Part shown: positions 1 through 64,000 of the stretch, piece after piece
How positions within the stretch are numbered: the stretch's first letter is position 1
How the letters are laid out: every line of letters begins with the position of its first letter
Source of the DNA: Bryobacterales bacterium
GTDB lineage: Bacteria; Acidobacteriota; Terriglobia; Bryobacterales; Bryobacteraceae
DNA: 64,000 bases
Direction: 5' to 3'
Assembly (NCBI GenBank): GCA_003164035.1
Contig: PLRS01000159.1
Span: 1-64,000 of the forward strand
The notes under the pieces: generated by a model
The model's database searches: none
Seen by the model: the letters and a program-made list of their open reading frames with translations, nothing else
Told to the model about the DNA's origin: nothing
Program-made: the position numbers and the translations under genes

Positions 1-134
1 AGAATGGCGCTGACGCCGATGATGGTGCCGGTGCCGATGATCACACCCAGCACGGTGAGGAAAGCGCGCAGCTTATGACTGCGGATGGTGTCCCAGGCGA
101 GCCACAGGGCGTTGAAGAAGGAAAGTCGGGTCAT
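1..134 (-). CDS. ABC transporter permease, MacB/FtsX type (N-terminus only)
   Basis: The start codon is at 134 and the gene runs off the left edge, leaving about 44 residues. They contain an amphipathic n-region ending in RSHKLRAFLTVLGVIIGTG and the beginning of the first membrane segment, which is the usual start of a MacB-type permease (few basic residues, then LRxxLTxLGxxIG). It follows the next permease gene (138-1442) by only 3 bases on the same strand, so the two are probably translated from one mRNA as paired subunits of an exporter-type ABC system. The ATPase and any membrane-fusion protein are not in the window. The family call rests on the N-terminal signature alone. Confidence 0.75.
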   Translation of the reverse strand, partial: MTRLSFFNALWLAWDTIRSHKLRAFLTVLGVIIGTGTIIGVSAI

Positions 135-137
135 CGT

Positions 138-1442
138 TCAGTGCTCCGCCCTAAGGGCTTCGATGGGATCCAGCTTGGAAGCCTGGGTGGCCGGGTAAAT
201 GCCGAAAAACAATCCCACCGTGGCCGATAGACCGACGCCGATCGCCACCGACGACATCGGCAGCGCCATGGGCACGGGGGTAATGGACCGCACCAGCACC
301 GCGATCGCCCACGCCACCACCACTCCCATCATTCCTCCCACCGACGCCAGCACCGCCGATTCCACCAGGTACTGATTCAGAATATCGCGCCGCCGCGCCC
401 CCAGCGACTTGCGGATGCCGATTTCATGGGTGCGCTCGGTGACCACGGCCAACATGATGTTCATAATCACGATTCCGCCCACCACCATGAACACCGAAAC
501 GATGCCCACCGCCATGGCGGCGATGGTCGAGGTCAGGCTCTGCCAAAGGTTGACGATGGTTTCCGAGGCGAAGATCGAGAAGTTGTCGTCCTGGCCGGGC
601 AGCAGGTGCCGGAAGCTCCGCAGCAGCACGCGCACCTCGTCTTCGGCCTGGCTCAGGTGGGACTGATCCACGGCTTTGGCCACCAGGCGCAAGCCGCTGC
701 GCGCGCCGTAGGTTTTGAAATAACTCTCGATGGGGATCATCACGAAGTTGTCCTGAGAGCTGCCAAAGACGCTGCCCAGCGCCTTGGCCACGCCCACCAC
801 CTCGTACGGCACGCCTTCGATGTTGATGGTTTTGCCGAGCGGGTCGTGCCCCTCGAAGAAGCGCGTCATAATGTCGTTGCCGATATAGGCGACGGCCGCG
901 TGGCGGCGCACCTCTTCGTAGGTGATGCCGCGGCCGATGCCCACCTGGACGTTATTGATGGCCGGAATATTCTCGGTGACGCCGTCGATATCCACGCCCT
1001 CCACCGACTCCCCTTTGTACCCCACCCGCGCCTGGCGCGAGGCCATCATGCCGATATCTTTCAACAGTTGCGTCTTGGAGCGGATGAATTCGTACTCATC
1101 GGGACGGAGCTGCGGGTTGCGCTTGTCCATTTCGAAGAACTTCTTGGGGTCCCAGGGGCCGAACCAGGCCATGCGTACCACGCGAAAGCCGTCCGAACCC
1201 ATGTTCGAAACCTTTTCGGCGATGTAGTTGTCCATGCCATGGATCAGGGAGGTCACCGCGATCAGGGTAGTGGTGGCCAGGATGATCCCCAGCAGGGTCA
1301 GGAAGCTGCGCAATTTGTTCTTGCGGAGGGAATCGACCGCAATCCGGGTGGATTCCCAGAACGACGCGCTCAGGCGAAAGCTTTTAGCGGGTTGCACCGG
1401 TTCTCTCAAACTCAGACGAGTGAGTATAGGGATTTGTTTCAC
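138..1442 (-). CDS. ABC transporter permease, MacB/FtsX family
   Basis: This 434-residue inner-membrane protein has the MacB/FtsX layout: one membrane segment near residues 45-65 after the motif KNKLRSFLTLLGIILATTT, a large periplasmic domain (about 70-300), then three membrane segments in the last 130 residues with the family signature TERTHEIGIRKSLGARRRDI. Such permeases use ATP hydrolysis by a partner ATPase to drive periplasmic work or efflux (macrolides, lipoproteins, peptides); the substrate cannot be read from sequence. The start is GTG at 1442 with a weak ribosome site. It lies 3 bases upstream of a second permease of the same family, so they are likely co-transcribed. Confidence 0.88.
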   Translation of the reverse strand: MKQIPILTRLSLREPVQPAKSFRLSASFWESTRIAVDSLRKNKLRSFLTLLGIILATTTLIAVTSLIHGMDNYIAEKVSNMGSDGFRVVRMAWFGPWDPKKFFEMDKRNPQLRPDEYEFIRSKTQLLKDIGMMASRQARVGYKGESVEGVDIDGVTENIPAINNVQVGIGRGITYEEVRRHAAVAYIGNDIMTRFFEGHDPLGKTINIEGVPYEVVGVAKALGSVFGSSQDNFVMIPIESYFKTYGARSGLRLVAKAVDQSHLSQAEDEVRVLLRSFRHLLPGQDDNFSIFASETIVNLWQSLTSTIAAMAVGIVSVFMVVGGIVIMNIMLAVVTERTHEIGIRKSLGARRRDILNQYLVESAVLASVGGMMGVVVAWAIAVLVRSITPVPMALPMSSVAIGVGLSATVGLFFGIYPATQASKLDPIEALRAEH

Positions 1443-1538
1443 CAGTCTTTGTAATTTGATGAAAACAAAATTAAAATGTCCCCTGAAGGGTAACGCGCGA
1501 AAGGTTTTGGCGCATCTCTAGCGATTGGAGGAACGGAA

Positions 1539-2372
1539 ATGAACACTGGAAACGGAATCAAGATTCGACTGGAGCGGGTATTGCCAGTAGCGGCATTGCT
1601 GACGGCCGCGTTCGTGGCCATGCCGGCAATGGCGCAGGCCCCGCCGGCGGCGCCCCCGCAGCTCGACCAATTGGTCAAGCGGATCGCGTTGTATCCCGAT
1701 CCGCTGCTGGCGCAGGTGCTCACCGCGTCCACTTTCTGGGACGTGATCGGGGAGGCGGCGGCTTGGTCCAACCAGCATTCCATGCTGCATGGCGACCAAT
1801 TGGCGGCGGCCATTGAGGAAGATCACCTGCCGTGGGACCCGAGCGTGCTGGCGCTGCTGCCATTTCCCCAGGTTCTGAACATGATGGCCGGCGATCCGGG
1901 CTGGACGCAGGCACTCGGCAACGCGGTGCTGGTGCAGCGCCCCGATGTGATGGATGCGGTACAGCGCATGCGCCAGGTAGCCTATAACTATCACTACCTC
2001 GCCTCCGGCCCCTACGAACGGGTGGTGTTTGCGCCGGGAGCGATTGAAATCTGGCCGGTGGGAGCCATGTATTACATTCCGACTTACGACCCGACGATCG
2101 TGTTTGCGCCGCCGCGGCCGGGCTTCTTCATCGGCGGGGCGCTCCGTTTCGGCGGAGGGATCACCATCGGCGCCGCGTTCTCCCCGTTCGGCTGGAGAGC
2201 GCCGCTGCTCGATTGGCACGCTCACAACATCATGATCGACAATCGCCCCTGGGGACGAACCTGGGCAACGCGCACAACCTACGCGCATCCCTACACCGTG
2301 CCCCGGGCGCGCGTGGCCGGTCCGCGGGTGGAACATCACCCGGCGCGGCGGGAAGAGCGGCACGAGCGGTAA
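1539..2372 (+). CDS. DUF3300 exported protein
   Basis: The 277-residue product has a signal peptide (hydrophobic stretch about residues 14-30, cleavage near AMAQA) and a DUF3300 domain at about 38-215. Recognisable blocks are LVKRIALYPDPLLAQVLTAS, the SVLALLPFPQVL region and YIPTYDP. The C-terminus is rich in Gly and Arg/His. Start ATG 1539 is preceded by GGAGG at about 9 bases. DUF3300 proteins are envelope proteins of unknown biochemical role. The gene is monocistronic and divergent from the permease operon, with about 95 bases between start codons that probably hold both promoters. Confidence 0.85.
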   Translation: MNTGNGIKIRLERVLPVAALLTAAFVAMPAMAQAPPAAPPQLDQLVKRIALYPDPLLAQVLTASTFWDVIGEAAAWSNQHSMLHGDQLAAAIEEDHLPWDPSVLALLPFPQVLNMMAGDPGWTQALGNAVLVQRPDVMDAVQRMRQVAYNYHYLASGPYERVVFAPGAIEIWPVGAMYYIPTYDPTIVFAPPRPGFFIGGALRFGGGITIGAAFSPFGWRAPLLDWHAHNIMIDNRPWGRTWATRTTYAHPYTVPRARVAGPRVEHHPARREERHER

Positions 2373-2467
2373 GCGGAGGCCTAGGATCAAAGCCCGGGGC
2401 GCGTGTCCCGGGCTTTGGCCGTTAGGCCACCGCCGCTCAAGTGTACGGCTTGCACCCCATCGATTCT

Positions 2468-2740
2468 TCAGCGGTAGGCGTCGCGCCGGTTGCGGACGCC
2501 AGTAATATGGATGCTGCTCTCGTCTTTGTGATCGAAGAATACCCGATAGTCTCCGCAGCGCAAGCGGAAGCCGGTGAACGGCGGCTTGAGCTTTTTCACG
2601 TCGCCGGTACGGCTGCCCAGGTAGCGATCCACGCAGTAGAGAATTTGCATCGCAGTTTCCCGCTCGATGGACCGGAGCTGGACACGGGCTTCCGGCGACC
2701 AGATCACGGCGGTCCGTTCCGGGCCGCGGCCCTCGCTCAC
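2468..2740 (-). CDS. RelE/ParE-family toxin
   Basis: This 90-residue protein has the RelE/ParE fold pattern: beta strand VIWSPEARVQLRSI, a helix, then FRLRCGDYRVFFD, where the Arg/Tyr-containing strands of RelE-type mRNA interferases or ParE gyrase poisons lie. It starts at GTG 2740, overlapping the stop of the antitoxin gene (2737-2979) in a GTGA junction, the standard coupled antitoxin-toxin order. RelE (ribosome-dependent mRNA cleavage) and ParE (gyrase) cannot be separated from sequence alone. It appears full length. Confidence 0.82.
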   Translation of the reverse strand: MSEGRGPERTAVIWSPEARVQLRSIERETAMQILYCVDRYLGSRTGDVKKLKPPFTGFRLRCGDYRVFFDHKDESSIHITGVRNRRDAYR

Positions 2741-2979
2741 TGGCTCAGCCCGAATTCGCGCATCAGATCTTCGTGCGGAATGCCTTCACCGCGGGCGAGC
2801 GACGCGCGGGCCTGGTCCAGCGCCGCGGCCGTGTCGGGCGTGATCTCTTCCTCTTCGACCGGCGCCATGGCCAACAAGCGTGCAAGCGGTTCCGCCATCA
2901 CTTCGAGCAGCTTGGCGACAGCGTCGAACTGAGCTGGATCGAGTTCGTCGAGCAACTGGTGAGCTTGTTGTCTGTCCAT
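2737..2979 (-). CDS. antitoxin of RelE/ParE module
   Basis: The 80-residue product is acidic and helical, with an N-terminal segment MDRQQAHQLLDELDPAQFDAV and an acidic middle (EEEEITPDTAAALDQARASL) typical of the intrinsically flexible C-terminal half of small antitoxins that wrap their toxin. A strong Shine-Dalgarno GGGAGGA precedes ATG 2979. It is the upstream gene of a GTGA-coupled pair with the RelE/ParE-like toxin. No clear DNA-binding motif is visible, so autoregulation is an inference from the family. Confidence 0.75.
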   Translation of the reverse strand: MDRQQAHQLLDELDPAQFDAVAKLLEVMAEPLARLLAMAPVEEEEITPDTAAALDQARASLARGEGIPHEDLMREFGLSQ

Positions 2980-2997
2980 CGTCTTCCTCCCTTGAGA

Positions 2998-3165
2998 TTA
3001 CGCCTTTCTCGCGGCTGCCGCCATTCCGGGTTGGCGACCGGCGGCAGATATTCCGGCCCGCTTCCCGTACGTCCTCTCGACAACGGTCGTGAGCAAATCG
3101 CGAGCAAGACCTTGGGAACGCTCGTTGGCGCGGACCAGGATCGTGGTGTCGAGGACGATTTTCAC
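2998..3165 (-). pseudogene. truncated PIN-domain (VapC-like) toxin
   Basis: A GTG at 3165 overlaps the TGA of the upstream antitoxin-like gene (GTGA junction) and opens a 55-codon frame beginning VKIVLDTTILVRANERSQGLA. This is the first strand and first metal-binding Asp of a PIN nuclease (consensus VLDTnvLVrA). After about residue 38 the sequence no longer looks like PIN and a TAA at 2998 ends it, so the rest of the catalytic domain (three more acidic residues over about 100 residues) is missing. The antitoxin of the neighbouring RelE/ParE module starts 18 bases after this stop. It is too short for the ordinary 60-residue cutoff and is best read as a toxin remnant. Confidence 0.7.
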
Positions 3166-3434
3166 CGATGGGGACGATAGCCTGGCCGCGTGCCTCTGAT
3201 CGCCTCGGTCAAGATTTCCTCGGCCTCCTCCGCGGAGCCGGGTTTACGGCGAGCGCCCACTTCGGCAAAGTACTCACTTAACTCCTCGGCGAGCTCCTGT
3301 CGGCGCTTATCGGAGAGCGCAGGGGGCTCGATGGCGCGGACGCTGATGGCCTCGTTTTCCAGCACGTGACGCCCCAGCAGACTTTCGATCACGGCCTTCT
3401 GGTCGGCGGAAAGATCTTTGGCGCTACGGATCAT
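3162..3434 (-). CDS. antitoxin-like protein, orphaned partner of truncated PIN toxin
   Basis: The 90-residue product begins MIRSAKDLSADQKAVIESLLGR and has a charged middle (RRQELAEELSEYFAEVGARRKP), matching the general pattern of antitoxins found upstream of PIN-family toxins. It is coupled by a GTGA overlap to the PIN remnant at 2998-3165. Because the toxin is truncated, this protein may now be an orphan antitoxin. The identification depends more on the context than on any diagnostic motif. Confidence 0.6.
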   Translation of the reverse strand: MIRSAKDLSADQKAVIESLLGRHVLENEAISVRAIEPPALSDKRRQELAEELSEYFAEVGARRKPGSAEEAEEILTEAIRGTRPGYRPHR

Positions 3435-3474
3435 TGCGCGGATTCCTGACTACAGTATGACGGATTTCGTTCCG

Positions 3475-4899
3475 CTATTTCGGCTCCGGCACCGGCGGCA
3501 CGGTATAGGTCTTCCGCAGCGCTTCCTGGTATTCGCCGAACAGAGCGTGGATGCCGTCGAATTCGCGCTTCACCGTGGCGCGGTATTCCGGATGGGTGGC
3601 GAAATCGAACAGCAGAGCGGTCATGGCCTGGGCGTCCACCAGGAAGCCGTGGTGGCCGATCTCGGCTAGCGTATCGGTTTCCATGCCATAGGTGTGATTG
3701 GCAAACGTGGAAGTCTGGGCGGAGAAACCGGCGCCGGGGATTTCGCTCGAAACCGTACCGGTCTCTTCGTACCCCTGCGGCTTGCCGGGTTCCTCCATTA
3801 CGTTGGTGGCGCCGTAGCGCTTCAGATAAGCGAAGCCCACTTCATCGAGCGATGCCACCGAAATGCCGTCGCGCAACTGGCCGTAGTTATCGATCTTGAC
3901 TCTGGTTCCGGTCTCCAGCGCCGCGGCGCGGGCGGCGTTATCCACCATCTCGCGCACTTGCGCCAGGTAGATGGCGTCCGGGTAGCGGATGTAGAAATCG
4001 GCCTGGGCGCGGTCGGGGACCACGTTGGGAGCGGCGCCGCCTTCGGTGACGATGCCCTGCACGCGCGTTTCGGGGCGGAAGGTGCCGCGCAGGGTATCGA
4101 TGTTATTGAACAGGTGGATCACCGCCTCCAGCGCATTGCGTCCGGCCCAGGGAGTCATCTGGTGCGCGGGTGCTCCCGAAAACGTATATTTCACCCCGTC
4201 GATATTCAGGCAGCATGTACCGAACCCGGCGGCCGCGCGGGTGCTGGCGCTGGTCGAATGGCTGCGCACGATCACGTCCATGCCGTCGAACGCGTGCGCT
4301 TTGTACATGTCGGTCTTGGCGGCGGGCGGCATCATTTCTTCGCCGGGCGTGCCGAACACGGTCACGCTGCCGGCGGCGTGGGTGCGCTCCAGGTATTCCG
4401 CCATGGCCACGGCCGCGGCCATGCCGATGGGGCCCTGGGTGCTGTGCTGGTCGCCGTGAAAAGCCCCCTGGGTGCCGCGCAGCGCGTCGTATTCCAGTAT
4501 CACCCCCAGGTTGGGTGCGCCGTGGTTGCCTTTGTACCGGGCCACGAAACCCGTATCCAGGCCGGCCACGCCCATGGTCACCTCGAAGCCGTGCTGCTTC
4601 AGGTAATCGGTGAGGATGGCCACCGAGCGTTTCTCCTTGAAGCCGATTTCCGGGTGCCGGGTGATGTCGTCGCCCATGGCAATGAGTTCGGCATCCATGA
4701 GCTGTTTAGCACGCGCCACCACGCGGTCGCGCTCGGGGTTCGAAACCGTGAGCCGTTCGACCCAGCCGGACACGTCCACGGTCTTTTCGAGATCCGCCAT
4801 TTTGCGGACCACGTCGTGCGCGGCCACGCGCTCGGTCGGGGTTTCCTGGGCGGCCGCGATGGCCGTGCCCAAGAAAATGTAAGCGATTGTTCTATGCAT
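3475..4899 (-). CDS. exported M20-family amidohydrolase (AbgB/HipO-like)
   Basis: From ATG 4899 (GGAG 9 bases upstream) the product is 474 residues with a short signal peptide ending near AIAAAQE. The M20D amidohydrolase body shows RHPEIGFKEKRSV near the start, the metal-site regions GDQHSTQGPIG, the catalytic Glu pair in TPGEEMMPP, VRSHSTS, and a dimerisation-domain segment FSGAPAHQMTPWAGRNALEAV. These enzymes hydrolyse N-acyl or aminobenzoyl amide bonds with a di-metal centre; the exact substrate is unknown. An in-frame start further upstream at 4932 lacks both a ribosome site and a signal peptide at its N-terminus. The gene stands alone, followed downstream by the antitoxin-like gene. Confidence 0.88.
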   Translation of the reverse strand: MHRTIAYIFLGTAIAAAQETPTERVAAHDVVRKMADLEKTVDVSGWVERLTVSNPERDRVVARAKQLMDAELIAMGDDITRHPEIGFKEKRSVAILTDYLKQHGFEVTMGVAGLDTGFVARYKGNHGAPNLGVILEYDALRGTQGAFHGDQHSTQGPIGMAAAVAMAEYLERTHAAGSVTVFGTPGEEMMPPAAKTDMYKAHAFDGMDVIVRSHSTSASTRAAAGFGTCCLNIDGVKYTFSGAPAHQMTPWAGRNALEAVIHLFNNIDTLRGTFRPETRVQGIVTEGGAAPNVVPDRAQADFYIRYPDAIYLAQVREMVDNAARAAALETGTRVKIDNYGQLRDGISVASLDEVGFAYLKRYGATNVMEEPGKPQGYEETGTVSSEIPGAGFSAQTSTFANHTYGMETDTLAEIGHHGFLVDAQAMTALLFDFATHPEYRATVKREFDGIHALFGEYQEALRKTYTVPPVPEPK

Positions 4900-4978
4900 A
4901 ACGGAAGCTCCTTCCCTGAATTGGGCGCGCACGTGGCTTCATTCCGGCTTCTGGGCCTTAAAAGGTGTGAAGAAATAT

Positions 4979-5045
4979 AGCCGCCGATGAGCACCGATGA
5001 ACGCCGATAAGAAGTTAGACAATTTATGGGTGTTCATCGGCGGCT
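4979..5045. repeat. inverted repeat in the 4900-5199 gap
   Basis: Arms AGCCGCCGATGA (4979-4990) and TCATCGGCGGCT (5034-5045) are perfect reverse complements, with an internal GATGAACGCCGATAA segment. The hairpin lies between two minus-strand genes, before the M20 gene promoter region. No coding potential is visible. It could be a terminator-like or REP-like element. Confidence 0.6.
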
Positions 5046-5079
5046 CAAACTTGGCCTTCTAACCATGCCGCTCGCAGGA

Positions 5080-5165
5080 AACCGCTCCCTAACGGTCGCG
5101 GCTCTGACGCGCGGCATTACGTGCCGTATGTTCGAGTCTGAGCCGCGACTGTGAAGGAGCGGTTG
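5080..5165. repeat. palindromic dispersed repeat, family 1 (CGCTCCCT), copy A
   Basis: The left arm AACCGCTCCCTAACGGTCGC (continuing GGCTC to 5104) pairs with the right arm from 5140 (GAGCCGCGACTGTGAAGGAG, continuing CGGTT), separated by 35 bases. The right arm carries a few mismatches. Other two-armed copies are at 9526, 13841, 30251 and 60737; one-armed copies are at 33389, 35180 and 58981. Confidence 0.85.
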
Positions 5166-5199
5166 TACGGTCATTTACGTGACGAGCCCTTACTCGCCC

Positions 5200-6993
5200 T
5201 CACTTCCACAGTTTCCTCACGACCTGGATCAGCAGCCCCGCGCTGACAGCGAAGCTGGCGCTCAGCGCGGCGGTATAACCCATTCTGCCGTAGAGAAAGT
5301 TGCCGACCGCGAACAGGCCGGACCAGATCATGGTGCAGCCCAGGAACCAGCCGGCCAGCGCCAGCGGAAAGCTGGCGGCGTCCTCCGCGGCCAGGTCCGG
5401 CAGACCGGCTTCGAGCCGAACCGGGCCCCAACCGGGACCGAACGGCCGCACCTTGCGATAAAACGAGACCAGCACCTCCCGATCGGTGGGCGGCCCGAAG
5501 TACGCCGTGGCCACCCAGGCCACCGTCGTAAACGCGATCGTGATCATCAATTGCTGCGCCGTGCCGATCTCGTAGCCGCTCTTCACCAGCACCAGGAAGA
5601 CCAGCGAAATGCCGAAGGAGCTGACCATAGCCACGATCTCGCACCAGGCCGTGACGCGCCACCAGAACCAGCGCACCAGGTAGAGCAGGCCGGTGCCGGC
5701 CCCCACCTGCAGGATGATGTTGAAACTTTCCTTGGCGTTATCGAGCGCGAACACCGTAGCCGAGGATGCGACAAACAGCAGAACGGTGGCGCAGCGGCCG
5801 GCGGTTACATAATGGTGCTCGCTCTTCCCGGTCCTGATGAAGCGGCGGTAGAAATCGTGGACGAGGTATGATGCACCCCAGTTCAGGTGGGTCAGGATGG
5901 TGGAGGAATTGGCGGCGACCAGGCCGCCCAGCATCAGTCCTAGCCAGCCCACCGGCAGGAAGCGCAGCATGGCCGGAAACGCGATGTCGTGGCCAATCAG
6001 CCTGGGGTCCAGGTTCGGGAACGCACGCTGGATGTCGGAGAGCTGCGGATAGACGATCAGCGAGGCCAGTCCCACCAGGATCCACGGCCACGGCCGCAGG
6101 ATGTAGTGCGCCACGTTGAAGAACAGGGTGCCACCGAGCGCGTCCTTTTCGGTCTTCGAAGCCAGCATGCGCTGGGCGATATAGCTGCCGCCGCCGGGTT
6201 CGGCGCCGGGATACCAGACGGCCCACCATTGCACCGCGATGGGCATGACGAAGACGGCCACGGCCAGGTCCCAGTTGTTGGTGAAGTCGGGCAGGATGTT
6301 GAGGTAGTGCAAGCCGCCGGGCCCCCGGACATGGCTCAGCTTGGCTACCAGGCCGCTCAGCCCTCCCACCTGGGGCAGGGTGACGGCGAAGTAGGCAGCC
6401 GCGATCACCGCCGCCATCTTGATGAAGAACTGAATCATGTCGATCACCAGCACGCCCCACAGGCCCGAATGCGCCGCGAACACCACGTTCAGCAGGCCTA
6501 CCGCCGCGAGCGTTTCCCAGCGCGAGAAGCCGAACAGCACGGCGGCGATCTTGCAGGCGGCCAGGTTGACCGTAGCCATGATGATGCAGTTGAAGAAGAA
6601 TCCCAGATACACGGCGCGGAAGCCGCGCACCGCGCTGGCGGCTTTGCCGGAATAGCGCAGCTCGTAAAATTCCAGGTCGGTGAGCACACCCGAACGGCGC
6701 CACAGCCGCGCGTAGAAAAACACCGTGGCCACGCCAGTGAGGGTGAAGGCCCACCACTGCCAGTTGCCGGCCACGCCCTGGGTGCGCACGAAGTTGGCCA
6801 CCAGGTTGGGGGTATCGCTGGAAAACGTGGTGGCCACCATGGACAGGCCGGCCAGCCACCACGGCACCGAGCGCCCCGCGGCGAAGAACGCGGCCGTGTT
6901 CTTTCCGGAGCGCTTGCCAAAGAACAAGGCGGGCGCGAAACAAATCGCCACCGAGATCAGGGCGATGGTCCAATCGAGCGCATGAAGCTGCAT
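5200..6993 (-). CDS. sodium:solute symporter (SSS family)
   Basis: The 597-residue integral membrane protein has about 13-14 predicted membrane segments. N-terminal SSS features are LISVAICFAPALFFGKRSGKN and the segment GLSMVATTFSSDTPNLV, the core helix of the LeuT-fold sodium symporters. Further SSS-like helices include GGLVAANSSTILTHLNWG. It likely imports a sugar or related solute with sodium. The start ATG at 6993 lies 22 bases after the stop of the sugar-kinase gene (7016-8104) on the same strand, so uptake and phosphorylation are probably one operon. The substrate is not determinable. Confidence 0.9.
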   Translation of the reverse strand: MQLHALDWTIALISVAICFAPALFFGKRSGKNTAAFFAAGRSVPWWLAGLSMVATTFSSDTPNLVANFVRTQGVAGNWQWWAFTLTGVATVFFYARLWRRSGVLTDLEFYELRYSGKAASAVRGFRAVYLGFFFNCIIMATVNLAACKIAAVLFGFSRWETLAAVGLLNVVFAAHSGLWGVLVIDMIQFFIKMAAVIAAAYFAVTLPQVGGLSGLVAKLSHVRGPGGLHYLNILPDFTNNWDLAVAVFVMPIAVQWWAVWYPGAEPGGGSYIAQRMLASKTEKDALGGTLFFNVAHYILRPWPWILVGLASLIVYPQLSDIQRAFPNLDPRLIGHDIAFPAMLRFLPVGWLGLMLGGLVAANSSTILTHLNWGASYLVHDFYRRFIRTGKSEHHYVTAGRCATVLLFVASSATVFALDNAKESFNIILQVGAGTGLLYLVRWFWWRVTAWCEIVAMVSSFGISLVFLVLVKSGYEIGTAQQLMITIAFTTVAWVATAYFGPPTDREVLVSFYRKVRPFGPGWGPVRLEAGLPDLAAEDAASFPLALAGWFLGCTMIWSGLFAVGNFLYGRMGYTAALSASFAVSAGLLIQVVRKLWK

Positions 6994-7015
6994 GGAGTTT
7001 GTTCAGCCCAAACGG

Positions 7016-8104
7016 CTAATCCCTGAGTGTACGATGTTTCGCCGCCTCCAGCGCCCCCGGGCCGGGTTCGGCGTCAATCAGGTGCTGCGCCTGGTCGAAC
7101 CCTTTGCGCTTGGCGTAAAACTCGCGGATGAGGTGGTCGCGTAGCCGTGGCCGGTCGGCGCGGCGGCTCAGCATTACCGCGCAACCGCCGAAGCCGGCGC
7201 CCGTCAGCCGCGCTCCCAACGCTCCGCCGGCGACGGCGATATCCACCAGTTCATCCAGCGCCAGAGAGCTCACATGCAGCCGGTCGCGCAGGCTCGCGTG
7301 CGAGGCGTCAAGCAAGTGCCCGAAGCGCACAGCGTCGCCCTGCCGCATGGCCTCGACCGCATCCGATACGCGCGCCGATTCGCTGGCGGTGTGATCGTAA
7401 GCGCCCTGCTCCTCGGCCGAGAGATTGGCGCCTTTCTTGGCCAGCGCGGCTTCACCGGCGCTGCGTATCCGGTTATAAGCTTCGCGCACAGCCCCGGATT
7501 TTTCGGCTTTTTCCATGGAATGCGCCACCAGAAACGCCCAATCTTCGGGCACGCGTACATAGCACACGGCCGCGGGCTGGAAGCTGACCAGCGAGGCGAA
7601 GCCGGCGCGCGAGGCAAGCGACGCCGCGTGATCCATGCCGCCGCCGCGCGTCCCCACGAAGTGCTCCCCTTCCGGCAGCACTTCCATCAATTCCTCGAAA
7701 CCGGCTTCGAGGCCGCGCGCGCCCAGCAGGCACAGCGTGAAGGCCACGATCAGCGCCGAAGACGAGGAGAGGCCCGCGGCGGGCGGCAGATCCGACTCAA
7801 TCTCCGCATTCACGCCCGGCCCGACGCCCCATCGGCCGGCAACCGCCTGCGCCGCCGCGCGCAGATAATTTTCCCAGTCGCCGGCGGCGACGCGATCGAG
7901 CTCGGAGGTCCACTCGAATTCGCGCGCGCCGAAACCCGCGCTCGAGACGCGAATCAGGTGGTCCGCCCGCGGCCGGTATTTCACCCGAATCCCCTGCCGC
8001 AGTGCCATCGGCAGCACCGCCAGATTGTGAAAGTCGATCAGTTCGCCGATCAGGTTGACCCGGCCCGGAGCCCACACCGGCCGCGCTTCGATTTCCGCTC
8101 GCAT
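7016..8104 (-). CDS. galactokinase-like GHMP sugar kinase
   Basis: This 362-residue cytoplasmic kinase has the three GHMP motifs: sugar-binding GRVNLIGELIDF (14-25), the ATP-binding glycine/serine loop PPAAGLSSSSAL (107-118), and C-terminal LTGAGFGGCAVM (about 300). A catalytic-base Asp is present in GGGMDH (D158). In canonical galactokinases motif 1 reads GEHTDY; here Glu and Asp remain but the His is Leu and Thr/Tyr are Ile/Phe. A neighbouring sugar such as another hexose or amino sugar is therefore possible as substrate. It is the promoter-proximal gene of a two-gene operon with the SSS symporter. Confidence 0.82.
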   Translation of the reverse strand: MRAEIEARPVWAPGRVNLIGELIDFHNLAVLPMALRQGIRVKYRPRADHLIRVSSAGFGAREFEWTSELDRVAAGDWENYLRAAAQAVAGRWGVGPGVNAEIESDLPPAAGLSSSSALIVAFTLCLLGARGLEAGFEELMEVLPEGEHFVGTRGGGMDHAASLASRAGFASLVSFQPAAVCYVRVPEDWAFLVAHSMEKAEKSGAVREAYNRIRSAGEAALAKKGANLSAEEQGAYDHTASESARVSDAVEAMRQGDAVRFGHLLDASHASLRDRLHVSSLALDELVDIAVAGGALGARLTGAGFGGCAVMLSRRADRPRLRDHLIREFYAKRKGFDQAQHLIDAEPGPGALEAAKHRTLRD

Positions 8105-8501
8105 CCGCTAACGATATCACTATGAAGTTCCTTCAGGCCGCCCTACCCACATGGAATGAGGGCGGTTAACCGCATTTCTCATGGTTGCGAGCCACCGTGG
8201 CGCAGGCAGTCTTGCCTGCAGTGTCGAGAGTCGTCTCGACACTTCTTCCGGCTGCGACACAGTGTCGGAGGCAAACGTCGGCATGACTGCCGACGCGGCA
8301 GGCAGGACTGCCTGCGCTACGCCACGGCACCAGAACCTCTTTGAGAAATGCGGGTTAATAAACGCCCCCGACCCGGCGGGAAGCCCTGGCGGCCGGGCTC
8401 CTAACCTTTCGAAGCGCGCAGCGTCTTATAGACGTACGCCAACACCCTTCGTCGTTGTGATTGGCACGCATCCTAAACGTTTGAGGAGCCGGGTATTCTG
8501 T
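8105..8501. other. intergenic stretch between divergent genes
   Basis: This 397-base gap separates the minus-strand kinase gene from the plus-strand small secreted protein gene. It contains a structured repeat at 8196-8325 and, after it, a short stretch leading to the GAGGAG ribosome site at 8482-8487. I see no convincing extra gene; the open frame that crosses it on the plus strand is the upstream extension of the 8502 gene through the repeat. Confidence 0.6.
8196..8325. repeat. 130-bp three-hairpin repeat, family 2, copy 1
   Basis: The outer arms GTGGCGCAGGCAGTCTTGCC and its partner GGCAGGACTGCCTGCGC enclose two further hairpins: TGTCGAGAGTCGTCTCGACA and CGTCGGCATGACTGCCGACG. A second copy, differing at scattered positions and by a small insertion in the first inner hairpin, lies at 48831-48962. 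The nested pairing suggests an element that folds as single-stranded DNA or RNA. Confidence 0.85.
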
Positions 8502-8831
8502 ATGAAGAAGCTGTTACTGACGTCTGCTCTCGCCTTGTCCTTCCTGTCCCTCGCTAGCGCCGCGAAGGTTTACGAGATCGTACTCTCCAGCCCGACAAAG
8601 GTCGGCAACGTACAGTTGAAAGCCGGGGCGTATCGTCTTAAAATCGACGGCGGCAACGCGGTTTTTACCGAAGAAGAGACCTCCAAGAAATTCACCGCGC
8701 CGGTGAAGGTTGAAAACACCGACCAGAGATTCGACCAGACCGTGGTCAATACGTCCGTGACCGATGGCGCGGCGAAGGTGAAAGACATTCAATTGGGCGG
8801 TTCCAAGACCAAGCTCTCGTTCGACGAGTGA
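8502..8831 (+). CDS. small secreted protein, paralogue 1
   Basis: From ATG 8502 the product is 109 residues: a signal peptide (MKKLLLTSALALSFLSLASA) and a mature 89-residue beta-rich domain with IVLSSPTKVGNVQLKAGAY, then KIDGGNAVF and VKDIQLGGSKTKLSF. The gene at 9117-9446 encodes a same-length paralogue with the same block order, so this is a local duplication. The fold and role are not known to me; small exported beta proteins with a KxGxxxLKAGxY motif recur in Acidobacteriota. GAGGAG lies 14 bases upstream. A rho-independent terminator follows. Confidence 0.85.
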   Translation: MKKLLLTSALALSFLSLASAAKVYEIVLSSPTKVGNVQLKAGAYRLKIDGGNAVFTEEETSKKFTAPVKVENTDQRFDQTVVNTSVTDGAAKVKDIQLGGSKTKLSFDE

Positions 8832-8867
8832 GACCCCGGACTGCCCCCCGCTGTTTCGCACGGCTCA

Positions 8868-8902
8868 ACGCCAGGTGCGCCCCACGCGTGCCTGGCGTTT
8901 TT
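8868..8902 (+). terminator. rho-independent terminator
   Basis: Arms AACGCCAGG (8868-8876) and CCTGGCGTT (8891-8899) form a GC-rich stem with a 14-base loop, followed by a run of T ending at 8902. It lies 37 bases after the stop of the small secreted protein gene at 8502-8831 and would end its transcript before the paralogue. Confidence 0.8.
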
Positions 8903-9116
8903 GTCTGTAAGCGGCCGCGGTGGAAGAATATGGCCGCGGGTGAACGCCGGCTCAAGCTCCCGGTGTTTGTCACTTTCCGTAAACACATGTCAGTAACTCG
9001 TATACAGTCTGCACAGATGTAACTCGGGCTGGAGGCGGGGCGCCTTTCACTATGTAAGCCAACACCTCGTAAGTTGAGTCGGTGCTTGGTCTAACTCAAA
9101 TAAGGAGTAACCTGAC

Positions 9117-9446
9117 ATGAAGAAACTTGCGTGCGTCTCTATTCTCGCCTTTTCGTTCCTCACTCTGGCGAGCGCGGCGAAGTCCTATCACATCGTTTTG
9201 GCCGGTCCGGCCAAAGTCGGCAACCTGGAGCTCAAGGCCGGCAACTATGCCGTGAAGGTGGATGGCGCGAACGCCGTCTTCACCCGGGAGAATACCGACA
9301 AGTCGTTTAGCGCTCCGGTGAAGGTCGAGAATGCCGGCCGGAAATTCGCCGAGACCACGGTGGAGTCGACCACGGCCAGCGGCGAGAACGTCGTGCAGGA
9401 CATCCAGTTGGGCGGCACCGGCACCCAGCTCGATTTCAGCTATTAG
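9117..9446 (+). CDS. small secreted protein, paralogue 2
   Basis: The product is 109 residues, the same length as its neighbour at 8502-8831, and shares the signal peptide pattern (MKKLACVSILAFSFLTLASA) and the blocks VLAGPAKVGNLELKAGNYAV, KVDGANAVFTREN, FSAPVKVEN and VQDIQLGGTGTQLDF. AAGGAG lies 8 bases before ATG 9117. A terminator separates it from paralogue 1, so it probably has its own promoter in 8903-9105, a stretch in which I see no other gene. Function unknown. Confidence 0.87.
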   Translation: MKKLACVSILAFSFLTLASAAKSYHIVLAGPAKVGNLELKAGNYAVKVDGANAVFTRENTDKSFSAPVKVENAGRKFAETTVESTTASGENVVQDIQLGGTGTQLDFSY

Positions 9447-9460
9447 CCGCGCGCATTTCA

Positions 9461-9520
9461 GCAGTCGGCGGTCGGCGATCGGCTCCTCCGGCTGTGAGCC
9501 CATCGCCGATGGCCGACTGC
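9461..9520 (+). terminator. hairpin after small secreted protein gene
   Basis: Arms beginning GCAGTCGGC (9461) and ending GCCGACTGC (9520) pair imperfectly over about 25 bases with a 10-base loop. It starts 14 bases after the stop at 9446. There is no T-run, so termination is inferred from position only; it may also be another REP-like element. Confidence 0.45.
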
Positions 9521-9525
9521 CCTAG

Positions 9526-9593
9526 TAACCGCTCCCTCACGGTCGCGGCTCGGTTTCGCGCGTTTCCGAGCCGCGACCGTTAGGGAGCGGTTG
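9526..9593. repeat. palindromic dispersed repeat, family 1, copy B
   Basis: Arm AACCGCTCCCTCACGGTCGC followed by GGCTCGG pairs with CCGAGCCGCGACCGTTAGGG followed by AGCGGTT, separated by 12 bases. It occupies the gap between the convergent genes ending at 9446 and 9637. Confidence 0.88.
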
Positions 9594-9636
9594 CCCGGAA
9601 ATACCTTCGCGAATTTACGAAGCTGCGTACTTATTC

Positions 9637-11952
9637 CTACCGCAGCACCACCTTGGCTACACCGACGTTATTGGCGCTATCGGCGGCGCGAACCACCAGC
9701 AGGTGCTCGCCAGGTGCGAGATTGGTCAGATCCAGCGCGAAACGTTCGCGCCGCGAATCGATCACTCCATCCACGGCTTCCATGGGCACCCAACTGGCGG
9801 CATCCAGGGAATATTCGGCGCGGCGCAGCGGAGAAGCGGCGTCTTCCGCGCTCCATTCGATATGCGCCGCAGCGCCGCTGCGGGCGACCGAGGTCACCGT
9901 CAGCGAGGGCGGCGTGTTATCGATCAGGACCGGAGCGCTGATCAACTGCGACTCGCGCGCGCTGGCCGGCGGATTGGCCTCGCGGTCGGAGGCCAGCACG
10001 CGAAAATAATACTTGCCGTCGGCCAGGGCGTTGGCGTCGAAGGTCAGCGAGGATTCGTGGAGGTCGCCCTTCAGGAGCTTCCATTGGTGCTCCTCCTCGC
10101 CGCGAAAATACAGGCTGTAGACCAGGCGGTCGCCATCGGGGTCCTCGGCCTGCCAGGCCACGGTGATCTGCTGCTCGGCGGCGCGTGCCAGGGTCTGGGT
10201 GGGCGTCCCCGCCGCGCTCGACGAGGTATCGCCCGAATCGCTCACCGTGACTGTGTAGGGCGCCGAAGAAGACGAGGAACTGGGGGCGCCGCGGCCGGCC
10301 TGGGTCAGCACGGCCTGGCTCACCACATTGATGCTCTTGACCACCGGCGGCGAATTCTGCGGCAGATAGGCCACGGTGACGCTTTCGAGCGCCGGTGTCG
10401 CGCCGCCCGATCCGCCCATCTCGGCTTTCCATTGGATATAGCGGGCGTTGGGACTGGAGATGCGCGAGCCATTGGCATCGCCCAGCGGTTCCGACCAGTC
10501 GCTCCAGGTGCGGTCGGGCTTCATCGAATTGCCGGAGCGGGTGCGGAAGCGAAGCGTCGCGCCGGCCGGCAGATCGGCGCGCCAGCTCACGCTGCCCCAG
10601 CGCGAAGCGGTGCCGGAATCGTGTACCGGGGCCTCGTAGAAACCGCTGTCGCCGGGCAGTTCGCTCAACCGGAAGATGCGGCCCAGGTTGCCGGTCGCGG
10701 CCAGAATCGAGTGCTCGGACGGCAGCAGGCGCACCGCCTGGCCCTGGTTGGTCTGGGCGATCAGGGTGACCCGCCGATCCGGAGCCAGCCCGTAGATGCG
10801 GCCGTCCTGATCGGTGGAAAACACCAGTTGCCGCTCCAGCGCCAGCAGGCCGAACGCGTTTTCGTCTTTCGAACTCCACAGCGTCTCTACGGTGTTATCC
10901 GGATTGATCCGGTACACCGCCGATTTTTCCACTCCGCTCACATCCACCACCGGATTGAACTGCGTGCTGATCTGCGGCGTGGCGGCCGGCTGCGGCGGCT
11001 GGGCGGGCGCGGGCGGTTTGATCTCGGTACCCGGACCGGCCTGCGCTTCCACCGTGATGGACGCGTTGGCGGTGGGCATGGCGCCGGGATTGCCCGCCGC
11101 CTGCGCCGCCTGCGCGGCGGCTTGCGCCTGTTTGGCCACGGCTCCCCCCAACGCGGCCGCGTAGATGGTGCCATCCGGCATGGGTATGATGGAGCGGATC
11201 TCCGGCAGCGTGGAGTCGTAGAGCACGAACGCCTTGTCCTTGGCGGAGACGCGGTACAGAATGCCGTTAGGCTCGGTTCCCGCCAGGACCCGCCCTTGCT
11301 CGTCCACGGCGAGGCCGGTAATGTGCGATTGGCCGGTATCGTAGTACAATTCGCCCTTGCCCGAAGCGTCCACGCGGAACAGCTTGCCCTGGTCGCCGGT
11401 GCCCACGTAGAGGCTCCCATCCGGGCCAAAAGCCAGCGTCCAGATATAGCGCGTCTTGGGCGCGAAGAACTCGGTGGCCTTGCCCGCCTCGATGCGATAG
11501 ACCTTCCCGTCCGGCGAAGTGCCTGCGTAGACGGCGCCGGCCGGGTCCACCGCGATGGCGAATACCTCCGGCTCGTCGGCCGACCAGTACAGGCTGGCGT
11601 GGCCGCTCGCGTCGATCCGGTACACCCGGCCGCGGTGTCCGGTGGCGGCGTACAAGCTGCCGTCCGGCGCTTCGGCTACGCCCCAGATCACCGGCTGGTC
11701 GGAGGTAAACACGGTCTCCATTTTGGGTGCCAGCGAAAGCCGGCCTTCCCGGCTCAGCGAAATCCCTTCGAACCGGCCGCGGATGAAATCGGCGTAGGAA
11801 TTCATCTCCCACACCGTGGTGCCGCTGGAATAAAGCGCCGCCGCCATTGCCGCCGCCAGCAAGACGATTCTAGCCGGCCGGCCTAAACCTGAGGTGGGGC
11901 AGGCGGTCCCGCCTGCCCATAGGGAGAACTTACCCGCGCGCGATCTCGTCAT
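9637..11952 (-). CDS. exported beta-propeller protein with fibronectin-like C-terminus
   Basis: The 771-residue protein has a long, basic n-region and a hydrophobic signal segment (IVLLAAAMAAALYSS, about 29-43). Residues about 80-290 hold repeated propeller blades with PDGSLYAATG and GRVYRIDASG type strands (NHL/SMP-30-like). A low-complexity Ala/Gln/Pro linker (about 280-345) is followed by a further propeller part, then a region with Trp-rich SWRADLP and TWSDWSEPL blocks, and a fibronectin-type domain near 600-690. ATG 11952 overlaps the TGA of the upstream peptidase gene (ATGA), which fixes the start and couples translation. Role unknown; probably envelope-associated, acting with the peptidase. 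Confidence 0.8.
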   Translation of the reverse strand: MTRSRAGKFSLWAGGTACPTSGLGRPARIVLLAAAMAAALYSSGTTVWEMNSYADFIRGRFEGISLSREGRLSLAPKMETVFTSDQPVIWGVAEAPDGSLYAATGHRGRVYRIDASGHASLYWSADEPEVFAIAVDPAGAVYAGTSPDGKVYRIEAGKATEFFAPKTRYIWTLAFGPDGSLYVGTGDQGKLFRVDASGKGELYYDTGQSHITGLAVDEQGRVLAGTEPNGILYRVSAKDKAFVLYDSTLPEIRSIIPMPDGTIYAAALGGAVAKQAQAAAQAAQAAGNPGAMPTANASITVEAQAGPGTEIKPPAPAQPPQPAATPQISTQFNPVVDVSGVEKSAVYRINPDNTVETLWSSKDENAFGLLALERQLVFSTDQDGRIYGLAPDRRVTLIAQTNQGQAVRLLPSEHSILAATGNLGRIFRLSELPGDSGFYEAPVHDSGTASRWGSVSWRADLPAGATLRFRTRSGNSMKPDRTWSDWSEPLGDANGSRISSPNARYIQWKAEMGGSGGATPALESVTVAYLPQNSPPVVKSINVVSQAVLTQAGRGAPSSSSSSAPYTVTVSDSGDTSSSAAGTPTQTLARAAEQQITVAWQAEDPDGDRLVYSLYFRGEEEHQWKLLKGDLHESSLTFDANALADGKYYFRVLASDREANPPASARESQLISAPVLIDNTPPSLTVTSVARSGAAAHIEWSAEDAASPLRRAEYSLDAASWVPMEAVDGVIDSRRERFALDLTNLAPGEHLLVVRAADSANNVGVAKVVLR
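11894..11919. repeat. GTGGGGCAGG palindrome inside a coding sequence
   Basis: GTGGGGCAGGCGG-TCCCGCCTGCCCAT is a near-perfect palindrome of the family also found at 50385, 49047 and 61641. Here it is in frame and encodes part of the n-region LWAGGTACPTSG of the propeller protein, just before the hydrophobic core of the signal peptide. Confidence 0.8.
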
Positions 11953-13718
11953 TCCTTGACTTCCACTTGGATGGTTTTAGCGCCGGAAATTACCATTTCG
12001 CCCCCGTCGATTTCGATTTCCGCGATTTTCGAATTGCGGGATTGGGTGATGCCCGACTGGTTCGACTGGGCCGGGTCGAGCACCAGCGCCACCGAGGCCG
12101 GGACCGCGCCCAAATCGGCGCCCTCCACCTGAAACGCCGCGTCCGTGCGCCACACCCGCACATACGCCTTGTTGTTGGGATGGAGATTGTTCACCGCCGC
12201 CAGCATCTGCGTTTCGGTGCGCGGCGTGGTCGCGATCGTCTGGCGAAAATCCGCCACATTGGCGGTGAGGGCGTCGGAAACGGTGAAATAGAGCGGGCCC
12301 GGCGTAGCGCCGATCGGTACCGCATACTCCACCGTCCGCGCGCTTTCCACGCCGCCATCGCCGGTCAGCAGCACGTCGAGGGTCACCTTTTCCCCGGCGC
12401 GCACCTGGCGGCGTACTGCGGTTACCGAGTCGATGGTGAGCTCCCGCTTGCGGTCGGAAACCTCGATCGCGAGATCCACGCTCTTCAACCGCAGGCCGGC
12501 AAAGCCGCTCTGCATCAGGTAGGCCAGCGGGATGGCGGCGCCGAGAGACGCCTGCTGCGCCGCGCCGTTATCGGCCGCGAAGACGTTCGCGATCCGCAGC
12601 GGCGCCGGGGCGTTCTGAAAATCGATCCTGCCGGTGAGACGCAGGCTCTCCGCCCCCACCGAGCGCTCCGTGAAGTCCACCGCCGAATACAACGCCATCT
12701 GCAGCAGCAGCGGCGACAACAGCGGGTCCTCCACCATTTGGATGTGGTAGCTGTCCACCGTGCGTCCACCCCGCGAAACGGTAAGGTTCACCGGCGCCAT
12801 GGGCGGCCGTTTGCCCAGCTCGCCGGCGATGGCCGTGCTGCGGTCCTGCTGGATCGAGCCCATCCATTCCTTCGCCGCCGAAAGCTTGAACGACGTATTC
12901 ACGTTGGGGATGAGGGTAATCACTTCGGCGAGGGCAAAGGGCAGCGCGGTAGCGCCCACCGAAAGAAAACGGTGTCCGAAAGCGTACAGCCGGTTGCCGT
13001 CGATATAGGTGACGGTGCCCTGCGCGTCCACCGTGAAATCGCCCGCCAAAAGCTGCACGCTGATCATCGAACCGGGCTTCAGGTCGGCCGGGTTGCCCAT
13101 GGCCGGTTGCGAAGCGCCGCCGCCCACGCCCTGGCGCGGATCGAGGCCGAGTGCGCGCAGCCGGGGCCCGAAGGCGTCCAGCGTGGCTTGGCTGAAACCA
13201 CCGAAGCCGATGGGCGTGGCGATATCGGCCAGCCCCGCGCCGCCGGCCAGCGCAGGTTCGGGACCGGGAATGGCGCGCGTCAGATCGGCTTGGGCAAGCT
13301 GAATCGCGGCACGTTCCGCGCCACGCCGCGCCACCCCCGCCGCCGGCGTCGTGATCCGCACCATGTCTTCGATCGGCCGGATGGCCGCGATGGGCTGCTT
13401 CGAGAAAGGAAACGCCATCGCCACCGCGCCCACCAGCTTGCCATCGATGTAGACCGGGCTTCCGCTCATGCCCTCCATCACCCCGGTCTGTTCCAACGGG
13501 CCGCCCGAAAGCCGGGCCAGAATCAGCGATTCCTTGGGGCCGACGTTCTCCAGCACGCCCAAAATCTCCACCTGAAACTCATCGATGCGGGTGCCGGAAA
13601 AAACCGTCCGTCCCGTGCCGCGCATGCCCGCACGGACATCTTTCAAGGCGAGGAATGGCGTTTGCGCGGCGAGCGAAGCGGCCAGCATGGCGAACGCCGC
13701 GAGGACAGAGCGAGGCAC
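11949..13718 (-). CDS. SpoIVB-like S55 peptidase domain protein
   Basis: The 589-residue exported protein (signal peptide about 1-19) shows S55 features: FLALKDVRAGMRGTGRTVFS near the N-terminus, the serine block GMSGSPVYIDGKLVGAV (83-99), and a histidine block YIDGNRLYAFGHRFLSVG (238-255). S55 peptidases such as Bacillus SpoIVB are self-processing serine proteases that cleave envelope partners. Here the Ser block precedes the His block. The C-terminal half is beta-rich without recognisable motifs. It is the first gene of a two-gene operon with the propeller protein. This need not mean sporulation, since the domain is common in non-sporing Acidobacteriota. Confidence 0.82.
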   Translation of the reverse strand: MPRSVLAAFAMLAASLAAQTPFLALKDVRAGMRGTGRTVFSGTRIDEFQVEILGVLENVGPKESLILARLSGGPLEQTGVMEGMSGSPVYIDGKLVGAVAMAFPFSKQPIAAIRPIEDMVRITTPAAGVARRGAERAAIQLAQADLTRAIPGPEPALAGGAGLADIATPIGFGGFSQATLDAFGPRLRALGLDPRQGVGGGASQPAMGNPADLKPGSMISVQLLAGDFTVDAQGTVTYIDGNRLYAFGHRFLSVGATALPFALAEVITLIPNVNTSFKLSAAKEWMGSIQQDRSTAIAGELGKRPPMAPVNLTVSRGGRTVDSYHIQMVEDPLLSPLLLQMALYSAVDFTERSVGAESLRLTGRIDFQNAPAPLRIANVFAADNGAAQQASLGAAIPLAYLMQSGFAGLRLKSVDLAIEVSDRKRELTIDSVTAVRRQVRAGEKVTLDVLLTGDGGVESARTVEYAVPIGATPGPLYFTVSDALTANVADFRQTIATTPRTETQMLAAVNNLHPNNKAYVRVWRTDAAFQVEGADLGAVPASVALVLDPAQSNQSGITQSRNSKIAEIEIDGGEMVISGAKTIQVEVKE

Positions 13719-14156
13719 GTTCTCATTGTAACCGCCGCGTTACGGCGAAAACGGGACCATTTGGCGGCGGACGTGGCGCAGGCTCCCGCGCGATGCCGCA
13801 GATGGCGCGGTGCTTAACCGATTTGGGAGAGTTGGTTCCCGGCAACCGCTCCCTAACCGTCGCGCCTCGGTAAGCGACTGCAAACACGCGGTGTCCGTAA
13901 CCGAGCCGCGACCGCGAAGGGAGCGATTGCCGGGCCTAAACCGCGAGACCCGCAGATCGGTTAAGCACCCAAAACTGGGACGGACCCCCTGGCCCGGCAT
14001 AGGCGTTAGGATAAGCCCGACTGGACTGTGGGCTCGCACTTCAACCTGTCGTGCGTTCCTCGCCAAGCTGCCACGACCTGCCCCATTTGCCGTCGCCAGG
14101 CAGAAATTGGCGCGGCTGATCTGGGAGAACCTCAGTACTCCGCGGAGCGACGCCCC
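13719..14156. other. 438-base gap with nested inverted repeats
   Basis: The gap upstream of the peptidase gene carries the nested repeat at 13809-13969. The remaining sequence holds no frame I can support as a gene. The peptidase promoter should lie in 13719-13800. Confidence 0.55.
13809..13969. repeat. family 1 repeat (copy C) nested in a 14-bp inverted repeat
   Basis: The outer arms GGTGCTTAACCGAT (13809-13822) and ATCGGTTAAGCACC (13956-13969) are perfect reverse complements. Inside them lie family 1 arms CGGCAACCGCTCCCTAACCG (13840-13859) and CGAGCCGCGACCGCGAAGGG to about 13933. The symmetrical 161-base unit looks like a small mobile or structured element. Confidence 0.75.
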
Positions 14157-14588
14157 CTACCGCCCATGTTGGCGCGGAGCTTTCCGTCGTCCGCCTATGT
14201 TGTCTGGCCAGACTATTCCATTTTCAACCATGTAGGAAATCCGCCGGATGACCGCCCCGTTGTCAATGCGGCCTTGGATAACTGTGCCGCCCGAAATGGC
14301 CCGCTGAAACAGCCAGCGCCGGGATCCTGCTGAACGAAACCTAAATCCTGCTTCTGCCAGGGACTCGAGAGATCCCCACAGTCGCACCTGAGTGCGCTTG
14401 GGTGGTACAAAGAACCTCCCCATTTCAATCATGGGCTTGGCGCACTGGGGACAGACAACTTTCTCGGGCGCTGGAACGCGGATCGGCCGTTGCAACTGGC
14501 GATCGTAGACTGCTGGTGGTTCATAGGCCCGTCCGAACATCTTCCGGCAGGCGAAACATACCCACTGTCCAGAGCCTTTGACTTCCAC
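14157..14588 (-). CDS. zinc-ribbon protein
   Basis: The 143-residue product starts at GTG 14588 and has two CxxC knuckles, WVCFACRKMF and VVCPQCAKPMIEMG, that would bind one zinc, followed by FFVPPKRTQVRLWGSLESLA and GFRFRSAGSRRWLF. Small zinc-ribbon proteins of this layout (a C-P-x-C-x-x-P-M block followed by an RxW segment) occur across environmental bacteria without assigned function. The last 50 residues have less typical composition, so the C-terminus may be altered. It is next to a HicB remnant on the opposite strand. Confidence 0.62.
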   Translation of the reverse strand: MEVKGSGQWVCFACRKMFGRAYEPPAVYDRQLQRPIRVPAPEKVVCPQCAKPMIEMGRFFVPPKRTQVRLWGSLESLAEAGFRFRSAGSRRWLFQRAISGGTVIQGRIDNGAVIRRISYMVENGIVWPDNIGGRRKAPRQHGR

Positions 14589-14647
14589 AAGAGGATATTT
14601 GTCGAACTGTTGGATGCCAAGTTGGGGGGCCGAAAGGACGCAGAAGG

Positions 14648-14806
14648 ATGAAGAAACAAAGGGAACTGGACCTGGACGCTTACCCGTTCACGGTACGGAA
14701 GCTGACGACCGAAAACGGGGGCGGCTATCTGGTGGAATACCCGGATGTACCGCTGTGCCAGAATAGGGATCCGGAGACGCAATTCAACTGCCAGCAACCA
14801 AGTTAG
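14648..14806 (+). pseudogene. truncated HicB-like antitoxin
   Basis: ATG 14648 opens a 52-codon frame with AAGGA 5 bases upstream. Residues 12-35 (YPFTVRKLTTENGGGYLVEY then PDVP) match the first strands of HicB antitoxins (YPV-x-GGY-x-V-x-F-PDxPGC). After PDVPLC the conserved GDTxEEA helix is absent and the frame ends at TAG 14806. No HicA gene is adjacent. It is below the usual length cutoff and is read as a remnant of a HicAB module. Confidence 0.6.
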
Positions 14807-14946
14807 ACCGGGCGTTTTTCCAGGAGTTTTGCAAGTCGGTCACAAACTTTGAAGGAATATTCGCTCAACCGTTCCAACCACCTACAGACCCTCCCGCCCG
14901 CCAGCCTCCTTTTCCCGTGCTAATTCTCAGGTTGGAGGAGACTTCC

Positions 14947-15603
14947 ATGATCGACCAATCGAACGCTTCCAAACCCCGCGACCCGCGCGCCCTCAACGCC
15001 TACCGCCACGGCCTCACCGGCCAGGTCCACATCCTCACCCCAGACGACGAGATCGCCTACCGGAAACACTGCACCGGCATCCACGAGTCCTTCGCCCCCG
15101 TCGGCGGCATGGAAACCGACCTCGTCCAGGCGATCGCCGCCGACCGCTGGACCCTCAACCGCGCCGGCGCCATCGAAGGCTCCATCTTCGCCATCGGTGT
15201 CGGCCAGCCCGCCCACGGCACCTCCGGCAACCCCCAGGTCGACGTCGCCCTCGCCCAAGCCCGCGTCTGGCTCGCCGAGGGCAAGAACCTCCAGCTCCTC
15301 TCCCTCTACGCGCACCGCATCCAGAACCGCGTCACTAAAAACAAAAAGATGCTCGACGACCTCCAGCAGCAGCGCCAGGCCGCCCTCCAGAAAGTCGCCG
15401 AAGAGGTCGCCCTCCTCAGCCAACTGGCGGAAAGCAAAGGAGAAACCTACGACATCGAGCGCGACTACCCGCGCCAGGCCCTCCCCCCGCAATTTGATTT
15501 TTCAATTCCCGAAATCGCCCGCCTCGCCACCCACCTGATCCGCCTCGCCGAGGCCAAAAAGCTCCTCCAGGCGACCCAAAGGCCCCTCCGCAGGGCCGCC
15601 TAA
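14947..15603 (+). CDS. hypothetical protein with N-terminal RHGLTGQ motif
   Basis: From ATG 14947 (GGAGGAG 6 bases upstream) the product is 218 residues, mostly helical. It begins with a basic segment PRDPRALNAYRHGLTGQVHI, continues with an acidic helix region (DDEIAYRKHCTGIHESFAP), a helix DLVQAIAADRWTLNRAGAIE, and a coiled-coil-like stretch (KMLDDLQQQRQAALQKVAEE). The N-terminal NAxRHGL motif recalls small proteins found in many copies in Acidobacteriota and some terminase small subunits, but no function can be assigned. Codon usage is strongly C-ending compared with neighbours. Confidence 0.72.
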   Translation: MIDQSNASKPRDPRALNAYRHGLTGQVHILTPDDEIAYRKHCTGIHESFAPVGGMETDLVQAIAADRWTLNRAGAIEGSIFAIGVGQPAHGTSGNPQVDVALAQARVWLAEGKNLQLLSLYAHRIQNRVTKNKKMLDDLQQQRQAALQKVAEEVALLSQLAESKGETYDIERDYPRQALPPQFDFSIPEIARLATHLIRLAEAKKLLQATQRPLRRAA

Positions 15604-15681
15604 GGCCGTCGGACCGCAAAAAGCACATCCGTTTAGGGCGCCGTGGAGCGGACTCCGCCCTAAGTCTGTCTACGCTGGGCC

Positions 15682-15730
15682 GTGGGGCAGCCAATCATGG
15701 CTGCGGCCGCCCTTTCAGGCGGCTCTTCCC
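15682..15730. repeat. GTGGGGCAGCC hairpin repeat, family 5
   Basis: GTGGGGCAGCCAATCATGGC then TGCGGCCGCCCTTTCAGGCG and GCTCTTCC. The closest relative in the window is 49047-49168, which has both the left part and an inverted right part. This copy looks like a half element. Confidence 0.7.
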
Positions 15731-15810
15731 TTCACGCACCTGCCCACCTGTTTCCTGGACACTCCCGTTAGCGCCGCTCGCGGTCGCGGCTCGGCTCGGG
15801 AACCTGGGGA

Positions 15811-15925
15811 ACGTGGGGACAGCCCGTGTGTTTCCCCTCGTAGCACTGCCGACGGTCCGGGCCGTACGGGCGGAAACATGCGGGCTGTCCCCACGTCCCC
15901 GTCCCCACGTCCCCACGTCCCCCTG
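15811..15925. repeat. 25-bp inverted repeat plus GTCCCCAC tandem tail
   Basis: Arms ACGTGGGGACAGCCCGTGTG (continuing TTTCC, 15811-15835) and GGAAACATGCGGGCTGTCCC (continuing CACGT, 15872-15896) differ at one position. The right arm is followed by tandem GTCCCCAC units to about 15925. This ends about 25 bases before the HEPN-partner gene. Confidence 0.8.
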
Positions 15926-15948
15926 AAACGATAGCGGAATGGCACGGG

Positions 15949-16269
15949 GTGGGGGATAATAAACAGGTGTACCTTGCCAGAGCTTTCGCACAACAGCCGC
16001 TGTTTTTCGAGGCTGTCGCTCGAGCGGCCGGTACTTTGCAGCCCCACGTCGTTGACGTGACGCCAACGCTCGGCACCGACTGGAACGGGGAGTCGGCGGT
16101 TTTCTTTGAGATCGTTCTAGCCGATGGCATCCCGCGTGCCCAACTGCTCCCGATTACGAGACAGATTTCACAGTCTATCGTCGAGCAGGTGCAGCCACTT
16201 GAAGAATGGGGAGTTCTTCCCTACTTCAACTTTCTGACGGAGTCGGAGCAGGCCAAAAAATCGGCTTGA
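15949..16269 (+). CDS. small partner protein of HEPN gene
   Basis: The 106-residue product (GTG start at 15949; GTG at 15967 is an alternative) has VDVTPTLGTDWNGESAVFFE, IVLADGIPRAQLLPITRQIS and WGVLPYFNFLTESEQAK blocks. Similar small proteins with a D-W-x-G-x-x-A-x-F-F core sit immediately upstream of HEPN-domain genes in many bacteria. The next gene starts 3 bases after its stop. I infer a two-component module in which this protein is the cognate partner; whether it acts as antitoxin is not known. Function otherwise unassigned. Confidence 0.65.
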   Translation: MGDNKQVYLARAFAQQPLFFEAVARAAGTLQPHVVDVTPTLGTDWNGESAVFFEIVLADGIPRAQLLPITRQISQSIVEQVQPLEEWGVLPYFNFLTESEQAKKSA

Positions 16270-16272
16270 TCG

Positions 16273-16842
16273 ATGGGCTACCCTCATGAATTGCTTGAGT
16301 TGGCCCAGGAAATGGCCAATCTCCACTCGGACTATGCCCACCAGGCGAGTCTTCGCAGAGCGGTTTCCACAGCGTACTATGCCCTCTTTCATCTACTAAT
16401 TTCCGAGGCCACCGCCAACTGGCAGCGACCAGAGCTTCGTACCATCCTGGGACGTGTATTCGATCATGGTCCGATGAAACAGGCGGCCGACAAGAAAGTC
16501 GCTGAACTTAACAACTATTTCAAGGAGAAGCCGCCGGAGGGGCCGGAGTGGACAACTGTGTACCATCTTCACAATGTTGCCTACACGTTTGGGCAAGCGC
16601 AGTATTACCGCACTGAAGCGGATTACAACACCGGACGAGAATGGCAACTGACCGATGTTCAGTTGCACATCGACCGCATCGTCGATGCGTTCAAGAGTTG
16701 GAGCGGCATCCGAGAAGAGCCCTCGGCTCAGGCCTATCTGGTTTCGATGCTTCCGAGCAGGGAGCGGAAACAAGACGAGAGATCGCGCCCGGAGAAGCGC
16801 CCCGCGCCGACCGAGGACCCAAAGTCGTCCTGGAACGTGTGA
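16273..16842 (+). CDS. HEPN-domain protein
   Basis: The 189-residue protein has an N-terminal four-helix HEPN-type domain with the signature RRAVSTAYYALFHLL (28-42) and a second helix block TTVYHLHNVAYTFGQAQYY. The C-terminal 40 residues are polar and Arg/Lys/Pro-rich, likely disordered. HEPN proteins act as RNases or nucleotide-handling partners in toxin-antitoxin and defence systems. The RNase-type R-x4-6-H motif is not evident here, since the Arg and His are 11 residues apart, so catalysis is doubtful. It is co-directional with its small partner gene, 3 bases downstream. Confidence 0.75.
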   Translation: MGYPHELLELAQEMANLHSDYAHQASLRRAVSTAYYALFHLLISEATANWQRPELRTILGRVFDHGPMKQAADKKVAELNNYFKEKPPEGPEWTTVYHLHNVAYTFGQAQYYRTEADYNTGREWQLTDVQLHIDRIVDAFKSWSGIREEPSAQAYLVSMLPSRERKQDERSRPEKRPAPTEDPKSSWNV

Positions 16843-16928
16843 CGGCGGTCGCCAACATGGCGCTAGTGCCGCCAGAGCCCCGCGGGAACCCTTTTCTCCG
16901 GCCGGGAGTCCAACTAACATTAGTACAG

Positions 16929-18641
16929 ATGCAGTTCTTCTCCTGGGTTGGCACCCGCTTCCGGGCCGGCGTTGTATTTTGCCTGGCGAGCACCATTGGC
17001 TTCTGCGCCGCCGCGGGCCAGCAGCCGCCAGTCATTCTGATTTCGATCGACACGCTTCGCGCCGATCACGTCGGCGCCTACGGCTATCACCGCATCTCGA
17101 CTCCTAATATCGATTCGTTCGCCGCCGGCGGAACGCTCGTCGCTAACGCCGCCTGCCAGACGCCCCTCACCCTCCCTTCTCACACGTCGCTTTTCACCTC
17201 GACCTACCCATTCCAGAGCGGCATTCAGGAGAACGCCGAGATCGTACCGTGTGGAGCCGTTACCCTGGCCGGCGTCCTGAAGGCTCGCGGTTACAGGACC
17301 GCAGGTTTCATCGGCGGCGTCTTCCTGGAACGCCAGATGGGCCTCGACCAGGGTTTCGATACCTACGACAGCCCCTTCAGTTTCGAGGCCTTTTCACCCC
17401 TTTCGGGCGAGATGTTCTTTGGCGGCGTCGCCAATCCGTACTCGGTGCGGGATCGCCGCGATGGCGTGCTGGTGGTGGGCGCGGCCCTACGCTGGCTCGC
17501 CGCCCAGCGCGGTCAACCCGTCTTCGTCTTTATTCACCTCTTCGATCTGCATACGCCCTACAGCCTGCCGGAGGAAGCCGCGCGCCGCCAGGGTATTTCG
17601 CGCTACGATGCCCAGCTTCAATACGTGGATGGGCTGATCGGCCGGTTGAAGCGCGGGCTCGCCGAGAGCGGCTGGTGGGACAAGTCGCTCGCCATTCTAT
17701 TGTCCGATCACGGCGAAGGGCTCGGCGACCACGGCGAGTCTCTCCACGGCTGTTTCCTTTACCAAAGCACGGTGCGCGTGCCGCTGGTCTTCCACTGGCC
17801 CGTGGGCTCCGCTGCTCACCCGGCCCGCATCGAACGGCCCGCCGGGTTGATCGACGTTGCGCCCACCATCCTCGATTTCGTGAACGCGCCCGCGCCGCCG
17901 TCCTTCGTTGGCGCCAGCCTGCTCGGAACCGCGCCGCACGCGGTCTACAGCGAAACCCTCTACACCCACGATTCGTTCGGTTGGGCCGCCCTTCGAAGCG
18001 TCCGCCTGGGTACACACAAATACATCGACGCGCCGCGGCCGGAACTTTACGATCTGGACAAGGACCCGGCAGAGCGCAACAACATTGCGACTGCCAATCC
18101 CGGCCAGGCGCGCGCGCTGCGTACCGAACTTACCAACCTTCTGGCCCGATATGCGCGGCCCCAGCCCACCGAGGCGGCCGCGGCCACGCCCGAATCCCGG
18201 AAGCTTCTCGCCTCTCTCGGTTATCTCGCTCCCGGGCCGCGCACGCGTGTGGCCGGCTCCGCGCCCGATCCCAAGGACCGCCTTGCCGAATACCGGCTCT
18301 ACGAGAAGTCCATGGATGCCGTCACCGGCCGCCGCTTGAACGAGGCCGTAGCGCTGCTCCTGCAAATTCTCGCCCAGGACCCGGCCAGCGCCGTGGCGCG
18401 CCGCGATCTGGGCTCCTGCTACCTCGACCTGCACGATTATGCCAAAGCCCGCGCCAGCTTCGAACAGGTGGTCATGGCCGCGCCGGACGACTATCCGTCG
18501 CAGTTCGGACTGGGCTTGGCGGACAAACACCTCGGGCTCACCGGCGAAGCCCGCACTCATTTCGAAGCGGCCTGCCGGCTTGCCCCTCGGGCGCTGCAGT
18601 GCCAACGCGAGCTGGACGCGCTGAAGCAGGGAGCGAACTGA
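16929..18641 (+). CDS. exported sulfatase-like hydrolase with C-terminal TPR
   Basis: From ATG 16929 the product is 570 residues: signal peptide (about 1-29), a sulfatase/alkaline-phosphatase superfamily domain (about 33-430), and TPR-like repeats (about 460-565). Metal-site motifs ISIDTLRADHVGAYGY and LSDHGEGLGDHGE are present. The nucleophile block reads TLPSHTSLFTS, so Thr occupies the place of the Cys/Ser that becomes formylglycine in true sulfatases (C-x-P-x-R). That points to a phosphodiesterase, phosphotransferase or other esterase rather than sulfatase chemistry. An in-frame ATG at 16857 is possible but would bury the signal peptide. It is followed after 31 bases by another hydrolase of the same superfamily. 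Confidence 0.85.
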   Translation: MQFFSWVGTRFRAGVVFCLASTIGFCAAAGQQPPVILISIDTLRADHVGAYGYHRISTPNIDSFAAGGTLVANAACQTPLTLPSHTSLFTSTYPFQSGIQENAEIVPCGAVTLAGVLKARGYRTAGFIGGVFLERQMGLDQGFDTYDSPFSFEAFSPLSGEMFFGGVANPYSVRDRRDGVLVVGAALRWLAAQRGQPVFVFIHLFDLHTPYSLPEEAARRQGISRYDAQLQYVDGLIGRLKRGLAESGWWDKSLAILLSDHGEGLGDHGESLHGCFLYQSTVRVPLVFHWPVGSAAHPARIERPAGLIDVAPTILDFVNAPAPPSFVGASLLGTAPHAVYSETLYTHDSFGWAALRSVRLGTHKYIDAPRPELYDLDKDPAERNNIATANPGQARALRTELTNLLARYARPQPTEAAAATPESRKLLASLGYLAPGPRTRVAGSAPDPKDRLAEYRLYEKSMDAVTGRRLNEAVALLLQILAQDPASAVARRDLGSCYLDLHDYAKARASFEQVVMAAPDDYPSQFGLGLADKHLGLTGEARTHFEAACRLAPRALQCQRELDALKQGAN

Positions 18642-18672
18642 TGGCCGTGTCCACGCCGGTATTCTCCGCCCC

Positions 18673-20532
18673 ATGAAACCCGTGGCGGCAACGTTCCTGG
18701 TAATGTTCCTGGCTGCCTGTGGCCATTCGCCGTCCCAGGCCCACGGCAAGCGGCTGATCGTCCTCGGGGTCGACGGCATGGACCCGGGGTTTGTGGAACG
18801 CCACTGGAGCGCGCTGCCCAACCTGGCGCGCCTGCGCGATGGCGGCGGTTTCGCGCGGCTGGCTACCACTATGCCGCCGCAGAGCCCGGTAGCGTGGTCC
18901 ACTTTTATGACCGGCACCGATCCGGCCGTCCACGGGCTCTTCGATTTTGTGCACCGCGATCCCGCCACCCTGCAGCCATTTTCGTCCATGGCCGGGCTTG
19001 TGACGCCGGCGCACCAATTGGCGATCGGGCCCTACCTGCTGCCGCTTTCTTCGGCGCGCGTCCGGTCGTTCCGCACCGGCCAGCCGTTTTGGGGGCTTCT
19101 GGCCGAACACGGCATTCCCGTCACCGTGGTTCGCATACCGGTCAACTACCCGCCGGCCGCCTATGGCCACGAACTGGCCGGCATGGGAACGCCGGACCTT
19201 GAGGGCACGTTCGGCACCTTCACCTGGTACACGGACGACCCCGCCGATACCGCCGGCGATGTGTCCGGTGGACGCATTGTCCAGGTCGAGCGCGTCGGCA
19301 ACCGCGTGACCCTCCCGGTGGAGGGCCCGCCCAATACCCTCCGCCGCGACCGCCGCTCCACCAGCCTGGAAATGACCGCCGACGTCGACCTCGACCAACC
19401 CGCTGCCCGGTTCCGGATCGGCGAGTCCGTGTTCATCCTGCGCCAGGGCGAGTGGTCGCCGTGGATTCGCGTGCGGTTCCCGCTCGTCCCGCATCTGGCC
19501 GGCGTCGCGGCCATGTTCCGGCTCTACGCGCGCGAGCTCCAGCCTGGGTTTCGCCTCTACCGATCGCCGTTGAACGCGGACCCGGCCGAACCCGCGCTGC
19601 CCCTCTCCACCCCCGCCGGCTGGAGCCGCGAACTCGCCAGCCGTTTGGGCCCGTTTTACACCCAAGGGATCGAAGAGGATACTTCGGCTGTGCGGCAGGG
19701 CGCACTGACGCTGCCCGAGTACCTGGAACAGAGCCGGCTGGTTTCCGCCGGGCGGCGGGCCATGCTGCGCGATTGCCTCGACCACTTCCGGGACGGGTTC
19801 CTCTTCTTCTACTTTTCCGAAGTGGATCAGAATTCGCACTTGCTGTGGGGCCGCCACGAAGCCGAGCTGCTGGAAACCTACCAATCGGTGGATCGTGCCA
19901 TTGGCGGCGTGCTGGAACGAGCCGCCGGCGCCACCGTCATGGTGATGTCCGATCACGGTTTTGCCGCCTTCGATTACGCCGTGAATCTGAATACCTGGCT
20001 ATGGCGCGAGGGCTTCCTCGCTCTGGGCGCCGGAACCTCGCTCGCGGACGTCGATTGGGGCCGAACCAAAGCCTACGCCATGGGTTTGAACGCGCTCTAC
20101 GTCAATCTCGCCGGCCGCGAACGGCACGGCATCGTCCAGCCCGGCGCCGAGCGCGACAAGTTGGTTGCGGACCTGGTCCGGCGCCTCGGTGCCTTCCGCG
20201 ATCCGGCCACCGGCCAGGCGGTGATCGCCGATGTCTCCTCGCCCGGCAAATCCGCCAGCCGCTTCGCTCCCGACCTGATCGTGGGTTACGCACCGCCCTA
20301 CCGCGCGTCCTGGGAAACGGCCATGGGCGGCGTGCCAGGCACCGTCATCGAACCGAACCGGGACGCCTGGATTGGCGACCACTGCATGGCGGCCGCTTCG
20401 GTTCCCGGGGTGTTGCTCGGCACCAGAAGGCCGCGCCTTACCGACCCCGGCCTGAAAGACCTGCCCGTGACCATCCTGAAAGAGTTCGGCATCGCGCCGC
20501 CCCCGCCGATGACCGGCCGGGCCATCTATTGA
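18673..20532 (+). CDS. alkaline phosphatase superfamily (phosphodiesterase-like) lipoprotein
   Basis: This 619-residue protein has a lipoprotein signal (lipobox LAAC, Cys 16). The body shows the type I phosphodiesterase/nucleotide pyrophosphatase layout: metal-site LIVLGVDGMDPGFVE, a nucleophile region MPPQSPVAWSTFMTG with Ser in place, and metal-site blocks YFSEVDQNSHLLWG and VMSDHGFAAFDYAV. It probably hydrolyses a phosphate or phosphonate ester in the periplasm; the natural substrate is unknown. It is the second gene of a two-gene operon with the sulfatase-like protein. Confidence 0.85.
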   Translation: MKPVAATFLVMFLAACGHSPSQAHGKRLIVLGVDGMDPGFVERHWSALPNLARLRDGGGFARLATTMPPQSPVAWSTFMTGTDPAVHGLFDFVHRDPATLQPFSSMAGLVTPAHQLAIGPYLLPLSSARVRSFRTGQPFWGLLAEHGIPVTVVRIPVNYPPAAYGHELAGMGTPDLEGTFGTFTWYTDDPADTAGDVSGGRIVQVERVGNRVTLPVEGPPNTLRRDRRSTSLEMTADVDLDQPAARFRIGESVFILRQGEWSPWIRVRFPLVPHLAGVAAMFRLYARELQPGFRLYRSPLNADPAEPALPLSTPAGWSRELASRLGPFYTQGIEEDTSAVRQGALTLPEYLEQSRLVSAGRRAMLRDCLDHFRDGFLFFYFSEVDQNSHLLWGRHEAELLETYQSVDRAIGGVLERAAGATVMVMSDHGFAAFDYAVNLNTWLWREGFLALGAGTSLADVDWGRTKAYAMGLNALYVNLAGRERHGIVQPGAERDKLVADLVRRLGAFRDPATGQAVIADVSSPGKSASRFAPDLIVGYAPPYRASWETAMGGVPGTVIEPNRDAWIGDHCMAAASVPGVLLGTRRPRLTDPGLKDLPVTILKEFGIAPPPPMTGRAIY

Positions 20533-20535
20533 GGT

Positions 20536-22932
20536 TCAACCCATTACCACTTCCACCCGGTGAACGCTTCCGGCGGGCTGCGGAGGAATCGGGCCTGTCC
20601 ACAAGTCGCCATTAAAGGTGACGCTCCTGACGCCCTTTTCCACCCCGTTCGGATTGGTCACCGTGATCCGGAACGTCGCGCCGCGCCATTGGCGGGTTAC
20701 CTGGAACTGTTTCCACGCGGCGGGGATGCAGGGGTCGATTTCGAGCCCATGGAAGCTCAGGCGGATACCGAGGATCCAGCGCGTGGCGGCGGTGTAGTTC
20801 CAACCCGCGCTGCCGGTCAGCCAGGGATGGCGGGCGCGGCCATAGGCGGTGTGGTCGCGGCCCATCACGAACTGGCAATACGAATACGGCTCGGCTTCGC
20901 GGATTTCGATCCGCTCGTTCTGGTTCGAGGGCAGCAGGGAATCGTAGAACTTCAGGGCTTGGGAGCCGCGGCCCAGCTTGCATTCGGCGATCACGGCCCA
21001 GGGATTGGGATGGCTGAAGATGGCGCCGTTTTCTTTGATGCCTTTATAGACCCGGGCCACGAAGCCGATATCGTCGTTAGGCTTCGAGAACGCCGGCCAC
21101 AAAAGATGGATGCCGTAGGAAGAGTAAAGATACCGGTCCACGGCGTCCATGGCGGAGCGGGCGCGTTCCTCCGATGCGGCGCCGGAGACCACGGCCCAAG
21201 TGTTGCTCTCGATGAAGATCTTGCCTTCGTCGCTGGCGCGCGTGCCGATCCTGACGCCCTTGGCGGTGATGCCGCGGATGTACCACTCGCCATCCCAAAG
21301 TTGGCTCTCGCAGGCGGTTCGCACCTTTTCCGCAAGCAGGCTGTAGGTGTGCGCATCTTCGTGGCGGCCGAGATATTCGGAGGCCTCGACGAACGCACCC
21401 AGAGCCCAGTGATGCAGGAAGGAAACCATGGCGCTTTCGCCGCCGCCGAGATTCAGGCAGTCGTTCCAGTCCGCGCGCAGACCTTTGCAAATGCCGGTTG
21501 CGCCGACCTCGCGGGCGGAAAAGTCCAGGGCGCGCTTGAGGTGGTCGTATACGGTGGCCTGGCCCGCGTCGGCGAACGGAACCTCCTCATCGAAAAGCGC
21601 CACATCGCCAGTCTCTTTCACATATTCGCAAACGGAAGGCACCAGCCACAGCGCGTCGTCGGAGCAGACGTCGGCCAGGCCGTGGATCAGGCTCTTGCGG
21701 TCGGGCGTGGGCGTGACGGTAGGGGATTTGAATTTGGGCGCGGTCTGTTTTTCGGGGTCGAACCAATCGGGGTCGAAAAGGTGAAGGCCGTAGCCCTGGC
21801 TCACCTGGCCTTGCAACAGTTCGACGATGCGCTGCCGGCACTTGGCGGGATTGGTGTGAACTACGCTCATCACGTCCTGGGAAGTGTCGCGATAGCCCAG
21901 GCCGGTGCGCCCGCCGACTTCGATGAAGGATGCGAAGCGCGACCAGACCACGCAGGTTTCCGCCTGGTAGAAAGTCCAGGTGTTGACCATGGTGTCGAGG
22001 CCGGAGTGGGGCGTCTGGCATTGGAAGATGTCGAGCTTCGCCTGCCAGTACCGGCGGAGGGCGTCGAAAGCATGGTCGACGTTGGCGGGAACGGAGTATT
22101 TCGCTCGGATCTCGCGGCCCTTTGAGCGCGGGCCGACGCCGAGCAGGAACAGCAGGCGCGCCTCTTCGCCGGGGGCGAGCAAGAGGCGCTTGTGGAGCGC
22201 ACCGCAGTGATTGCCACCCAGCTCCGTGCTGTTGCGGCACTCGCCCCGCTCCACAGCGATGGGGTTGTTTTCAGTGCGGTAAGGGCCTAGAAAACTGTCG
22301 CGAACCGAGTCGAAGCTATCGGGATCGAAGCTGGCGGTGAAGTAGTGGAAAGTCCAAGGCTCGTAGAAAAAGTCGTATTCAATGACGCTGTCGTCGAAGC
22401 TGGAGCCCGCGGCGTAGAGGCTCATCTGGAGGTTCTGGTTGTCGATTTCGACGTGGTGGAAGGAAAACTCCAGGTAGCCGAAGACGCTGAGACTGCGCGG
22501 CGTCGAGCCGGTATTGCGGGTTCGCAAGTCCCACAGTTCCACGTCGTCGCCGAGCGGGATGAAGACGGTCTGCTCGGCAGCGATGTCCCGGTAGTCGCAG
22601 GAGAATCTCGAGTAGGAGAGGCCGTGGCGGCATTCGTATTTGGCCTGCGCCAGATCCTTGCCGACGGGCTGCCAGGAAACCGACCAGTATTCGCCGGTCT
22701 GGTCGTCGCGAAGGTAGACGTAGTGGCCGGGGCGGTCGAGCGGAACGCCGTTGGGACGGAAACGGGTGACGCGCTGGTGCTCGGCATGCTTGTAGAACGA
22801 ATAGCCGCCGGCGTTCTGGGAGAGAACCGTGCACAGGTTCTCGACGCCGATGTAGTTGGTCCAGGAAACCGGGACGTCGGGACGTTCAACCACGTATTCG
22901 CGGGCGGTATTGTCGAAATGGCCGTAGCGCAT
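20536..22932 (-). CDS. chbP: GH94 phosphorylase, N,N'-diacetylchitobiose phosphorylase-like
   Basis: The 798-residue cytoplasmic enzyme matches the length (about 800) and landmark blocks I recall for Vibrio chitobiose phosphorylase: MRYGHFDNTAREYVVERPDV, TNYIGVENLCTVLSQNAGGY, RPGHYVYLRDD, ETCVVWSRFASFIEVGGRTG, GYGLHLFDPDWFDPEK and the catalytic-Asp block GLRADWNDCLNLGGGE (485-499). The reaction is reversible phosphorolysis of (GlcNAc)2 to GlcNAc-1-phosphate and GlcNAc. Other GH94 specificities (cellobiose, cellodextrin) have different N-terminal blocks. It is the last gene of an operon with a sugar-phosphate mutase fusion (gap 9 bases) and an AmpG-like permease. Confidence 0.88.
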   Translation of the reverse strand: MRYGHFDNTAREYVVERPDVPVSWTNYIGVENLCTVLSQNAGGYSFYKHAEHQRVTRFRPNGVPLDRPGHYVYLRDDQTGEYWSVSWQPVGKDLAQAKYECRHGLSYSRFSCDYRDIAAEQTVFIPLGDDVELWDLRTRNTGSTPRSLSVFGYLEFSFHHVEIDNQNLQMSLYAAGSSFDDSVIEYDFFYEPWTFHYFTASFDPDSFDSVRDSFLGPYRTENNPIAVERGECRNSTELGGNHCGALHKRLLLAPGEEARLLFLLGVGPRSKGREIRAKYSVPANVDHAFDALRRYWQAKLDIFQCQTPHSGLDTMVNTWTFYQAETCVVWSRFASFIEVGGRTGLGYRDTSQDVMSVVHTNPAKCRQRIVELLQGQVSQGYGLHLFDPDWFDPEKQTAPKFKSPTVTPTPDRKSLIHGLADVCSDDALWLVPSVCEYVKETGDVALFDEEVPFADAGQATVYDHLKRALDFSAREVGATGICKGLRADWNDCLNLGGGESAMVSFLHHWALGAFVEASEYLGRHEDAHTYSLLAEKVRTACESQLWDGEWYIRGITAKGVRIGTRASDEGKIFIESNTWAVVSGAASEERARSAMDAVDRYLYSSYGIHLLWPAFSKPNDDIGFVARVYKGIKENGAIFSHPNPWAVIAECKLGRGSQALKFYDSLLPSNQNERIEIREAEPYSYCQFVMGRDHTAYGRARHPWLTGSAGWNYTAATRWILGIRLSFHGLEIDPCIPAAWKQFQVTRQWRGATFRITVTNPNGVEKGVRSVTFNGDLWTGPIPPQPAGSVHRVEVVMG

Positions 22933-22941
22933 GGGGATTTC

Positions 22942-25098
22942 TCAGGCCTTCACGAACTGGCGCAGCCACCCGAGCAGTTCGGCGGCTTTTTCGGGGGAAT
23001 CGGCTTCCACCGCCAGGCGCAGGACGGGTTCGGTGCCGGAGAAGCGGAGCAGCGCCCAGTTGTCGTTTTCCAGGTACAGCTTGGTGCCGTCGGCGTGCGA
23101 GATCTTCAGAACCGGGTAAGAGGCGATGCGGTCGCTGGGAGCTTCACGCAATCGCCGCGGAATGGCCACGCGCATCTCGGGCGTAGCCGGAATGCTCTCT
23201 TCCGCCTGGTAGAGACGGCCGGTAAGGGCATAGACGCGCTCGAGAAGCTGGGAAATCTTCTGGCCGGTTTTGGCCAGCATTTCCACCACCAGGGCGCAGG
23301 CGAAAATGCCGTCTTTGCCCAGGATGTGGCCGCGAATGGTGAGGCCGCCGGAGGATTCGCCGCCCAGCACGGCATCGTGCCCGACCATGGCCGCGACGAT
23401 GTGTTTGAAGCCCACCGGCACTTCGTAGCACTCCTCGCCCAGGCGGTGGGCGAGGCGATCCAGCAGGTGCGTGGTGGCCAGGTTGCGGACCACGCCGCCG
23501 CGGCTGCCGCGCACCTCGTGCAGATACCAATAAAGGAGCAGAAGGAGGTCGTCGACCGAGACATACTCGCCGCGTTCGTCCACGATCGCGATGCGGTCGG
23601 CGTCGCCATCCATGGCCAGCCCCAGGTCGTAACCGTCGTCGCGCATGGTGGAGCTAAGCAGCCGGAGCGCTTCGGGATTGGGCGCCGGTGAGCGGCCGCC
23701 GAACAAGGGGTTGTGGCGCTCGTGGATAAAGGTCACGCGGCAGCGGGCTTCGGTCAGGACCGTGCCTAGAGTGAGCTGGCCGACGCCGTACATGGGGTCG
23801 ACGATAACTTTCAGTTCGGCGTTGCGAATGGCTTCCAGATCGATGAGAGCTTCGACGGCGTCGACGTATTCGTTGGTGAAATCGCCGCGCTCGACGATGC
23901 CCGCGTCGAGCGCCAGGTCGAGTTCCAGTTTGATCACCCGCTCCGGAGCGAGTGCGTTGGTTTCGGCCTCGATCTGGCGGGTTTCGTGGTCGAGCAGCAG
24001 CGAGCCATCGCCGTGAAAGACCTTCAGCCCGTTCCACTCCGGCGGGTTATGGCTGGCGGTGAAGGCCAGCCCGTAGGCCGAGCCGCGGCGGGCGGTGGCG
24101 TAGGTGATCAGTGGGGTGGGCGCGGGCTCGGTTAAAAGGACCGAAGCGATGTTGTTGCCGGCGAAAACCTCGACGGCGGCTTCGGCGGCTTGCCGGGAAA
24201 GGAAGCGGCGGTCATAGCCGACGATCACGCCGCGCTTCTCCTGGCCCTGGCGCGTGATTTCATTGGCCAGCGCCTGGCAGAGGCGGCGGACGTTGTGCAT
24301 GGTGAAGCCTTCACCGATGATGGCGCGCCAGCCGCCGGTGCCGAAGGTTACCAGGTTTTGCTCCTCCTGGCGGCGCGGGCGATAGAGTCGCTTCTGCAGG
24401 ATGAATTCGGCCCGTGCCAGGTCCTCGGCGTTGTTGATGCCCTGCACTTCGTCGGGGTCGTAGATCTGGTAGCTTTCGACGCGCAATCCGGAGCGGATGA
24501 GCTCATGAACGCAGTCGGTGAAGCGGAATTCGCCGTCGACGGGGGACGGGGAAAGCCGGGCCAGGGCGGCCGAGATCATGCCCGAATCGACCACGTAGGC
24601 GCCCACGTTCAGCTCGCGAATGGCGCGCACCTGGGGCGTGGCCTCGGTATCTTCAATGATATCGATGATGCTCCCGGCGGCGTCGCGGATGATGCGGCCA
24701 TAGGGCAGCGGCCGATCGACTACCGCGGTGAGCAGCGTGGCGTGAGCTTTCCGCAAGGTATGGCGATTGAGCAGGCCGCGAATCGAGCCGGGGCGGAACA
24801 GGGGTGTGTCTCCGTAGAGGATGAGCAGATCGCCATGGAAGCCGGCGAGGAGCGAAACGGCATGGCGGACGGCATCCCCGGTGCCGAGCGGGTTTTCCTG
24901 AACGACGTAGCGATAGCGCTCGCCAAGGTGCGCGCGCACGTCGTCGTTATGGCTTCCGACGACGATGTAGATGTCCTCCGGCGGGACGTTTTCGAGGGCA
25001 TTCAGGATGACGCACTCGAGGATGCTCCGCTCGCCGAGCGGTTGGAGCAGGATGGAATCTCCGGCGGCCAGGACGATTGCTTTCAGGGTTTCAGACAC
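22942..25098 (-). CDS. GlmU-like nucleotidyltransferase / phosphohexomutase fusion
   Basis: The 718-residue protein joins a GlmU-like nucleotidyltransferase (1-245) to a phosphohexomutase (about 248-718). The mutase half is complete: phosphoserine loop TASHNP (347-352), metal site DGDADR (497-502), sugar-specificity loop GESSGG (580-585) and phosphate-binding RFSGTEP (685-691). The N-terminal half keeps LAAG (9-12), ENPLGTGDAVRHA, LYGDTPL (94-100) and ELNVG, but the GxGTRM-x-PK signature after LAAG is replaced by DSILLQPLGERS, lacking the UTP-contacting Lys. Next to chbP it would convert GlcNAc-1-P to GlcNAc-6-P and possibly UDP-GlcNAc. It overlaps the permease gene by 8 bases. Confidence 0.85.
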   Translation of the reverse strand: MSETLKAIVLAAGDSILLQPLGERSILECVILNALENVPPEDIYIVVGSHNDDVRAHLGERYRYVVQENPLGTGDAVRHAVSLLAGFHGDLLILYGDTPLFRPGSIRGLLNRHTLRKAHATLLTAVVDRPLPYGRIIRDAAGSIIDIIEDTEATPQVRAIRELNVGAYVVDSGMISAALARLSPSPVDGEFRFTDCVHELIRSGLRVESYQIYDPDEVQGINNAEDLARAEFILQKRLYRPRRQEEQNLVTFGTGGWRAIIGEGFTMHNVRRLCQALANEITRQGQEKRGVIVGYDRRFLSRQAAEAAVEVFAGNNIASVLLTEPAPTPLITYATARRGSAYGLAFTASHNPPEWNGLKVFHGDGSLLLDHETRQIEAETNALAPERVIKLELDLALDAGIVERGDFTNEYVDAVEALIDLEAIRNAELKVIVDPMYGVGQLTLGTVLTEARCRVTFIHERHNPLFGGRSPAPNPEALRLLSSTMRDDGYDLGLAMDGDADRIAIVDERGEYVSVDDLLLLLYWYLHEVRGSRGGVVRNLATTHLLDRLAHRLGEECYEVPVGFKHIVAAMVGHDAVLGGESSGGLTIRGHILGKDGIFACALVVEMLAKTGQKISQLLERVYALTGRLYQAEESIPATPEMRVAIPRRLREAPSDRIASYPVLKISHADGTKLYLENDNWALLRFSGTEPVLRLAVEADSPEKAAELLGWLRQFVKA

Positions 25099-26398
25099 GG
25101 GCGGGTTGTGCCTCCGAATCCGGCGCGGCTTGGGTCGCGCGCCGTCCTATGGGGATAAAGCGGGATAGAATAAGAGCGGGCACCGAGGAAATCAGAACCC
25201 ATACGAAGAATTTTCGATAGCCGATCGCCATTTGGATTTTACCGCTTACCGCTCCCGGAATCATGAGTCCCAGGTTCATCAGCGAATTGGCGAACGCGTA
25301 GTGGGCCGTCTGGTAATTGCCGGGTGCGATTTCCTGCATCATGAGGAGCATGACGCCGACAAAGCCAAAGCCATAGCCAAACATTTCGACACTCATCGCC
25401 GACGCCACCAACACCGGATTGGTGGGCAACGCCGCGCTCAGGTAGACGTAGGCCAAGTTGGGGAAGTTCATGGCACAGATCAGCGGCAGCAGGGCGCGCC
25501 GCAGACCGAGCCACGATGTGAAATATCCGCCCAGGACCGTGCCCGCCAGAAACGCCAGCGTGCCGAAAGTGCCGTAAATAGTGCCGAACTGGTCCATGGA
25601 AAGACCGAGGCCGCCGACGGAGCGTTTATCCACCAGGAAGAGCGGCCCGATAGTGACCACCTGGCCCTCCCCGGCACGGTAGAGCAGGATGAACAGCAAC
25701 AGCCAATAGATATTCGGCTTGCGGAAAAAGCTGACGAGCACGTCCCGGAAAGTAGCGGCGATTTGGCGAAGGCTGCCGGAATGGCGGGCCGCGCCTCCGC
25801 TGGGCAGAACGCGGCCGTGATACACGCTGAGTGCCACCAGAATCAGCCCCATGCTGGCGAAAATGACCATCCACGCGTGGGGCACATCCATGCGTGCTTC
25901 CAGGTACCCGGCCAGGACGATCAGGCCGCCTTGGGAGAACAGGCGCGCCACGCTGTAAAAGCCGCTCTGCCATCCGGCGTAGGCGGCCTGCTCCTTGCTG
26001 CGTAGGCTGGCGATGTAGAGGCCGTCGGCGGCGATGTCGTGAGTGGAGGAACAGAAGGCCACCACCGCGAACAGGCCGATCGTGTATAGGAAATATCCGG
26101 GCAGGGGCAGGCAGAGAGCGATCAGGCCGAGGCTGATGCCGCCCACGAACTGCAGCAGGACCACGAAATACTTCTTGGTCTTGAACATCTCGAGCAGCGG
26201 GCTCCACAGCGGCTTCAGCGACCAGGGAAGCAACAGCAGTTTGGTGTAGAGCGCGATGACGTCGTTGCCTAAGCCAAGCCGTTTGTATAGGATGCCGGCG
26301 ATTAAGGAGACGGCGAAAAAGGGAACTCCTTCCGCGAAATAGAGCGTCGGCACCCATGCGTAGGGAGGAGTGCGGCGGGGATTTTCCGGTTCGGTCAT
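25091..26398 (-). CDS. AmpG-like MFS transporter
   Basis: This 435-residue membrane protein has 12 predicted membrane segments and the AmpG/SLC33-type N-terminus WVPTLYFAEGVPFFAV, the block SSTHDIAADGLYI and FGYGFGFVGVMLLMMQEIAPG. AmpG imports GlcNAc-anhydroMurNAc muropeptides; relatives import other amino-sugar oligomers. As first gene of an operon with chitobiose phosphorylase, it is a reasonable importer of chitobiose or a related disaccharide. The ATG at 26398 is about 440 bases from the divergent TonB receptor gene, and the inverted repeats at 26438 and 26622 lie between. Confidence 0.87.
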   Translation of the reverse strand: MTEPENPRRTPPYAWVPTLYFAEGVPFFAVSLIAGILYKRLGLGNDVIALYTKLLLLPWSLKPLWSPLLEMFKTKKYFVVLLQFVGGISLGLIALCLPLPGYFLYTIGLFAVVAFCSSTHDIAADGLYIASLRSKEQAAYAGWQSGFYSVARLFSQGGLIVLAGYLEARMDVPHAWMVIFASMGLILVALSVYHGRVLPSGGAARHSGSLRQIAATFRDVLVSFFRKPNIYWLLLFILLYRAGEGQVVTIGPLFLVDKRSVGGLGLSMDQFGTIYGTFGTLAFLAGTVLGGYFTSWLGLRRALLPLICAMNFPNLAYVYLSAALPTNPVLVASAMSVEMFGYGFGFVGVMLLMMQEIAPGNYQTAHYAFANSLMNLGLMIPGAVSGKIQMAIGYRKFFVWVLISSVPALILSRFIPIGRRATQAAPDSEAQPARV

Positions 26399-26840
26399 GG
26401 CGCTGGGCTACGGCAAGCCTAAGCCAGTGGGCGAAATATGTCCAGTTCACAACGGTTGCGGCCATGTTTGTGTGCGGTCCCGAACAGACGTAAAGCGCGA
26501 GCGCGGGGCCCAGGGTCGATTGCGGGGGGCTCCCATCGGCGTCGGAGCTGTTTCGAGGTCGCCCCACTATCCGATTGAATTCAGGCACGTTCGCTGGCGT
26601 AACGAACCTGTCGTAACCATACCGCAACCGTTGTGAACTGGACATTCCCCGGCTAAGGGCCCAGTATGACCGAGACGTTGTTTCATTGGGCAAACAGCGC
26701 CTGGCGGAAGCCGACCTTCAGCCAGGCTGCCGATTTGAGTAGGGGGTTAGCGGGTATGTGAGCTGCAATACAGCAATCCGCCCGCTGCAATTAGAGGCCG
26801 GAGAGGCTCGCGCTTCTCCTTAACGACAGGAGATTATCTC
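26399..26840. other. divergent promoter region between chitobiose operon and TonB receptor
   Basis: This 442-base region has no gene I can support. It contains the perfect 24-bp inverted repeats at 26438-26461 and 26622-26645 and, at the right end, an AGGAGA ribosome site for the receptor. Promoters for both directions must lie here. Confidence 0.6.
26438..26645. promoter_or_regulatory. pair of perfect 24-bp inverted repeats, 160 bases apart
   Basis: The left arm starts ATGTCCAGTTCACAACGGTT and ends GCGG (26438-26461). The right arm is its exact reverse complement (26622-26645). Each arm contains the small palindrome CAAC-G/C-GTTG. The pair sits 40 bases from the AmpG-like start and about 195 bases from the receptor start, consistent with two operator sites able to loop. 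A MITE with terminal inverted repeats is the alternative; no transposase or obvious target duplication is seen. Confidence 0.6.
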
Positions 26841-29800
26841 GTGAAACTTCGAACGCTGTTACACAGTTGTAGAACGGTGGCTCTGGCCGGTGCGGTCTGC
26901 GCCCTGGCGGTCTCCGCATGGGGCCAACAGGTCACCGCGGCATTCACTGGCCAAGTCACCGACCCTTCGGGTGCCCCCGTGCCGGGAGCCCAAGTTACGG
27001 CTACCGATACGGATCGCGGAACCAAGTGGCCCACCAGCACCAACCAGGACGGTGAGTATAACCTTCCCCGCGTGCCGATAGGCACCTACGACGTGAAGGT
27101 GGAACACGAGGGCTTCCAGAAAGCCGTGGAGTCCCACGTTTCGCTGCAAATGAACCAGGTGGCCCGTCTGGATTTTCGACTCCAGGTTGGCAGCCTGTCG
27201 CAAACCGTGGAAGTCGCCGCTACCGAAGCGGTGCTCCAGACCCAGTCGACGCAACTGGGGCAAGTGATCGACGCCCGCACCAACGAGGACCTGCCTCTCG
27301 CATCGCGAAATTACGTACAATTGACCCTGCTCGCCGCGGGCAGCATCCATCCCGATCCATCCAGCTTCCAAGGACAGACCACCGCCAGCAGCGGACGCCC
27401 GAACGTGAACGGGAACCGCGAACAGGCCAACAACTTCATACTCGACGGTCTGGACAACAACCAGGTTTCCGATAACCTGGTCGGTTACGCGCCCAGCGTG
27501 GACGCCATCCAGGAATTCAACGAAATCACCAACAACGCGCCCGCCGAGTTCGGCAATTTCATGGGTGCCATCGTCAGCGCCACCATCAAGTCCGGCACCA
27601 ACAAGTTCCACGGCAGCGCCTTCGAGTTTTTCCGCAACGACCAGTTGAACGCCAACACGTGGTCGAACAACTTCGAGGGCGCCCAGCGTTCGGCAATCCG
27701 CTGGAATAATTTCGGCGCAACCCTGGGTGGGCCGATCAAGAAGGACAAGCTGTTCTTCTTCGTCGACTACCAGGGGTCGCGCGACGATACACCGACCAGC
27801 GTCTCCACCACCACGGTGTTCACCGCGGCCGAGCGCAACGGCGACTTTTCCCAGCTCCTGCCGACGACAGTGCTCTATAACCCCTTTTCGTCGTCCACCG
27901 CCGCCAACCGCGCTGTATTTCCCGGGAATATCGTTCCCACGTCGTTGCTTAGCCCCATCGCTTTGGCGATCGTGACATCGAAATACTATCCGGCGCCCAC
28001 CAACGGCAACCTGCTGAACAATTTTCAGTACGGCGCGAACAGCACCAACAACACCGACCAGGGCGACGCCAAGGTCGACTATAACATCTCCGAAAAGGAC
28101 CGCTTTTTCGCGCGCTACTCCCAAAGCCGGTTCGACAACCCCAACGACAATACTTTTCCGCTGAAGTACAACAGTTTCTCGACCGACCCCACCCACACCG
28201 GCGTGATGGATTGGACCCACACCTTCAGCCCGTCGCTGGTCAACGAAGCGCGCGCGGGCGTCAATTACGTTTTCGTGAACAACGGCGCCGCCGCCAACGG
28301 GCTTGCGAACTTCGGTCAGACCGTCGGTATCCCGGGCGTGCCGTCGGCCTTTCTCCCCTCCATTAATTTCAACGGACCGACCAATGCGGCCAGCTTCGGC
28401 ACCGCCGACAACTATGAACTGTTCGCCGACGCGGTCATTCACCTGGAAGACACGATCATCCTGACCAAGGGCGCGCACACGATGCACATTGGTTTCCAGG
28501 CGTACCGTTATCGCATGGATACGTTTTACTCCGGAAACAACGGCGAGGCCGGCACCATCCTGTTCAACGGCCAATATACGGCCGGGCCGGTCCCGGGAAC
28601 CAAAGCGGGCAACGGCAGCGGCACCTCCGAAGCCGACTTCCTGCTGGGCCTTCCCGACGAAATTCAGGGCGGCGTCAACGGCGGTACCTGGGGCCAGCGC
28701 TCGAATTCCCTGGCCGCGTTCTTCCAGGACGACTGGCGCGTCACTCCCAAGCTGACCCTCAACCTAGGGCTCCGCTGGGAATTGCATACGCCGTGGGACG
28801 AAGTCAAGAATCGCCAGGCGAATTTCAACCTCCTCACCGGCCAGGAGTACACCTCCGGACAGAGTTGCCCCTATAACAACTGCAACGCCCTCTACAACCA
28901 ATACAATGGCATTACCAACTTCCAGCCGCGCATTGGCTTCGCCTGGACTCCCGGCAGCGGCAAATTCGTGGTCCGCGCGGGTTATACCCTCTCGAACTAC
29001 CTGGAGGGAACCGGAACCAACCTGCGCCTGCCCATCAACCCGCCCTTTGCGGTGGAGCACGACGACCAATACACCGGAGCCGCGTACAATAATCTTCCCG
29101 GCTCGACGCTCGCCAATGGCTTCCTCCCCTTCACCAGCAATGCCGGGAACCAGTTCGCCAATGTTACCCTGCGCGTTTGGGATCCGAATATCCGTCCGGC
29201 GGTTTCCAATCAATGGAACCTTACGCTGCAGCAGCAAGTCACTTCGAGTATGACCGTCTCCGCAAGCTACGTGGGACAGCGCGCCACCCACCTGATGGTG
29301 CCCATGCCCTATTTCCAGAAAGTGTTGAACGCCAGCAACGATACCGTGTCGCCTACCGAATATCTGGCGGGTAACCCGACGTTGCAGTCTGAGATCGGGC
29401 AGATCTCCGGCACGGCTTCGATTGGCAACCAGGCCTACGACGCGCTGCAGTTTTCCCTGCAGAAGCGCCTGACCTCCGGCCTGCAATTCGTGCTCAACTA
29501 CACCTACTCCAAGTGCATGACGAACAATCTGGGCTACTACGGCCAGGGCGGACAGTCCGGTCAAAGCAATTGGTACTATCAGGACATCTACGATGCCAAG
29601 GCCGAATGGGGGCCATGCGACTATGACGCCACCCATAACTTTGTCACCAATGTCGTCTACGACCTCCCGTTTGGCCGCAATCGCATGTTCGGCAAGAATA
29701 TGAACAAAGGCCTCGACGCGGTTGTGGGCGGCTGGGAAGTGGGCGGTATCCTGAGCCTGCACACCGGCTTCCCGCTCACCGTCACCGGCAGCGACGCTTC

Positions 29801-30170
29801 CAATACCGGTTCCCGCGGCGCCCGGGCGGATTGCATCGCTCCCCCGGACGTCTTCGGCAAACAGAACTCGCCCTCGGGAGGCTATCAATGGTTCAATCCG
29901 GCCTCCTACACGCAAGCCGCCGCCTACACTTTCGGCAGTTGCGGCGTAGGCACTGTTCGCGGACCGGGCCTGGACGACTTCGATCTCAGTCTGTCGAAGA
30001 CCTTCAGCGTCACCGAACGGCACGGGTTCGATCTCCGCGCCGAATTCATTAACATGACGAATACGCCTATCTTGAATTCCCCGAATCACGGCATTGGGCC
30101 CACCCTCGGGCTGCTCAACAGCTCGCAGGGAGCACGCAACGTACAAATCGCAGTGAAGTACCACTTCTGA
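26841..30170 (+). CDS. TonB-dependent receptor, Oar-like with carboxypeptidase-regulatory domain
   Basis: The 1109-residue outer-membrane protein starts at GTG 26841 with AGGAGA 8 bases upstream. It has a signal peptide (about 1-29), a carboxypeptidase-regulatory-like beta sandwich (about 32-110, TGQVTDPSGAPVPGAQV), a plug domain (about 115-230, LASRNYVQLTLLAAG, ILDGLDNNQVSDN), and a 22-strand barrel with KFHGSAFEFFRND and a C-terminal aromatic VKYHF. Such receptors take up carbohydrate oligomers in Acidobacteriota. Its position opposite the chitobiose operon across shared inverted repeats suggests uptake of chitin- or peptidoglycan-derived oligomers, an inference from context. Confidence 0.93.
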   Translation: MKLRTLLHSCRTVALAGAVCALAVSAWGQQVTAAFTGQVTDPSGAPVPGAQVTATDTDRGTKWPTSTNQDGEYNLPRVPIGTYDVKVEHEGFQKAVESHVSLQMNQVARLDFRLQVGSLSQTVEVAATEAVLQTQSTQLGQVIDARTNEDLPLASRNYVQLTLLAAGSIHPDPSSFQGQTTASSGRPNVNGNREQANNFILDGLDNNQVSDNLVGYAPSVDAIQEFNEITNNAPAEFGNFMGAIVSATIKSGTNKFHGSAFEFFRNDQLNANTWSNNFEGAQRSAIRWNNFGATLGGPIKKDKLFFFVDYQGSRDDTPTSVSTTTVFTAAERNGDFSQLLPTTVLYNPFSSSTAANRAVFPGNIVPTSLLSPIALAIVTSKYYPAPTNGNLLNNFQYGANSTNNTDQGDAKVDYNISEKDRFFARYSQSRFDNPNDNTFPLKYNSFSTDPTHTGVMDWTHTFSPSLVNEARAGVNYVFVNNGAAANGLANFGQTVGIPGVPSAFLPSINFNGPTNAASFGTADNYELFADAVIHLEDTIILTKGAHTMHIGFQAYRYRMDTFYSGNNGEAGTILFNGQYTAGPVPGTKAGNGSGTSEADFLLGLPDEIQGGVNGGTWGQRSNSLAAFFQDDWRVTPKLTLNLGLRWELHTPWDEVKNRQANFNLLTGQEYTSGQSCPYNNCNALYNQYNGITNFQPRIGFAWTPGSGKFVVRAGYTLSNYLEGTGTNLRLPINPPFAVEHDDQYTGAAYNNLPGSTLANGFLPFTSNAGNQFANVTLRVWDPNIRPAVSNQWNLTLQQQVTSSMTVSASYVGQRATHLMVPMPYFQKVLNASNDTVSPTEYLAGNPTLQSEIGQISGTASIGNQAYDALQFSLQKRLTSGLQFVLNYTYSKCMTNNLGYYGQGGQSGQSNWYYQDIYDAKAEWGPCDYDATHNFVTNVVYDLPFGRNRMFGKNMNKGLDAVVGGWEVGGILSLHTGFPLTVTGSDASNTGSRGARADCIAPPDVFGKQNSPSGGYQWFNPASYTQAAAYTFGSCGVGTVRGPGLDDFDLSLSKTFSVTERHGFDLRAEFINMTNTPILNSPNHGIGPTLGLLNSSQGARNVQIAVKYHF

Positions 30171-30183
30171 GTTCCGCTTGGTT

Positions 30184-30210
30184 AGTAGGGCGGGCCACGA
30201 CCCGCCCTAC
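30184..30210 (+). terminator. strong hairpin after TonB receptor
   Basis: GTAGGGCGGG and CCCGCCCTAC pair perfectly around a short loop, starting 14 bases after the receptor stop. There is no T-run. It may act as a terminator or mRNA-stabilising hairpin, and its form is close to the GTGGGGCAGG hairpin repeats elsewhere in the window. Confidence 0.55.
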
Positions 30211-30250
30211 CGGCCAAGGACGCCATTTCGAAATCACGGCCATTCATTAA

Positions 30251-30309
30251 ACAACCGCTCCCTGGCGGTCGCGCGCATTTCCGAGCCGCGACCGCCAGGG
30301 AGCGGTTGT
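30251..30309. repeat. palindromic dispersed repeat, family 1, copy D
   Basis: ACAACCGCTCCCTGGCGGTC and GACCGCCAGGGAGCGGTTGT-type arms (right arm reads CGACCGCCAGGGAGCGGTTG) enclose a short centre. It lies in the gap between convergent genes ending at 30170 and 30386. The 76 bases to 30386 hold no gene. Confidence 0.88.
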
Positions 30310-30385
30310 GTTTGTTAGTCACCATGCGTCACTGACGAGTTACCCGCGCCGGCGCAGGAGAGTTCGAACCAAGCGGGCACGGCCG

Positions 30386-33292
30386 TCAGAAAGGTGGCTG
30401 CAATCGTTCCACGGTGCGCCCCGGACGGGCCCGTTTCCGCGGCGCCGCCGCCGCTTTCTTCTTAGCCGCTGGCTTCTTGCGGCTGGCGCCCAGGCTGGCT
30501 TCGAGCACGTGCTCCAACAGCTTTTTCTCTTCCGGCAACACCTGCTTGCCGAATTCCGGCGGACGCTCGGCCGCCAGGTCGCGCATCCGCCGCAGCCACT
30601 CCAGCGATTCCCGCGCGGGATGGTCCGGCATCGTCTTCAGCAGATCCAGTGTCTTGTCGAAGTCCGGAATCCGGCGGTAGCAGCGCAGTGCGTCGCTGGG
30701 GCTGCCGGTCTTCAGGAATTCGCCGGCCGCCAGCTCCAGTTCGCCCATTCCTTCGTGACACGCCGCGATCAGCTTGGCGTCCGGGTGAGCCATCTCGTGC
30801 ACCAGCCTGAGCGCTTCCCCGTAGTCGCGCATCTCGAGGTAACCGCGAATGGCTTTGTCGCGCAGCCGCGCGGTGCGCTCTTCCGCCTTGGCCGGCAGGA
30901 ACAGCCGGTAGAGTACCGGCAGGTCCAGGTAGACCATGGTCGGCACCTTATCCGCCTGCCCTTCCAGCAGCCGGATCCATTCGGCGGCACAGGGCTCTAA
31001 TTCGGCCGCCAGCCAGTTATCGACTTCCTTTTCCCCTCTTCGAATCGCCGATGCTACCGAATACACGGCGGCGGATCTGTCTTCGCTGAAATTGCGCGCC
31101 CACAACCCCACGATTCCGAGCAGATCCGCCAGCCCTTGCCGTCCGGCACGTTCGGCCGCGCCCGACGCTTCGCCGAACAGGTTCATCGGCCCCAACTCCA
31201 TCGGCAGATTCACGCGCCGCAGGCCCAGGTGCAATGCTACCCGGCAAAGCGTCAGGTAGGCCGATTTGCGAGCCTCCGGATCGCTCACGGAGAACTTGCC
31301 GCCTTCCTCCCCCAGCAGCGCCACGGCCTGCTGCGCGCGCGACCACGCCAGCACCGGCCGAACGTCCAGCAACTGCCGCGCGTCGCTCTCGCACAGCCGG
31401 ACGCGCTCCTCCACGTCCAGCGCCTCTTCTTCCAGGCACTTCAACAGCCCCGCGGGGACCAGTGGATACGGGCGCTCGTCGAACGTGAGCATCGCTTCCG
31501 CCGCTGTCCGCGCCCCGTCCGATGGGCTCACTTCCAGCCAGTACAGTCTCTCCGCCGGCCGGCTCAGCGCCACCCGAAGCTGGTCGATGGCCAGCCGCTT
31601 GGTCAGGTCTTCCACCTCGATGCCGCGCCCGCGCTCGCGCGTGTTCGTCACCCGCTCAATGGCCCGGCCCGCGTCCAGCACGCACACCGATTGAAAATCC
31701 AGCCCCTTGGCCTCGAACGTGGTCAATATCCGCTCGCGCAGTTGCGGCGGCACGTATCCCGGAACATCGTCCCCCAACGCGATCACCGCCAGCCCCGCGC
31801 GCTCCGTCAACGCGGTCAGCAGTTCTTCCAGTTCCTCGCCCGGCCTGGCCACGCAATACACGAGCTGGTCGCCCGCATTGGCGTCGATATCCGCCACTCC
31901 GGCCCCGCCCGGCCGTTCGTGCTTGGAGATCGCCCCGTACAGGTCCCACACGCGGTTCACCAGCATGGCGATACGCCGCGGGCTGCGCAGATTCGTCTGC
32001 AGCTTGGTCTCGACCGGCGTGCCCAGCCGGTGATGGATGAGGTCTTGAAACCAGCCCCACTCGAAATCCGTGGGACGCACCGTCTGCGCTTCATCGCCCG
32101 CCACCAGGACCACCGGCTTATGAAGCGAGGCGGCCAGTTCCACCATCGCCAGAGCCTCGATGGGGGTCAGGTCCTGCGCTTCGTCGAGAGCGATGCAGTC
32201 GTACCCGGCGAATTCTCCCGCACCCTTCGCGCGGATGCGCTCCACCGCCTGCCAGGCCAGGTCCAACTCCGGGAAAAACTTCCGCTCGAGCGCCGCCGCG
32301 CCCCGCTTGCGCAGCGTTTCCGCCACCTCCACCACCGCTTCCGCCGCCGTCCGGCCCAGCGACCGCTCCCGCATCTCGCGGTATTGGCGCGCCGAAATCC
32401 GGCGGTCCGGAACCGCCGGGAACCGGCCTACCGCAAACGGCAGCGCCGCTCCGAACAGGTGGGCGTGCATCTCTTCGTATAACGCGCCCTTTTCGTTCAG
32501 CCAAGGCCCCAGAATCGAGGTCGAGAAGCCCGAAATCTCTTTGCAGAATGCCGCCCTCGTCTGTGGCACCGGCTGGAATGGCGCCTCGCTCCCCAGCACG
32601 TCCCGTAGAAATTGCGCGTAGGTCGACACGCGAAACTTCTTGTGCGCCGGAACGAACTTGTCGAAATGGTCCCGCGCCAGCGCCGCCAGTTCCGGCGAAT
32701 ACGTCACGTATAGAATGCGTTCGGTCCCGGCCACGTCCGCTGCGTGCCACAACGCCGTGGTCTTGCCGGATCCTGGAAATCCCTTCACGATGCGGATCTT
32801 CTGCCGCGCTTGCGCGAATCGCGCCTGGTTCTGCGTCCACGGCTCCGGCACGTAATCCGCGCGCCGCAAGTCCTGCACATCCACCCGCAGATAGCTCTCG
32901 CCGAGCGCGTGCGGGTTCAGCGGCCGGTGGTCGTCGTGATGGCGGATGTCGCGCAGGAAAATCGCACCCTCCGGCGCGGTTTCGAAATCCGCCGAGCCCT
33001 TCAGCGGCGCCGCCCCGCGAGGCGCCCACCACGCGTAAAAATGGCTGCCATGGCTGCCACCCAGCGGCGAGCGCCGCCAGCCGCGATTCTCGCCCTGCGT
33101 CGGTTTGTAATACTGGCGGCTCAGGTCCACCAGAAGCCGGTGCATCAGCAGCGCCGCGCGCCTTCCCACCGTGCTGGCGCGGTTCTGCTCCATTTTCTCC
33201 AGAAACTCCTGGTGGCAGAAGATGGGATTTCCCGGCCGCGCGGGCGGCAGGTCCTCGTAAAGCCGGGCTTGAACTTCGGGGCCGAGAGTCAT
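30386..33292 (-). CDS. SF1 (UvrD-like) helicase with novel N-terminus and repeat-rich C-terminus
   Basis: The 968-residue protein has complete SF1A motifs: Walker A GFPGSGKTT (171-179), Walker B IALDEAQDLT (DEAQD 370-374), VAGDEAQTV (III), QTNLRSPRRIA (IV), TTFEAKGLDFQSVCVLD (V) and RVALSRPAERLYWL (VI). An N-terminal 150-residue region with YYKPTQGENRGWRRSPLGGS and IFLRDIRHHDDHRPL is not part of UvrD/Rep. The C-terminal 300 residues are helical with TPR-like units (YLEMRDYGEALRLVHEMA) and end in a Lys/Ala/Arg-rich tail. It is a single-gene unit. Roles could be DNA repair or defence; the sequence does not decide. Confidence 0.85.
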   Translation of the reverse strand: MTLGPEVQARLYEDLPPARPGNPIFCHQEFLEKMEQNRASTVGRRAALLMHRLLVDLSRQYYKPTQGENRGWRRSPLGGSHGSHFYAWWAPRGAAPLKGSADFETAPEGAIFLRDIRHHDDHRPLNPHALGESYLRVDVQDLRRADYVPEPWTQNQARFAQARQKIRIVKGFPGSGKTTALWHAADVAGTERILYVTYSPELAALARDHFDKFVPAHKKFRVSTYAQFLRDVLGSEAPFQPVPQTRAAFCKEISGFSTSILGPWLNEKGALYEEMHAHLFGAALPFAVGRFPAVPDRRISARQYREMRERSLGRTAAEAVVEVAETLRKRGAAALERKFFPELDLAWQAVERIRAKGAGEFAGYDCIALDEAQDLTPIEALAMVELAASLHKPVVLVAGDEAQTVRPTDFEWGWFQDLIHHRLGTPVETKLQTNLRSPRRIAMLVNRVWDLYGAISKHERPGGAGVADIDANAGDQLVYCVARPGEELEELLTALTERAGLAVIALGDDVPGYVPPQLRERILTTFEAKGLDFQSVCVLDAGRAIERVTNTRERGRGIEVEDLTKRLAIDQLRVALSRPAERLYWLEVSPSDGARTAAEAMLTFDERPYPLVPAGLLKCLEEEALDVEERVRLCESDARQLLDVRPVLAWSRAQQAVALLGEEGGKFSVSDPEARKSAYLTLCRVALHLGLRRVNLPMELGPMNLFGEASGAAERAGRQGLADLLGIVGLWARNFSEDRSAAVYSVASAIRRGEKEVDNWLAAELEPCAAEWIRLLEGQADKVPTMVYLDLPVLYRLFLPAKAEERTARLRDKAIRGYLEMRDYGEALRLVHEMAHPDAKLIAACHEGMGELELAAGEFLKTGSPSDALRCYRRIPDFDKTLDLLKTMPDHPARESLEWLRRMRDLAAERPPEFGKQVLPEEKKLLEHVLEASLGASRKKPAAKKKAAAAPRKRARPGRTVERLQPPF

Positions 33293-33388
33293 CGGAAACT
33301 ACAGCATGGCACAACACCGCCCCGAGTGGCTGGGTACCTGCTTACCGATTTGGAGAGGCGAGAGAGGTGAGCTCACGCGGTGCCCCTT

Positions 33389-33413
33389 ACCGAGCCGCGA
33401 CAGCCAGGGAGTG
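33389..33413. repeat. family 1 repeat, single arm (copy E)
   Basis: ACCGAGCCGCGACAGCCAGG followed by GAGTG is one arm of the family with one mismatch and no partner. It lies in the 150-base gap between the helicase start and the GH30 gene stop. Confidence 0.7.
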
Positions 33414-33443
33414 CCCATGGGCCTGCGGCCAAATGAATGGCAA

Positions 33444-35054
33444 TTACCCCTTGAAGAACAGGCTGAGGATGGCGTTCGCCGGCAGGTGCAGCGTCAATGC
33501 CGCCCGCCCCCGTTGCACCGCCATATCGAAACCCTCGCCGCCGCCGTTGATCAGCACTGCTACCACGCTGCCATCGGGATTGCGAAATGCCGCGTTGAAC
33601 GTATCGAGCCGGGTCAGCGGATTCGAGCCGATGCGCCGGGCGCCGCGCCGGATCAGGGGGCTGAAGGTCCGGTACCCGCAATACGCCGCGGTAAGGTGCG
33701 CGGCAGGCGGATTCTCGCCCTGCGGTACCACCATGATGCGCGGCATCTTCTCGTAATCGGTCCGCGCCGGTCCTTTCTCGCGCGGGATGCCGAGGTATTG
33801 GTCCGGGCCGCCCCATTCGTCGGTGACGGTCGTCCAACTGATGTAACCGGTGGCGCCATTTGCCAGTACGTCCATCAGGCGCCCGAGGTCGCGGATCCGG
33901 CCGTATGCCCGCTCGCTGAGAACCGCCGGCACGTCCGGATGCTGCCGCCCCAGCAGCGCCATTTCCTCCGGCCTGCCCCGATAATCGTGAAAGGCTACCA
34001 TGTGGGTAATCCGTTTCACCCGCGGGTCGTCGAGCAGCGGCTTGGCGAAGCTCTGCGCCATGTCGAAGTTGTGATCCATCACCCAGAGTTTCGTGGTCAT
34101 CCGGTTGGCCGCCAGGCGCTTGCCCACCGCCAGAAGTACGTCGCGTTCCTGCTCCCAGGTCCACATCGCCGCCGGGGTGGCGCGGTCGCCGCCCGTCGCC
34201 GGCTCGTTCTGAACCGTCAGGTATTGAATCGGGATGCCCAGCGCCGCGTACGCCTGAACGCTCTTCACCAGGTAGTCGGCGTAGACTTCGGTGAACTCCG
34301 AGTTGAAGAAGCCGTGCATGATCTGCTGGTTACTGGTCATCCAGGCCGGCACGCCCCAGACCGAGGCCAGTATGTGCAGCTCGGGATTTACCGAGCGGAA
34401 CTCGCGGACCACGTCTATGATGCCTCGGTCGATGTCTTTCTGCACGCTGAAGTGCGCCAGCGTCGGATCGGTTTCGCCCCGGGGGACATCGCAGTAGGTG
34501 TAGAAGTTGAAATCCCGGTTCCAATCCGTGCTGCCGAATCCGATGCGCATCAGGTTGAATCCCAGGCCATCCCTGCCGGCCAGCGCGGCGATGGCGGCGT
34601 GGCGCTTCTCCGGCGTCAGCCGCAGCAGGTTCCACACGTCGCTGTCGATGATGGTGCCGCCAAAGCCCAGCATTTCCTGAAACGTCGTGTCCGTGTCCAG
34701 GTTGAGGATTTCGGCAATCTCGCACTCCGGGTTCCGCGGCGCCAGTTCCCGCCCGGTCGGGCGTTGGCATCGCGCGTCGCCCTCGACCGCCAGGCGAGCC
34801 TCCACCGCGTCCCAGGACAGGCGTTGAGCCGGCAACTGGCTCAGTTCCTTCTTACGGGGATTCATAACCTGTCCGCTCGGCCCCGCCACCGGGCAGGCGT
34901 CGGAGCCGTTCGCGGCCGGCGCCCTGGCGGGAACCGTCTGACTGAAAGCGGCGTCAGGACCGCTGCCTGTCAACAGCAGTCCACCCAGGCCGGCCGAGGT
35001 TCCCGCAAGGAAGCTGCGCCGCTTCATCGAGCGATTGGTACTCTGCGCTGCCAT
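33444..35054 (-). CDS. GH30-family glycoside hydrolase (Tat-exported)
   Basis: The 536-residue enzyme has a Tat signal (KRRSFLAGTSAGLGGLLL) and a GH30 TIM barrel with QEMLGFGGTIIDSDVWNLL, LMRIGFGSTDW, acid/base VQNEPATGGD (E284) and nucleophile VLSERAYG (E381), then a beta domain at the C-terminus. Family members include glucosylceramidases, xylanases, beta-1,6-glucanases and fucosidases; the subfamily is not certain. A GGGAGA site 6 bases before ATG 35054 supports this start. It is transcribed away from the GntR gene, with about 470 bases between the two start codons. Confidence 0.88.
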   Translation of the reverse strand: MAAQSTNRSMKRRSFLAGTSAGLGGLLLTGSGPDAAFSQTVPARAPAANGSDACPVAGPSGQVMNPRKKELSQLPAQRLSWDAVEARLAVEGDARCQRPTGRELAPRNPECEIAEILNLDTDTTFQEMLGFGGTIIDSDVWNLLRLTPEKRHAAIAALAGRDGLGFNLMRIGFGSTDWNRDFNFYTYCDVPRGETDPTLAHFSVQKDIDRGIIDVVREFRSVNPELHILASVWGVPAWMTSNQQIMHGFFNSEFTEVYADYLVKSVQAYAALGIPIQYLTVQNEPATGGDRATPAAMWTWEQERDVLLAVGKRLAANRMTTKLWVMDHNFDMAQSFAKPLLDDPRVKRITHMVAFHDYRGRPEEMALLGRQHPDVPAVLSERAYGRIRDLGRLMDVLANGATGYISWTTVTDEWGGPDQYLGIPREKGPARTDYEKMPRIMVVPQGENPPAAHLTAAYCGYRTFSPLIRRGARRIGSNPLTRLDTFNAAFRNPDGSVVAVLINGGGEGFDMAVQRGRAALTLHLPANAILSLFFKG

Positions 35055-35179
35055 GAGTTGTCTCCCTAGGGTTGGCCGCCTCGCGGGCCGGGTTGAAGCC
35101 GATTTCTATTCTATCAACCGGGAGCCTCTCCTCTCTTTTGCGGTGCGCGAGACATAGAGCTGGAGACGAACGTCGGATA

Positions 35180-35205
35180 CCGAGCCGCGACCGCCAGGGA
35201 GCGGG
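35180..35205. repeat. family 1 repeat, single arm (copy F)
   Basis: CCGAGCCGCGACCGCCAGGG followed by AGCGGG is one complete arm without partner. Like copy E it is followed by a GCATGGGC/GCCCATGG stretch, so copies E and F may derive from one another. Confidence 0.72.
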
Positions 35206-35230
35206 CATGGGCTTCCCGCCATGTGGGGCA

Positions 35231-35252
35231 GGATGGCATCCGGATGGCATCC
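35231..35252. repeat. tandem 11-bp repeat GGATGGCATCC
   Basis: Two perfect copies in direct tandem, each nearly self-complementary. They are preceded by GTGGGGCA, which is the start of the hairpin-repeat family found elsewhere. Confidence 0.7.
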
Positions 35253-35434
35253 TGCGCGCCGGTTGCTTACCGGCGTTCCGGCGGATCGCGTGAAATCAGC
35301 AATTTGGACCGCGTCTCAACCGAGCGGATATCGGTGGTTGCGCCAAACCTCTTAGCGGCCGAATTTTCCTCGATTCGCGTGCGCTCCTACGAATCTATCG
35401 CGTTCATGTCGCGCACCCGCCATCCGCCGGTCCG

Positions 35435-35463
35435 TTGACACAAGGCCGGAAGCATGGTAGATA
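35435..35463 (+). promoter_or_regulatory. sigma-70-type promoter of GntR gene
   Basis: TTGACA (35435-35440), a 17-base spacer, and TAGATA (35458-35463). The same layout with the same spacer end (GCATGG) occurs at 39100-39128, also just before the identical operator. It drives the GntR-family gene at 35525. Confidence 0.72.
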
Positions 35464-35464
35464 A

Positions 35465-35485
35465 GTCTAGATCATTGGTCTAGAC
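35465..35485. promoter_or_regulatory. GntR-type operator, copy 1
   Basis: GTCTAGA-N7-TCTAGAC, with the core ATTGGTCTAGACATT. It directly follows the -10 element, so binding would block RNA polymerase. An identical 21-base site is at 39130-39150. The core resembles the TGGTCTAGACCA operator of NagR/DasR-type GntR regulators. The position upstream of the regulator gene indicates autoregulation. Confidence 0.75.
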
Positions 35486-35524
35486 ATTTGGCGCCCTCCA
35501 GGGCGTTTGAGGAGCGGCAAGACG

Positions 35525-36316
35525 GTGCCGATGCGACTGCAGACGGAGAGCGGACCGTTCCGGCGGTTGCGGCTGGATAAGCGGGCGCCCACACCGGCCT
35601 ATGCCCAGATCGCCGACGCGGTGGGCGGGTTGTTGAGGAGCGGCGCGCTGCCGCCCGGCTATCCTCTGCCGCCCGAACGCGTGCTTTGCGACCAGTTCGG
35701 CGTCAGCCGCATGACGCTGCGCCAGGCGATGGGAATACTGGAGCGCGAAGGGTTGATCCTCTCCCATCGGGGGAAAGGCACCTTCGTGGCGCACGACCGG
35801 CTCAAGAAACAACAGCAGGAACTGCGCGGCTTCACCGAAGAGATTCTGGCGCGCGGGGGAAAGCCGGAGTCGCGCCTGCTGTCGTTCCGGCAGGTGGCGC
35901 CGCCGGCGGCGGCGCGCGAGTTCTTCGCCATGGCCCAGGGCGAGAACCTCTATGAGATCCGGCGCATTCGTCTCAGTGGCGGCGTTCCGCTGACCCTTGA
36001 AACAGTGCAACTTTGCGAGCGGCTGTGCCCTCGGCTGGAACAGTTCGATCTGGAGAAGAATTCACTCTACCGGATTCTGGAGCGGTCGTACGGCTTACGG
36101 TTGGGGAGTTGCGTGGAAGAGATCTCGGCCGAGTTGCCCGCCGCCGAACATCGCAGGCACCTGGATCTGCCCCGTGGCGTCGCGATATTGACCATCCACC
36201 GCAATACCTACACGGATTCCGGGCTGCCGCTGGAGCTGACGAAATCGGCGTACCGCGGCGACCTCTATAGCGCCATCGTTCATTCGGTCCGCCGCCAGCG
36301 GACCGGCGGCAAATAG
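35525..36316 (+). CDS. GntR-family transcriptional regulator, HutC/UTRA type
   Basis: The product (263 residues from GTG 35525; ATG 35531 is an alternative) has an N-terminal winged helix: PTPAYAQIADAVGGLLRSGA, GYPLPPERVLCDQFGVSRMT, LRQAMGILEREGLILSHRGK. A UTRA effector domain follows from about residue 90 (YEIRRIRLSGGVPLTLETVQ, HRNTYTDSGLPLELTKS). HutC-type members commonly sense sugar phosphates such as GlcNAc-6-P. GAGGAG at 35509-35514 is 10 bases before the GTG. Given the NagR-like operator and the neighbouring NanE-NanK gene, I infer amino-sugar-phosphate control. Confidence 0.9.
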   Translation: MPMRLQTESGPFRRLRLDKRAPTPAYAQIADAVGGLLRSGALPPGYPLPPERVLCDQFGVSRMTLRQAMGILEREGLILSHRGKGTFVAHDRLKKQQQELRGFTEEILARGGKPESRLLSFRQVAPPAAAREFFAMAQGENLYEIRRIRLSGGVPLTLETVQLCERLCPRLEQFDLEKNSLYRILERSYGLRLGSCVEEISAELPAAEHRRHLDLPRGVAILTIHRNTYTDSGLPLELTKSAYRGDLYSAIVHSVRRQRTGGK

Positions 36317-36365
36317 ACATTCCCGGCTTTGGGCTCGAGCAAAAATAACTTGGCGCGATCCTGCC

Positions 36366-36413
36366 GTGGGGCAGACCATCGTTTTTCGTGGTCTGCTCCG
36401 CAATTGGCTGCTT
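36366..36413. repeat. 48-bp repeat, family 3, copy 1
   Basis: GTGGGGCAGACCATCGTTTT followed by TCGTGGTCTGCTCCGCAATT and GGCTGCTT. The internal GCAGACCA and TGGTCTGC segments form a hairpin. The reverse complement with one change lies at 54128-54175. It fills the gap between convergent genes ending at 36316 and 36442. Confidence 0.85.
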
Positions 36414-36441
36414 TCATGCGCCGTCAATTCCGCGCCATTCC

Positions 36442-38052
36442 TTAGCGCCATCGATCACAGGCCAGAGCCGCCGCGCCGAGGACGCCTCCGAAGTAACCCA
36501 GTCCGGACGACACCAGCGACAGGCCACGCCGGTCCCATACCGAGACCAGTGGCGGGAGGCGCTCGCTGACAGCGGCAAGCAGTTGGGGGTTGTTCATTGC
36601 GAGCCCGCCGGAAAGGACAATGCCCTGCGGATCGAGCAGTTGCACCAGCGCCGCGCAGCCTTGAGCCAGGTGACCGCCCAGGGTTCGAATAGCGGCCGCG
36701 GCGTTGGCGTCGCCGGCGTTGGCGGCGGCGATCGCGTCTGCGGCGGATGGGAATTCCCCGCCCGCGTAGCGTACCAGGGCGGCCGCGTTGCAGTAAACTT
36801 CCAGACAGCCTCTCTGCCCGCAATTGCAAGGGATTCCATCGGGGATGAGGACCATGTGGCCCAGCGCGTTGGCGAAGAAATGCGCCCCGCGGTGGAGCGC
36901 GCCACCCACGTAGCAGCCGGAGCCCACACCGGTTCCGAGCGTGATGCAGACGAAGTCGGTCCATTCACGGGCGGCTCCGAAGCGCTTCTCGGCGGCAGCC
37001 AGCGCGTTGGCATCGTTTTCCACCGCGACCGGCAGTCCGCAATCGGCGGACACCTCTTCGGCGACGGGCGTACCGGTCCATCCTGGCAGGTTGCCTGTGG
37101 CGTAGGCGATCCGGCCGGTGCGCGCGTCCACCCAACCCGCGGTGGCGATTCCGGCGGCCTCGATCGCGATACCCAACTCTGCCGCGCGCCTCCGAGCCTC
37201 GCGGATGGCCCGCTTCACATTGTCGAGCAGCGCTTCACGGCCGCCGCCCGCGGGAGTGGGCACGAAGGAATCGAACACAAGTGTCCCCGTGGAAGAAACT
37301 ACGCCGAATTTGGTGTTGGTGCCGCCCAGATCGACGCCCACGAAATACGTCTCGCGAGTCTGGCACCGGAATTCGTGTTCCACCGCGGTCGCGAACCAGC
37401 CAGTGATGTCTTTGGGGCGGGTGATGGCCGTGCCGACAACCACCGCGAAGGCGCCGGCCGCGATCGCTTCGCGCGCCTGCGCGGGAGAAACGATGCGGCC
37501 TTCGGCGATGACCGGAACTCCCAGGCGGCCCACCAGTTCCTCGATAAAGCGCGGATCGAAAGCCGTAACCTCTTCGGTATCCGGCGTATAGCCGCGGAGG
37601 GTGGGAAGCACCATATCGGCGCCGGCATCGGCGGAGGCCAGGGCTTCGTCCATGGTGGCGATGTCCGCCAATACCGGCACGCCAAGCTCTTCGCGAATGC
37701 GCCGGACGCGGTCGAATGCGCCGTACCGCTGCCCGCGGGCGGTGCAATCCAGCGCGATCATGGAGGCGCCGGCTTCGACCAGCGCATGGGCGGATTCAAA
37801 GGACCCGGTGATCAGTATGCGTCCGTCCGGGTGAACGGATTTCTGGATGCCGATAATGGGGACCGCTGTCACCTGGCGGATGGCGCGGATGTCTTCGGGG
37901 CCGTTGGCGCGGATGCCCGCTGCCCCACCCGCCACGGCAGCCAGTGCAAAGCGGGCCATCAGGTCCGGGCCGTAAAAGGCATCGCCCGCGACGGCCTGGC
38001 ACGATACGATCAGTTTGCCGCGCAGGCCGCGGCAGCTTTCCGGCACGCTCAT
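36442..38052 (-). CDS. NanE-NanK fusion: ManNAc-6-P 2-epimerase / ROK-family sugar kinase
   Basis: From ATG 38052, which overlaps the permease stop in an ATGA junction, the protein is 536 residues. Residues 1-230 are a NanE TIM barrel (KLIVSCQAV, VPIIGIQKS with catalytic Lys, DCTARG, VIAEGRI with catalytic Glu). Residues 236-536 are a ROK kinase (FVGVDLGGTNTKFGVV, zinc motif CNCGQRGCLE). Separate NanK phosphorylates ManNAc and NanE converts ManNAc-6-P to GlcNAc-6-P, so the fusion would perform both steps. The upstream in-frame extension has no ribosome site and would overlap the permease gene. The co-transcribed RhaT-like permease is the likely importer. Confidence 0.9.
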   Translation of the reverse strand: MSVPESCRGLRGKLIVSCQAVAGDAFYGPDLMARFALAAVAGGAAGIRANGPEDIRAIRQVTAVPIIGIQKSVHPDGRILITGSFESAHALVEAGASMIALDCTARGQRYGAFDRVRRIREELGVPVLADIATMDEALASADAGADMVLPTLRGYTPDTEEVTAFDPRFIEELVGRLGVPVIAEGRIVSPAQAREAIAAGAFAVVVGTAITRPKDITGWFATAVEHEFRCQTRETYFVGVDLGGTNTKFGVVSSTGTLVFDSFVPTPAGGGREALLDNVKRAIREARRRAAELGIAIEAAGIATAGWVDARTGRIAYATGNLPGWTGTPVAEEVSADCGLPVAVENDANALAAAEKRFGAAREWTDFVCITLGTGVGSGCYVGGALHRGAHFFANALGHMVLIPDGIPCNCGQRGCLEVYCNAAALVRYAGGEFPSAADAIAAANAGDANAAAAIRTLGGHLAQGCAALVQLLDPQGIVLSGGLAMNNPQLLAAVSERLPPLVSVWDRRGLSLVSSGLGYFGGVLGAAALACDRWR

Positions 38053-39044
38053 GCGCCCATCCTCGCAGAAATGGAACAGAGAACGATGGCGAAAAAGATC
38101 AGCGCGATTCCCAATCGCATAAAGGTCACGGCGCGTTTGGCCGTGCCCGCCCATTCTCCCAGCCACACACCCATGAGGTTGGCCACCAGCAGGCCGGCCG
38201 CGAGGCTGAGCGGCCAGCCGACCGATGGCCCCAACTCGCCCAGCCGCGGCGTGGCCGCGCCATAAAGAAAGATGCTGCCTCCCCAGAGCAGACCCATTAC
38301 GGCGCTCAACAGCCAGGGCCGTGCCGAGCGCTCCGCGAAGAACAGTCTCCCCGAACCATGCTTCCGAGCCAGAGAGGAACAGTACACCACGTTAGGGATG
38401 GCTCCGGCTCCCAGCATGAGCAGCCAGATGCAGTTGGTGGAGGCAAACGGGGAATATCCGAGTTGGACACCGGTTGCGGAGATCGGCAGCGCGAGGGTGT
38501 AGCCGATGTTGAAGATGGCCGAGATGATGCCCGAGGCGACCGCGAACAGATACCCCGTCATGGAGCCCTTGGCGGCAACGCTGCCATCGCGGATACGGCC
38601 GGCCTTGCCGCACAGCGCCACGCCCCCCAGAAATGCGCCGACGCCGCCGAACAGCACCGATTCCCTTGCGCCGGCCTGGAAAGAGCCTCTCATGAGAAGC
38701 GGGACCAGGGAACCGAGCGCGGCGCTCAGCCCGATCACCAGGCTGTTGGCGATCGAAACGCCCAGGCGGTCGACACTGCGGCCGAAACAGATGGCCCCGA
38801 AACCCCAGGTGAAGCCGAACGCCAGAGCGGCGGCCACGGCGGCGCGCGGCGCGCGGCCCAGAATCTCCGGAGAGCCCGGAGCCAAACCAAAGACCATGAC
38901 GGCGGGCATGGCCACGCACGCCACCAGGATGAACACCAGCCAGATATTCTCCCATTTCCAGGCTTTGGCCAGTTTCATGGGCGCCGTAAACAGGCCGTTG
39001 CAGATTCCCGAGAGAACCGCCAGAAAAACTCCGCCAAGCACCAT
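38049..39044 (-). CDS. RhaT-family (DMT superfamily) sugar permease
   Basis: The 331-residue protein has 10 predicted membrane helices and begins MVLGGVFLAVLSGICNGLFT, typical of the L-rhamnose-proton symporter family. Features include PMKLAKAWKWENIWL and LGVSIANSLVIGLSAALGSL. The ATG at 39044 follows GGGGTGA; GTG at 39050 is an alternative. It couples by ATGA overlap to the NanE-NanK fusion, so its likely cargo is an N-acetylhexosamine rather than rhamnose. The operator at 39130-39150, 86 bases upstream, probably also governs this divergent operon. Confidence 0.87.
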   Translation of the reverse strand: MVLGGVFLAVLSGICNGLFTAPMKLAKAWKWENIWLVFILVACVAMPAVMVFGLAPGSPEILGRAPRAAVAAALAFGFTWGFGAICFGRSVDRLGVSIANSLVIGLSAALGSLVPLLMRGSFQAGARESVLFGGVGAFLGGVALCGKAGRIRDGSVAAKGSMTGYLFAVASGIISAIFNIGYTLALPISATGVQLGYSPFASTNCIWLLMLGAGAIPNVVYCSSLARKHGSGRLFFAERSARPWLLSAVMGLLWGGSIFLYGAATPRLGELGPSVGWPLSLAAGLLVANLMGVWLGEWAGTAKRAVTFMRLGIALIFFAIVLCSISARMGA

Positions 39045-39099
39045 CGTCACCCCGTTGTTTGTCCGAGACGGCTCCGAAACGCTGGAGCGGTCGCGGCCA

Positions 39100-39128
39100 T
39101 TGACAGAATATCGCAGGCATGGTATTAA
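39100..39128 (+). promoter_or_regulatory. sigma-70-type promoter of giant glycosidase gene
   Basis: TTGACA (39100-39105), 17-base spacer, TATTAA (39123-39128). The spacer ends with GGCATGG as in the GntR-gene promoter. The operator starts one base after the -10. Confidence 0.72.
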
Positions 39129-39129
39129 A

Positions 39130-39150
39130 GTCTAGATCATTGGTCTAGAC
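39130..39150. promoter_or_regulatory. GntR-type operator, copy 2
   Basis: Identical in all 21 bases to the site at 35465-35485 (GTCTAGA-N7-TCTAGAC) and flanked by AA on the left and ATTT on the right as there. It lies in the 131-base gap between the divergent RhaT-like and glycosidase genes and could control both. Confidence 0.78.
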
Positions 39151-39175
39151 ATTTAAGCAGCGCGAGAGCCGGCCC

Positions 39176-42100
39176 GTGCGCCATTCCATCAGCCGCCGAA
39201 TGTTTTTGCAGCAAAGCGCTGCATCCTCTTTGTTATATGCGCTGGTGCCCGAAGCCTCCCGCCAGGCGGCCGGCGCGCACGGCAAGCGAATCACCTTGCT
39301 GCACGACGGCGGATTCGATGCCGACGCCTGGGGATGGCAACTGAGCGAAGGCGCGTCCCTGGACGAGACGGTTGGGCGCGCGGGCGGAAGGTCTTTGCGG
39401 GTGCGATCCGCCGCGGGCGACTATGGGCGCTTTCTGGTGTTCAACCCGCGGGAAGGCGCGCGCTACACCCTGTCCGGCTGGATGAAAACCGCCGGAGTGA
39501 AGCCCTTGACGGCGGGAGGCGGCGCCTTTTTTTCCGCGCCGCAGTTTGAGTTCCAGGGCCGGCCGGCGCAGTATACCGCCGACGGCCACATCGAAGAACA
39601 GCATCTGGGAAATACCACGGGCGATTCGGCCTGGAAGCGGTTCAGCCGGGCCTTCACGTGCCGGAGAGGAACCGCCTGGTTCGAGATTACGGTCGGGCTC
39701 TATCGCGCCGCGGGCACGGCATGGTTCGACGACCTGACCTTTGTGGAAGACGTCCAGCCGGCCGAACTGGCCGATGTCGTCGAGCCAGACATGGCTGCGC
39801 AATGGGCCCACACCGCCGTATTGGTCGAGACCGGCGCACGTCAGCCGAAGGCGGCGATTCTGCGCGACACCCTGCCGGTTCGCGGTACGGCGAGCGATCC
39901 GGAACGCCTGGCCGATTTGCTGCGGGAGAGTTACCAGACCGAATACCTGACGGCCGGCGATCTGGCCCGCCCGGAGCGCTTCGACCGCCGGCATTTCGAT
40001 CTGCTGGTATTGCCCTACGGGGAATCGTTTCCCGCTCCGGCGCGCGCCGGGCTACGCGAGTTTCTCAAACGCGGCGGCAATCTGCTGACTACGGGCGGGT
40101 ACGCCTTTCAATCTCCGGTGGTGAAAAACGGCCCGGGCTGGAGCTTCGACGACGACCAGGTCCAGAGGGAACACGGCGAAAACCTGATTCCGGGCGGCGG
40201 CTTCACCCTTGGGCTCGAAGCGCTCAAAACCGCCGGTTGGACGATTCCGGCAGGCGCGGCGGCAGGTGTCGACTCCGCGCAAAAGGCCGCGCGCGTAAGC
40301 ATTCCGGCGGGCACCTGGGGCCGCGGCGCCGATTGGCGCTGCTCGGTGGCGGCACAGGGGATCTGGAAGCGTTATTATTTCGAAGCGCGGATTCGCGCCG
40401 AGGCCATCGACGCCGCTCAGTCCGGCTACGGCTACATCAACCTGGAACAACTGGATGCCGCCGGTGAGGTGGTATACGCGACGCAGCAGGAGGTTGGGCG
40501 GGCCGCCGGAACCTCGGATTGGGGCGCTGTCCGAACCTTAATTTCTCTCGCCGGGGACACGCGGCACCTGCGCGTCCGGTTCGGGTTGTTCGAGGCCACC
40601 GGCACTTTGTGGGTGAGCGGCGTCCGCCTGGAGAGGCGCAGCGACGATCCGCAAATCAACACGTCGCGCGGTCTGCCGCAGGATGAACTGGTGGTCCAGC
40701 CGGAGCAGATCGGCATGTTCGACGCGGACTACCGGCTGCGGCGCGTTTCCTATCTGGAGGCGGCGCCGGAACAGTTCGTGTGCAAGGCGGACTCGCGCGT
40801 GAAAGGCGAGTTTGCCGGCTACGCGGCTTCGGGCGTGCTGGGGATCAACCATTCGCGGTGGATTCCCCTGGTGAACGCGTATGACCGCTACGGGCGTTTG
40901 CGCGGCGCCGCCGCGGCGCTGATGCATCATTACGGCGGCGAGTACGCGCGCGGCGCGTGGGTCTTCTTTGGCGTGGACAACGCCGATCTGTTCGCGGACG
41001 GAAAGCTGGAGCGCTGCCTGCCGGGGATCGCCCGGGCGCTGGCCCGCAATTGCTACCTGCGGGAAATCGAGACCGATTTCGCCTGCTATCGCGATGGCGA
41101 ACCGGTCCACCTGCGGGTCAAGGCCAGTAACTATGGCGCCGCGGCCCAGAGCGTGCGGGTCGTGTTGGAGGTATTACCGGCCGAAGGAGGCGACCCCGCG
41201 TTTCGCAATACGCAGGCGTGGCAGCTTGCGCCGGGAGAGACGGCAGTGGCCGCCGCCGAATGGAAGCCGCCGCGGTTCGCGCGGAGCCAATACCGGGTGG
41301 AGGCGCGTCTCGAGATCGGGTCGGAGACGGTCGATCGCATCGAGACGGGCTTCGAGGTGTGGAAGGAGGCCACGCTGCGCGCCGGAACGCCGATCGGCTT
41401 TGATGACAACTATGTGCAGCTTCACGGCCGTCCCGTTTTTCTCCAGGGCACCGACGACTACTGTTACATGTTCCTGAACCGGAACGAAAATCCTCTCACC
41501 TGGCAGACGGACGCGTACGGTTGCCGGGACGCCTGCGTGGATCTCTACGAAAACCTGATGGGGCTGCGCGGGCCGCAGCAGAATCCACCGCGGGCGTGGT
41601 GGCGGTGGATCGACGCCATGCTGCTCGGGATCGAGCGCGCCGGGGGCATCTTTATGCCGGGGATGCTGATTTTCAGCAACACCGGGGTCAGCGATGCCGA
41701 CCTGGAAGAACAAAAGGCATTCTGCCGCCGGTTCGCGGAACGCTACCGCGGCGCCCCCGGACTGATCTACTATCTGAACGGCGACCTGGAATTGCACGAT
41801 CCCAACCTTCCCGACATTCAGAAGCTCTACCACGAATATCTGCGGCGGAAGTACGGGACCCAGGAAGCGCTCAGGGCGGCGTGGACGGTTTCGCCGCCGG
41901 AGACGGCGATCGACCGGCTAAAGATCGCGCGCGGCACCGATAACTTTGGCGATGTGCGCCGGCTGGACGACTACCAGTTTCGGGTCGAACTGGTGCAACG
42001 CTGGCTGAACGGGCTCAGCGAAGCGATTCGCCAGGTGGACGGGCAACATCCGATCACGGCGGAGTTTTACCAGGAGTCGGACAGCGGAATCGACCTGGTT

Positions 42101-43720
42101 TCCGCGTCCAGGGAGCTGACCTTCGCGAACTTCGGCTACTTCGGCGACAACCGGAGCGACCGCCGGCGGTTCGCGGCAGTGCTGAAGTTCCTCGACCTGC
42201 GGCTCCAGGGCAAGGGCGCGCACGTCGGCGAATTCGGCGTGAAGACGCACCCGGGCTGGAATAGCGCCACCGGGTACATTGAAGCCCGCAGCGAAGCTTA
42301 CGAGCAGAATTACTTTTTGGAATTGACCCACACCGCGTTCGGGCAAGGCGCGGCAAAGGTACAGAACTGGTCGTGGAAATATCCGGCCGATCTGCCTTTC
42401 GAATGGGGCATGCACTATCCGTGCGACGGGGTGCCGCGCGACGTGCTGGCTTATTATCGCAATGCCGGGCTGTTGTTCCGTTATTTCCGGCCGCGGTACC
42501 AGGAGCCGGCGGTGGTGGTGCTGCTGCCGGACGAAGCCCGCAAGGGCGGCCTGGGATGGCAGGTTCACGAAGGACTGATTCAATCGCTGCGCCTGCTGAT
42601 CGATGCCCGCGTGGAGTTCGGCACTTTGGACGACCGGTCGCTCGACAGGCTGCCGAAGGGGACGAAGGCGATTTTCTATCCTCTGGCGTACTGCCCCACC
42701 GACCAAACCGTCGCGCGTTTGCTCGCGTTCGTGCGGGCTGGCGGGAACTTGTATCTTTCGGGCGACATCGGTTACGATTCGCTGCGGCGCCGAACCAAGG
42801 CGGAACGCCTGGAGGAACTCTGCGGCGTGGTTTTTGAAGCGCAACTGTATCCGGGCATCGGCTTCCAGACCTGGCTCACGGCCGTTCTGCCACAGGGAGA
42901 GAGCGGCTGGCCGGAGTACCGTGGAGCGCCGGGAATCCGGGTGCGCGCCGCCAAAGCCGAGGTGTTGGCGGCGACGGCCGGCGGGGTTCCCGTGGTGACG
43001 GAGTACACGCTCGGGGCTGGCCGGGTGATCTTCACCTGCGATCCATTCGAGCTGCACGCATCGGAGGCTGCTCCGGATGGCGCGCGGTTCTATGCGGCTT
43101 TGCTCGAGCGGATGGGCGTGGCCGGCGAACGCGTGGAACCGGCCGGCGCCCCCCTGCACGTGCATCAGGTGCCGGCCGGGAATGGCGAAACCGTGCACGT
43201 GGCGATGAACTACGGCGACGCCGACATCGAAAAGGTGAGCTTGTTTCCAGCGGGCAAACCCTTGAGCTTCGCTCTCGCGGCGCACCGGCCCGGCGTCGCC
43301 GCGATCGACACAGAGGGACACGTGTTCGCAATAGAATGCGCGGGCGAGGCGCGCTACGGGGACGAACTCCTTTTGCGGTCGGAACTCCACTTAATGGCGA
43401 TTTCGGCGGACCGCCGGCCGCTGGGGGACAGCCGGCGCCTTTTGCTGCTGCCGATGGGCACGGGCCGCGTGGAATTGCCGAATGCGGCCCGCTGGAGCGA
43501 GGCCACAGGTTTCGTGGGAGCTGTGGAGCGCGGCCGGTGGAAGACCTACGAAGCCGTGCGGCTGGAACGGCGCGGCGGCGCGCTTCACTTCGATGTGGAT
43601 GCGGATCGAAACCTGAGCATGGTATTGCTGGGCGAATCGGGCGAGGAGCGGGCGCTGGCGGCGCTGGCGGAGACATGGGTGCTCAGGCCGTGGGAACTGG
43701 AAGGTGGAACGGGAAAGTGA
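39176..43720 (+). CDS. giant Tat-exported GH-A-clan glycosidase (GH42-like)
   Basis: The 1514-residue protein starts at GTG 39176, which is needed to include the Tat motif SRRMFLQ. N-terminal carbohydrate-binding-like beta domains span about 30-200 and 330-490 (each with a GTAWFDDLTF/GTLWVSGVRL end strand), with a GATase-like Rossmann segment near 215-315. A TIM barrel spans about 745-1090 with YYLNGDLELHDPN (about 864) and GEFGVKTHPGW (about 1018) as candidate acid/base and nucleophile regions. A GATase-like trimerisation domain follows (about 1105-1320), then a beta domain. The order resembles GH42 beta-galactosidases but is twice as long. It overlaps the FAD gene by GTGA. Confidence 0.78.
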   Translation: MRHSISRRMFLQQSAASSLLYALVPEASRQAAGAHGKRITLLHDGGFDADAWGWQLSEGASLDETVGRAGGRSLRVRSAAGDYGRFLVFNPREGARYTLSGWMKTAGVKPLTAGGGAFFSAPQFEFQGRPAQYTADGHIEEQHLGNTTGDSAWKRFSRAFTCRRGTAWFEITVGLYRAAGTAWFDDLTFVEDVQPAELADVVEPDMAAQWAHTAVLVETGARQPKAAILRDTLPVRGTASDPERLADLLRESYQTEYLTAGDLARPERFDRRHFDLLVLPYGESFPAPARAGLREFLKRGGNLLTTGGYAFQSPVVKNGPGWSFDDDQVQREHGENLIPGGGFTLGLEALKTAGWTIPAGAAAGVDSAQKAARVSIPAGTWGRGADWRCSVAAQGIWKRYYFEARIRAEAIDAAQSGYGYINLEQLDAAGEVVYATQQEVGRAAGTSDWGAVRTLISLAGDTRHLRVRFGLFEATGTLWVSGVRLERRSDDPQINTSRGLPQDELVVQPEQIGMFDADYRLRRVSYLEAAPEQFVCKADSRVKGEFAGYAASGVLGINHSRWIPLVNAYDRYGRLRGAAAALMHHYGGEYARGAWVFFGVDNADLFADGKLERCLPGIARALARNCYLREIETDFACYRDGEPVHLRVKASNYGAAAQSVRVVLEVLPAEGGDPAFRNTQAWQLAPGETAVAAAEWKPPRFARSQYRVEARLEIGSETVDRIETGFEVWKEATLRAGTPIGFDDNYVQLHGRPVFLQGTDDYCYMFLNRNENPLTWQTDAYGCRDACVDLYENLMGLRGPQQNPPRAWWRWIDAMLLGIERAGGIFMPGMLIFSNTGVSDADLEEQKAFCRRFAERYRGAPGLIYYLNGDLELHDPNLPDIQKLYHEYLRRKYGTQEALRAAWTVSPPETAIDRLKIARGTDNFGDVRRLDDYQFRVELVQRWLNGLSEAIRQVDGQHPITAEFYQESDSGIDLVSASRELTFANFGYFGDNRSDRRRFAAVLKFLDLRLQGKGAHVGEFGVKTHPGWNSATGYIEARSEAYEQNYFLELTHTAFGQGAAKVQNWSWKYPADLPFEWGMHYPCDGVPRDVLAYYRNAGLLFRYFRPRYQEPAVVVLLPDEARKGGLGWQVHEGLIQSLRLLIDARVEFGTLDDRSLDRLPKGTKAIFYPLAYCPTDQTVARLLAFVRAGGNLYLSGDIGYDSLRRRTKAERLEELCGVVFEAQLYPGIGFQTWLTAVLPQGESGWPEYRGAPGIRVRAAKAEVLAATAGGVPVVTEYTLGAGRVIFTCDPFELHASEAAPDGARFYAALLERMGVAGERVEPAGAPLHVHQVPAGNGETVHVAMNYGDADIEKVSLFPAGKPLSFALAAHRPGVAAIDTEGHVFAIECAGEARYGDELLLRSELHLMAISADRRPLGDSRRLLLLPMGTGRVELPNAARWSEATGFVGAVERGRWKTYEAVRLERRGGALHFDVDADRNLSMVLLGESGEERALAALAETWVLRPWELEGGTGK

Positions 43721-45690
43721 GACGCCCGATCGTCGGTATACTGGCCTCGGCGGTGTGCGCGCTCGCCGCTGAGAACTATCGGATCCTCGATCCTCTCATC
43801 GTTCCGGCGACGGGCGACCCCGCGGCCGCCGTGATCGCCATCGCCAAACCGGCCACCGCGCCACGAATCCGGTGCGACCTGGTGATTGCCGGGGGCGGAC
43901 TGGGTGGTGTAGCGGCGGCGCTGGCGGGCGCGCACGCCGGCCTGCGCGTCTGTCTGACGGAGCCGACCCACTGGCTGGGCGGGCAGATGACTTCCGAGGG
44001 CGTCTCGGCGCTCGACGAGAATCGCTGGATCGAGACAACCGGCGCCACGCGGAGCTACCAGGATCTGCGCCGGCGCATTCGCGGAGCTTATGCCGGCACG
44101 ATGGCGCCGGCGGCGCGGACGGCAACCTTGAACCCGGGCCGCTGCTGGGTCAGCGGGCTGTGCTTTGAACCCAAGGTGGGGGTGAGCGCTATCGACGAAC
44201 TGATCGCGCCGTACCAAAAGTCCAAACTGCTGCGGGTGATGATGCGGACTGTGCCGGTGGCTGCGACGCGAGCCGGAAACAAGCTGCGAAGCATCCTGGT
44301 TTATGGCCTGGAGAGCCGCCAATTCGCGGAACTCGAAGGGGCGGTCTTCATCGATGCTACCGAATTGGGCGATCTACTGCCGCTGGCCGGCGCCGGCTTT
44401 CATACCGGGGCCGAAGCGCGCGCCGAAACCGGAGAGCCCGATGCACCGGAGGTGGCGGCTCCGCAAGCGTTGCAGAGTTTCACCTATCCGTTCGTGCTGG
44501 CGGAAAATCCCAGCCATGGCATCAAGCCGGATCGGCCGGCGAGCTACCAACAGGATAAAGAGCATTTCACCTTCGTGGTGGATTATGGCGAAGGCCGGTT
44601 GTTGCGCTACGGCATGTTCGATCAACTGCCGGGCACGCCCGGGTCTTTCTGGACCTATCGCCGCCTGATTGCGGCCGACCAGTTCCCGGCCGGCAAGTAT
44701 CGGACCGATCTCAGCATGATCAACTGGAGCGGCAACGATGTCTGCGACGAAGGCTATCTCTCGGCCGATCCGCTGACCGCCGCGCGGGCGCTGCAACACG
44801 GGAAGCGGGTGGCGCTGGGCTTCGCCTGGTGGATCGAGCATGAGGCGCCGCACGATAAGGGCCATGGCGGCGGGTTTCCCGCCCTGGCCTTGCTTGAAGA
44901 CGAACTGGGCAGTTCCGACGGACTTTCGCAATTCCCCTACATTCGCGAGTCGCGCCGCATGGCTTCGCTGCGAACCATACGGGAGCAAGATGTCGCTGTG
45001 CCCTGGCAAGCGGGTGCGCGGGCGGCGGCCTTCGACGATACCGTGGGGATTGGATTCTACCCGATCGACATTCACGGCTGCACCCGCGGCAAGCCGTTGC
45101 CCACCTCGAAGCCCTACCAGATTCCGTTGGGAGCGCTGTTATCGCGAGACGTTGGGAACCTGCTGGCGGGAGCCAAAGACCTGGGAGCCACCCACATCAC
45201 CAACGGCGCCTACCGGCTGCATCCCACCGAATGGGCGATCGGAGAGGCGGGAGGATTGGTGGCGGCCTGGGCCATTCCACATCGGCGGGAACCGGTGGAG
45301 TTGGCGCAGGACCGGGACGCGTTGCGTGCGCTCCAGCGGCAACTGCTCGAAGCAGGACATCCGTTGGCCTGGTTCGACGACGTCGGTCCGGAAGATCCGG
45401 CCTTTGCGGCGATCCAATTCGCGGCCGTGGATGGGTTGATGACAATGGATGGGGGCTCGCTCGCGTTTCGGCCGGAAGATGCCGTGAGCGGCGAAGAGGC
45501 TGCCGCCGCGCTTCGGGAACTGGCGCGGCGAGTTTCCGGCGGGTTCGAGATACCGCGAGGGCTCGAATCGAACGCAGCCTTGCAATGGGCGCAACTGGCG
45601 CCGCTGGGACACGGAGCCGAAAGGCGGAGCGGCGCGGTGAAACGTTCCGATTTCGCGGAGTGGCTGGTGGGGTGGCGGATCGGGCGCTGA
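43717..45690 (+). CDS. exported FAD-dependent oxidoreductase with SLH-like C-terminus
   Basis: From GTG 43717 the protein is 657 residues with an N-terminal signal peptide (ILASAVCALAAEN). A Rossmann FAD motif LVIAGGGLGGVAAALAGAHA (about 56-75) is followed by EPTHWLGGQMTSEGVSALDE, which is characteristic of the FAD_oxidored (PF12831-type) family. The C-terminal region (about 560-610, PAFAAIQFAAVDGLMTMDGG then FRPEDAVSGEEAAAALRELA) looks like one S-layer homology repeat. The substrate is unknown; a role in oxidising a carbohydrate released by the upstream glycosidase is plausible. The GTGA overlap with that gene indicates coupled translation. Confidence 0.85.
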   Translation: MRRPIVGILASAVCALAAENYRILDPLIVPATGDPAAAVIAIAKPATAPRIRCDLVIAGGGLGGVAAALAGAHAGLRVCLTEPTHWLGGQMTSEGVSALDENRWIETTGATRSYQDLRRRIRGAYAGTMAPAARTATLNPGRCWVSGLCFEPKVGVSAIDELIAPYQKSKLLRVMMRTVPVAATRAGNKLRSILVYGLESRQFAELEGAVFIDATELGDLLPLAGAGFHTGAEARAETGEPDAPEVAAPQALQSFTYPFVLAENPSHGIKPDRPASYQQDKEHFTFVVDYGEGRLLRYGMFDQLPGTPGSFWTYRRLIAADQFPAGKYRTDLSMINWSGNDVCDEGYLSADPLTAARALQHGKRVALGFAWWIEHEAPHDKGHGGGFPALALLEDELGSSDGLSQFPYIRESRRMASLRTIREQDVAVPWQAGARAAAFDDTVGIGFYPIDIHGCTRGKPLPTSKPYQIPLGALLSRDVGNLLAGAKDLGATHITNGAYRLHPTEWAIGEAGGLVAAWAIPHRREPVELAQDRDALRALQRQLLEAGHPLAWFDDVGPEDPAFAAIQFAAVDGLMTMDGGSLAFRPEDAVSGEEAAAALRELARRVSGGFEIPRGLESNAALQWAQLAPLGHGAERRSGAVKRSDFAEWLVGWRIGR

Positions 45691-45706
45691 CGGCGCGGCC
45701 ACGACT

Positions 45707-46015
45707 TCAGGCGGCGGCTGAGGACTGACCGAGGCAGCAATGTTTGTATTTCTTGCCGCTGCCACAGGGGCACATGTCGTTACGGCCGGTTTTGGGTTCG
45801 GGGCGGCGGTAAGTTTCAGGCTTTTGTGCAGAATTGTGCATTTGGAAATCAGGTTCGTTGGGCGCGGTTGTGCAGTTTTGTGCATCGGCGGGCGGTTCGG
45901 CGAAATGCGCGTGCTCGGCTTCCGCCATAGCATCGAACAGGCCGGCCATGCTGACGGGCTTTTCCTTTTCGAACTTGGGAGGGGTGGCGACTTGTTGGGG
46001 AGTCAGGTAAGGCAT
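45707..46015 (-). CDS. SEC-C motif small protein
   Basis: The 102-residue product has a disordered polar N-terminal part and a C-terminal SEC-C zinc motif [20 protein letters not shown]. In SecA this motif binds zinc and contacts SecB or ribosomes; stand-alone SEC-C proteins are common and mostly uncharacterised. ATG 46015 has AAAGGTG 6 bases upstream. The gene is convergent with the FAD oxidoreductase gene, 16 bases apart. Confidence 0.8.
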
Positions 46016-46379
46016 GGGGATCACCTTTCGGCTATACGATAGCGGGCGAGCGGGAAAAACAGGGAAGTGGAGAAGTCGCGGATGGGCGCTAAGGGATTGG
46101 GGCGGAATAGGTTACCAATATTTTCAAAGTCTGTGACTGATAAAGGCTTCGCTGGTTTCGCGGGGCGGGCTGCCGAGGGATCGGCGAGCTTTTCATGGCA
46201 GTCGCCGAGAGTCCGACCAACATTCCTTCTGGTGTGCTGGAGCTTGGGGACGCGTGTACATTAGCCGGCCGACGGCCATTGGGCCCGCCTCCCTGGACTG
46301 AATACCCGCGGAACTGTGTTGTGGCCGCAGATAGGGGAAGCGGCCATAGACTGACCTTGCCCGTTTTCTGTGACTCCTC
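46016..46379. other. 364-base gap, no gene seen
   Basis: Between two minus-strand genes. Short open frames here (for example 46193-46408) have no ribosome site or recognisable motif. No strong palindrome or repeat family was found. The SEC-C gene promoter is expected near 46030-46120. Confidence 0.5.
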
Positions 46380-47705
46380 TTACCATTCCGCCACCGACCC
46401 ATCCTCATGAAACACGCGGGCCATCGGGCGCGTGCCGCCGAAGGGGTACTTGGACAGGTTCGCTTCAGACAGGTCGAAACCTAGGCCGGGCTTTGGGGAC
46501 AGCGGGAAGCGGCCGTCCACCATGCGCATGGCGGGGAAGCCTAGCCACTCTTGCCACACCTTGTCATTGGGGCCGGGGTGGATTTGGCCGCAGATTTCCT
46601 GCACCAGGAAGTTGGGCATGGCGGCGTTCACCTGGAGGGTGGCGAGGCCGCCGATGGGGCCTTCGCAGGCGTGCGGGGCCATCGAGATGCCCGACACCGA
46701 GGCCATTTGAGCTACTTTCCAGAGGCCAGTGACACCGCCGACGTGGTTGATGTCGGTCTGCAAAATATCGACGATTCCCATCTCGATCAGCTCGCGGCAA
46801 CCGTAGGTGGCGACCAGGCGCTCGCCGGTGGCGATGGGGGTGGTGGAGCGACGGGCGACCTTCGCCATGGCCTGGGCGTTTTCGGGCGGGCACGGCTCTT
46901 CGATGAACAACAGGTTCAGCGGCTCGACTTCCTTCACCAGGATGGATGCCACCGAAGGGCTGGTCTTGGCGTGGAAATCCACGGCGATATCGATTTCGGG
47001 GCCGAGCGCCTCGCGCAGCAACTGCATCCACTTCACCGCGGCGTCGATTTTCTTGCGCGTTTCGATCCACTCGTAGGTATCGGGCAGGCCGGTCTTGAAA
47101 CACGACACGCCCTGCGCGATGGCGGTTTCGCGCAGCTTCGCCAGGCCCTCCTGAGTGCGGACTCCATCGGCATGATAGTAGCCCCGCACTCCGCGCGGAT
47201 CGAGCGGGCCACCCAGCAGGCGGTGCGCGGGCACGCCCAGCGCCTTGCCGCGGATATCCCAGAGCGCCTGGTCGATGGCCGAAATGGCGGAGCCGATCAC
47301 CGGGCCGGCTCGGTAGAAGCTGTGCACGTACATGGATTGCCAGGTGTGCTCCACCTGCATGGGATCGCTGCCAATGACGAAGTCGCGGAAGTCTTCGATG
47401 CAGGCCATGGCGGCGCCGGCTTTGCCTTCGAGGGTCCCCTCGCCCCAGCCGACCAAGCCCTGGTTGGTCTCCAGTTTGACGAAGACGTAGGGCCGGTCGG
47501 AAGTGGGTGTGAGCGATACGCCGAAGACTTTCATGCCGGTGATCTTCAGGCCGGACTGGAGACCGTCGAAAGCGCCGGTTACCGCCTGGGGCGCGAAGGA
47601 ACAAGCGCAACCGTCCACAACCGCGCGTCGCGTTTCGGTGTTCGCCGCGTTCTCGCCCAGGGCCAGACCGGCCGCGCCGAACGCCAGAAAGTTCCTACGC
47701 AGCAT
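46380..47705 (-). CDS. enolase-superfamily dehydratase, galactonate dehydratase-like
   Basis: From ATG 47705 the protein is 441 residues with a Tat-like leader (LRRNFLAFGAAGLALG). The mandelate-racemase/DgoD fold shows the metal ligands Asp in AVDFHAKT, Glu in FIEEPCPPE and Glu in ATGERLV. The C-terminal His lies in MAPHACEGPIGG. These enzymes abstract a proton alpha to a sugar-acid carboxylate and eliminate water. An exported sugar-acid dehydratase is unusual, since the family is normally cytoplasmic. GGAG 8 bases upstream supports this start, which overlaps the preceding gene by 11 bases. Confidence 0.85.
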   Translation of the reverse strand: MLRRNFLAFGAAGLALGENAANTETRRAVVDGCACSFAPQAVTGAFDGLQSGLKITGMKVFGVSLTPTSDRPYVFVKLETNQGLVGWGEGTLEGKAGAAMACIEDFRDFVIGSDPMQVEHTWQSMYVHSFYRAGPVIGSAISAIDQALWDIRGKALGVPAHRLLGGPLDPRGVRGYYHADGVRTQEGLAKLRETAIAQGVSCFKTGLPDTYEWIETRKKIDAAVKWMQLLREALGPEIDIAVDFHAKTSPSVASILVKEVEPLNLLFIEEPCPPENAQAMAKVARRSTTPIATGERLVATYGCRELIEMGIVDILQTDINHVGGVTGLWKVAQMASVSGISMAPHACEGPIGGLATLQVNAAMPNFLVQEICGQIHPGPNDKVWQEWLGFPAMRMVDGRFPLSPKPGLGFDLSEANLSKYPFGGTRPMARVFHEDGSVAEW

Positions 47706-48774
47706 GGTATTTCTCCAGCGCCTGTTCATTCACATCGATACCCAGGCCGGGACCACGCGGCAACTCAAGAAAGCCGTCTCGCGGGGTCTCGATACCGGCG
47801 GAGACGATCTCTGCGCGCATGGCGCGGTCGGCGGCATCCTCGGGATAGGGTACGTGCTGGATGAAGAAATTCGGAACGCTGGCGGCCAGGTGCAGGGCCG
47901 CGGCGGTAGCTACCGGACCACCGTCGTGGTGGGGCGCGATGGCCACATAGTAAGTCTCCGCCATCACGGCTATGCGGCGCGCGCCGGTGATGCCGTACAC
48001 CGAGATATCCGGCCGCACCACGTCGACCAGGCCTTCCCGCAGCAGCGTCTGAAAGACCGCGGGGTCGGCGACGCCGCGCCCGAACCCCAGCGGGGTCACC
48101 GCCTCAGCCGAGATCTTGCGCAGGGCTTCGAGATTGGACACGGAGCACGGTTCGTCGAACCACAGCGGATGGCTGGTCTCGACGGTGGCCGCTACCGACG
48201 CGGCGTCCGATGGCGTGAGGCGGCCGTGACCGTCCAGGACAAAGTCCCGGTCGTCTCCTACTTGCTTGAGAAGCTCACGCACCTGGTCCTGATAAGCGCG
48301 ACCCTGATTGCGCGCGGCCGGCGGGGGGACGCGCACAGACGCGGCATGAAAGCCGGGCGCAGCGGGGGAACCCGAGAACGCGCGGACTTTGTTGCGGGTG
48401 GGCCCTCCCAACACACGGTAGACGGGCGCGCGGCAGGCTTTGCCGAGTATGTCGAGCAGGGCCATATCGAGAGCGCCGGCCAAAGGCGTGGACCCGTCGA
48501 TGGCGGCGTAGAGCGTGGCCGGGCGGCCGAGCCAAGCTTTTTCCAGCGCCTTGGAATCCTGCACGGAGGCCTCGGCGCATTCGCCCCATCCGGTCAACCC
48601 GGAACCGGTCTTGACGCGGACGATCGCGTAGCGATTTCCCGACACCGGCTCGCGGAGGGGGAACCAGCGGATCTCGGCGATGACGTGGGGTCCGGTTGGT
48701 GCGGCGGCGAACTGGGGCACAAACCCGGCGGTTAGGCGCGCTCGGCGCCGCGCGATGGTGGGATTGGCGGGCAT
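47695..48774 (-). CDS. enolase-superfamily paralogue with degenerate metal site
   Basis: The 359-residue protein has the capping domain (EIRWFPLREPVSGNRYAIVR, GWGECAE) and barrel of the mandelate-racemase group. Two metal-ligand regions are recognisable, VLDGHGR (Asp) and WFDEPC (Glu). The third, usually A-T-G-E, reads LGFGRG with Arg in the Glu position. The K-x-K strand is also replaced (ASVRVPPPAAR). The C-terminal AIAPHHDGGPVATAAALHLA retains the PH dyad region. Catalysis may be altered or lost. It precedes and overlaps the galactonate-dehydratase-like gene, forming a tandem pair. Confidence 0.8.
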   Translation of the reverse strand: MPANPTIARRRARLTAGFVPQFAAAPTGPHVIAEIRWFPLREPVSGNRYAIVRVKTGSGLTGWGECAEASVQDSKALEKAWLGRPATLYAAIDGSTPLAGALDMALLDILGKACRAPVYRVLGGPTRNKVRAFSGSPAAPGFHAASVRVPPPAARNQGRAYQDQVRELLKQVGDDRDFVLDGHGRLTPSDAASVAATVETSHPLWFDEPCSVSNLEALRKISAEAVTPLGFGRGVADPAVFQTLLREGLVDVVRPDISVYGITGARRIAVMAETYYVAIAPHHDGGPVATAAALHLAASVPNFFIQHVPYPEDAADRAMRAEIVSAGIETPRDGFLELPRGPGLGIDVNEQALEKYHAA

Positions 48775-48830
48775 TTTTCCACAATCACGATATCACGAAC
48801 CGGTAGGGCGCTCCATGCCGCCGTGCCGCC

Positions 48831-48962
48831 GTGGCGCGGGCATTCTTGCCTGCTGTGTCGAGAGTAAGAGTCGTCTCGACACTTCTTCCAGCCTGCGACA
48901 CAATATCGAGGGCCAACGTCGGCACGACTGCCGACCCGGCAGGCAGGACGGCCTGCGCCACG
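48831..48962. repeat. 130-bp three-hairpin repeat, family 2, copy 2
   Basis: Same order of blocks as 8196-8325: GTGGCGCGGGCATTCTTGCC, TGTCGAGAGTAAGAGTCGTC/TCGACA, CGTCGGCACGACTGCCGAC, GGCAGGACGGCCTGCGCCAC. Compared with copy 1 it has a 6-base insertion in the TGTCGAGA hairpin and scattered substitutions. Confidence 0.85.
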
Positions 48963-48964
48963 AA

Positions 48965-49003
48965 GCGCGCCGGAATGAGTCCCGGCGTGGCAGACATTGG
49001 AGT
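48965..49003. repeat. family 4 repeat (GCCGGAATGAGTCCCGGC)
   Basis: GCGCGCCGGAATGAGTCCCG followed by GCGTGGCAGACATTGGAGTC. Related copies are at 54216-54266 and 57195-57245, which continue into GAGAGTCCGCTCCAC; here that end (GGAGTCTGCTCCAC) is found separately at 49218-49231. Confidence 0.7.
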
Positions 49004-49046
49004 CCAATATCACATACTCTTCCAGCCAAGCCCGCCTGCGTAAATA

Positions 49047-49168
49047 GTGGGGCAGGCAATTTTGCCCGCAGCCGCCTTTTTAGGCGGCTCTTCCGAGGTG
49101 CAGCGAGTCTTTCTGCCAGGCCGAGAGCCGGCTAAAAGCCGGCTGCAGCCAGAATTGGCTGCCCCACG
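49047..49168. repeat. GTGGGGCAGG hairpin repeat, family 5, two-armed
   Basis: The left arm begins GTGGGGCAGGCAATTTTGCC and the right arm ends AGAATTGGCTGCCCCAC. Between them are sub-hairpins GCCGCCTTTTTAGGCGGC and AGCCGGCTAAAAGCCGGCT. The 15682-15730 element is a one-armed relative. Confidence 0.78.
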
Positions 49169-49240
49169 ATCTGTTCAGAACGCCGCCCTAATGGAAAAGT
49201 ATGCGGCATTGGACATTGGAGTCTGCTCCACGAAGAGGCT

Positions 49241-50275
49241 CTACGGGCGTCTGGCAGGCACGCGCGGGTTGCGGGCTCCGGCCCACTTTTGCTGGTGCCA
49301 GAAAGGATACGGGTCGGGGACGGCGCTGGCTTCGTCGAGACGGGCCATTTCTTCGGCGGTCAGATCCCAGGCGGCCGAGGCGAGGTTGTCGCGGAGCTGT
49401 TCTTCGTTGCGGGCACCCAGGATTACGGTGTCCACGCCCGGTTTACCGCGAACCCAGTTCAGAGCCACCTGGGCCGGAGTGACACCGCGCGTGGCGGCGA
49501 TTTCGAGCATGACGTCCACGATGCGATAGAGGCGCTCCCAATTCACTTCGATGGGCGAGCCGAGCGCGGCCAGGCGGCTTTCGGCGGGCGGAGGCGCGTC
49601 GCGGCGGACCTTGCCCGAAAGCAAGCCGAAGACCAGCGGGCTCCACGCCATCACGCCCACGCCCTGGTCGAGACCCATCGGAATGAGCTCGTATTCGGCG
49701 TCGCGGACCAGCAAGGAGTATTGGATCTGCTGGCTGATATAGCGCGCCAGGCCGGTACGCCGGGAAATGGCGACGGCTTTGGCTGTCTGCCAGGCGGAGA
49801 AATTGGAGCAGCCGATATATCTAACCTTGCCTTGGCGGACGAGGGTATCGAACGCTTCGAGCGTCTCCTCCATGGGCGTGATGGAATCCATCGAGTGGGC
49901 CTGGTACAAATCGATGTAATCTGTGCCGAGGCGGCGCAGGCTGTCCTCACAGGCGCGGATCAGGTGGTCGCGCGACAGGCCCAGGTCGTTCGGCCCCGGC
50001 CCCATCCGCGAAAAGGCTTTGGTGGCCACCTGGACATTCTGCCGCCGGCCCTTCAGAGTCGCTCCCAGCACCTCTTCGGCGAGGCCTTCGGAATAGATGT
50101 CGGCGGTGTCAAACAGGGTGACACCGTGTTCGATGGCAATATCGACCAGGCGGCTGGCGGGTTCGACGCCGAGGGCGCCCATGGCGGCCTGCCGGCCCTT
50201 GCCTCCGAACGTCATGGTCCCCAAACTGAGCGACGACACGCTCAAACCGCTGCTACCGAGAAATCGCTGTTCCAT
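49241..50275 (-). CDS. aldo/keto reductase
   Basis: From ATG 50275 (AGGTGG upstream) the protein is 344 residues. It is a cytoplasmic NADPH-dependent (alpha/beta)8 reductase with the catalytic tetrad in FDTADIYSEG (Asp, Tyr), VATKAFSRM (Lys) and LYQAHSMD (His), and the family patterns GKVRYIGCSNFSAW and VALNWVRGKPGVDTVILGAR for cofactor binding. The layout is that of the YhdN/Tas-type subfamily acting on sugars or small carbonyls. The longer upstream in-frame extension lacks a ribosome site. It stands alone between repeat-filled gaps. Confidence 0.9.
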   Translation of the reverse strand: MEQRFLGSSGLSVSSLSLGTMTFGGKGRQAAMGALGVEPASRLVDIAIEHGVTLFDTADIYSEGLAEEVLGATLKGRRQNVQVATKAFSRMGPGPNDLGLSRDHLIRACEDSLRRLGTDYIDLYQAHSMDSITPMEETLEAFDTLVRQGKVRYIGCSNFSAWQTAKAVAISRRTGLARYISQQIQYSLLVRDAEYELIPMGLDQGVGVMAWSPLVFGLLSGKVRRDAPPPAESRLAALGSPIEVNWERLYRIVDVMLEIAATRGVTPAQVALNWVRGKPGVDTVILGARNEEQLRDNLASAAWDLTAEEMARLDEASAVPDPYPFWHQQKWAGARNPRVPARRP

Positions 50276-50384
50276 GCCACCTATTATGAGACGGGGCTGG
50301 GGGTTTGACAATTCAGGCTCCCACTGAGACAACAGGAAAGTGGACGGCCAAGGAGCCCGCGTCCGCTGCGCGGAACGCGGCAGA

Positions 50385-50407
50385 GGGCAGGCGGAACCGC
50401 CTGCCCC
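50385..50407. repeat. GTGGGGCAGG-type hairpin, short copy
   Basis: GGGCAGGCGGAACCGCCTGC followed by CCC forms a near-perfect palindrome. It sits between the aldo/keto reductase start and the UroD-like gene stop, and is closest to the in-CDS copy at 11894-11919. Confidence 0.75.
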
Positions 50408-50431
50408 ACCATTGATACCCAGCCAGCCCGA

Positions 50432-51415
50432 TCAAGAGGCCGTGTATTGGTCCAGCAAGCGCAGATACAGCCGATAATCGGCGAGTGACACTTCGGGGGG
50501 AGTCTGGTGGTCGACGCTGGGAAGGAAGCCTCCCGTGTGCATCAGCGGGAGCAGGCGCTCGAACTCGGTTCGCATGGCGGCCTCGCCGAGGTGCATCACC
50601 AGCTTGTTGTAGTGGCCTACCATCCTAAGCTTCGGATACGCCTGGCGCAGCGCCATGCCATCGACGGACGCCTGCCGTTCGAGCGGGAGCACGCCCTCGA
50701 CTCCGACTGATTGCAGCCACGGCACCAGTTTGGTGACATCGCCATCGGTATCGACGATGGTCACCGCATTCATGTCCTTGATCCGCTCCAGCAGGCGGAG
50801 GTAATAGGGAGTGAGGAACTCATCGCAGATGCGGCGGGAAACCATGGGGCCGTGGTTGTAGGACATGTCCTCGGCAATGGTTGTGAAGGTGGGAACACAG
50901 ACGCGGCGAATCTGTTCCAACAGGCGCAGGTTGAATTCCAGCAGATCGCGGTTGATGCGGTGAATCAGTTCCGGCTGATCGTGGTAGGCGAACATCAGCT
51001 TCTCGAATCCGAGCAGGGTGCGGGGAAACCAGAAGAACCCTTCGAGCGTGGTCCAGACGACGGCTTCGCCCGCCGCCTGTCTGGCGGCCCAGGGCTGCAT
51101 GGCGGCGATCGCGGCGCCGTGGTCCGGATAGAGCGAAGGCCGGATGCGCAGGTAGTCGTCCATGTTGGAGACGGTGCCCTCGACGTGGTGCTGGACGGCC
51201 TCGATGGTGGACTGGGTGGTGCTGAACCAGAATTGCTTGTAGGGGTCCAGGCCAAAGTATTGCGAGATATCGAAGACGTCGTCCAATTCCGCGGGCAAGC
51301 CCTCGCGGTGCCAGCGGTCGATGGTGAGGTCCCACCACATCGCCCATTCCCATCGCGGGAAGCGGTCGACGGGCTGGAAGTTCATGAGCGCCCGAAAGCG
51401 CTCGACATGGTTCAT
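50432..51415 (-). CDS. uroporphyrinogen decarboxylase-like protein (UroD/MtaA superfamily)
   Basis: The 327-residue protein has the UroD superfamily TIM-barrel pattern: NHVERFRALMNFQPVDRFPR at the start, a central FTTIAEDMSYNHGPMVSRRI, and the C-terminal YPKLRMVGHYNKLVM and GGFLPSVDHQTPPEVS strands. The His in HTGGFLPSVDHQTPP is the kind of position used in corrinoid or zinc-methyltransferase relatives. True HemE residues for porphyrin binding are not clear, so it is more likely a methyltransferase-type paralogue. ATG 51415 is preferred over GTG 51424. Confidence 0.82.
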   Translation of the reverse strand: MNHVERFRALMNFQPVDRFPRWEWAMWWDLTIDRWHREGLPAELDDVFDISQYFGLDPYKQFWFSTTQSTIEAVQHHVEGTVSNMDDYLRIRPSLYPDHGAAIAAMQPWAARQAAGEAVVWTTLEGFFWFPRTLLGFEKLMFAYHDQPELIHRINRDLLEFNLRLLEQIRRVCVPTFTTIAEDMSYNHGPMVSRRICDEFLTPYYLRLLERIKDMNAVTIVDTDGDVTKLVPWLQSVGVEGVLPLERQASVDGMALRQAYPKLRMVGHYNKLVMHLGEAAMRTEFERLLPLMHTGGFLPSVDHQTPPEVSLADYRLYLRLLDQYTAS

Positions 51416-51423
51416 GGTAATCA

Positions 51424-51585
51424 CGGGTAAGAATCCAGTTTATATCGCAGCGGCGTTACACCGAGGCCACCGATGGAATCGACGTCCCGATCACGCTCTA
51501 TATCGGGAGCCAATCGGTCGACCTCATGGCCAAGCTGGATACGGGAGCCGCACACGGCATCTTCGAGCGCAAGAATCCTCCGGGC
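51424..51585 (+). pseudogene. fragment of retropepsin-like aspartyl protease
   Basis: In one plus-strand frame the DNA reads QRRYTEATDGIDVPITLYIG, SQSVDLMAKLDTGAAHGIFE, RK. The block LYIG-x-AKLDTGAAxxIFxR is the active-site (DTGA) region of small retropepsin-like proteases. There is no start codon with ribosome site and the similarity ends near 51585; the frame then simply runs antisense to fliJ. It is a remnant, perhaps left by a rearrangement at the border of the flagellar cluster. Confidence 0.5.
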
Positions 51586-51609
51586 ATTGGACAGACCGGG
51601 AGTTCTGCC

Positions 51610-52044
51610 CTACTTGACCGACCAGGTGGCCAGAAATCCTTCGGCCGCCAAGTTTTCCAATTCGCGATTGGAGGAATAGGTGTACTCTTGCTGGCGGCGC
51701 TCCTGCATTTTTTCCAGCAGCTTGACCTGGCGTTGGGCTTTTTGCACGCGTTCCAGTTGTTCACGGCAGGCTTGTTCCCGGCGCTGGCGCTCCTCGGTGT
51801 ACTCGGCTTCGAGGCGTTGCGCGCGCAGGCGGTAGCGGCCGAGATTGGCGAAATCGACGGCGGGGACGGCGGCGCGTGACAGCACTTCGCGGTCGTTCGA
51901 GATGCGTTCGGCGGTCAGGTGGGCGATCGTTCGCTCGATGGCGGTGAGTGCGGTCCGGCGCTCGGCCAGGCGGGTTTCTTCGATCTGCTGTTTCTTGCGG
52001 TACCAATCGAGAACGCGGTGGAGGCGAAATTGAAACGTGCGCAT
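51610..52044 (-). CDS. fliJ: flagellar export protein FliJ
   Basis: The 144-residue protein is almost entirely coiled coil, beginning FQFRLHRVLDWYRKKQQIEE and ending with Gln/Arg-rich helices (KAQRQVKLLEKMQERRQQEY), as in FliJ of the type III export apparatus. It is the last gene of the fliF-fliH-fliI-fliJ set, starting 6 bases after the fliI stop. FliJ binds the FliI ring and FlhA. No ribosome site is evident, consistent with coupled translation. Confidence 0.85.
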   Translation of the reverse strand: MRTFQFRLHRVLDWYRKKQQIEETRLAERRTALTAIERTIAHLTAERISNDREVLSRAAVPAVDFANLGRYRLRAQRLEAEYTEERQRREQACREQLERVQKAQRQVKLLEKMQERRQQEYTYSSNRELENLAAEGFLATWSVK

Positions 52045-52050
52045 GGGAGC

Positions 52051-53376
52051 CTAGAGTTTGGCGGCGATGGCGGCCATTTGGGCGCAGCCTTCGGCAAAGG
52101 GCGCGTCGGCGGAAGTGTCCTGGCGCAGGAAGGCGGTGATTTCCGGGCGAGCGCGCACGGCGGCGTCGAGGGCGGGGTTGCTTCCAGCGGCATACGCGCC
52201 CAGCTCGATCAGGTCTTTTGAATCCTCGTAGACGGCCAGGGCTTCGCGAATTTTGCGGGCGGCGGCCAGTTGGGGGGGCGAAGAGAGCTGCGACTGCAGC
52301 CGGCTGACCGAGTGCATGACGTCGATGGCGGGATAGTGGCCGGCCACGGCCAGGCGGCGGGAGAGCACGATGTGGCCGTCGAGGATGGCGCGCACGGCAT
52401 CGCAGATGGGCTCGTTGAAATCGTCGCCCTCGACCAGCACGGTGAACAGGCCGGTGATGGAGCCTGTCCGGAAATTGCCGGCGCGTTCCAGGATTCTGGG
52501 CAGCAGGTTGAAGACGGAAGGGGGATAGCCTTTCTGGCTGGGGGGTTCGCCGGCGGCGAGGCCGATTTCGCGCTGCGCCATGGCGAGGCGGGTAACCGAA
52601 TCCATAATGAGCAGCACTTTGGCGCCCTGGTCGCGGAAGTACTCAGCAACCGCCAGGGCGACGAAGCAGGCGCGGACGCGCAAGGGGGCGGGGCGGTCGG
52701 AGGTGGAACAGACCACGACCGAATGCTGGCGGCCTTCCGGTCCCAGATCGCGTTCGAGAAAGGCGCGGACTTCGCGATTCCGCTCGCCGACGAGGGCGAT
52801 CACCGTGACATCGGCGGAATTGTGGCGCGCCATGGCGCCCAGGAGGGTGCTTTTCCCGACTCCGCTGCCGCCGAAGATGCCCATGCGCTGGCCTGTGCCG
52901 CAAGGAATCATGGTATCGATGGCGCGGATGCCGGCGACCATGGGTTCGGCGATGTGTTCGCGGTCGAGGGGACTGCCGGGGGGTGGATAGAGACGATAGT
53001 GGGCGGCGGGACGAATGGGGCTGAGGCGATCGATGGGGCGGCCGAAGCCATCGAGGACGCGGCCCACCAGGTCGGGGCCGACAGGTACCTGGGCGTCTTC
53101 GCGGCGGGCCACGATGCGGTCGTGGAGCTGAATGCCGTCGATTTCCTCGAGCGGCATGGAAAGCACCTGGCCATCGCGGAAGCCGATGACCTGGGTGCGG
53201 ACGCGGTGGCCGGAGGAGGTGAGCACCTCACAGAAATCGCCCACCGCCGCGGCCGGTCCCTTCGAAGCGACCAGCATGCCGACCAGGGCGACCACTTCGC
53301 CGGTCCAGGGGAGCAACTCGCAATGGCGCACGCCGGCGATATAGGGATTCAGATCGATGAGCTGGGGGGATGTCAC
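52051..53376 (-). CDS. fliI: flagellar export ATPase FliI
   Basis: The 441-residue ATPase has the F1-beta-like fold: VGRVLDGFGRPIDRL, IRAIDTMIPCGTGQRMGIFG, Walker A GGSGVGKST, Walker B VLLIMDSVTRLAMAQREIGL, and the arginine-finger region ILSRRLAVAGHYPAIDVMHS-type block. It powers or primes flagellar protein export with FliH and FliJ. It starts at GTG 53376, overlapping the fliH stop (GTGA). Confidence 0.95.
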   Translation of the reverse strand: MTSPQLIDLNPYIAGVRHCELLPWTGEVVALVGMLVASKGPAAAVGDFCEVLTSSGHRVRTQVIGFRDGQVLSMPLEEIDGIQLHDRIVARREDAQVPVGPDLVGRVLDGFGRPIDRLSPIRPAAHYRLYPPPGSPLDREHIAEPMVAGIRAIDTMIPCGTGQRMGIFGGSGVGKSTLLGAMARHNSADVTVIALVGERNREVRAFLERDLGPEGRQHSVVVCSTSDRPAPLRVRACFVALAVAEYFRDQGAKVLLIMDSVTRLAMAQREIGLAAGEPPSQKGYPPSVFNLLPRILERAGNFRTGSITGLFTVLVEGDDFNEPICDAVRAILDGHIVLSRRLAVAGHYPAIDVMHSVSRLQSQLSSPPQLAAARKIREALAVYEDSKDLIELGAYAAGSNPALDAAVRARPEITAFLRQDTSADAPFAEGCAQMAAIAAKL

Positions 53377-54041
53377 GCTCGTGCCTCCAATTTGTCGATG
53401 AGCCCGCGTTCGATTTCGGCGAGTTGGGTCTCGACCGAAGCGTCGAGCGAGCCGCGGCTGATTTCAAAGATGGCGCCGCCCTCACGCTGGAGGGGATCGG
53501 CGATCACGGTAATGGACTGGCCGCGGCCGCTGCGATCGAGGCAGGACTTGACGATTTTCTCCTGGCTGGGGTGAACGCGGACGCGGTAGACTTCCTGATT
53601 TTGGAGCTTCTCGATGGCGGCGTGAAGGAGAGCTTCCAGGGCGGAGGCATCCATCGACAACTCGCGGTGAAGGACGCGGCGGGCGATTTCGAGGGCTAAT
53701 CGGACGGTATCGGCCTCGGCGCGGCGAATGGTTTCGGAGCGGGTGACGGCGAGCTCGGCGATGGTATCGCCGAGGCGCCCGATGGCGGCCGCGACGGGAG
53801 CCTCGGCGGCCTGACGGGCCGCGTCTCCGCCGGCGCGGAAGCCGGCGTCGTAGGACTGGCGGGATTTCAACTCCACGGCGGCTTCCAGTTCGGCGATTCT
53901 GGCCCGGCAGCGGGCACTTTCGTCGGGCGGCGGAGCGGGGTGCGCCGACTTTTCGGGTGCTGGGGGGAGCGCGGCGGCGTGGCGGCTCCAGGGGGCCGGC
54001 TGGAGCGGGGCGGTGGAGTTTTTCAGGACTTTAGCCCGCAT
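53373..54041 (-). CDS. fliH: flagellar assembly protein FliH
   Basis: From ATG 54041 the product is 222 residues: a Pro/Ala-rich N-terminal segment, a long coiled coil (CRARIAELEAAVELKSRQSY then AAGF-type Gly/Ala repeats), and a C-terminal domain (LALEIARRVLHRELSMDASA, YRVRVHPSQEKIV, REGGAIFEISRGSLDASVET) that matches FliH/YscL. FliH dimers hold FliI at the export gate. The GTGA overlap with fliI supports assignment. An upstream extension would run through the repeat elements and is not used. Confidence 0.88.
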   Translation of the reverse strand: MRAKVLKNSTAPLQPAPWSRHAAALPPAPEKSAHPAPPPDESARCRARIAELEAAVELKSRQSYDAGFRAGGDAARQAAEAPVAAAIGRLGDTIAELAVTRSETIRRAEADTVRLALEIARRVLHRELSMDASALEALLHAAIEKLQNQEVYRVRVHPSQEKIVKSCLDRSGRGQSITVIADPLQREGGAIFEISRGSLDASVETQLAEIERGLIDKLEARA

Positions 54042-54127
54042 TTGGAGTGTACCGTCCGTTCGGTGGGAAAGACCGGCTGATGAGAAGCCGGCGGGGAAAA
54101 GCGCAGGCGAGAACGCCAGCTTCACGG

Positions 54128-54175
54128 AAGCAGCCAATTGCGGGGCAGACCACGAAAAACGATGGTCTGCCCCAC
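54128..54175. repeat. 48-bp repeat, family 3, copy 2
   Basis: AAGCAGCCAATTGCGGGGCA followed by GACCACGAAAAACGATGGTC and TGCCCCAC is the reverse complement of 36366-36413 with one substitution. It lies in the fliF-fliH gap. Confidence 0.85.
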
Positions 54176-54215
54176 GGGGTTGACCGGTGGTTGTATAAGG
54201 TAGCGAAGCCGCAAG

Positions 54216-54266
54216 CAAAAGCGCCGGGATGAGTCCCGGCGTGGCAGCCTGAGAGTCCGCTCCACG
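54216..54266. repeat. family 4 repeat in fliF-fliH gap
   Basis: AAAAGCGCCGGGATGAGTCC then CGGCGTGGCAGCCTGAGAGT and CCGCTCCAC. It ends 7 bases before the fliF stop. A near-identical unit is at 57195-57245. Confidence 0.8.
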
Positions 54267-54272
54267 GAGTCA

Positions 54273-55916
54273 TCATTTCACCTCGGTGGCAACCGTTTCG
54301 GCGGTCCGGCTTTCCTGCAGCCACATGCGCAGCACGTTGGCGGTGACGGCGGGGTCGCGCTTGGCGATGGGGCGTACCCGTTCGGCGAGCTCGTTGGGAG
54401 TTTTGGCCTCGATCCGGGCGGCGGGCGGCGCCTGGCCGTTGGCGATGGCGGCGGCGGTTGGGCTCAGGTCGGTAGGTACGGCGGGCGCGTCCAATTCGGG
54501 CGGAAGCGCCGGTTCGCGTGGAACTCTGGTACGCCGCGAAAGACGGAAGATCCCATTGGCCAGCACCACCAGCACGGCCAAGCCGACGCCGGCGGGCGCC
54601 CACAGGTCGCGATACTTGTCGGCAAAGTCGAGCCAGGGCGGATTCTTGACGGGTTTGGATGAGTTGAAGACCGGGGGCGGCGGCGCCTTCCGGCTGGATT
54701 CGAACGGGAGAGTCTCGACGATCAATTGATCGCCGCGCTCGGCGTTGAAGCCGGTCACGCCAGCCACCAGGTCGCGGATCGTCTTGAGAGTTTCGGGCGA
54801 GGGCGGGACCAGCACACGCTGCCGGCCCTCCCAACGAACGGCCTGATCCACGAGCACGGCCAGCGACATGCGCTTGATCACACCTTGCGGAATGCGGGTG
54901 TGACGGACGACGCGGCTGGTCTGATAGGTAACGTTTTCGGTGCGCCGGGAAACTCCCGTGGAGCCCTTGCCGGCCGACGACGACTGTTGCGGCAGATTGG
55001 AGGCGGTGCCGGGGATTCCGGAAATGGAGGCGCGCTCGGTGACATCCTCGGTTTTCTGCGAACTGCTCATGACCGAGCGGGAGGGATCGAGAGTCTCTTC
55101 CTGCTGTTCGCCGCTGGTGAGATCGTAATCGACCGAGGCGCCGGCGCGAAACGCGTTGGCTCCCAACAGGGGTTCGAGGGTTTCGTCGATTTTGGCGACG
55201 AGGCGCTTTTCAAGTTCCTGACGCATTTCGAGGGATTCGCTGGTGAGGGCATCGGAGTCGGCCGAGGCTCTTTTGGGCCGGCTGAGCAGGGTGCCATCCA
55301 TATCGACAACGGAGACGGCATCCGGGCTGAGACCCTCGACGGCGCTGGCGACCAGGTTGGTTACGGCGAGCACGTTCTGGCCGGAGATCTGAGTGCCGGG
55401 CCGCAGCTTGACCATCACGCTGGCCTTGGCGGGCTGCTGCTGGTCGAGAAAGACGGAGTCCTTGGGAAGAGTGAGGTGTACGCGAGCCTGTTCGACTTCG
55501 GCCAGGCTCATGACGGAGCGCTCCAGTTCGCCTTCGAGAGCCCGTTTGTAATTGATGTGCTCGACGAACTCGGTGGCGCCGAAGTTGGATTTGTCGAACA
55601 ACTCGAAACCGATGCGGCCGCTTTTGGGCAGGCCGGCGGCGGCGAGGGCGAGGCGCGATTCGGCCAGCTTTTGCGAAGACACCAGGACGGTGGCGCCGTT
55701 TTCGGTCAGGCGGTATTCGACGCCGGTTTCGCGCAGCTTCTGCACCACGGTGGCGGCGTCTTCGGGCGCCATTCCGGTGTAGAGCGGGCGGAAGTCGCTC
55801 TCGTGACGATAATGCACAAAGGCAATCACACCCGCCACCACCAGGGCCGCGGCGACGAGGATCTGGATGCGCTGGGTGAGGGAGAGCCCCCCGATCAGTT
55901 TCTTGACTTGGTCCAT
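54273..55916 (-). CDS. fliF: flagellar MS-ring protein FliF
   Basis: The 547-residue protein has a membrane helix at about 18-36, the YscJ/FliF ring-building motifs (FRPLYTGMAPEDAATVVQKL, YRLTENGATVLVSSQKLAES, ARVHLTLPKDSVFLDQQQPA, LVASAVEGLSPDAVSVVDMD), a second membrane segment near 445-465 and a C-terminal cytoplasmic tail (ELAERVRPIAKRDPAVTANV, LRMWL) that normally binds FliG. It anchors the basal body. fliE precedes it by 16 bases. The next gene is fliH; fliG is not there. Confidence 0.95.
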   Translation of the reverse strand: MDQVKKLIGGLSLTQRIQILVAAALVVAGVIAFVHYRHESDFRPLYTGMAPEDAATVVQKLRETGVEYRLTENGATVLVSSQKLAESRLALAAAGLPKSGRIGFELFDKSNFGATEFVEHINYKRALEGELERSVMSLAEVEQARVHLTLPKDSVFLDQQQPAKASVMVKLRPGTQISGQNVLAVTNLVASAVEGLSPDAVSVVDMDGTLLSRPKRASADSDALTSESLEMRQELEKRLVAKIDETLEPLLGANAFRAGASVDYDLTSGEQQEETLDPSRSVMSSSQKTEDVTERASISGIPGTASNLPQQSSSAGKGSTGVSRRTENVTYQTSRVVRHTRIPQGVIKRMSLAVLVDQAVRWEGRQRVLVPPSPETLKTIRDLVAGVTGFNAERGDQLIVETLPFESSRKAPPPPVFNSSKPVKNPPWLDFADKYRDLWAPAGVGLAVLVVLANGIFRLSRRTRVPREPALPPELDAPAVPTDLSPTAAAIANGQAPPAARIEAKTPNELAERVRPIAKRDPAVTANVLRMWLQESRTAETVATEVK

Positions 55917-55932
55917 GGCGGTTTCGGGCGGC

Positions 55933-56229
55933 TCACACCTGCATCTTCATGATTTCCTGGTAAGCGTCCACCACCTTATTGCGGACTTGCAGGCCCAGCT
56001 CGAATGCCAGCTCCGCCTTCTGGGTGGCGAGAATGGTAGTGTGCAACTCTTCGTTCTGGCCGGTGAGGAACTGCTGTACGGAATCGGAGGCGGTGTTGCG
56101 GAGAGACTCGATGGAGCCGATGGCGCTCGAGAGGACGCTCTGAAAGTCGCCGGATTGAGTGGCGGCCGCGGCCGAAGTGACCGCCTGCGGCAGGGCGATG
56201 GGAGTAATGCTGGAGATGGGTGCGGTCAT
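55933..56229 (-). CDS. fliE: flagellar hook-basal body protein FliE
   Basis: The 98-residue protein shows the FliE pattern: FQSVLSSAIGSIESLRNTAS, and the C-terminal KAELAFELGLQVRNKVVDAY, QEIMKMQV, which is the strongly conserved end of the family. FliE links the MS ring to the proximal rod. AGGA about 8 bases before ATG 56229. It sits between flgC and fliF as in most flagellar clusters. Confidence 0.93.
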   Translation of the reverse strand: MTAPISSITPIALPQAVTSAAAATQSGDFQSVLSSAIGSIESLRNTASDSVQQFLTGQNEELHTTILATQKAELAFELGLQVRNKVVDAYQEIMKMQV

Positions 56230-56238
56230 GAGGAGTTC

Positions 56239-56679
56239 CTATCGCAGCAGATCGATGGATTTTTGAATCATGTCCTTGACGGCCGACATAGCGGAGACGT
56301 TGGCCTGGTAACTGCGGTTGGCGCTCATCAGGTCGACCATGTCTTCGGCCGCATTCACCTTGGGGATGGTGACGTAGCCGTCGGCGTCGGCATCGGGGTG
56401 TCCCGGCAGATAACGCTTTTCCGGCGCGCTGTTATCGACGGAGATACCGGACACCTTGACGCCGGTGAGCCGGTCGCCGCCGAGCTGGGCGTCCAGTTCC
56501 GATCCGAAGGCGGAGCCGACATCGTCGCTCGTAAAGATGGCGTCCTTGCGGCGGTAAGGGCCGCCATCGGGAGTGCGGGTGGTTTCGGAATTGGCGATGT
56601 TCTCGACCAGCAGGGCGGCGCGGGCGCGCTGGGCGGCCATGCCGGAGGCGCTGACCGAGAGCGCGGAAAACAGGCTCAT
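56239..56679 (-). CDS. flgC: flagellar rod protein FlgC
   Basis: The 146-residue protein has the rod-protein N-terminus MSLFSALSVSASGMAAQRAR with VENIANSETTRTPDGGPYRR, and the C-terminus VTIPKVNAAEDMVDLMSANR, SYQANVSAMSAVKDM, both shared by FlgC proteins. Start ATG overlaps the flgB stop by one base (TGATG). Confidence 0.95.
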   Translation of the reverse strand: MSLFSALSVSASGMAAQRARAALLVENIANSETTRTPDGGPYRRKDAIFTSDDVGSAFGSELDAQLGGDRLTGVKVSGISVDNSAPEKRYLPGHPDADADGYVTIPKVNAAEDMVDLMSANRSYQANVSAMSAVKDMIQKSIDLLR

Positions 56680-57014
56680 CAGCTCTTCCCTCCCTGAATG
56701 GCCTCTTTGATGGTGTTGAGCTGAGACTTCATCAGCGTGGAGGCGGCGCTGAAGCGCATGGCGTTTTCGGCCAGCAGACGGGCTTCACGGTCCAGATCCA
56801 CGTTGTTGCCGTCGTTCCTGGTGGCCAGGCCGGTGACTTCGGCGGGTTGCGGCGTGCCGCCATCGAGGGCCGATTGGAAACTGGCCTGGAAGTCCAAATC
56901 CTGAGCTCTATATCCGGGGGTATCGGCGTTGGCGATGTTAGAAGTGACCAGCTTCTGCCGCAAACTGACCACGTTCATGTATTGCTCGAGGCTGTCGGTT
57001 AAGGCGTCGATCAC
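56679..57014 (-). CDS. flgB: flagellar rod protein FlgB
   Basis: The 111-residue proximal rod protein has LEQYMNVVSLRQKLVTSNIA, NADTPGYRAQDLDFQASF and a C-terminal helix AENAMRFSAASTLMKSQLNT. It starts at GTG 57014 and is the first gene of flgB-flgC-fliE-fliF. The 238-base gap upstream has a family 4 repeat and no recognisable sigma-54 or sigma-28 promoter that I can see. Confidence 0.93.
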   Translation of the reverse strand: MIDALTDSLEQYMNVVSLRQKLVTSNIANADTPGYRAQDLDFQASFQSALDGGTPQPAEVTGLATRNDGNNVDLDREARLLAENAMRFSAASTLMKSQLNTIKEAIQGGKS

Positions 57015-57194
57015 GGCAGAACGGTGAAGGCAACTGAGGTTCCATCCGGGCGGCGGCCGATGTGCAACGAATCGGGGCGCATTGGGGGAGAGAATGACAG
57101 GCGAGCTACGTCAACCCGGTGACGTGTCAGGAAACTGACGGTGGGAAATTGAGGATCATGGGCGGATGCGGGGCGGTAGTGCGTTGGCGCAGCC

Positions 57195-57245
57195 AAAAGC
57201 GCCGGGAAGGAGTCCCGGCGTGGCAGACTGAGAGTCCGCTCCACT
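57195..57245. repeat. family 4 repeat upstream of flgB
   Basis: AAAAGCGCCGGGAAGGAGTC then CCGGCGTGGCAGACTGAGAG and TCCGCTCCACT. It lies between the fliT-like gene stop and the flgB promoter region. The GCCGGGAAGGAGTCCCGGC core forms a hairpin. Confidence 0.8.
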
Positions 57246-57252
57246 AACTTAA

Positions 57253-57570
57253 CTAAGCGTCGAGGCGGGTGTGAGTAGAAAAGGGGATTGCGGGAGCATT
57301 GAAGACGTACTTATGCAGGAACGTGAATTGCCGCAGTTCGTTTGCCAGGGAAGTTCGGGCCAGCAGCAGCATCGCGCGGGCCCATTCCAGGGTTCGATCG
57401 ACGTGGAGGATGGTTTCGCGGCGCAGGGGGTCGCCGGGCGGCAGTTGTCCGATGGCGGCGCGGGCGGCCGCGCAGAAGCGAGGAGCGATGCGGCACACGT
57501 CGTGGTAGCGCCTGGCGACTACGGCGCGGCGCAGTTGGTTCTCCAGTTCAACGAGGGGGCTGGGGGCCAT
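57253..57570 (-). CDS. putative flagellar export chaperone, FliT/FlgN-like
   Basis: The 105-residue helical protein begins VELENQLRRAVVARRYHDVC and has a second helix DRTLEWARAMLLLARTSLAN. It starts 9 bases after the fliD stop, where fliT is located in many flagellar clusters. Size and helical content fit a FliD chaperone, but no diagnostic residues could be confirmed, so the assignment is positional. Confidence 0.55.
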   Translation of the reverse strand: MAPSPLVELENQLRRAVVARRYHDVCRIAPRFCAAARAAIGQLPPGDPLRRETILHVDRTLEWARAMLLLARTSLANELRQFTFLHKYVFNAPAIPFSTHTRLDA

Positions 57571-57579
57571 GTTTTGACT

Positions 57580-58935
57580 CTAAGAACTGGAGGGGTACTC
57601 GGCCTGGAACAGGTCGGCGAAGTAGGTCTTTTCAGACTGCAGAGAATCGATAGCGGCGTCGGCCGCCGATAACCGGGTCTCCAAATTAGTCTCCATGTTA
57701 CTGATCATGCTTTGCTGGTTCGAAATCAGAGCGTTCTCGTTGGTGACTTGAGTTTCGAGGGTGTTGACATTGGTCTCGATGACACCGGTGGAACTATCGG
57801 TGGCGGAGGTGACGTTATTGGTGGCCGTTTGCAGAAAGCCGCCGGTGGTGGCGGTGCCCAGGAACGCCTGGACGTCGCTGGTGCTGAGGGCGGAATAGGT
57901 GGTGGAGTCGAACGAAAGCTGGCCGGTGGAATCGAGGATGACGCCGAGGTCGGTGAGGGAATTGACGGAACCGGATCCGCTGCCGGTGTATTCGGCGATG
58001 TTATCGAGGAAGCCTTGGAGTTGATAGACCGTGCTGCTACCCGAGAGAGCGCCCGCGTTCTGGCCGGTTTGGGCCTGGACGTCGGTGACGGCGGTATTGT
58101 AATCCGTCACGAAAGTGGAGAGCGCGCTCGACAGGTCGCTGTAATCGTTGGCCACGGTAATGGTGGCGGAATCGCCGGAGGTGGCGCCGGATTGGATGGT
58201 AACGGTGAGGTCGGGCGCCAGCGTAACCGTGGCCGAGGTGCTCTTGATGACGGTAGAGGAACCATTAACGGTGTACTCGGCTTCGGCGCCGGTGGACAGG
58301 GTGCTCATCAGGTCGCTGGTGCCGTCGTTCAACTGGATAGTATCGGCGCCGAGGGTGTCGCTGGTCAGGACCAGGCGGTAATCGGCACCGGAAGATCCAC
58401 CCATATTCACGATGGTGGCGGTGACGCCGGCATCGGCACTGTTGATGGCGGTTTCCAAATCGTCGAGCGACGTGCCGGAGGGTTTAATGGTAGTGGCGGT
58501 GCCATTCACCGTCAAGGTGTAGGAGGTGGCGGAGCTGATACCACCCGAGGAAGGGTCGGTGACCGTGGTGGAGCCGGCTTCGCTCTCGACCGAGGTGTGG
58601 GAGCCGGCGTTTTCAACGTCGATGGTATAAGTGCCGGAGGAAGCCCCGGAACTGGCGTTCGCGGTGGCTACGGAAGTGTCCGAGGAGGTGGCCGTCGGAG
58701 TGCCGGCCACGGCCGAATTGATGCTGGCGATGGCGCCCTGGAGCGAGACGAAATCGCTTTCGAGGGTGGTGAGAGCGGATTCCTGGCCGGTCAGGGTGGT
58801 GACTTCGTCCTGCATCTGCACCATGGGGAGGGACGCGTTTTCGACGGCATCGTCGAGGACGGTCTGGAAGCTGCTGGAAAAGGTGCTGGAGCCGCTGAAC
58901 GTCGGAAGAGTGATTGAACTCGTACTCGAAGACAT
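57580..58935 (-). CDS. fliD: flagellar filament cap protein FliD
   Basis: The 451-residue protein has the FliD N-terminal pattern (ITLPTFSGSSTFSSSFQTVL, MVQMQDEVTTLTGQESALTT, LESDFVSLQGAIASINS), a Ser/Thr/Gly-rich middle with YTIDVENAGS and SGTSLDDLETAINSADAGVT, and a C-terminal coiled coil (LETQVTNENALISNQQSMIS, NMETNLETRLSAADAAID) ending in the family pattern LFQAEYPSSS. It caps the filament and inserts flagellin. The Ser/Thr/Asp-rich composition is usual for the family. Confidence 0.93.
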   Translation of the reverse strand: MSSSTSSITLPTFSGSSTFSSSFQTVLDDAVENASLPMVQMQDEVTTLTGQESALTTLESDFVSLQGAIASINSAVAGTPTATSSDTSVATANASSGASSGTYTIDVENAGSHTSVESEAGSTTVTDPSSGGISSATSYTLTVNGTATTIKPSGTSLDDLETAINSADAGVTATIVNMGGSSGADYRLVLTSDTLGADTIQLNDGTSDLMSTLSTGAEAEYTVNGSSTVIKSTSATVTLAPDLTVTIQSGATSGDSATITVANDYSDLSSALSTFVTDYNTAVTDVQAQTGQNAGALSGSSTVYQLQGFLDNIAEYTGSGSGSVNSLTDLGVILDSTGQLSFDSTTYSALSTSDVQAFLGTATTGGFLQTATNNVTSATDSSTGVIETNVNTLETQVTNENALISNQQSMISNMETNLETRLSAADAAIDSLQSEKTYFADLFQAEYPSSS

Positions 58936-58980
58936 ATGAATTTCTCAATCACCGGACATAGTCACCAGGTCCGGGGCAAA

Positions 58981-59007
58981 GAACCGCTCCCTGACGGTCG
59001 CGGCTCA
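58981..59007. repeat. family 1 repeat, single arm (copy G)
   Basis: GAACCGCTCCCTGACGGTCG followed by CGGCTCA is one arm of the family, lying in the 154-base gap between fliC and fliD. No partner arm is present. Confidence 0.75.
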
Positions 59008-59089
59008 GTAAGTGCTAAGCAAGACGGGGGCCGAACCCGGGTGGGGCTCGGCCCTCAATCACCTCAGGACGCTGTTTGGAAGGATTGGC

Positions 59090-60550
59090 TTAGCCTTGCA
59101 GGAGTTTCAGCAGACCTTGCGGAGCGGCATTGGCCTGTGCCATGGCGGCGACGGAAGCCTGCTCCAGGACTTGGGCCTGGCTCAGGTTGGCGGCTTCGGT
59201 GGCGACATCGGCATCGCGGATCTGGGATTGGGCCGACGAGAAGTTGGTGATCTGGGAGTTGGCCAGATTGATGGCGTACTGCAGCTTGTTTTCACCCGCG
59301 CCGACGGCGGCCTGCGCCTGGCCGAGCTGCTGCAGGGCGTTGTTGATGGCGGTAATGGCACTGGTCGCGTTGCCGGTGGAGGTGGCGGAGGCGACGGGCG
59401 CGGTCACGGTCTGGACGCCGGTGGCGGTGAACACGCCGGCCGCGGTGTTCGTGGAAACCGAGAAGTTGCTGCCGCTCTGGAAGGAGATGCCGGTGCCGGC
59501 AGCGTTCTTTACGGCATAGATCCCCAGCGAGGAAGTAGCATTGTTGATGGCGGTAATGGCCTGGGCCAGCGTGCCGGTGGAGCTGAGCGTCACCGCAGCG
59601 GTGTTGGAGCCGTTCTGGAAGCTCAGGGTTTCGGCCTGGGGGGCAAAGGTGGCCTCACCCTGGACGTTATAGAGGCTCGAGTTGCTAGCCGTGGAGGCGG
59701 CCGTAGCGACCGCGTCGGTGGTGTCGGTGGTAGCGGCGCTTACGGTGAAAGCGGTGCTGCCGGCGAACTGCAACTGTCCGTCGGAGCCCACCTGGGCGGT
59801 GATTCCGTACTGGTTCAAGGTGGTGTTCAACTGGCTGAGCACGTCGTTTTCGCTGAGTCCGCTGGTAGTCCCAGTGACTGTGGCGGTAACGGCTTGGGCG
59901 GCGCCGTCATTGATGAGGCTGAACTTGAATGTTTCGCTGGCGTTGGCGGAAAGGAAGGTCGCGCCGCTGGTATTCAGGGCCACGCTGTTACCGGTGAGTT
60001 CGGTACCGCCGCCCTGCACAGTGCTGCCGGTGAGGCCGAGGCTGCCGGAATCGACGGCATTGCCGGTGCCGCTGAGGTCCACATCGACTTCGGAATTGGT
60101 GTTATCGGAGCCGCCGCCGACATAGACGACGTTGTTCACGTTGTTGGTGCCGCCGGCGTTGAGGCCGATGTTGGTGGCCTGTTGGGTGATCTGACCGACC
60201 AACTGTTGGTACTCCACGTTGATGTTGGAGCGATCCCCGGTGAAGGTGGTGCTGGCCGATTCGGTGGCCAGCGTTTTGAGCCGGTCCAGCATGGTACTGA
60301 TGTTGCTGAGGCCGCCATCCATAATCTGCAGCGTGCTCACGCCGGTGTTGGCGTTGATGACACCTTGAGTCAGCTCGGAGATGTTGTCGCGGTATTGGTT
60401 GGCTACGGCCAAGCCGGCCGGGTCGTCGCCGGAGCTGTTGATGCGGTACCCGGTGGTCAGTGCCTCCACGGTTTGCGTCTGGAAGTTATTGGTGGTCTGC
60501 AGGTTGCTATTCCCGACCATCGACGCGTAGTTCGTCACAATGGAAATCAT
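59090..60550 (-). CDS. fliC: flagellin FliC
   Basis: The 486-residue filament protein has conserved D0/D1 ends: N-terminal VEALTTGYRINSSGDDPAGL, AVANQYRDNISELTQGVINA, NTGVSTLQIMDGGLSNISTM and C-terminal AVGAGENKLQYAINLANSQI, RDADVATEAANLSQAQVLEQ, ASVAAMAQANAAPQGLLKLL. The central part is a Ser/Thr/Asn/Gly-rich variable region. ATG 60550 is preceded by ACAGGACGT, which contains the only Shine-Dalgarno-like AGGA and is also a CsrA-type site. The usual TLR5-recognised residues are not obvious. Confidence 0.95.
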   Translation of the reverse strand: MISIVTNYASMVGNSNLQTTNNFQTQTVEALTTGYRINSSGDDPAGLAVANQYRDNISELTQGVINANTGVSTLQIMDGGLSNISTMLDRLKTLATESASTTFTGDRSNINVEYQQLVGQITQQATNIGLNAGGTNNVNNVVYVGGGSDNTNSEVDVDLSGTGNAVDSGSLGLTGSTVQGGGTELTGNSVALNTSGATFLSANASETFKFSLINDGAAQAVTATVTGTTSGLSENDVLSQLNTTLNQYGITAQVGSDGQLQFAGSTAFTVSAATTDTTDAVATAASTASNSSLYNVQGEATFAPQAETLSFQNGSNTAAVTLSSTGTLAQAITAINNATSSLGIYAVKNAAGTGISFQSGSNFSVSTNTAAGVFTATGVQTVTAPVASATSTGNATSAITAINNALQQLGQAQAAVGAGENKLQYAINLANSQITNFSSAQSQIRDADVATEAANLSQAQVLEQASVAAMAQANAAPQGLLKLLQG

Positions 60551-60559
60551 GGTATGTTA

Positions 60560-60593
60560 ACGTCCTGTTCGCGATACATCCCGGACGTCCTGT
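60560..60593 (-). promoter_or_regulatory. two CsrA-type binding motifs in flagellin leader
   Basis: On the minus strand ACAGGACGT occurs at 60568-60560, ending 9 bases before the fliC ATG, and again at 60593-60585. The CsrA consensus is ACArGGAnGU; both copies have ACAGGACGU, lacking only one base of the consensus spacing. The proximal copy overlaps the ribosome site, so CsrA would block flagellin translation as in the Bacillus hag-CsrA-FliW system. Confidence 0.6.
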
Positions 60594-60736
60594 CCAGGTT
60601 CGGGTTCTCCCGTCGGGATACCCGAAGTATCTGCCTTTCACTGAGTCATATCGGGGGCGTGGCAGGACGGTTCTAGCATTTTTTTGAACGAGTGATAAGT
60701 GAGAGTTTGTAGCATACAGTCACGGGCCTCGAATCG

Positions 60737-60814
60737 CCCGGCAACCGCTCCCTTACGGTCGCGGCTCGGAAATGCGCGGGCCCGAGCCGCGACCGTAAGC
60801 GAGCGGTTGCCGGG
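60737..60814. repeat. palindromic dispersed repeat, family 1, copy H
   Basis: CCCGGCAACCGCTCCCTTAC followed by GGTCGCGGCTCGG pairs with CCGAGCCGCGACCGTAAGCG and AGCGGTTGCCGGG with one mismatch. This is the longest-armed copy, and lies between csrA and fliC. Confidence 0.9.
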
Positions 60815-60842
60815 TACGTGACCGTCATTGCGAAATCCAATA

Positions 60843-61133
60843 CTAAGTGTCCTTGGGTGTCAAGGGACTCACGGCTGTCAAAGTTTTGACGGTTTGGTTA
60901 ACGCCGCCTCGAGCCATCTTTTCCAGTAGAGAGAAGATCCGATCGCGATGCACACTGCCGGCGGCGGAAAGATTCTCGTCGCGAGTGATCTGGGTTTCCT
61001 TCCTCTGGATAAGGACAGTACAGGGCGCCACGATGCCGAGCTTCACCCTGGTGCCGGACACCTCCAGCACTTCGATTTCGATTTCCCCGCCAATGAGGAA
61101 GCTTTCGCCGGCGCGACGGCGCATTATGAGCAC
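60843..61133 (-). CDS. csrA: carbon storage regulator CsrA with extended C-terminus
   Basis: The 96-residue RNA-binding protein starts at GTG 61133 with MLIMRRRAGESFLIGGEIEI and IEVLEVSGTRVKLGIVAPC, and has the RNA-contacting Arg 44 in VLIQRKETQ (usually VHREE). Family members are about 61-75 residues; here 25-30 extra residues follow the core. It overlaps fliW by 10 bases, which fits the FliW-CsrA antagonism seen in Bacillus and Campylobacter. GGAG 8 bases before the GTG supports the start. Confidence 0.93.
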   Translation of the reverse strand: MLIMRRRAGESFLIGGEIEIEVLEVSGTRVKLGIVAPCTVLIQRKETQITRDENLSAAGSVHRDRIFSLLEKMARGGVNQTVKTLTAVSPLTPKDT

Positions 61134-61603
61134 GACGCCGGCTCCGGCTGCGGATTGAGCGCGAGAAGGGGATGACGGTGCGGGTAGCCGGAGAGGGTCT
61201 GAATCGTCTGGATTCCGATTCGCTCCCGCAGATTCAAGACGATGGGAGACAGCAGGTTGACGGTTGGATGGGGCCGGTTATCCCCGGCGGTCGAAACCAT
61301 GGCGGCACACAGGACATCGGTACCGATGCGAGGCTGGCCGCCGGTGGGCAGACGCAAAACCTTTAGATCCTCGGGAGGGATGGACAGCCGGTAATTCGGA
61401 TCGACTGCCAGGATGGGGAGCAGAATGAAGCACACCGAGGCGTGGGCGAGACTCTGCATGAACATCAAGGGATGGGTGGCGGGCTGCGACAGGAACACGA
61501 ACAACCGTTCGTCCTCGAAGCCCGGCAAGCCATGGGGAAACTCGAAGACGGCGTCCTGGGAGTAGCTTGCTTCCCCGAAGCACCTGGTTTGGATGCGCAT
61601 CAT
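61124..61603 (-). CDS. fliW: flagellar assembly factor FliW
   Basis: The 159-residue protein has the FliW core: FEFPHGLPGFEDERLFVFL, PLMFMQSLAHASVCFILLP, the VDPNYRLSIPPEDLKVL block and TVNLLSPIVLNLRERIGIQT. FliW sequesters CsrA until flagellin frees it. ATG 61603 (or 61600) is chosen because the upstream in-frame extension lies in a hairpin repeat. It overlaps csrA, giving a translationally coupled regulator pair. Confidence 0.93.
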   Translation of the reverse strand: MMRIQTRCFGEASYSQDAVFEFPHGLPGFEDERLFVFLSQPATHPLMFMQSLAHASVCFILLPILAVDPNYRLSIPPEDLKVLRLPTGGQPRIGTDVLCAAMVSTAGDNRPHPTVNLLSPIVLNLRERIGIQTIQTLSGYPHRHPLLALNPQPEPASCS

Positions 61604-61640
61604 GGGCGGCGGGAGAAGGGTTGCAATTTGGCGGCCAGGA

Positions 61641-61718
61641 GTGGGACAGGCCTCCTGGCCTGTCGCTGGCTGGAAGAGCCGCTTCGCGGCTACGACAGGG
61701 CGGGAGTCCTGTCCCACC
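61641..61718. repeat. GTGGGACAGG hairpin repeat between motB and fliW
   Basis: GTGGGACAGGCCTCCTGGCC begins the element and GACAGGGCGGGAGTCCTGTC followed by CCAC ends it; the ends pair, and the inner GAAGAGCCGCTTCGCGGCT forms another hairpin. It is related to the GTGGGGCAGG elements at 15682, 49047 and 50385 and marks the motB-fliW boundary. Confidence 0.78.
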
Positions 61719-61732
61719 AAATACGCGAGCCC

Positions 61733-62548
61733 TTAGTTCGGGCGGGAGTGGCGTGGAATGGGGTTCGGCTCGGAGGATTGGCTGGATTTGACCGCAAGCG
61801 GATGATTGAGGATTACAATGTCCACGCGGCGGTTGCGAGCGCGATTTTCTTCGGTATCGTTGGGCGCGATGGGGACGGTATCGGCGTAGCCGGCGATGGC
61901 GAGGCGGTCGCGGGGGATCTGGTAGGTGCCCGAGAACAGTTCCAGCATGGCGATGCTGCGGGCGGCGGACAGTTCCCAATTGGAGCGGAAACGGCCGGTA
62001 TGGATGGGCACCGAATCGGTATGGCCCTCCAGGCGCACCAGATTGGGAAGGTCGTGAATGGCGGTGGCGATTTTCTCGATGCTACCCAAAGTTTCCGGAG
62101 CGATGGTATCGCCCCCGGAGGGAAAGTAAGTAGCCTGTTTGAGACTGACGACCAGGCCGCGCGCTTCCATGTGGACCTCGATCTTGCCGGCCCTGATTTC
62201 CTGGTCGAGCTCGGTGGTGAGGTAATGGAGAGAGGGCAGCAGTTCGGCATCCTGCGCTGGGACGGGCGTGTTAATAGGTTCGGATCCGCCAGGGCCCTTC
62301 ATCTGGGCGTTGCCTTTGCCGATTTCATCGACGGTGCCGCCCAGGATTTCGTGGACGGCGGATCGCATTCCACCCTGTTCGAGAGCCTCCTTCACCGAAT
62401 CGGAAACCAGTTGCGCCTTGGCTTTGTCGGTTTGCGAAGAGGCGAACATCACCACGAAGAAGGCAAACAGCAGAGTGACTAAGTCGGCGTAGGAAACCAG
62501 CCAGCGGTCGTGATTCTCGTGCGCGGCGGTCTGCTTTTTGCGGGCCAC
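61733..62548 (-). CDS. motB: flagellar stator protein MotB
   Basis: The 271-residue protein starts at GTG 62548 with a GGGAG ribosome site 6 bases upstream; a TTG at 62554 would leave no room. The N-terminus WLVSYADLVTLLFAFFVVMF contains the proton-binding Asp in the membrane helix. A C-terminal OmpA-type peptidoglycan domain spans about 150-245 (GHTDSVPIHTGRFRSNWELS, RLAIAGYADTVPIAPN, NRARNRRVDIVI). It pairs with MotA, whose stop lies 2 bases upstream of this start. Confidence 0.93.
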   Translation of the reverse strand: MARKKQTAAHENHDRWLVSYADLVTLLFAFFVVMFASSQTDKAKAQLVSDSVKEALEQGGMRSAVHEILGGTVDEIGKGNAQMKGPGGSEPINTPVPAQDAELLPSLHYLTTELDQEIRAGKIEVHMEARGLVVSLKQATYFPSGGDTIAPETLGSIEKIATAIHDLPNLVRLEGHTDSVPIHTGRFRSNWELSAARSIAMLELFSGTYQIPRDRLAIAGYADTVPIAPNDTEENRARNRRVDIVILNHPLAVKSSQSSEPNPIPRHSRPN

Positions 62549-62550
62549 GC

Positions 62551-63408
62551 TCAACTCCCCGCCGCTACAGGCTGGCGGGCCGGTTTGGCACCGGCGGCGG
62601 CCTTATTTTTCCCCTCCGAGGCCTTTTTCTCCGGTTGGACGATGTAGGCGTCGAGCTTGATGCGGATCAGCTTGGGATTGAGACCTTCGACGATCGCCAG
62701 CACGCCCTCCAGCATCAACTCCCGGAGTTGCACGGCGGCCTTCAAGCGTGCCTTGAGCTTTCCCGCGGCGGGGAGAAAGAAGAGATTGGCGGAGCCGACG
62801 CCGTACACGGTTGCCACGAAGGCGGCGGCGATACCGCGGCCGACCTCGTCGATATTCGCCAGGTTCTTCATGACCTGCATCAATCCGAGCACGGCTCCGA
62901 TGATGCCGATGGTGGGTGCGTAACCGCCGGCTGCTTCGAAGGCTTTGGCCTCGGCCTCGCCGCGCTGCTCCATCAGGTCGATTTCGAGCTCCATAATGGC
63001 GCGGATCTGGCTAAGTTCCATGCCGTCCACGGCCAGGTTGAGGGCTTTCGACAGGAACGGATCGGAGATGGCGCCGGCTTCCTGTTCGAGCGACACGATT
63101 CCGTGTTTACGAGCCTGGGTGGCGTAGCCGATGATCTGGTCGAGGGTTTCGGCCACCGGCGGGGCGCTATCGAAGAAGATTGCTCCCAGTTTCCCGACGG
63201 CGCCCAAAATCGCCGCCATCGGCGTGGTCAGCAGGACGGCGCCAAAGGTGCCGCCGAAGACCACCATGGCGGCGGTGACCTGCTTCACGTCCGTGACCTT
63301 GCCGCCATCGAGGATCAAGCCGCCGAGAATACCTCCTACGGCGAGGAGGATTCCCCCGATGGACCCGAGATCGGGGCGAGCGCTAGCTTTCTTCTTGGCG
63401 TTGGCCAT
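62551..63408 (-). CDS. motA: flagellar stator protein MotA
   Basis: The 285-residue stator subunit has four membrane helices, N-terminal GSIGGILLAVGGILGGLILD, the cytoplasmic loop (ELSQIRAIMELEIDLMEQRG), and GGYAPTIGIIGAVLGLMQVM, TVYGVGSANLFFLPAAGKLK. Proton channel and torque roles with MotB follow from the family. The last 40 residues are Lys/Ala-rich. The start ATG 63408 lies within the end of the flbD-like gene (26-base overlap). Confidence 0.95.
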   Translation of the reverse strand: MANAKKKASARPDLGSIGGILLAVGGILGGLILDGGKVTDVKQVTAAMVVFGGTFGAVLLTTPMAAILGAVGKLGAIFFDSAPPVAETLDQIIGYATQARKHGIVSLEQEAGAISDPFLSKALNLAVDGMELSQIRAIMELEIDLMEQRGEAEAKAFEAAGGYAPTIGIIGAVLGLMQVMKNLANIDEVGRGIAAAFVATVYGVGSANLFFLPAAGKLKARLKAAVQLRELMLEGVLAIVEGLNPKLIRIKLDAYIVQPEKKASEGKNKAAAGAKPARQPVAAGS

Positions 63409-63661
63409 GGAGAAGATCCTGAGGCTTACGGGCGGGCCTGGTTGGCGGCGAGGAGAGGCATTGGGCTTCCGGCGGCAGGCCGGCCAGAATGGACTGGCGG
63501 TAACGGCGGATGCGTTCGACGATTTCTTCGGTAGATTCCAGAACCATGATTTTTTGACCGGTCGTAAGGCTGATCACGGTGTCGGGAGTCGTCTCGACTT
63601 CCTCGATCAGGTCGCTGTTGAGGACGACCCGGGTACGATTGAGACGGGTGACTTGGATCAC
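63383..63661 (-). CDS. FlbD-family flagellar protein
   Basis: The 92-residue protein starts at GTG 63661 with IQVTRLNRTRVVLNSDLIEE, VETTPDTVISLTTGQKIMVL and ESTEEIVERIRRYRQSIL, the diagnostic pattern of FlbD-type small proteins found before motA in many bacteria. The C-terminal 25 residues overlap motA. It is not the Caulobacter FlbD response regulator. No ribosome site is visible upstream. Confidence 0.85.
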   Translation of the reverse strand: MIQVTRLNRTRVVLNSDLIEEVETTPDTVISLTTGQKIMVLESTEEIVERIRRYRQSILAGLPPEAQCLSSPPTRPARKPQDLLHGQRQEES

Positions 63662-63796
63662 AAAGAGTACATCGGCGAGCGGGGCGAGGATTTAGAAGAA
63701 TTCCACCGCTCAAAATTACAGGGAGCGGCGCTGGTTGACTAATTCTCAACAGAAAGACTAGAAACGCACCGCTGGAACACCGATGTGAGAGTTGCT

Positions 63797-64000
63797 ATGG
63801 AAAATCGGAGGGACAGTTGCGGGCGGGAGCCGGATCTGGCGGGGCAGCGAGCCGGAAACTTACTGCGGGCCTGGATTTCGGGCGATGCAGGGCGTTTCCA
63901 GCGCGAGATCGAGTCGACCCTGTCGGACCACACCAGGGCGTGCGGCGCGGGGGAAGAGGAACGCAGGAATCTGTTGAGGGCGGTCGCGATTCGCCTGACG
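63797..64000 (+). CDS. partial open frame at right edge, unknown
   Basis: ATG 63797 (or GTG 63785) opens a plus-strand frame that stays open for 68 codons to the window end, divergent from the flagellar genes. The visible part MENRRDSCGREPDLAGQRAG, NLLRAWISGDAGRFQREIES, TLSDHTRACGAGEEERRNLL looks helical, with two Cys and many Arg/Glu residues. I do not recognise a family. Being open to the edge, it may be a real gene or a chance frame in GC-rich DNA. Confidence 0.4.
   Translation, partial: MENRRDSCGREPDLAGQRAGNLLRAWISGDAGRFQREIESTLSDHTRACGAGEEERRNLLRAVAIRLT

Follow-up and report, generated by a model that had tools for sequence, protein, structure and literature searches.

Bacterial routes of chitobiose phosphorolysis

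The phosphorolytic degradation of chitobiose is a known pathway. In Vibrio, the excerpted text of PMC5209532 describes a (GlcNAc)2 operon with the mutase VC0611 and the phosphorylase VC0612. Acidobacterium strain SBC82 carries genes for a chitobiose phosphorylase and an acetylglucosamine-1-P-mutase; the relevant passage of that report mentions neither a fusion nor a permease or a pseudo-domain (PMC6252331). A precedent of another kind is GMPPA, a non-catalytic paralogue of the GDP-mannose pyrophosphorylase. According to PMC11228364 it has the nucleotide-sugar product as its ligand and exerts control over an enzyme. Among the papers listed by literature searches, none describes by title or abstract opening a mutase-GlmU fusion, a GlmU-like sensor or an AmpG-like chitobiose permease.

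The window, i.e., the whole stretch of 64,000 nucleotides that was analysed, comes from a soil acidobacterium and contains what is probably a chitobiose catabolic operon in which the GlcNAc-1-P mutase carries a GMPPA-like pseudo-uridylyltransferase domain that may sense UDP-GlcNAc. As in Vibrio, a chitobiose phosphorylase (ChBP) gene stands beside that of a phosphohexomutase of the same family, and the proposed chemistry is identical. In all nine Pseudomonadota (Vibrio-type) loci examined the adjoining mutase is a solo protein of 470-485 aa without an extra domain, 43-45% identical; in the one such locus with Pfam-checked neighbours (L230) GH9, BadF-family, GH20 and mutase genes form a row with ChBP. 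The window operon differs by an AmpG-like MFS permease and by the GlmU-like domain fused to the mutase.

Organization of the operon

The original prediction, which by and large is supported, described three minus-strand genes that overlap or nearly touch. This is indeed the arrangement (Table 1): the fusion gene has a GTG start and overlaps the MFS gene by 8 bases, and a 9-base gap separates it from the GH94 gene. The same order recurs in relatives, thus it is not due to chance; Rhizomicrobium electricum DSM 21034 (L168), for instance, possesses this operon too. Scans of the sequence for promoters and terminators performed no better than shuffles (1 vs 1.3 and 7 vs 6.1, respectively), and a tandem-repeat scan found none. 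The Oar-like receptor expected on the opposite strand is present as well. Oar-like neighbours of the same family in three related loci (L097, L149, L098) are 42.7-43.4% identical to the window protein; another Oar-like protein of the same genome shares 25.8%.

Table 1. Features of the chitobiose operon and its divergent neighbour (window positions).
Feature	Position	Strand	Basis
AmpG-like MFS permease (435 aa), predicted to import chitobiose	25091..26398	-	Pfam MFS_1, curated-model score, locus survey
Pseudo-uridylyltransferase domain + alpha-D-phosphohexomutase fusion, 718 aa	22942..25098	-	ORF, Pfam, curated models
Fusion, N-terminal GlmU-like part, residues 1-245, without catalytic loop	24364..25098	-	alignment, predicted structure
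Site of 8 missing GlmU-loop alignment columns, between residues 15 and 16	25051..25056	-	alignment
Fusion, C-terminal phosphohexomutase part (residues 246-718), predicted to interconvert GlcNAc-1-P and GlcNAc-6-P	22945..24363	-	Pfam, motifs
GH94 chitobiose (N,N'-diacetylchitobiose) phosphorylase, 798 aa	20536..22932	-	Pfam, 60.9% identity to VpChBP, tree
Asp491 codon of GH94 protein, aligned with VpChBP Asp492 (presumed general acid)	21460..21462	-	alignment; PMC10318527
Val628 codon of GH94 protein, aligned with VpChBP Val631	21049..21051	-	alignment; PMC10318527
Oar-like outer-membrane protein, divergent; possible outer-membrane uptake partner	26841..30170	+	PF25183 + CarboxypepD_reg

The phosphorylase

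The GH94 protein has the catalytic domain PF17167 (E=1.4e-176, 587.8 bits) and the supersandwich domain PF06165 (E=5.4e-77, 259.1 bits). The chitobiose phosphorylase of Vibrio proteolyticus (VpChBP; 1v7v, 1v7w, 1v7x), from which it shows no notable difference in sequence, matches end to end (1v7v, 1185.6 bits, residues 1-798), compared with 519.5 bits for the cellobiose phosphorylase 3qde. Identities are 60.9% to VpChBP (796 columns) vs 36.3% to a cellobiose phosphorylase. All 18 displayed positions are identical to VpChBP, including Val631 and Asp492, the latter being what we take to be the general acid of VpChBP.

Val628 of the window protein occupies the specificity position, which is Val in VpChBP and in all 80 ChBP loci surveyed, and Tyr in CtCBP, in BpGH94MLG and in a second GH94 protein of the same genome, a cellobiose-type paralogue (1151.6 bits against cellobiose phosphorylase vs 513.9 against 1v7v). 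The role of Val631 as specificity residue of VpChBP is given in an excerpt of PMC10318527, which also names Asp515 of its own enzyme as the expected general acid, conserved with ChBP. The same paper shows that PDB 8BOU is BpGH94MLG, a mixed-linkage-glucan/cellotriose enzyme; therefore this entry, a chitobiose phosphorylase by its PDB name, did not serve as a reference for chitobiose specificity.

In a tree of 37 rows, 28 of them from the 80 loci, the window protein groups with VpChBP and is split 100/100 from cellobiose-type and other GH94 enzymes. Cellobiose phosphorylase and mixed-linkage-glucan phosphorylase each contributed one comparator, and two more GH94 paralogues were included; the long 8bou row carries an uncertainty flag. 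Cellodextrin, laminaribiose and 4zle enzymes were compared by score, outside the tree, and to this extent a placement in a cellobiose or cellodextrin clade was probed, with an outcome that did not refute the assignment. The assignment as a chitobiose phosphorylase, predicted from the outset, is thus upheld by identity, Val628 and the tree split, and from its sequence the enzyme very likely cleaves (GlcNAc)2 with phosphate to GlcNAc-1-P and GlcNAc.

The phosphohexomutase half of the fusion

Pfam assigns PGM_PMM I-IV and NTP_transferase to the fusion. In the mutase part all four PGM_PMM domains are present and the motifs TASHNPP, DGDADR, GGESSGG and RFSGTEP are intact. The curated GlmM models stay below their cut-offs on the fusion (Arch_GlmM 312.1 vs 439; glmM 176.6 vs 447.55). 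In a mutase tree, to which a long-branch warning applies, 24 ChBP-linked rows form a 100/100 clade separate from five other acidobacterial mutases; these five are the outgroup rows, out of eight, for which a reading frame was found.

The same-family mutase adjoins ChBP not only in the Vibrio-type loci but also in Bacillota, there again without a GlmU-like domain. This agrees with the proposed step from GlcNAc-1-P to GlcNAc-6-P, and we consider it likely that the mutase half carries out this conversion.

The loci surveyed are the top 80 among 148 relatives retrieved with two peptide patterns. Vibrio-type loci are under-sampled because VpChBP itself does not have these patterns. Locus flanks often end at contig ends (in L102 just a mutase fragment is left), and L098, identical to locus L063, was counted once. 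Within the stretches read, many on short contigs, no same-family mutase was found in 52/80 loci. The fusion occurs in Acidobacteriota, Chloroflexota and Alphaproteobacteria. One genome (G015) has a ChBP without an adjoining fusion, its best match to the fusion being E=2.9e-42, and one chloroflexotan fusion (L243) does not adjoin a GH94 gene.

A GlmU-like domain with a lost loop and a preserved pocket

The original prediction of a nucleotidyltransferase/phosphohexomutase fusion holds with respect to the domains, both sets of which are present; what the nucleotidyltransferase half does not have is the catalytic loop of GlmU. Of the GxGTRMxS...K loop, G16, R18, M19 and K25 (E. coli numbering) are found in 0/20 fusions and in 20/20 GlmU controls, the latter drawn from 20 of 61 genomes; T17 is retained in 3/20 fusions and S21 in one. 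The loop is shortened by 8 alignment columns in the window fusion and by 5 in L149. L157, whose open frame is over-long, was omitted from alignments A3 and A4 and included in the counts.

The pocket presents a different picture. Q76, G81, T82, D105, G140, E154, N169 and N227 are present in 20/20 fusions and 20/20 GlmU controls, D105 and N227 presumably being the metal residues. Altogether, 13/13 pocket positions do not vary among the 20 fusions of three phyla and match E. coli (p=1.3e-11, a flattering value as the choice of positions was guided by the alignment itself). In the window protein D97, E149, N164 and N222 belong to this pocket. The functions of Y103, Y139, N169 and T199 are taken as given here, as is the correspondence of residue numbers between the GlmU proteins of M. 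tuberculosis and E. coli.

Because a whole-fusion Foldseek search displayed only phosphohexomutase-family structures among the best 50 of 1571 matches, the N-terminal part was modelled alone. The AF2 model (pLDDT 91.4) matches GlmU structures, best of all the UDP-GlcNAc-bound 1g97 (TM 0.92). Among E. coli structures the UDP-GlcNAc-bound 1fwy reaches 0.84 and 0.85 and the unbound 1fxj is higher (0.87); for M. tuberculosis GlmU the ligand-free 3d98 (0.89) falls between the bound 3d8v (0.91) and 3dj4 (0.88). Thus, the model does not cleanly separate bound from unbound structures.

With high confidence, then, the N-terminal half has a GlmU-type fold, has lost the catalytic loop and is unable to make UDP-GlcNAc; such a predicted pseudoenzyme argues against a direct step from GlcNAc-1-P to UDP-GlcNAc in the fusion. 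Compared with GlmU, the acetyltransferase half is missing too and a mutase is fused on. By analogy to GMPPA, a nucleotidyltransferase fold which lost catalysis may have been kept for binding and regulation. GMPPA is a separate eukaryotic protein acting on a pyrophosphorylase, whereas the domain reported here is bacterial, of GlmU type and fused to the catabolic mutase that it would regulate.

The permease

AmpG is the nearest curated family of the permease and likewise of two homologues. To this extent the designation AmpG-like is justified; AmpG proper it is not, because it scores 137.6 bits against the AmpG-family model TIGR00901 with its cut-off of 350. MFS permeases are found in 47/80 loci, ABC permeases in 9/80 and both in 0/80 (Fisher p=1.7e-4, the loci not being independent). 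GH18 cluster members flank 32/80 loci, and any chitin/GlcNAc-cluster gene occurs in 46/80; a GH18 gene follows ChBP immediately in L100, L103 and L176, and in G036 a GH18, recognised by reading and clustering, has the same place. The own genome has one partial GH18 match (56.7 bits), and its best NagA match (216.5 bits) is slightly below the 225.65 cut-off. The genomic context backs the disaccharide import originally proposed and makes it fairly likely that the AmpG-like MFS protein imports (GlcNAc)2 over the inner membrane.

Proposed mechanism

The permease would carry (GlcNAc)2 across the inner membrane, GH94 would phosphorolyse it to GlcNAc-1-P and GlcNAc, and the mutase half would turn GlcNAc-1-P into GlcNAc-6-P, feeding the NagA route. 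The N-terminal half, which retains the UDP-GlcNAc and metal pocket, would sense UDP-GlcNAc or GlcNAc-1-P and adjust the mutase. At low UDP-GlcNAc, GlcNAc-1-P might be spared for cell-wall synthesis, at high UDP-GlcNAc it might be burned; this direction is a guess. Of the roles considered for the N-terminal domain we favour such sensing and tuning, which we infer with about even confidence. Extending this to all three groups, i.e., regarding their pseudo-GlmU domain as a UDP-GlcNAc sensor that steers GlcNAc-1-P to cell wall or glycolysis, a prokaryotic fused counterpart of GMPPA, is somewhat more tentative.

Alternative explanations

In the same operon the GlmU-like domain could have no ligand-dependent role at all, being either a relic that is passively carried along or a module for structure or oligomerisation. 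The nearest relative, L097, is nested among the fusions in the tree and has cleanly lost the domain, which thus is dispensable, and the Bacillota and Vibrio-type mutases examined do not have it. The loop deletions, too, fit a relic. Further, dN/dS of the N-terminal part (0.04-0.28 in 10 pairs) is higher than in the mutase half for 9/10 pairs. It peaks when the window is compared with L098 (0.26) and L149 (0.28), where the mutase half has 0.11 and 0.13, and is 0.13 for the third window pair, with L099, so that in the window lineage the domain may be decaying. On the other hand, dN/dS values go down to 0.04, and the invariance of the pocket across three phyla counts against a pure scaffold because a scaffold would need no pocket. 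On balance we regard a relic or scaffold as unlikely.

A role in peptidoglycan recycling, with GlcNAc-anhydroMurNAc imported by the permease and phosphorolysed by GH94, would agree with the affinity to AmpG and with the finding that a second protein resembling the permease was not found in the own genome. This is quite improbable considering the score far below the AmpG cut-off, the replacement of MFS by ABC permeases in other ChBP loci and the chitinase neighbours. Also, unlike a housekeeping route, the GH94 protein is matched in just 15/61 genomes (own included; E<=0.001), with at least 78% identity in only 3/61.

Similarly improbable is an active uridylyltransferase that works by another mechanism, the fusion feeding both UDP-GlcNAc and GlcNAc-6-P. 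GlcNAc-1-P would be put to good use in this way, and metal residues, sugar and uridine pocket are intact in 20/20 fusions. However, the catalytic loop residues are lost in every one of them, K26A alone abolished the uridyltransferase activity of M. tuberculosis GlmU according to an excerpt of PMC4619583, and a GlmU with a full loop (L178) is already encoded in the own genome.

Finally, cellobiose or cellodextrin phosphorolysis coupled to a phosphoglucomutase, conceivable as GH94 includes such enzymes and the GGESSGG sugar loop is not confined to GlcNAc enzymes, is rejected with near certainty by scores, identity, Val628, the tree and the separate cellobiose-type GH94 of the genome.

Significance

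GlcNAc-1-P released by phosphorolysis is a fuel and also the direct precursor of UDP-GlcNAc. If the sensor reading is true, a branch-point mutase equipped with a chemically dead nucleotide-sugar pocket would give the cell a simple means of switching between catabolism and biosynthesis. The fusion thereby offers a testable bacterial case of a pseudoenzyme regulator, for which the domain-less L097 and Vibrio-type mutases are natural controls. Further, where a locus shows no ABC importer, the AmpG-like protein is a candidate for the transport of chitobiose across the inner membrane.

The operon and its predicted chitobiose phosphorylase

The original prediction of three minus-strand genes that overlap or almost touch is borne out: adjacent genes overlap by 8 bases or leave a 9-base gap, and Pfam and NCBIfam return the predicted domains, except that NCBIfam gave no match for the GH94 protein. 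Close to the operon lie genes for a TPR-repeat sulfatase, a GH30 enzyme and a member of the type I phosphodiesterase family.

Coordinates of the operon and of related features
Feature	Stretch	Position	Strand	Basis or remark
MFS permease gene	window	25091-26398	-	ORF, Pfam/NCBIfam
Nucleotidyltransferase/phosphohexomutase fusion gene	window	22942-25098	-	ORF, Pfam/NCBIfam
GH94 gene	window	20536-22932	-	ORF, Pfam
Solo mutase	L097	7526-8992	+	closest relative, GlmU-like domain naturally absent
Second own GH94	L065	7074-9515	-	G000:C6, cellobiose-phosphorylase type
Neighbour ORF of second GH94	L065	9529-11478	-	G000:C6
Sulfatase with TPR repeats	window	16641-18641	+	Pfam
Type I phosphodiesterase family	window	18673-20532	+	Pfam
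GH30 enzyme	window	33444-35054	-	Pfam
783-aa family, representative	L160	11523-13874	+
Divergent fusion, Chloroflexota	L243	7059-9242	+

By sequence the GH94 protein is very probably a chitobiose phosphorylase, the specificity originally proposed. Its best solved relative is the Vibrio proteolyticus enzyme (VpChBP, 1v7v; 1185.6 bits, full length), followed by 8bou (548.7 bits) and the cellobiose phosphorylase 3qde (519.5 bits). Identities are 60.9% to VpChBP, 36.3% to the cellobiose phosphorylase CtCBP and 38.1% to the mixed-linkage-glucan enzyme BpGH94MLG (8bou). A tyrosine of cellobiose and cellodextrin enzymes, reported to be crucial for specificity, corresponds to Val631 in chitobiose phosphorylase (PMC10318527). 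The window protein has Val628 at this position, and valine is present in 80 of 80 related loci as well; tyrosine is found in CtCBP, BpGH94MLG and the second GH94 protein of the same genome, which scores 1151.6 bits against 3qde and 513.9 against 1v7v. In a GH94 tree of 37 rows (28 of the 80 loci included) 100/100 branches set the window, VpChBP and related loci apart from two other groups, the cellobiose pair and the mixed-linkage enzyme together with its neighbour from the relative G036; 8bou, L066 and CtCBP were flagged as long rows, and VpChBP is placed among Bacillota rows with a bootstrap of only 88-89%.

8BOU carries the PDB name N,N'-diacetylchitobiose phosphorylase; according to its paper the enzyme is a phosphorylase of mixed-linkage glucan and is inactive on cellobiose (PMC10318527). 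L066 (G036:C88), a further GH94 protein of G036 and 42.7% identical to the window protein, groups with 8BOU on long branches. The 649-aa ORF adjoining the second own GH94 gene resembles, by eye, a sodium/solute symporter.

A GlmU-like domain with a lost loop and a conserved pocket

The N-terminal domain of the fusion is predicted to be a pseudoenzyme. When 20 fusions (the window and 19 loci) are aligned with E. coli GlmU, G16, R18, M19 and K25 of the catalytic loop are each kept in none, T17 in three and S21 in one. All six are present in 20 of 20 acidobacterial GlmU controls, and the organism's own GlmU (L178) has the full loop. The loop is eight columns short in the window fusion and five short in L149. 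We take K25 to be the equivalent of K26 in M. tuberculosis GlmU. A K26A variant of the mycobacterial enzyme was reported to have no uridyltransferase activity (PMC4619583).

L11, G14, Q76, G81, T82, Y103, D105, Y139, G140, E154, N169, T199 and N227 are conserved in 20 of 20 fusions. Y103, Y139, N169 and T199 are counted as further positions of the uridine/sugar pocket. The M. tuberculosis equivalents of all the others line this site, judging by the residues that touch bound uridine, bound product or docked compounds in that enzyme (PMC9105790). Of 224 positions, 38 do not vary among the fusions and match the E. coli GlmU residue; 13 of 13 pocket positions are among them (hypergeometric p 1.3e-11, the positions having been chosen with the alignment in view).

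Modelled alone (pLDDT 91.4; whole fusion 85.4), the domain adopts a predicted GlmU fold. It best matches UDP-GlcNAc-bound GlmU 1g97 (TM 0.92), then apo 1g95 (0.88). Among E. coli structures UDP-GlcNAc-bound 1fwy (0.84-0.85) scores below unbound 1fxj (0.87); for M. tuberculosis, bound 3d8v and 3dj4 reach 0.91 and 0.88, and ligand-free 3d98 0.89. Because the E. coli and M. tuberculosis structures are not ranked by ligand, the model points to a GlmU fold but gives no firm information on a ligand.

Evolution of the fusion

The mutase tree comprised the window, L097, 13 of 19 fusion loci, nine solo mutases and five of eight outgroup rows tried. Fusions and L097 group together (99/100) and are separated from the solo mutases of Bacillota and of Vibrio-type loci (100/99); 'Vibrio-type' is a label based on gene order. 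The L097 mutase is sister to the window (97/93) and nested among fusions, so L097 lost the nucleotidyltransferase domain. Its overlap with the permease gene was retained.

In ten NG86 pairs, some close to saturation, dN/dS ranges from 0.04 to 0.28 in the N-terminal half and from 0.02 to 0.13 in the mutase half, with the N-terminal value higher in nine. The highest N-terminal values are those of the window against L149 and L098; against L099 it is only 0.13. These values speak for purifying selection on the domain overall, apparently relaxed in the window lineage.

Fusion-started searches of 61, 396, 400 and 385 genomes (overlapping sets; the latter three with strict cut-offs, so that distant fusions may be missed) found full-length fusions in G000 (the organism itself), G036, G455, G1247 (locus L112), G1042 (locus L157), G983 and G454. 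GH94 adjoins the fusion in six of seven, G983 being the exception, and in three of four once the starting points G000, G454 and G455 are set aside. The exception, a divergent Chloroflexota fusion (L243) not beside GH94, has likewise lost the loop.

Genomic neighbourhoods

Scanning 84,980 species genomes with a three-member alignment yielded 148 relatives. Among the best 80, the fusion is present in 19 (Acidobacteriota 7, Chloroflexota 8, Alphaproteobacteria 4), a mutase lacking the extra domain in nine (L097, seven loci from Bacillota and L102, a fragment at a contig edge), and no mutase of this family within the stretch read in 52. An AmpG-like permease occurs in 47 loci, an ABC permease in nine (two families, identity confirmed on one representative each), both in none and neither in 24. 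Of 398 evenly drawn Pseudomonadota genomes, 10 match the window GH94 at E<=1e-150. One is the Rhizomicrobium fusion genome used as centre; in the nine others a 470-485 aa mutase adjoins the chitobiose phosphorylase, 43-45% identical to the window mutase half and with no match to the N-terminal half. L096 (OY725836.1, without annotation and labelled as plasmid 2 of Subdoligranulum variabile) pairs the phosphorylase with a solo mutase; ABC-transporter-like genes lie nearby.

GH18 clusters occur in 32 of the 80 loci. In 46 there is at least one gene from the GH18, GH20, amidohydrolase (NagA-like by reading), glucosamine-6-P isomerase or SIS clusters or from a 783-aa family; a single representative per cluster was checked. 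A GH18 gene immediately follows the phosphorylase in L100, L103, L176 and G036. Ten neighbour genes checked comprise three GH18, one GH3, one amidohydrolase and one Oar-like protein; the other four are unrelated (AAA ATPase, HlyD, AcrB) or without match. The 783-aa family adjoins the phosphorylase in eight loci; its representative has no Pfam match, and its start resembles, by eye, glucosamine-6-P deaminase.

The organism's 8.0 Mb genome, which its closest named matches place with Bryobacterales/Solibacteraceae-type Acidobacteriota, holds BadF-family proteins, one partial GH18 match and a NagA-like protein slightly below the curated cut-off; no second AmpG-like permease was found in it. Relatives of the divergent Oar-like protein (42.7-43.4% identical) adjoin the operon in L097, L149 and L098, divergently oriented in L097 and L149 as in the window; another Oar-like protein of the same genome is 25.8% identical. 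Since such proteins are numerous in Acidobacteriota, this lends the operon link modest support.

Proposed function

The chitobiose phosphorolysis pathway itself is already known, and the phosphorylase with a mutase was reported from one acidobacterial genome (PMC6252331). Among the papers listed, with subscription journals mostly outside the scope, titles and abstract openings yielded no published description of the fusion, which is not proof of absence. Beyond what is observed (the order of the genes, their domains, the clade, the loss of the loop and the retention of the pocket) we make a proposal: the operon would import chitobiose, the GH94 enzyme would phosphorolyse it, the mutase would convert GlcNAc-1-P to GlcNAc-6-P, and the nucleotidyltransferase domain would act as a sensor. 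A parallel in principle is GMPPA, described as catalytically inactive, binding GDP-mannose and inhibiting GMPPB (PMC11228364); GlmR of Bacillus subtilis is reported to bind UDP-GlcNAc and is thought to feed back on GlmS (PMC13046274). GlcNAc-1-P is the substrate of GlmU; as an argument rather than a result, a mutase which drains it could therefore use such a brake.
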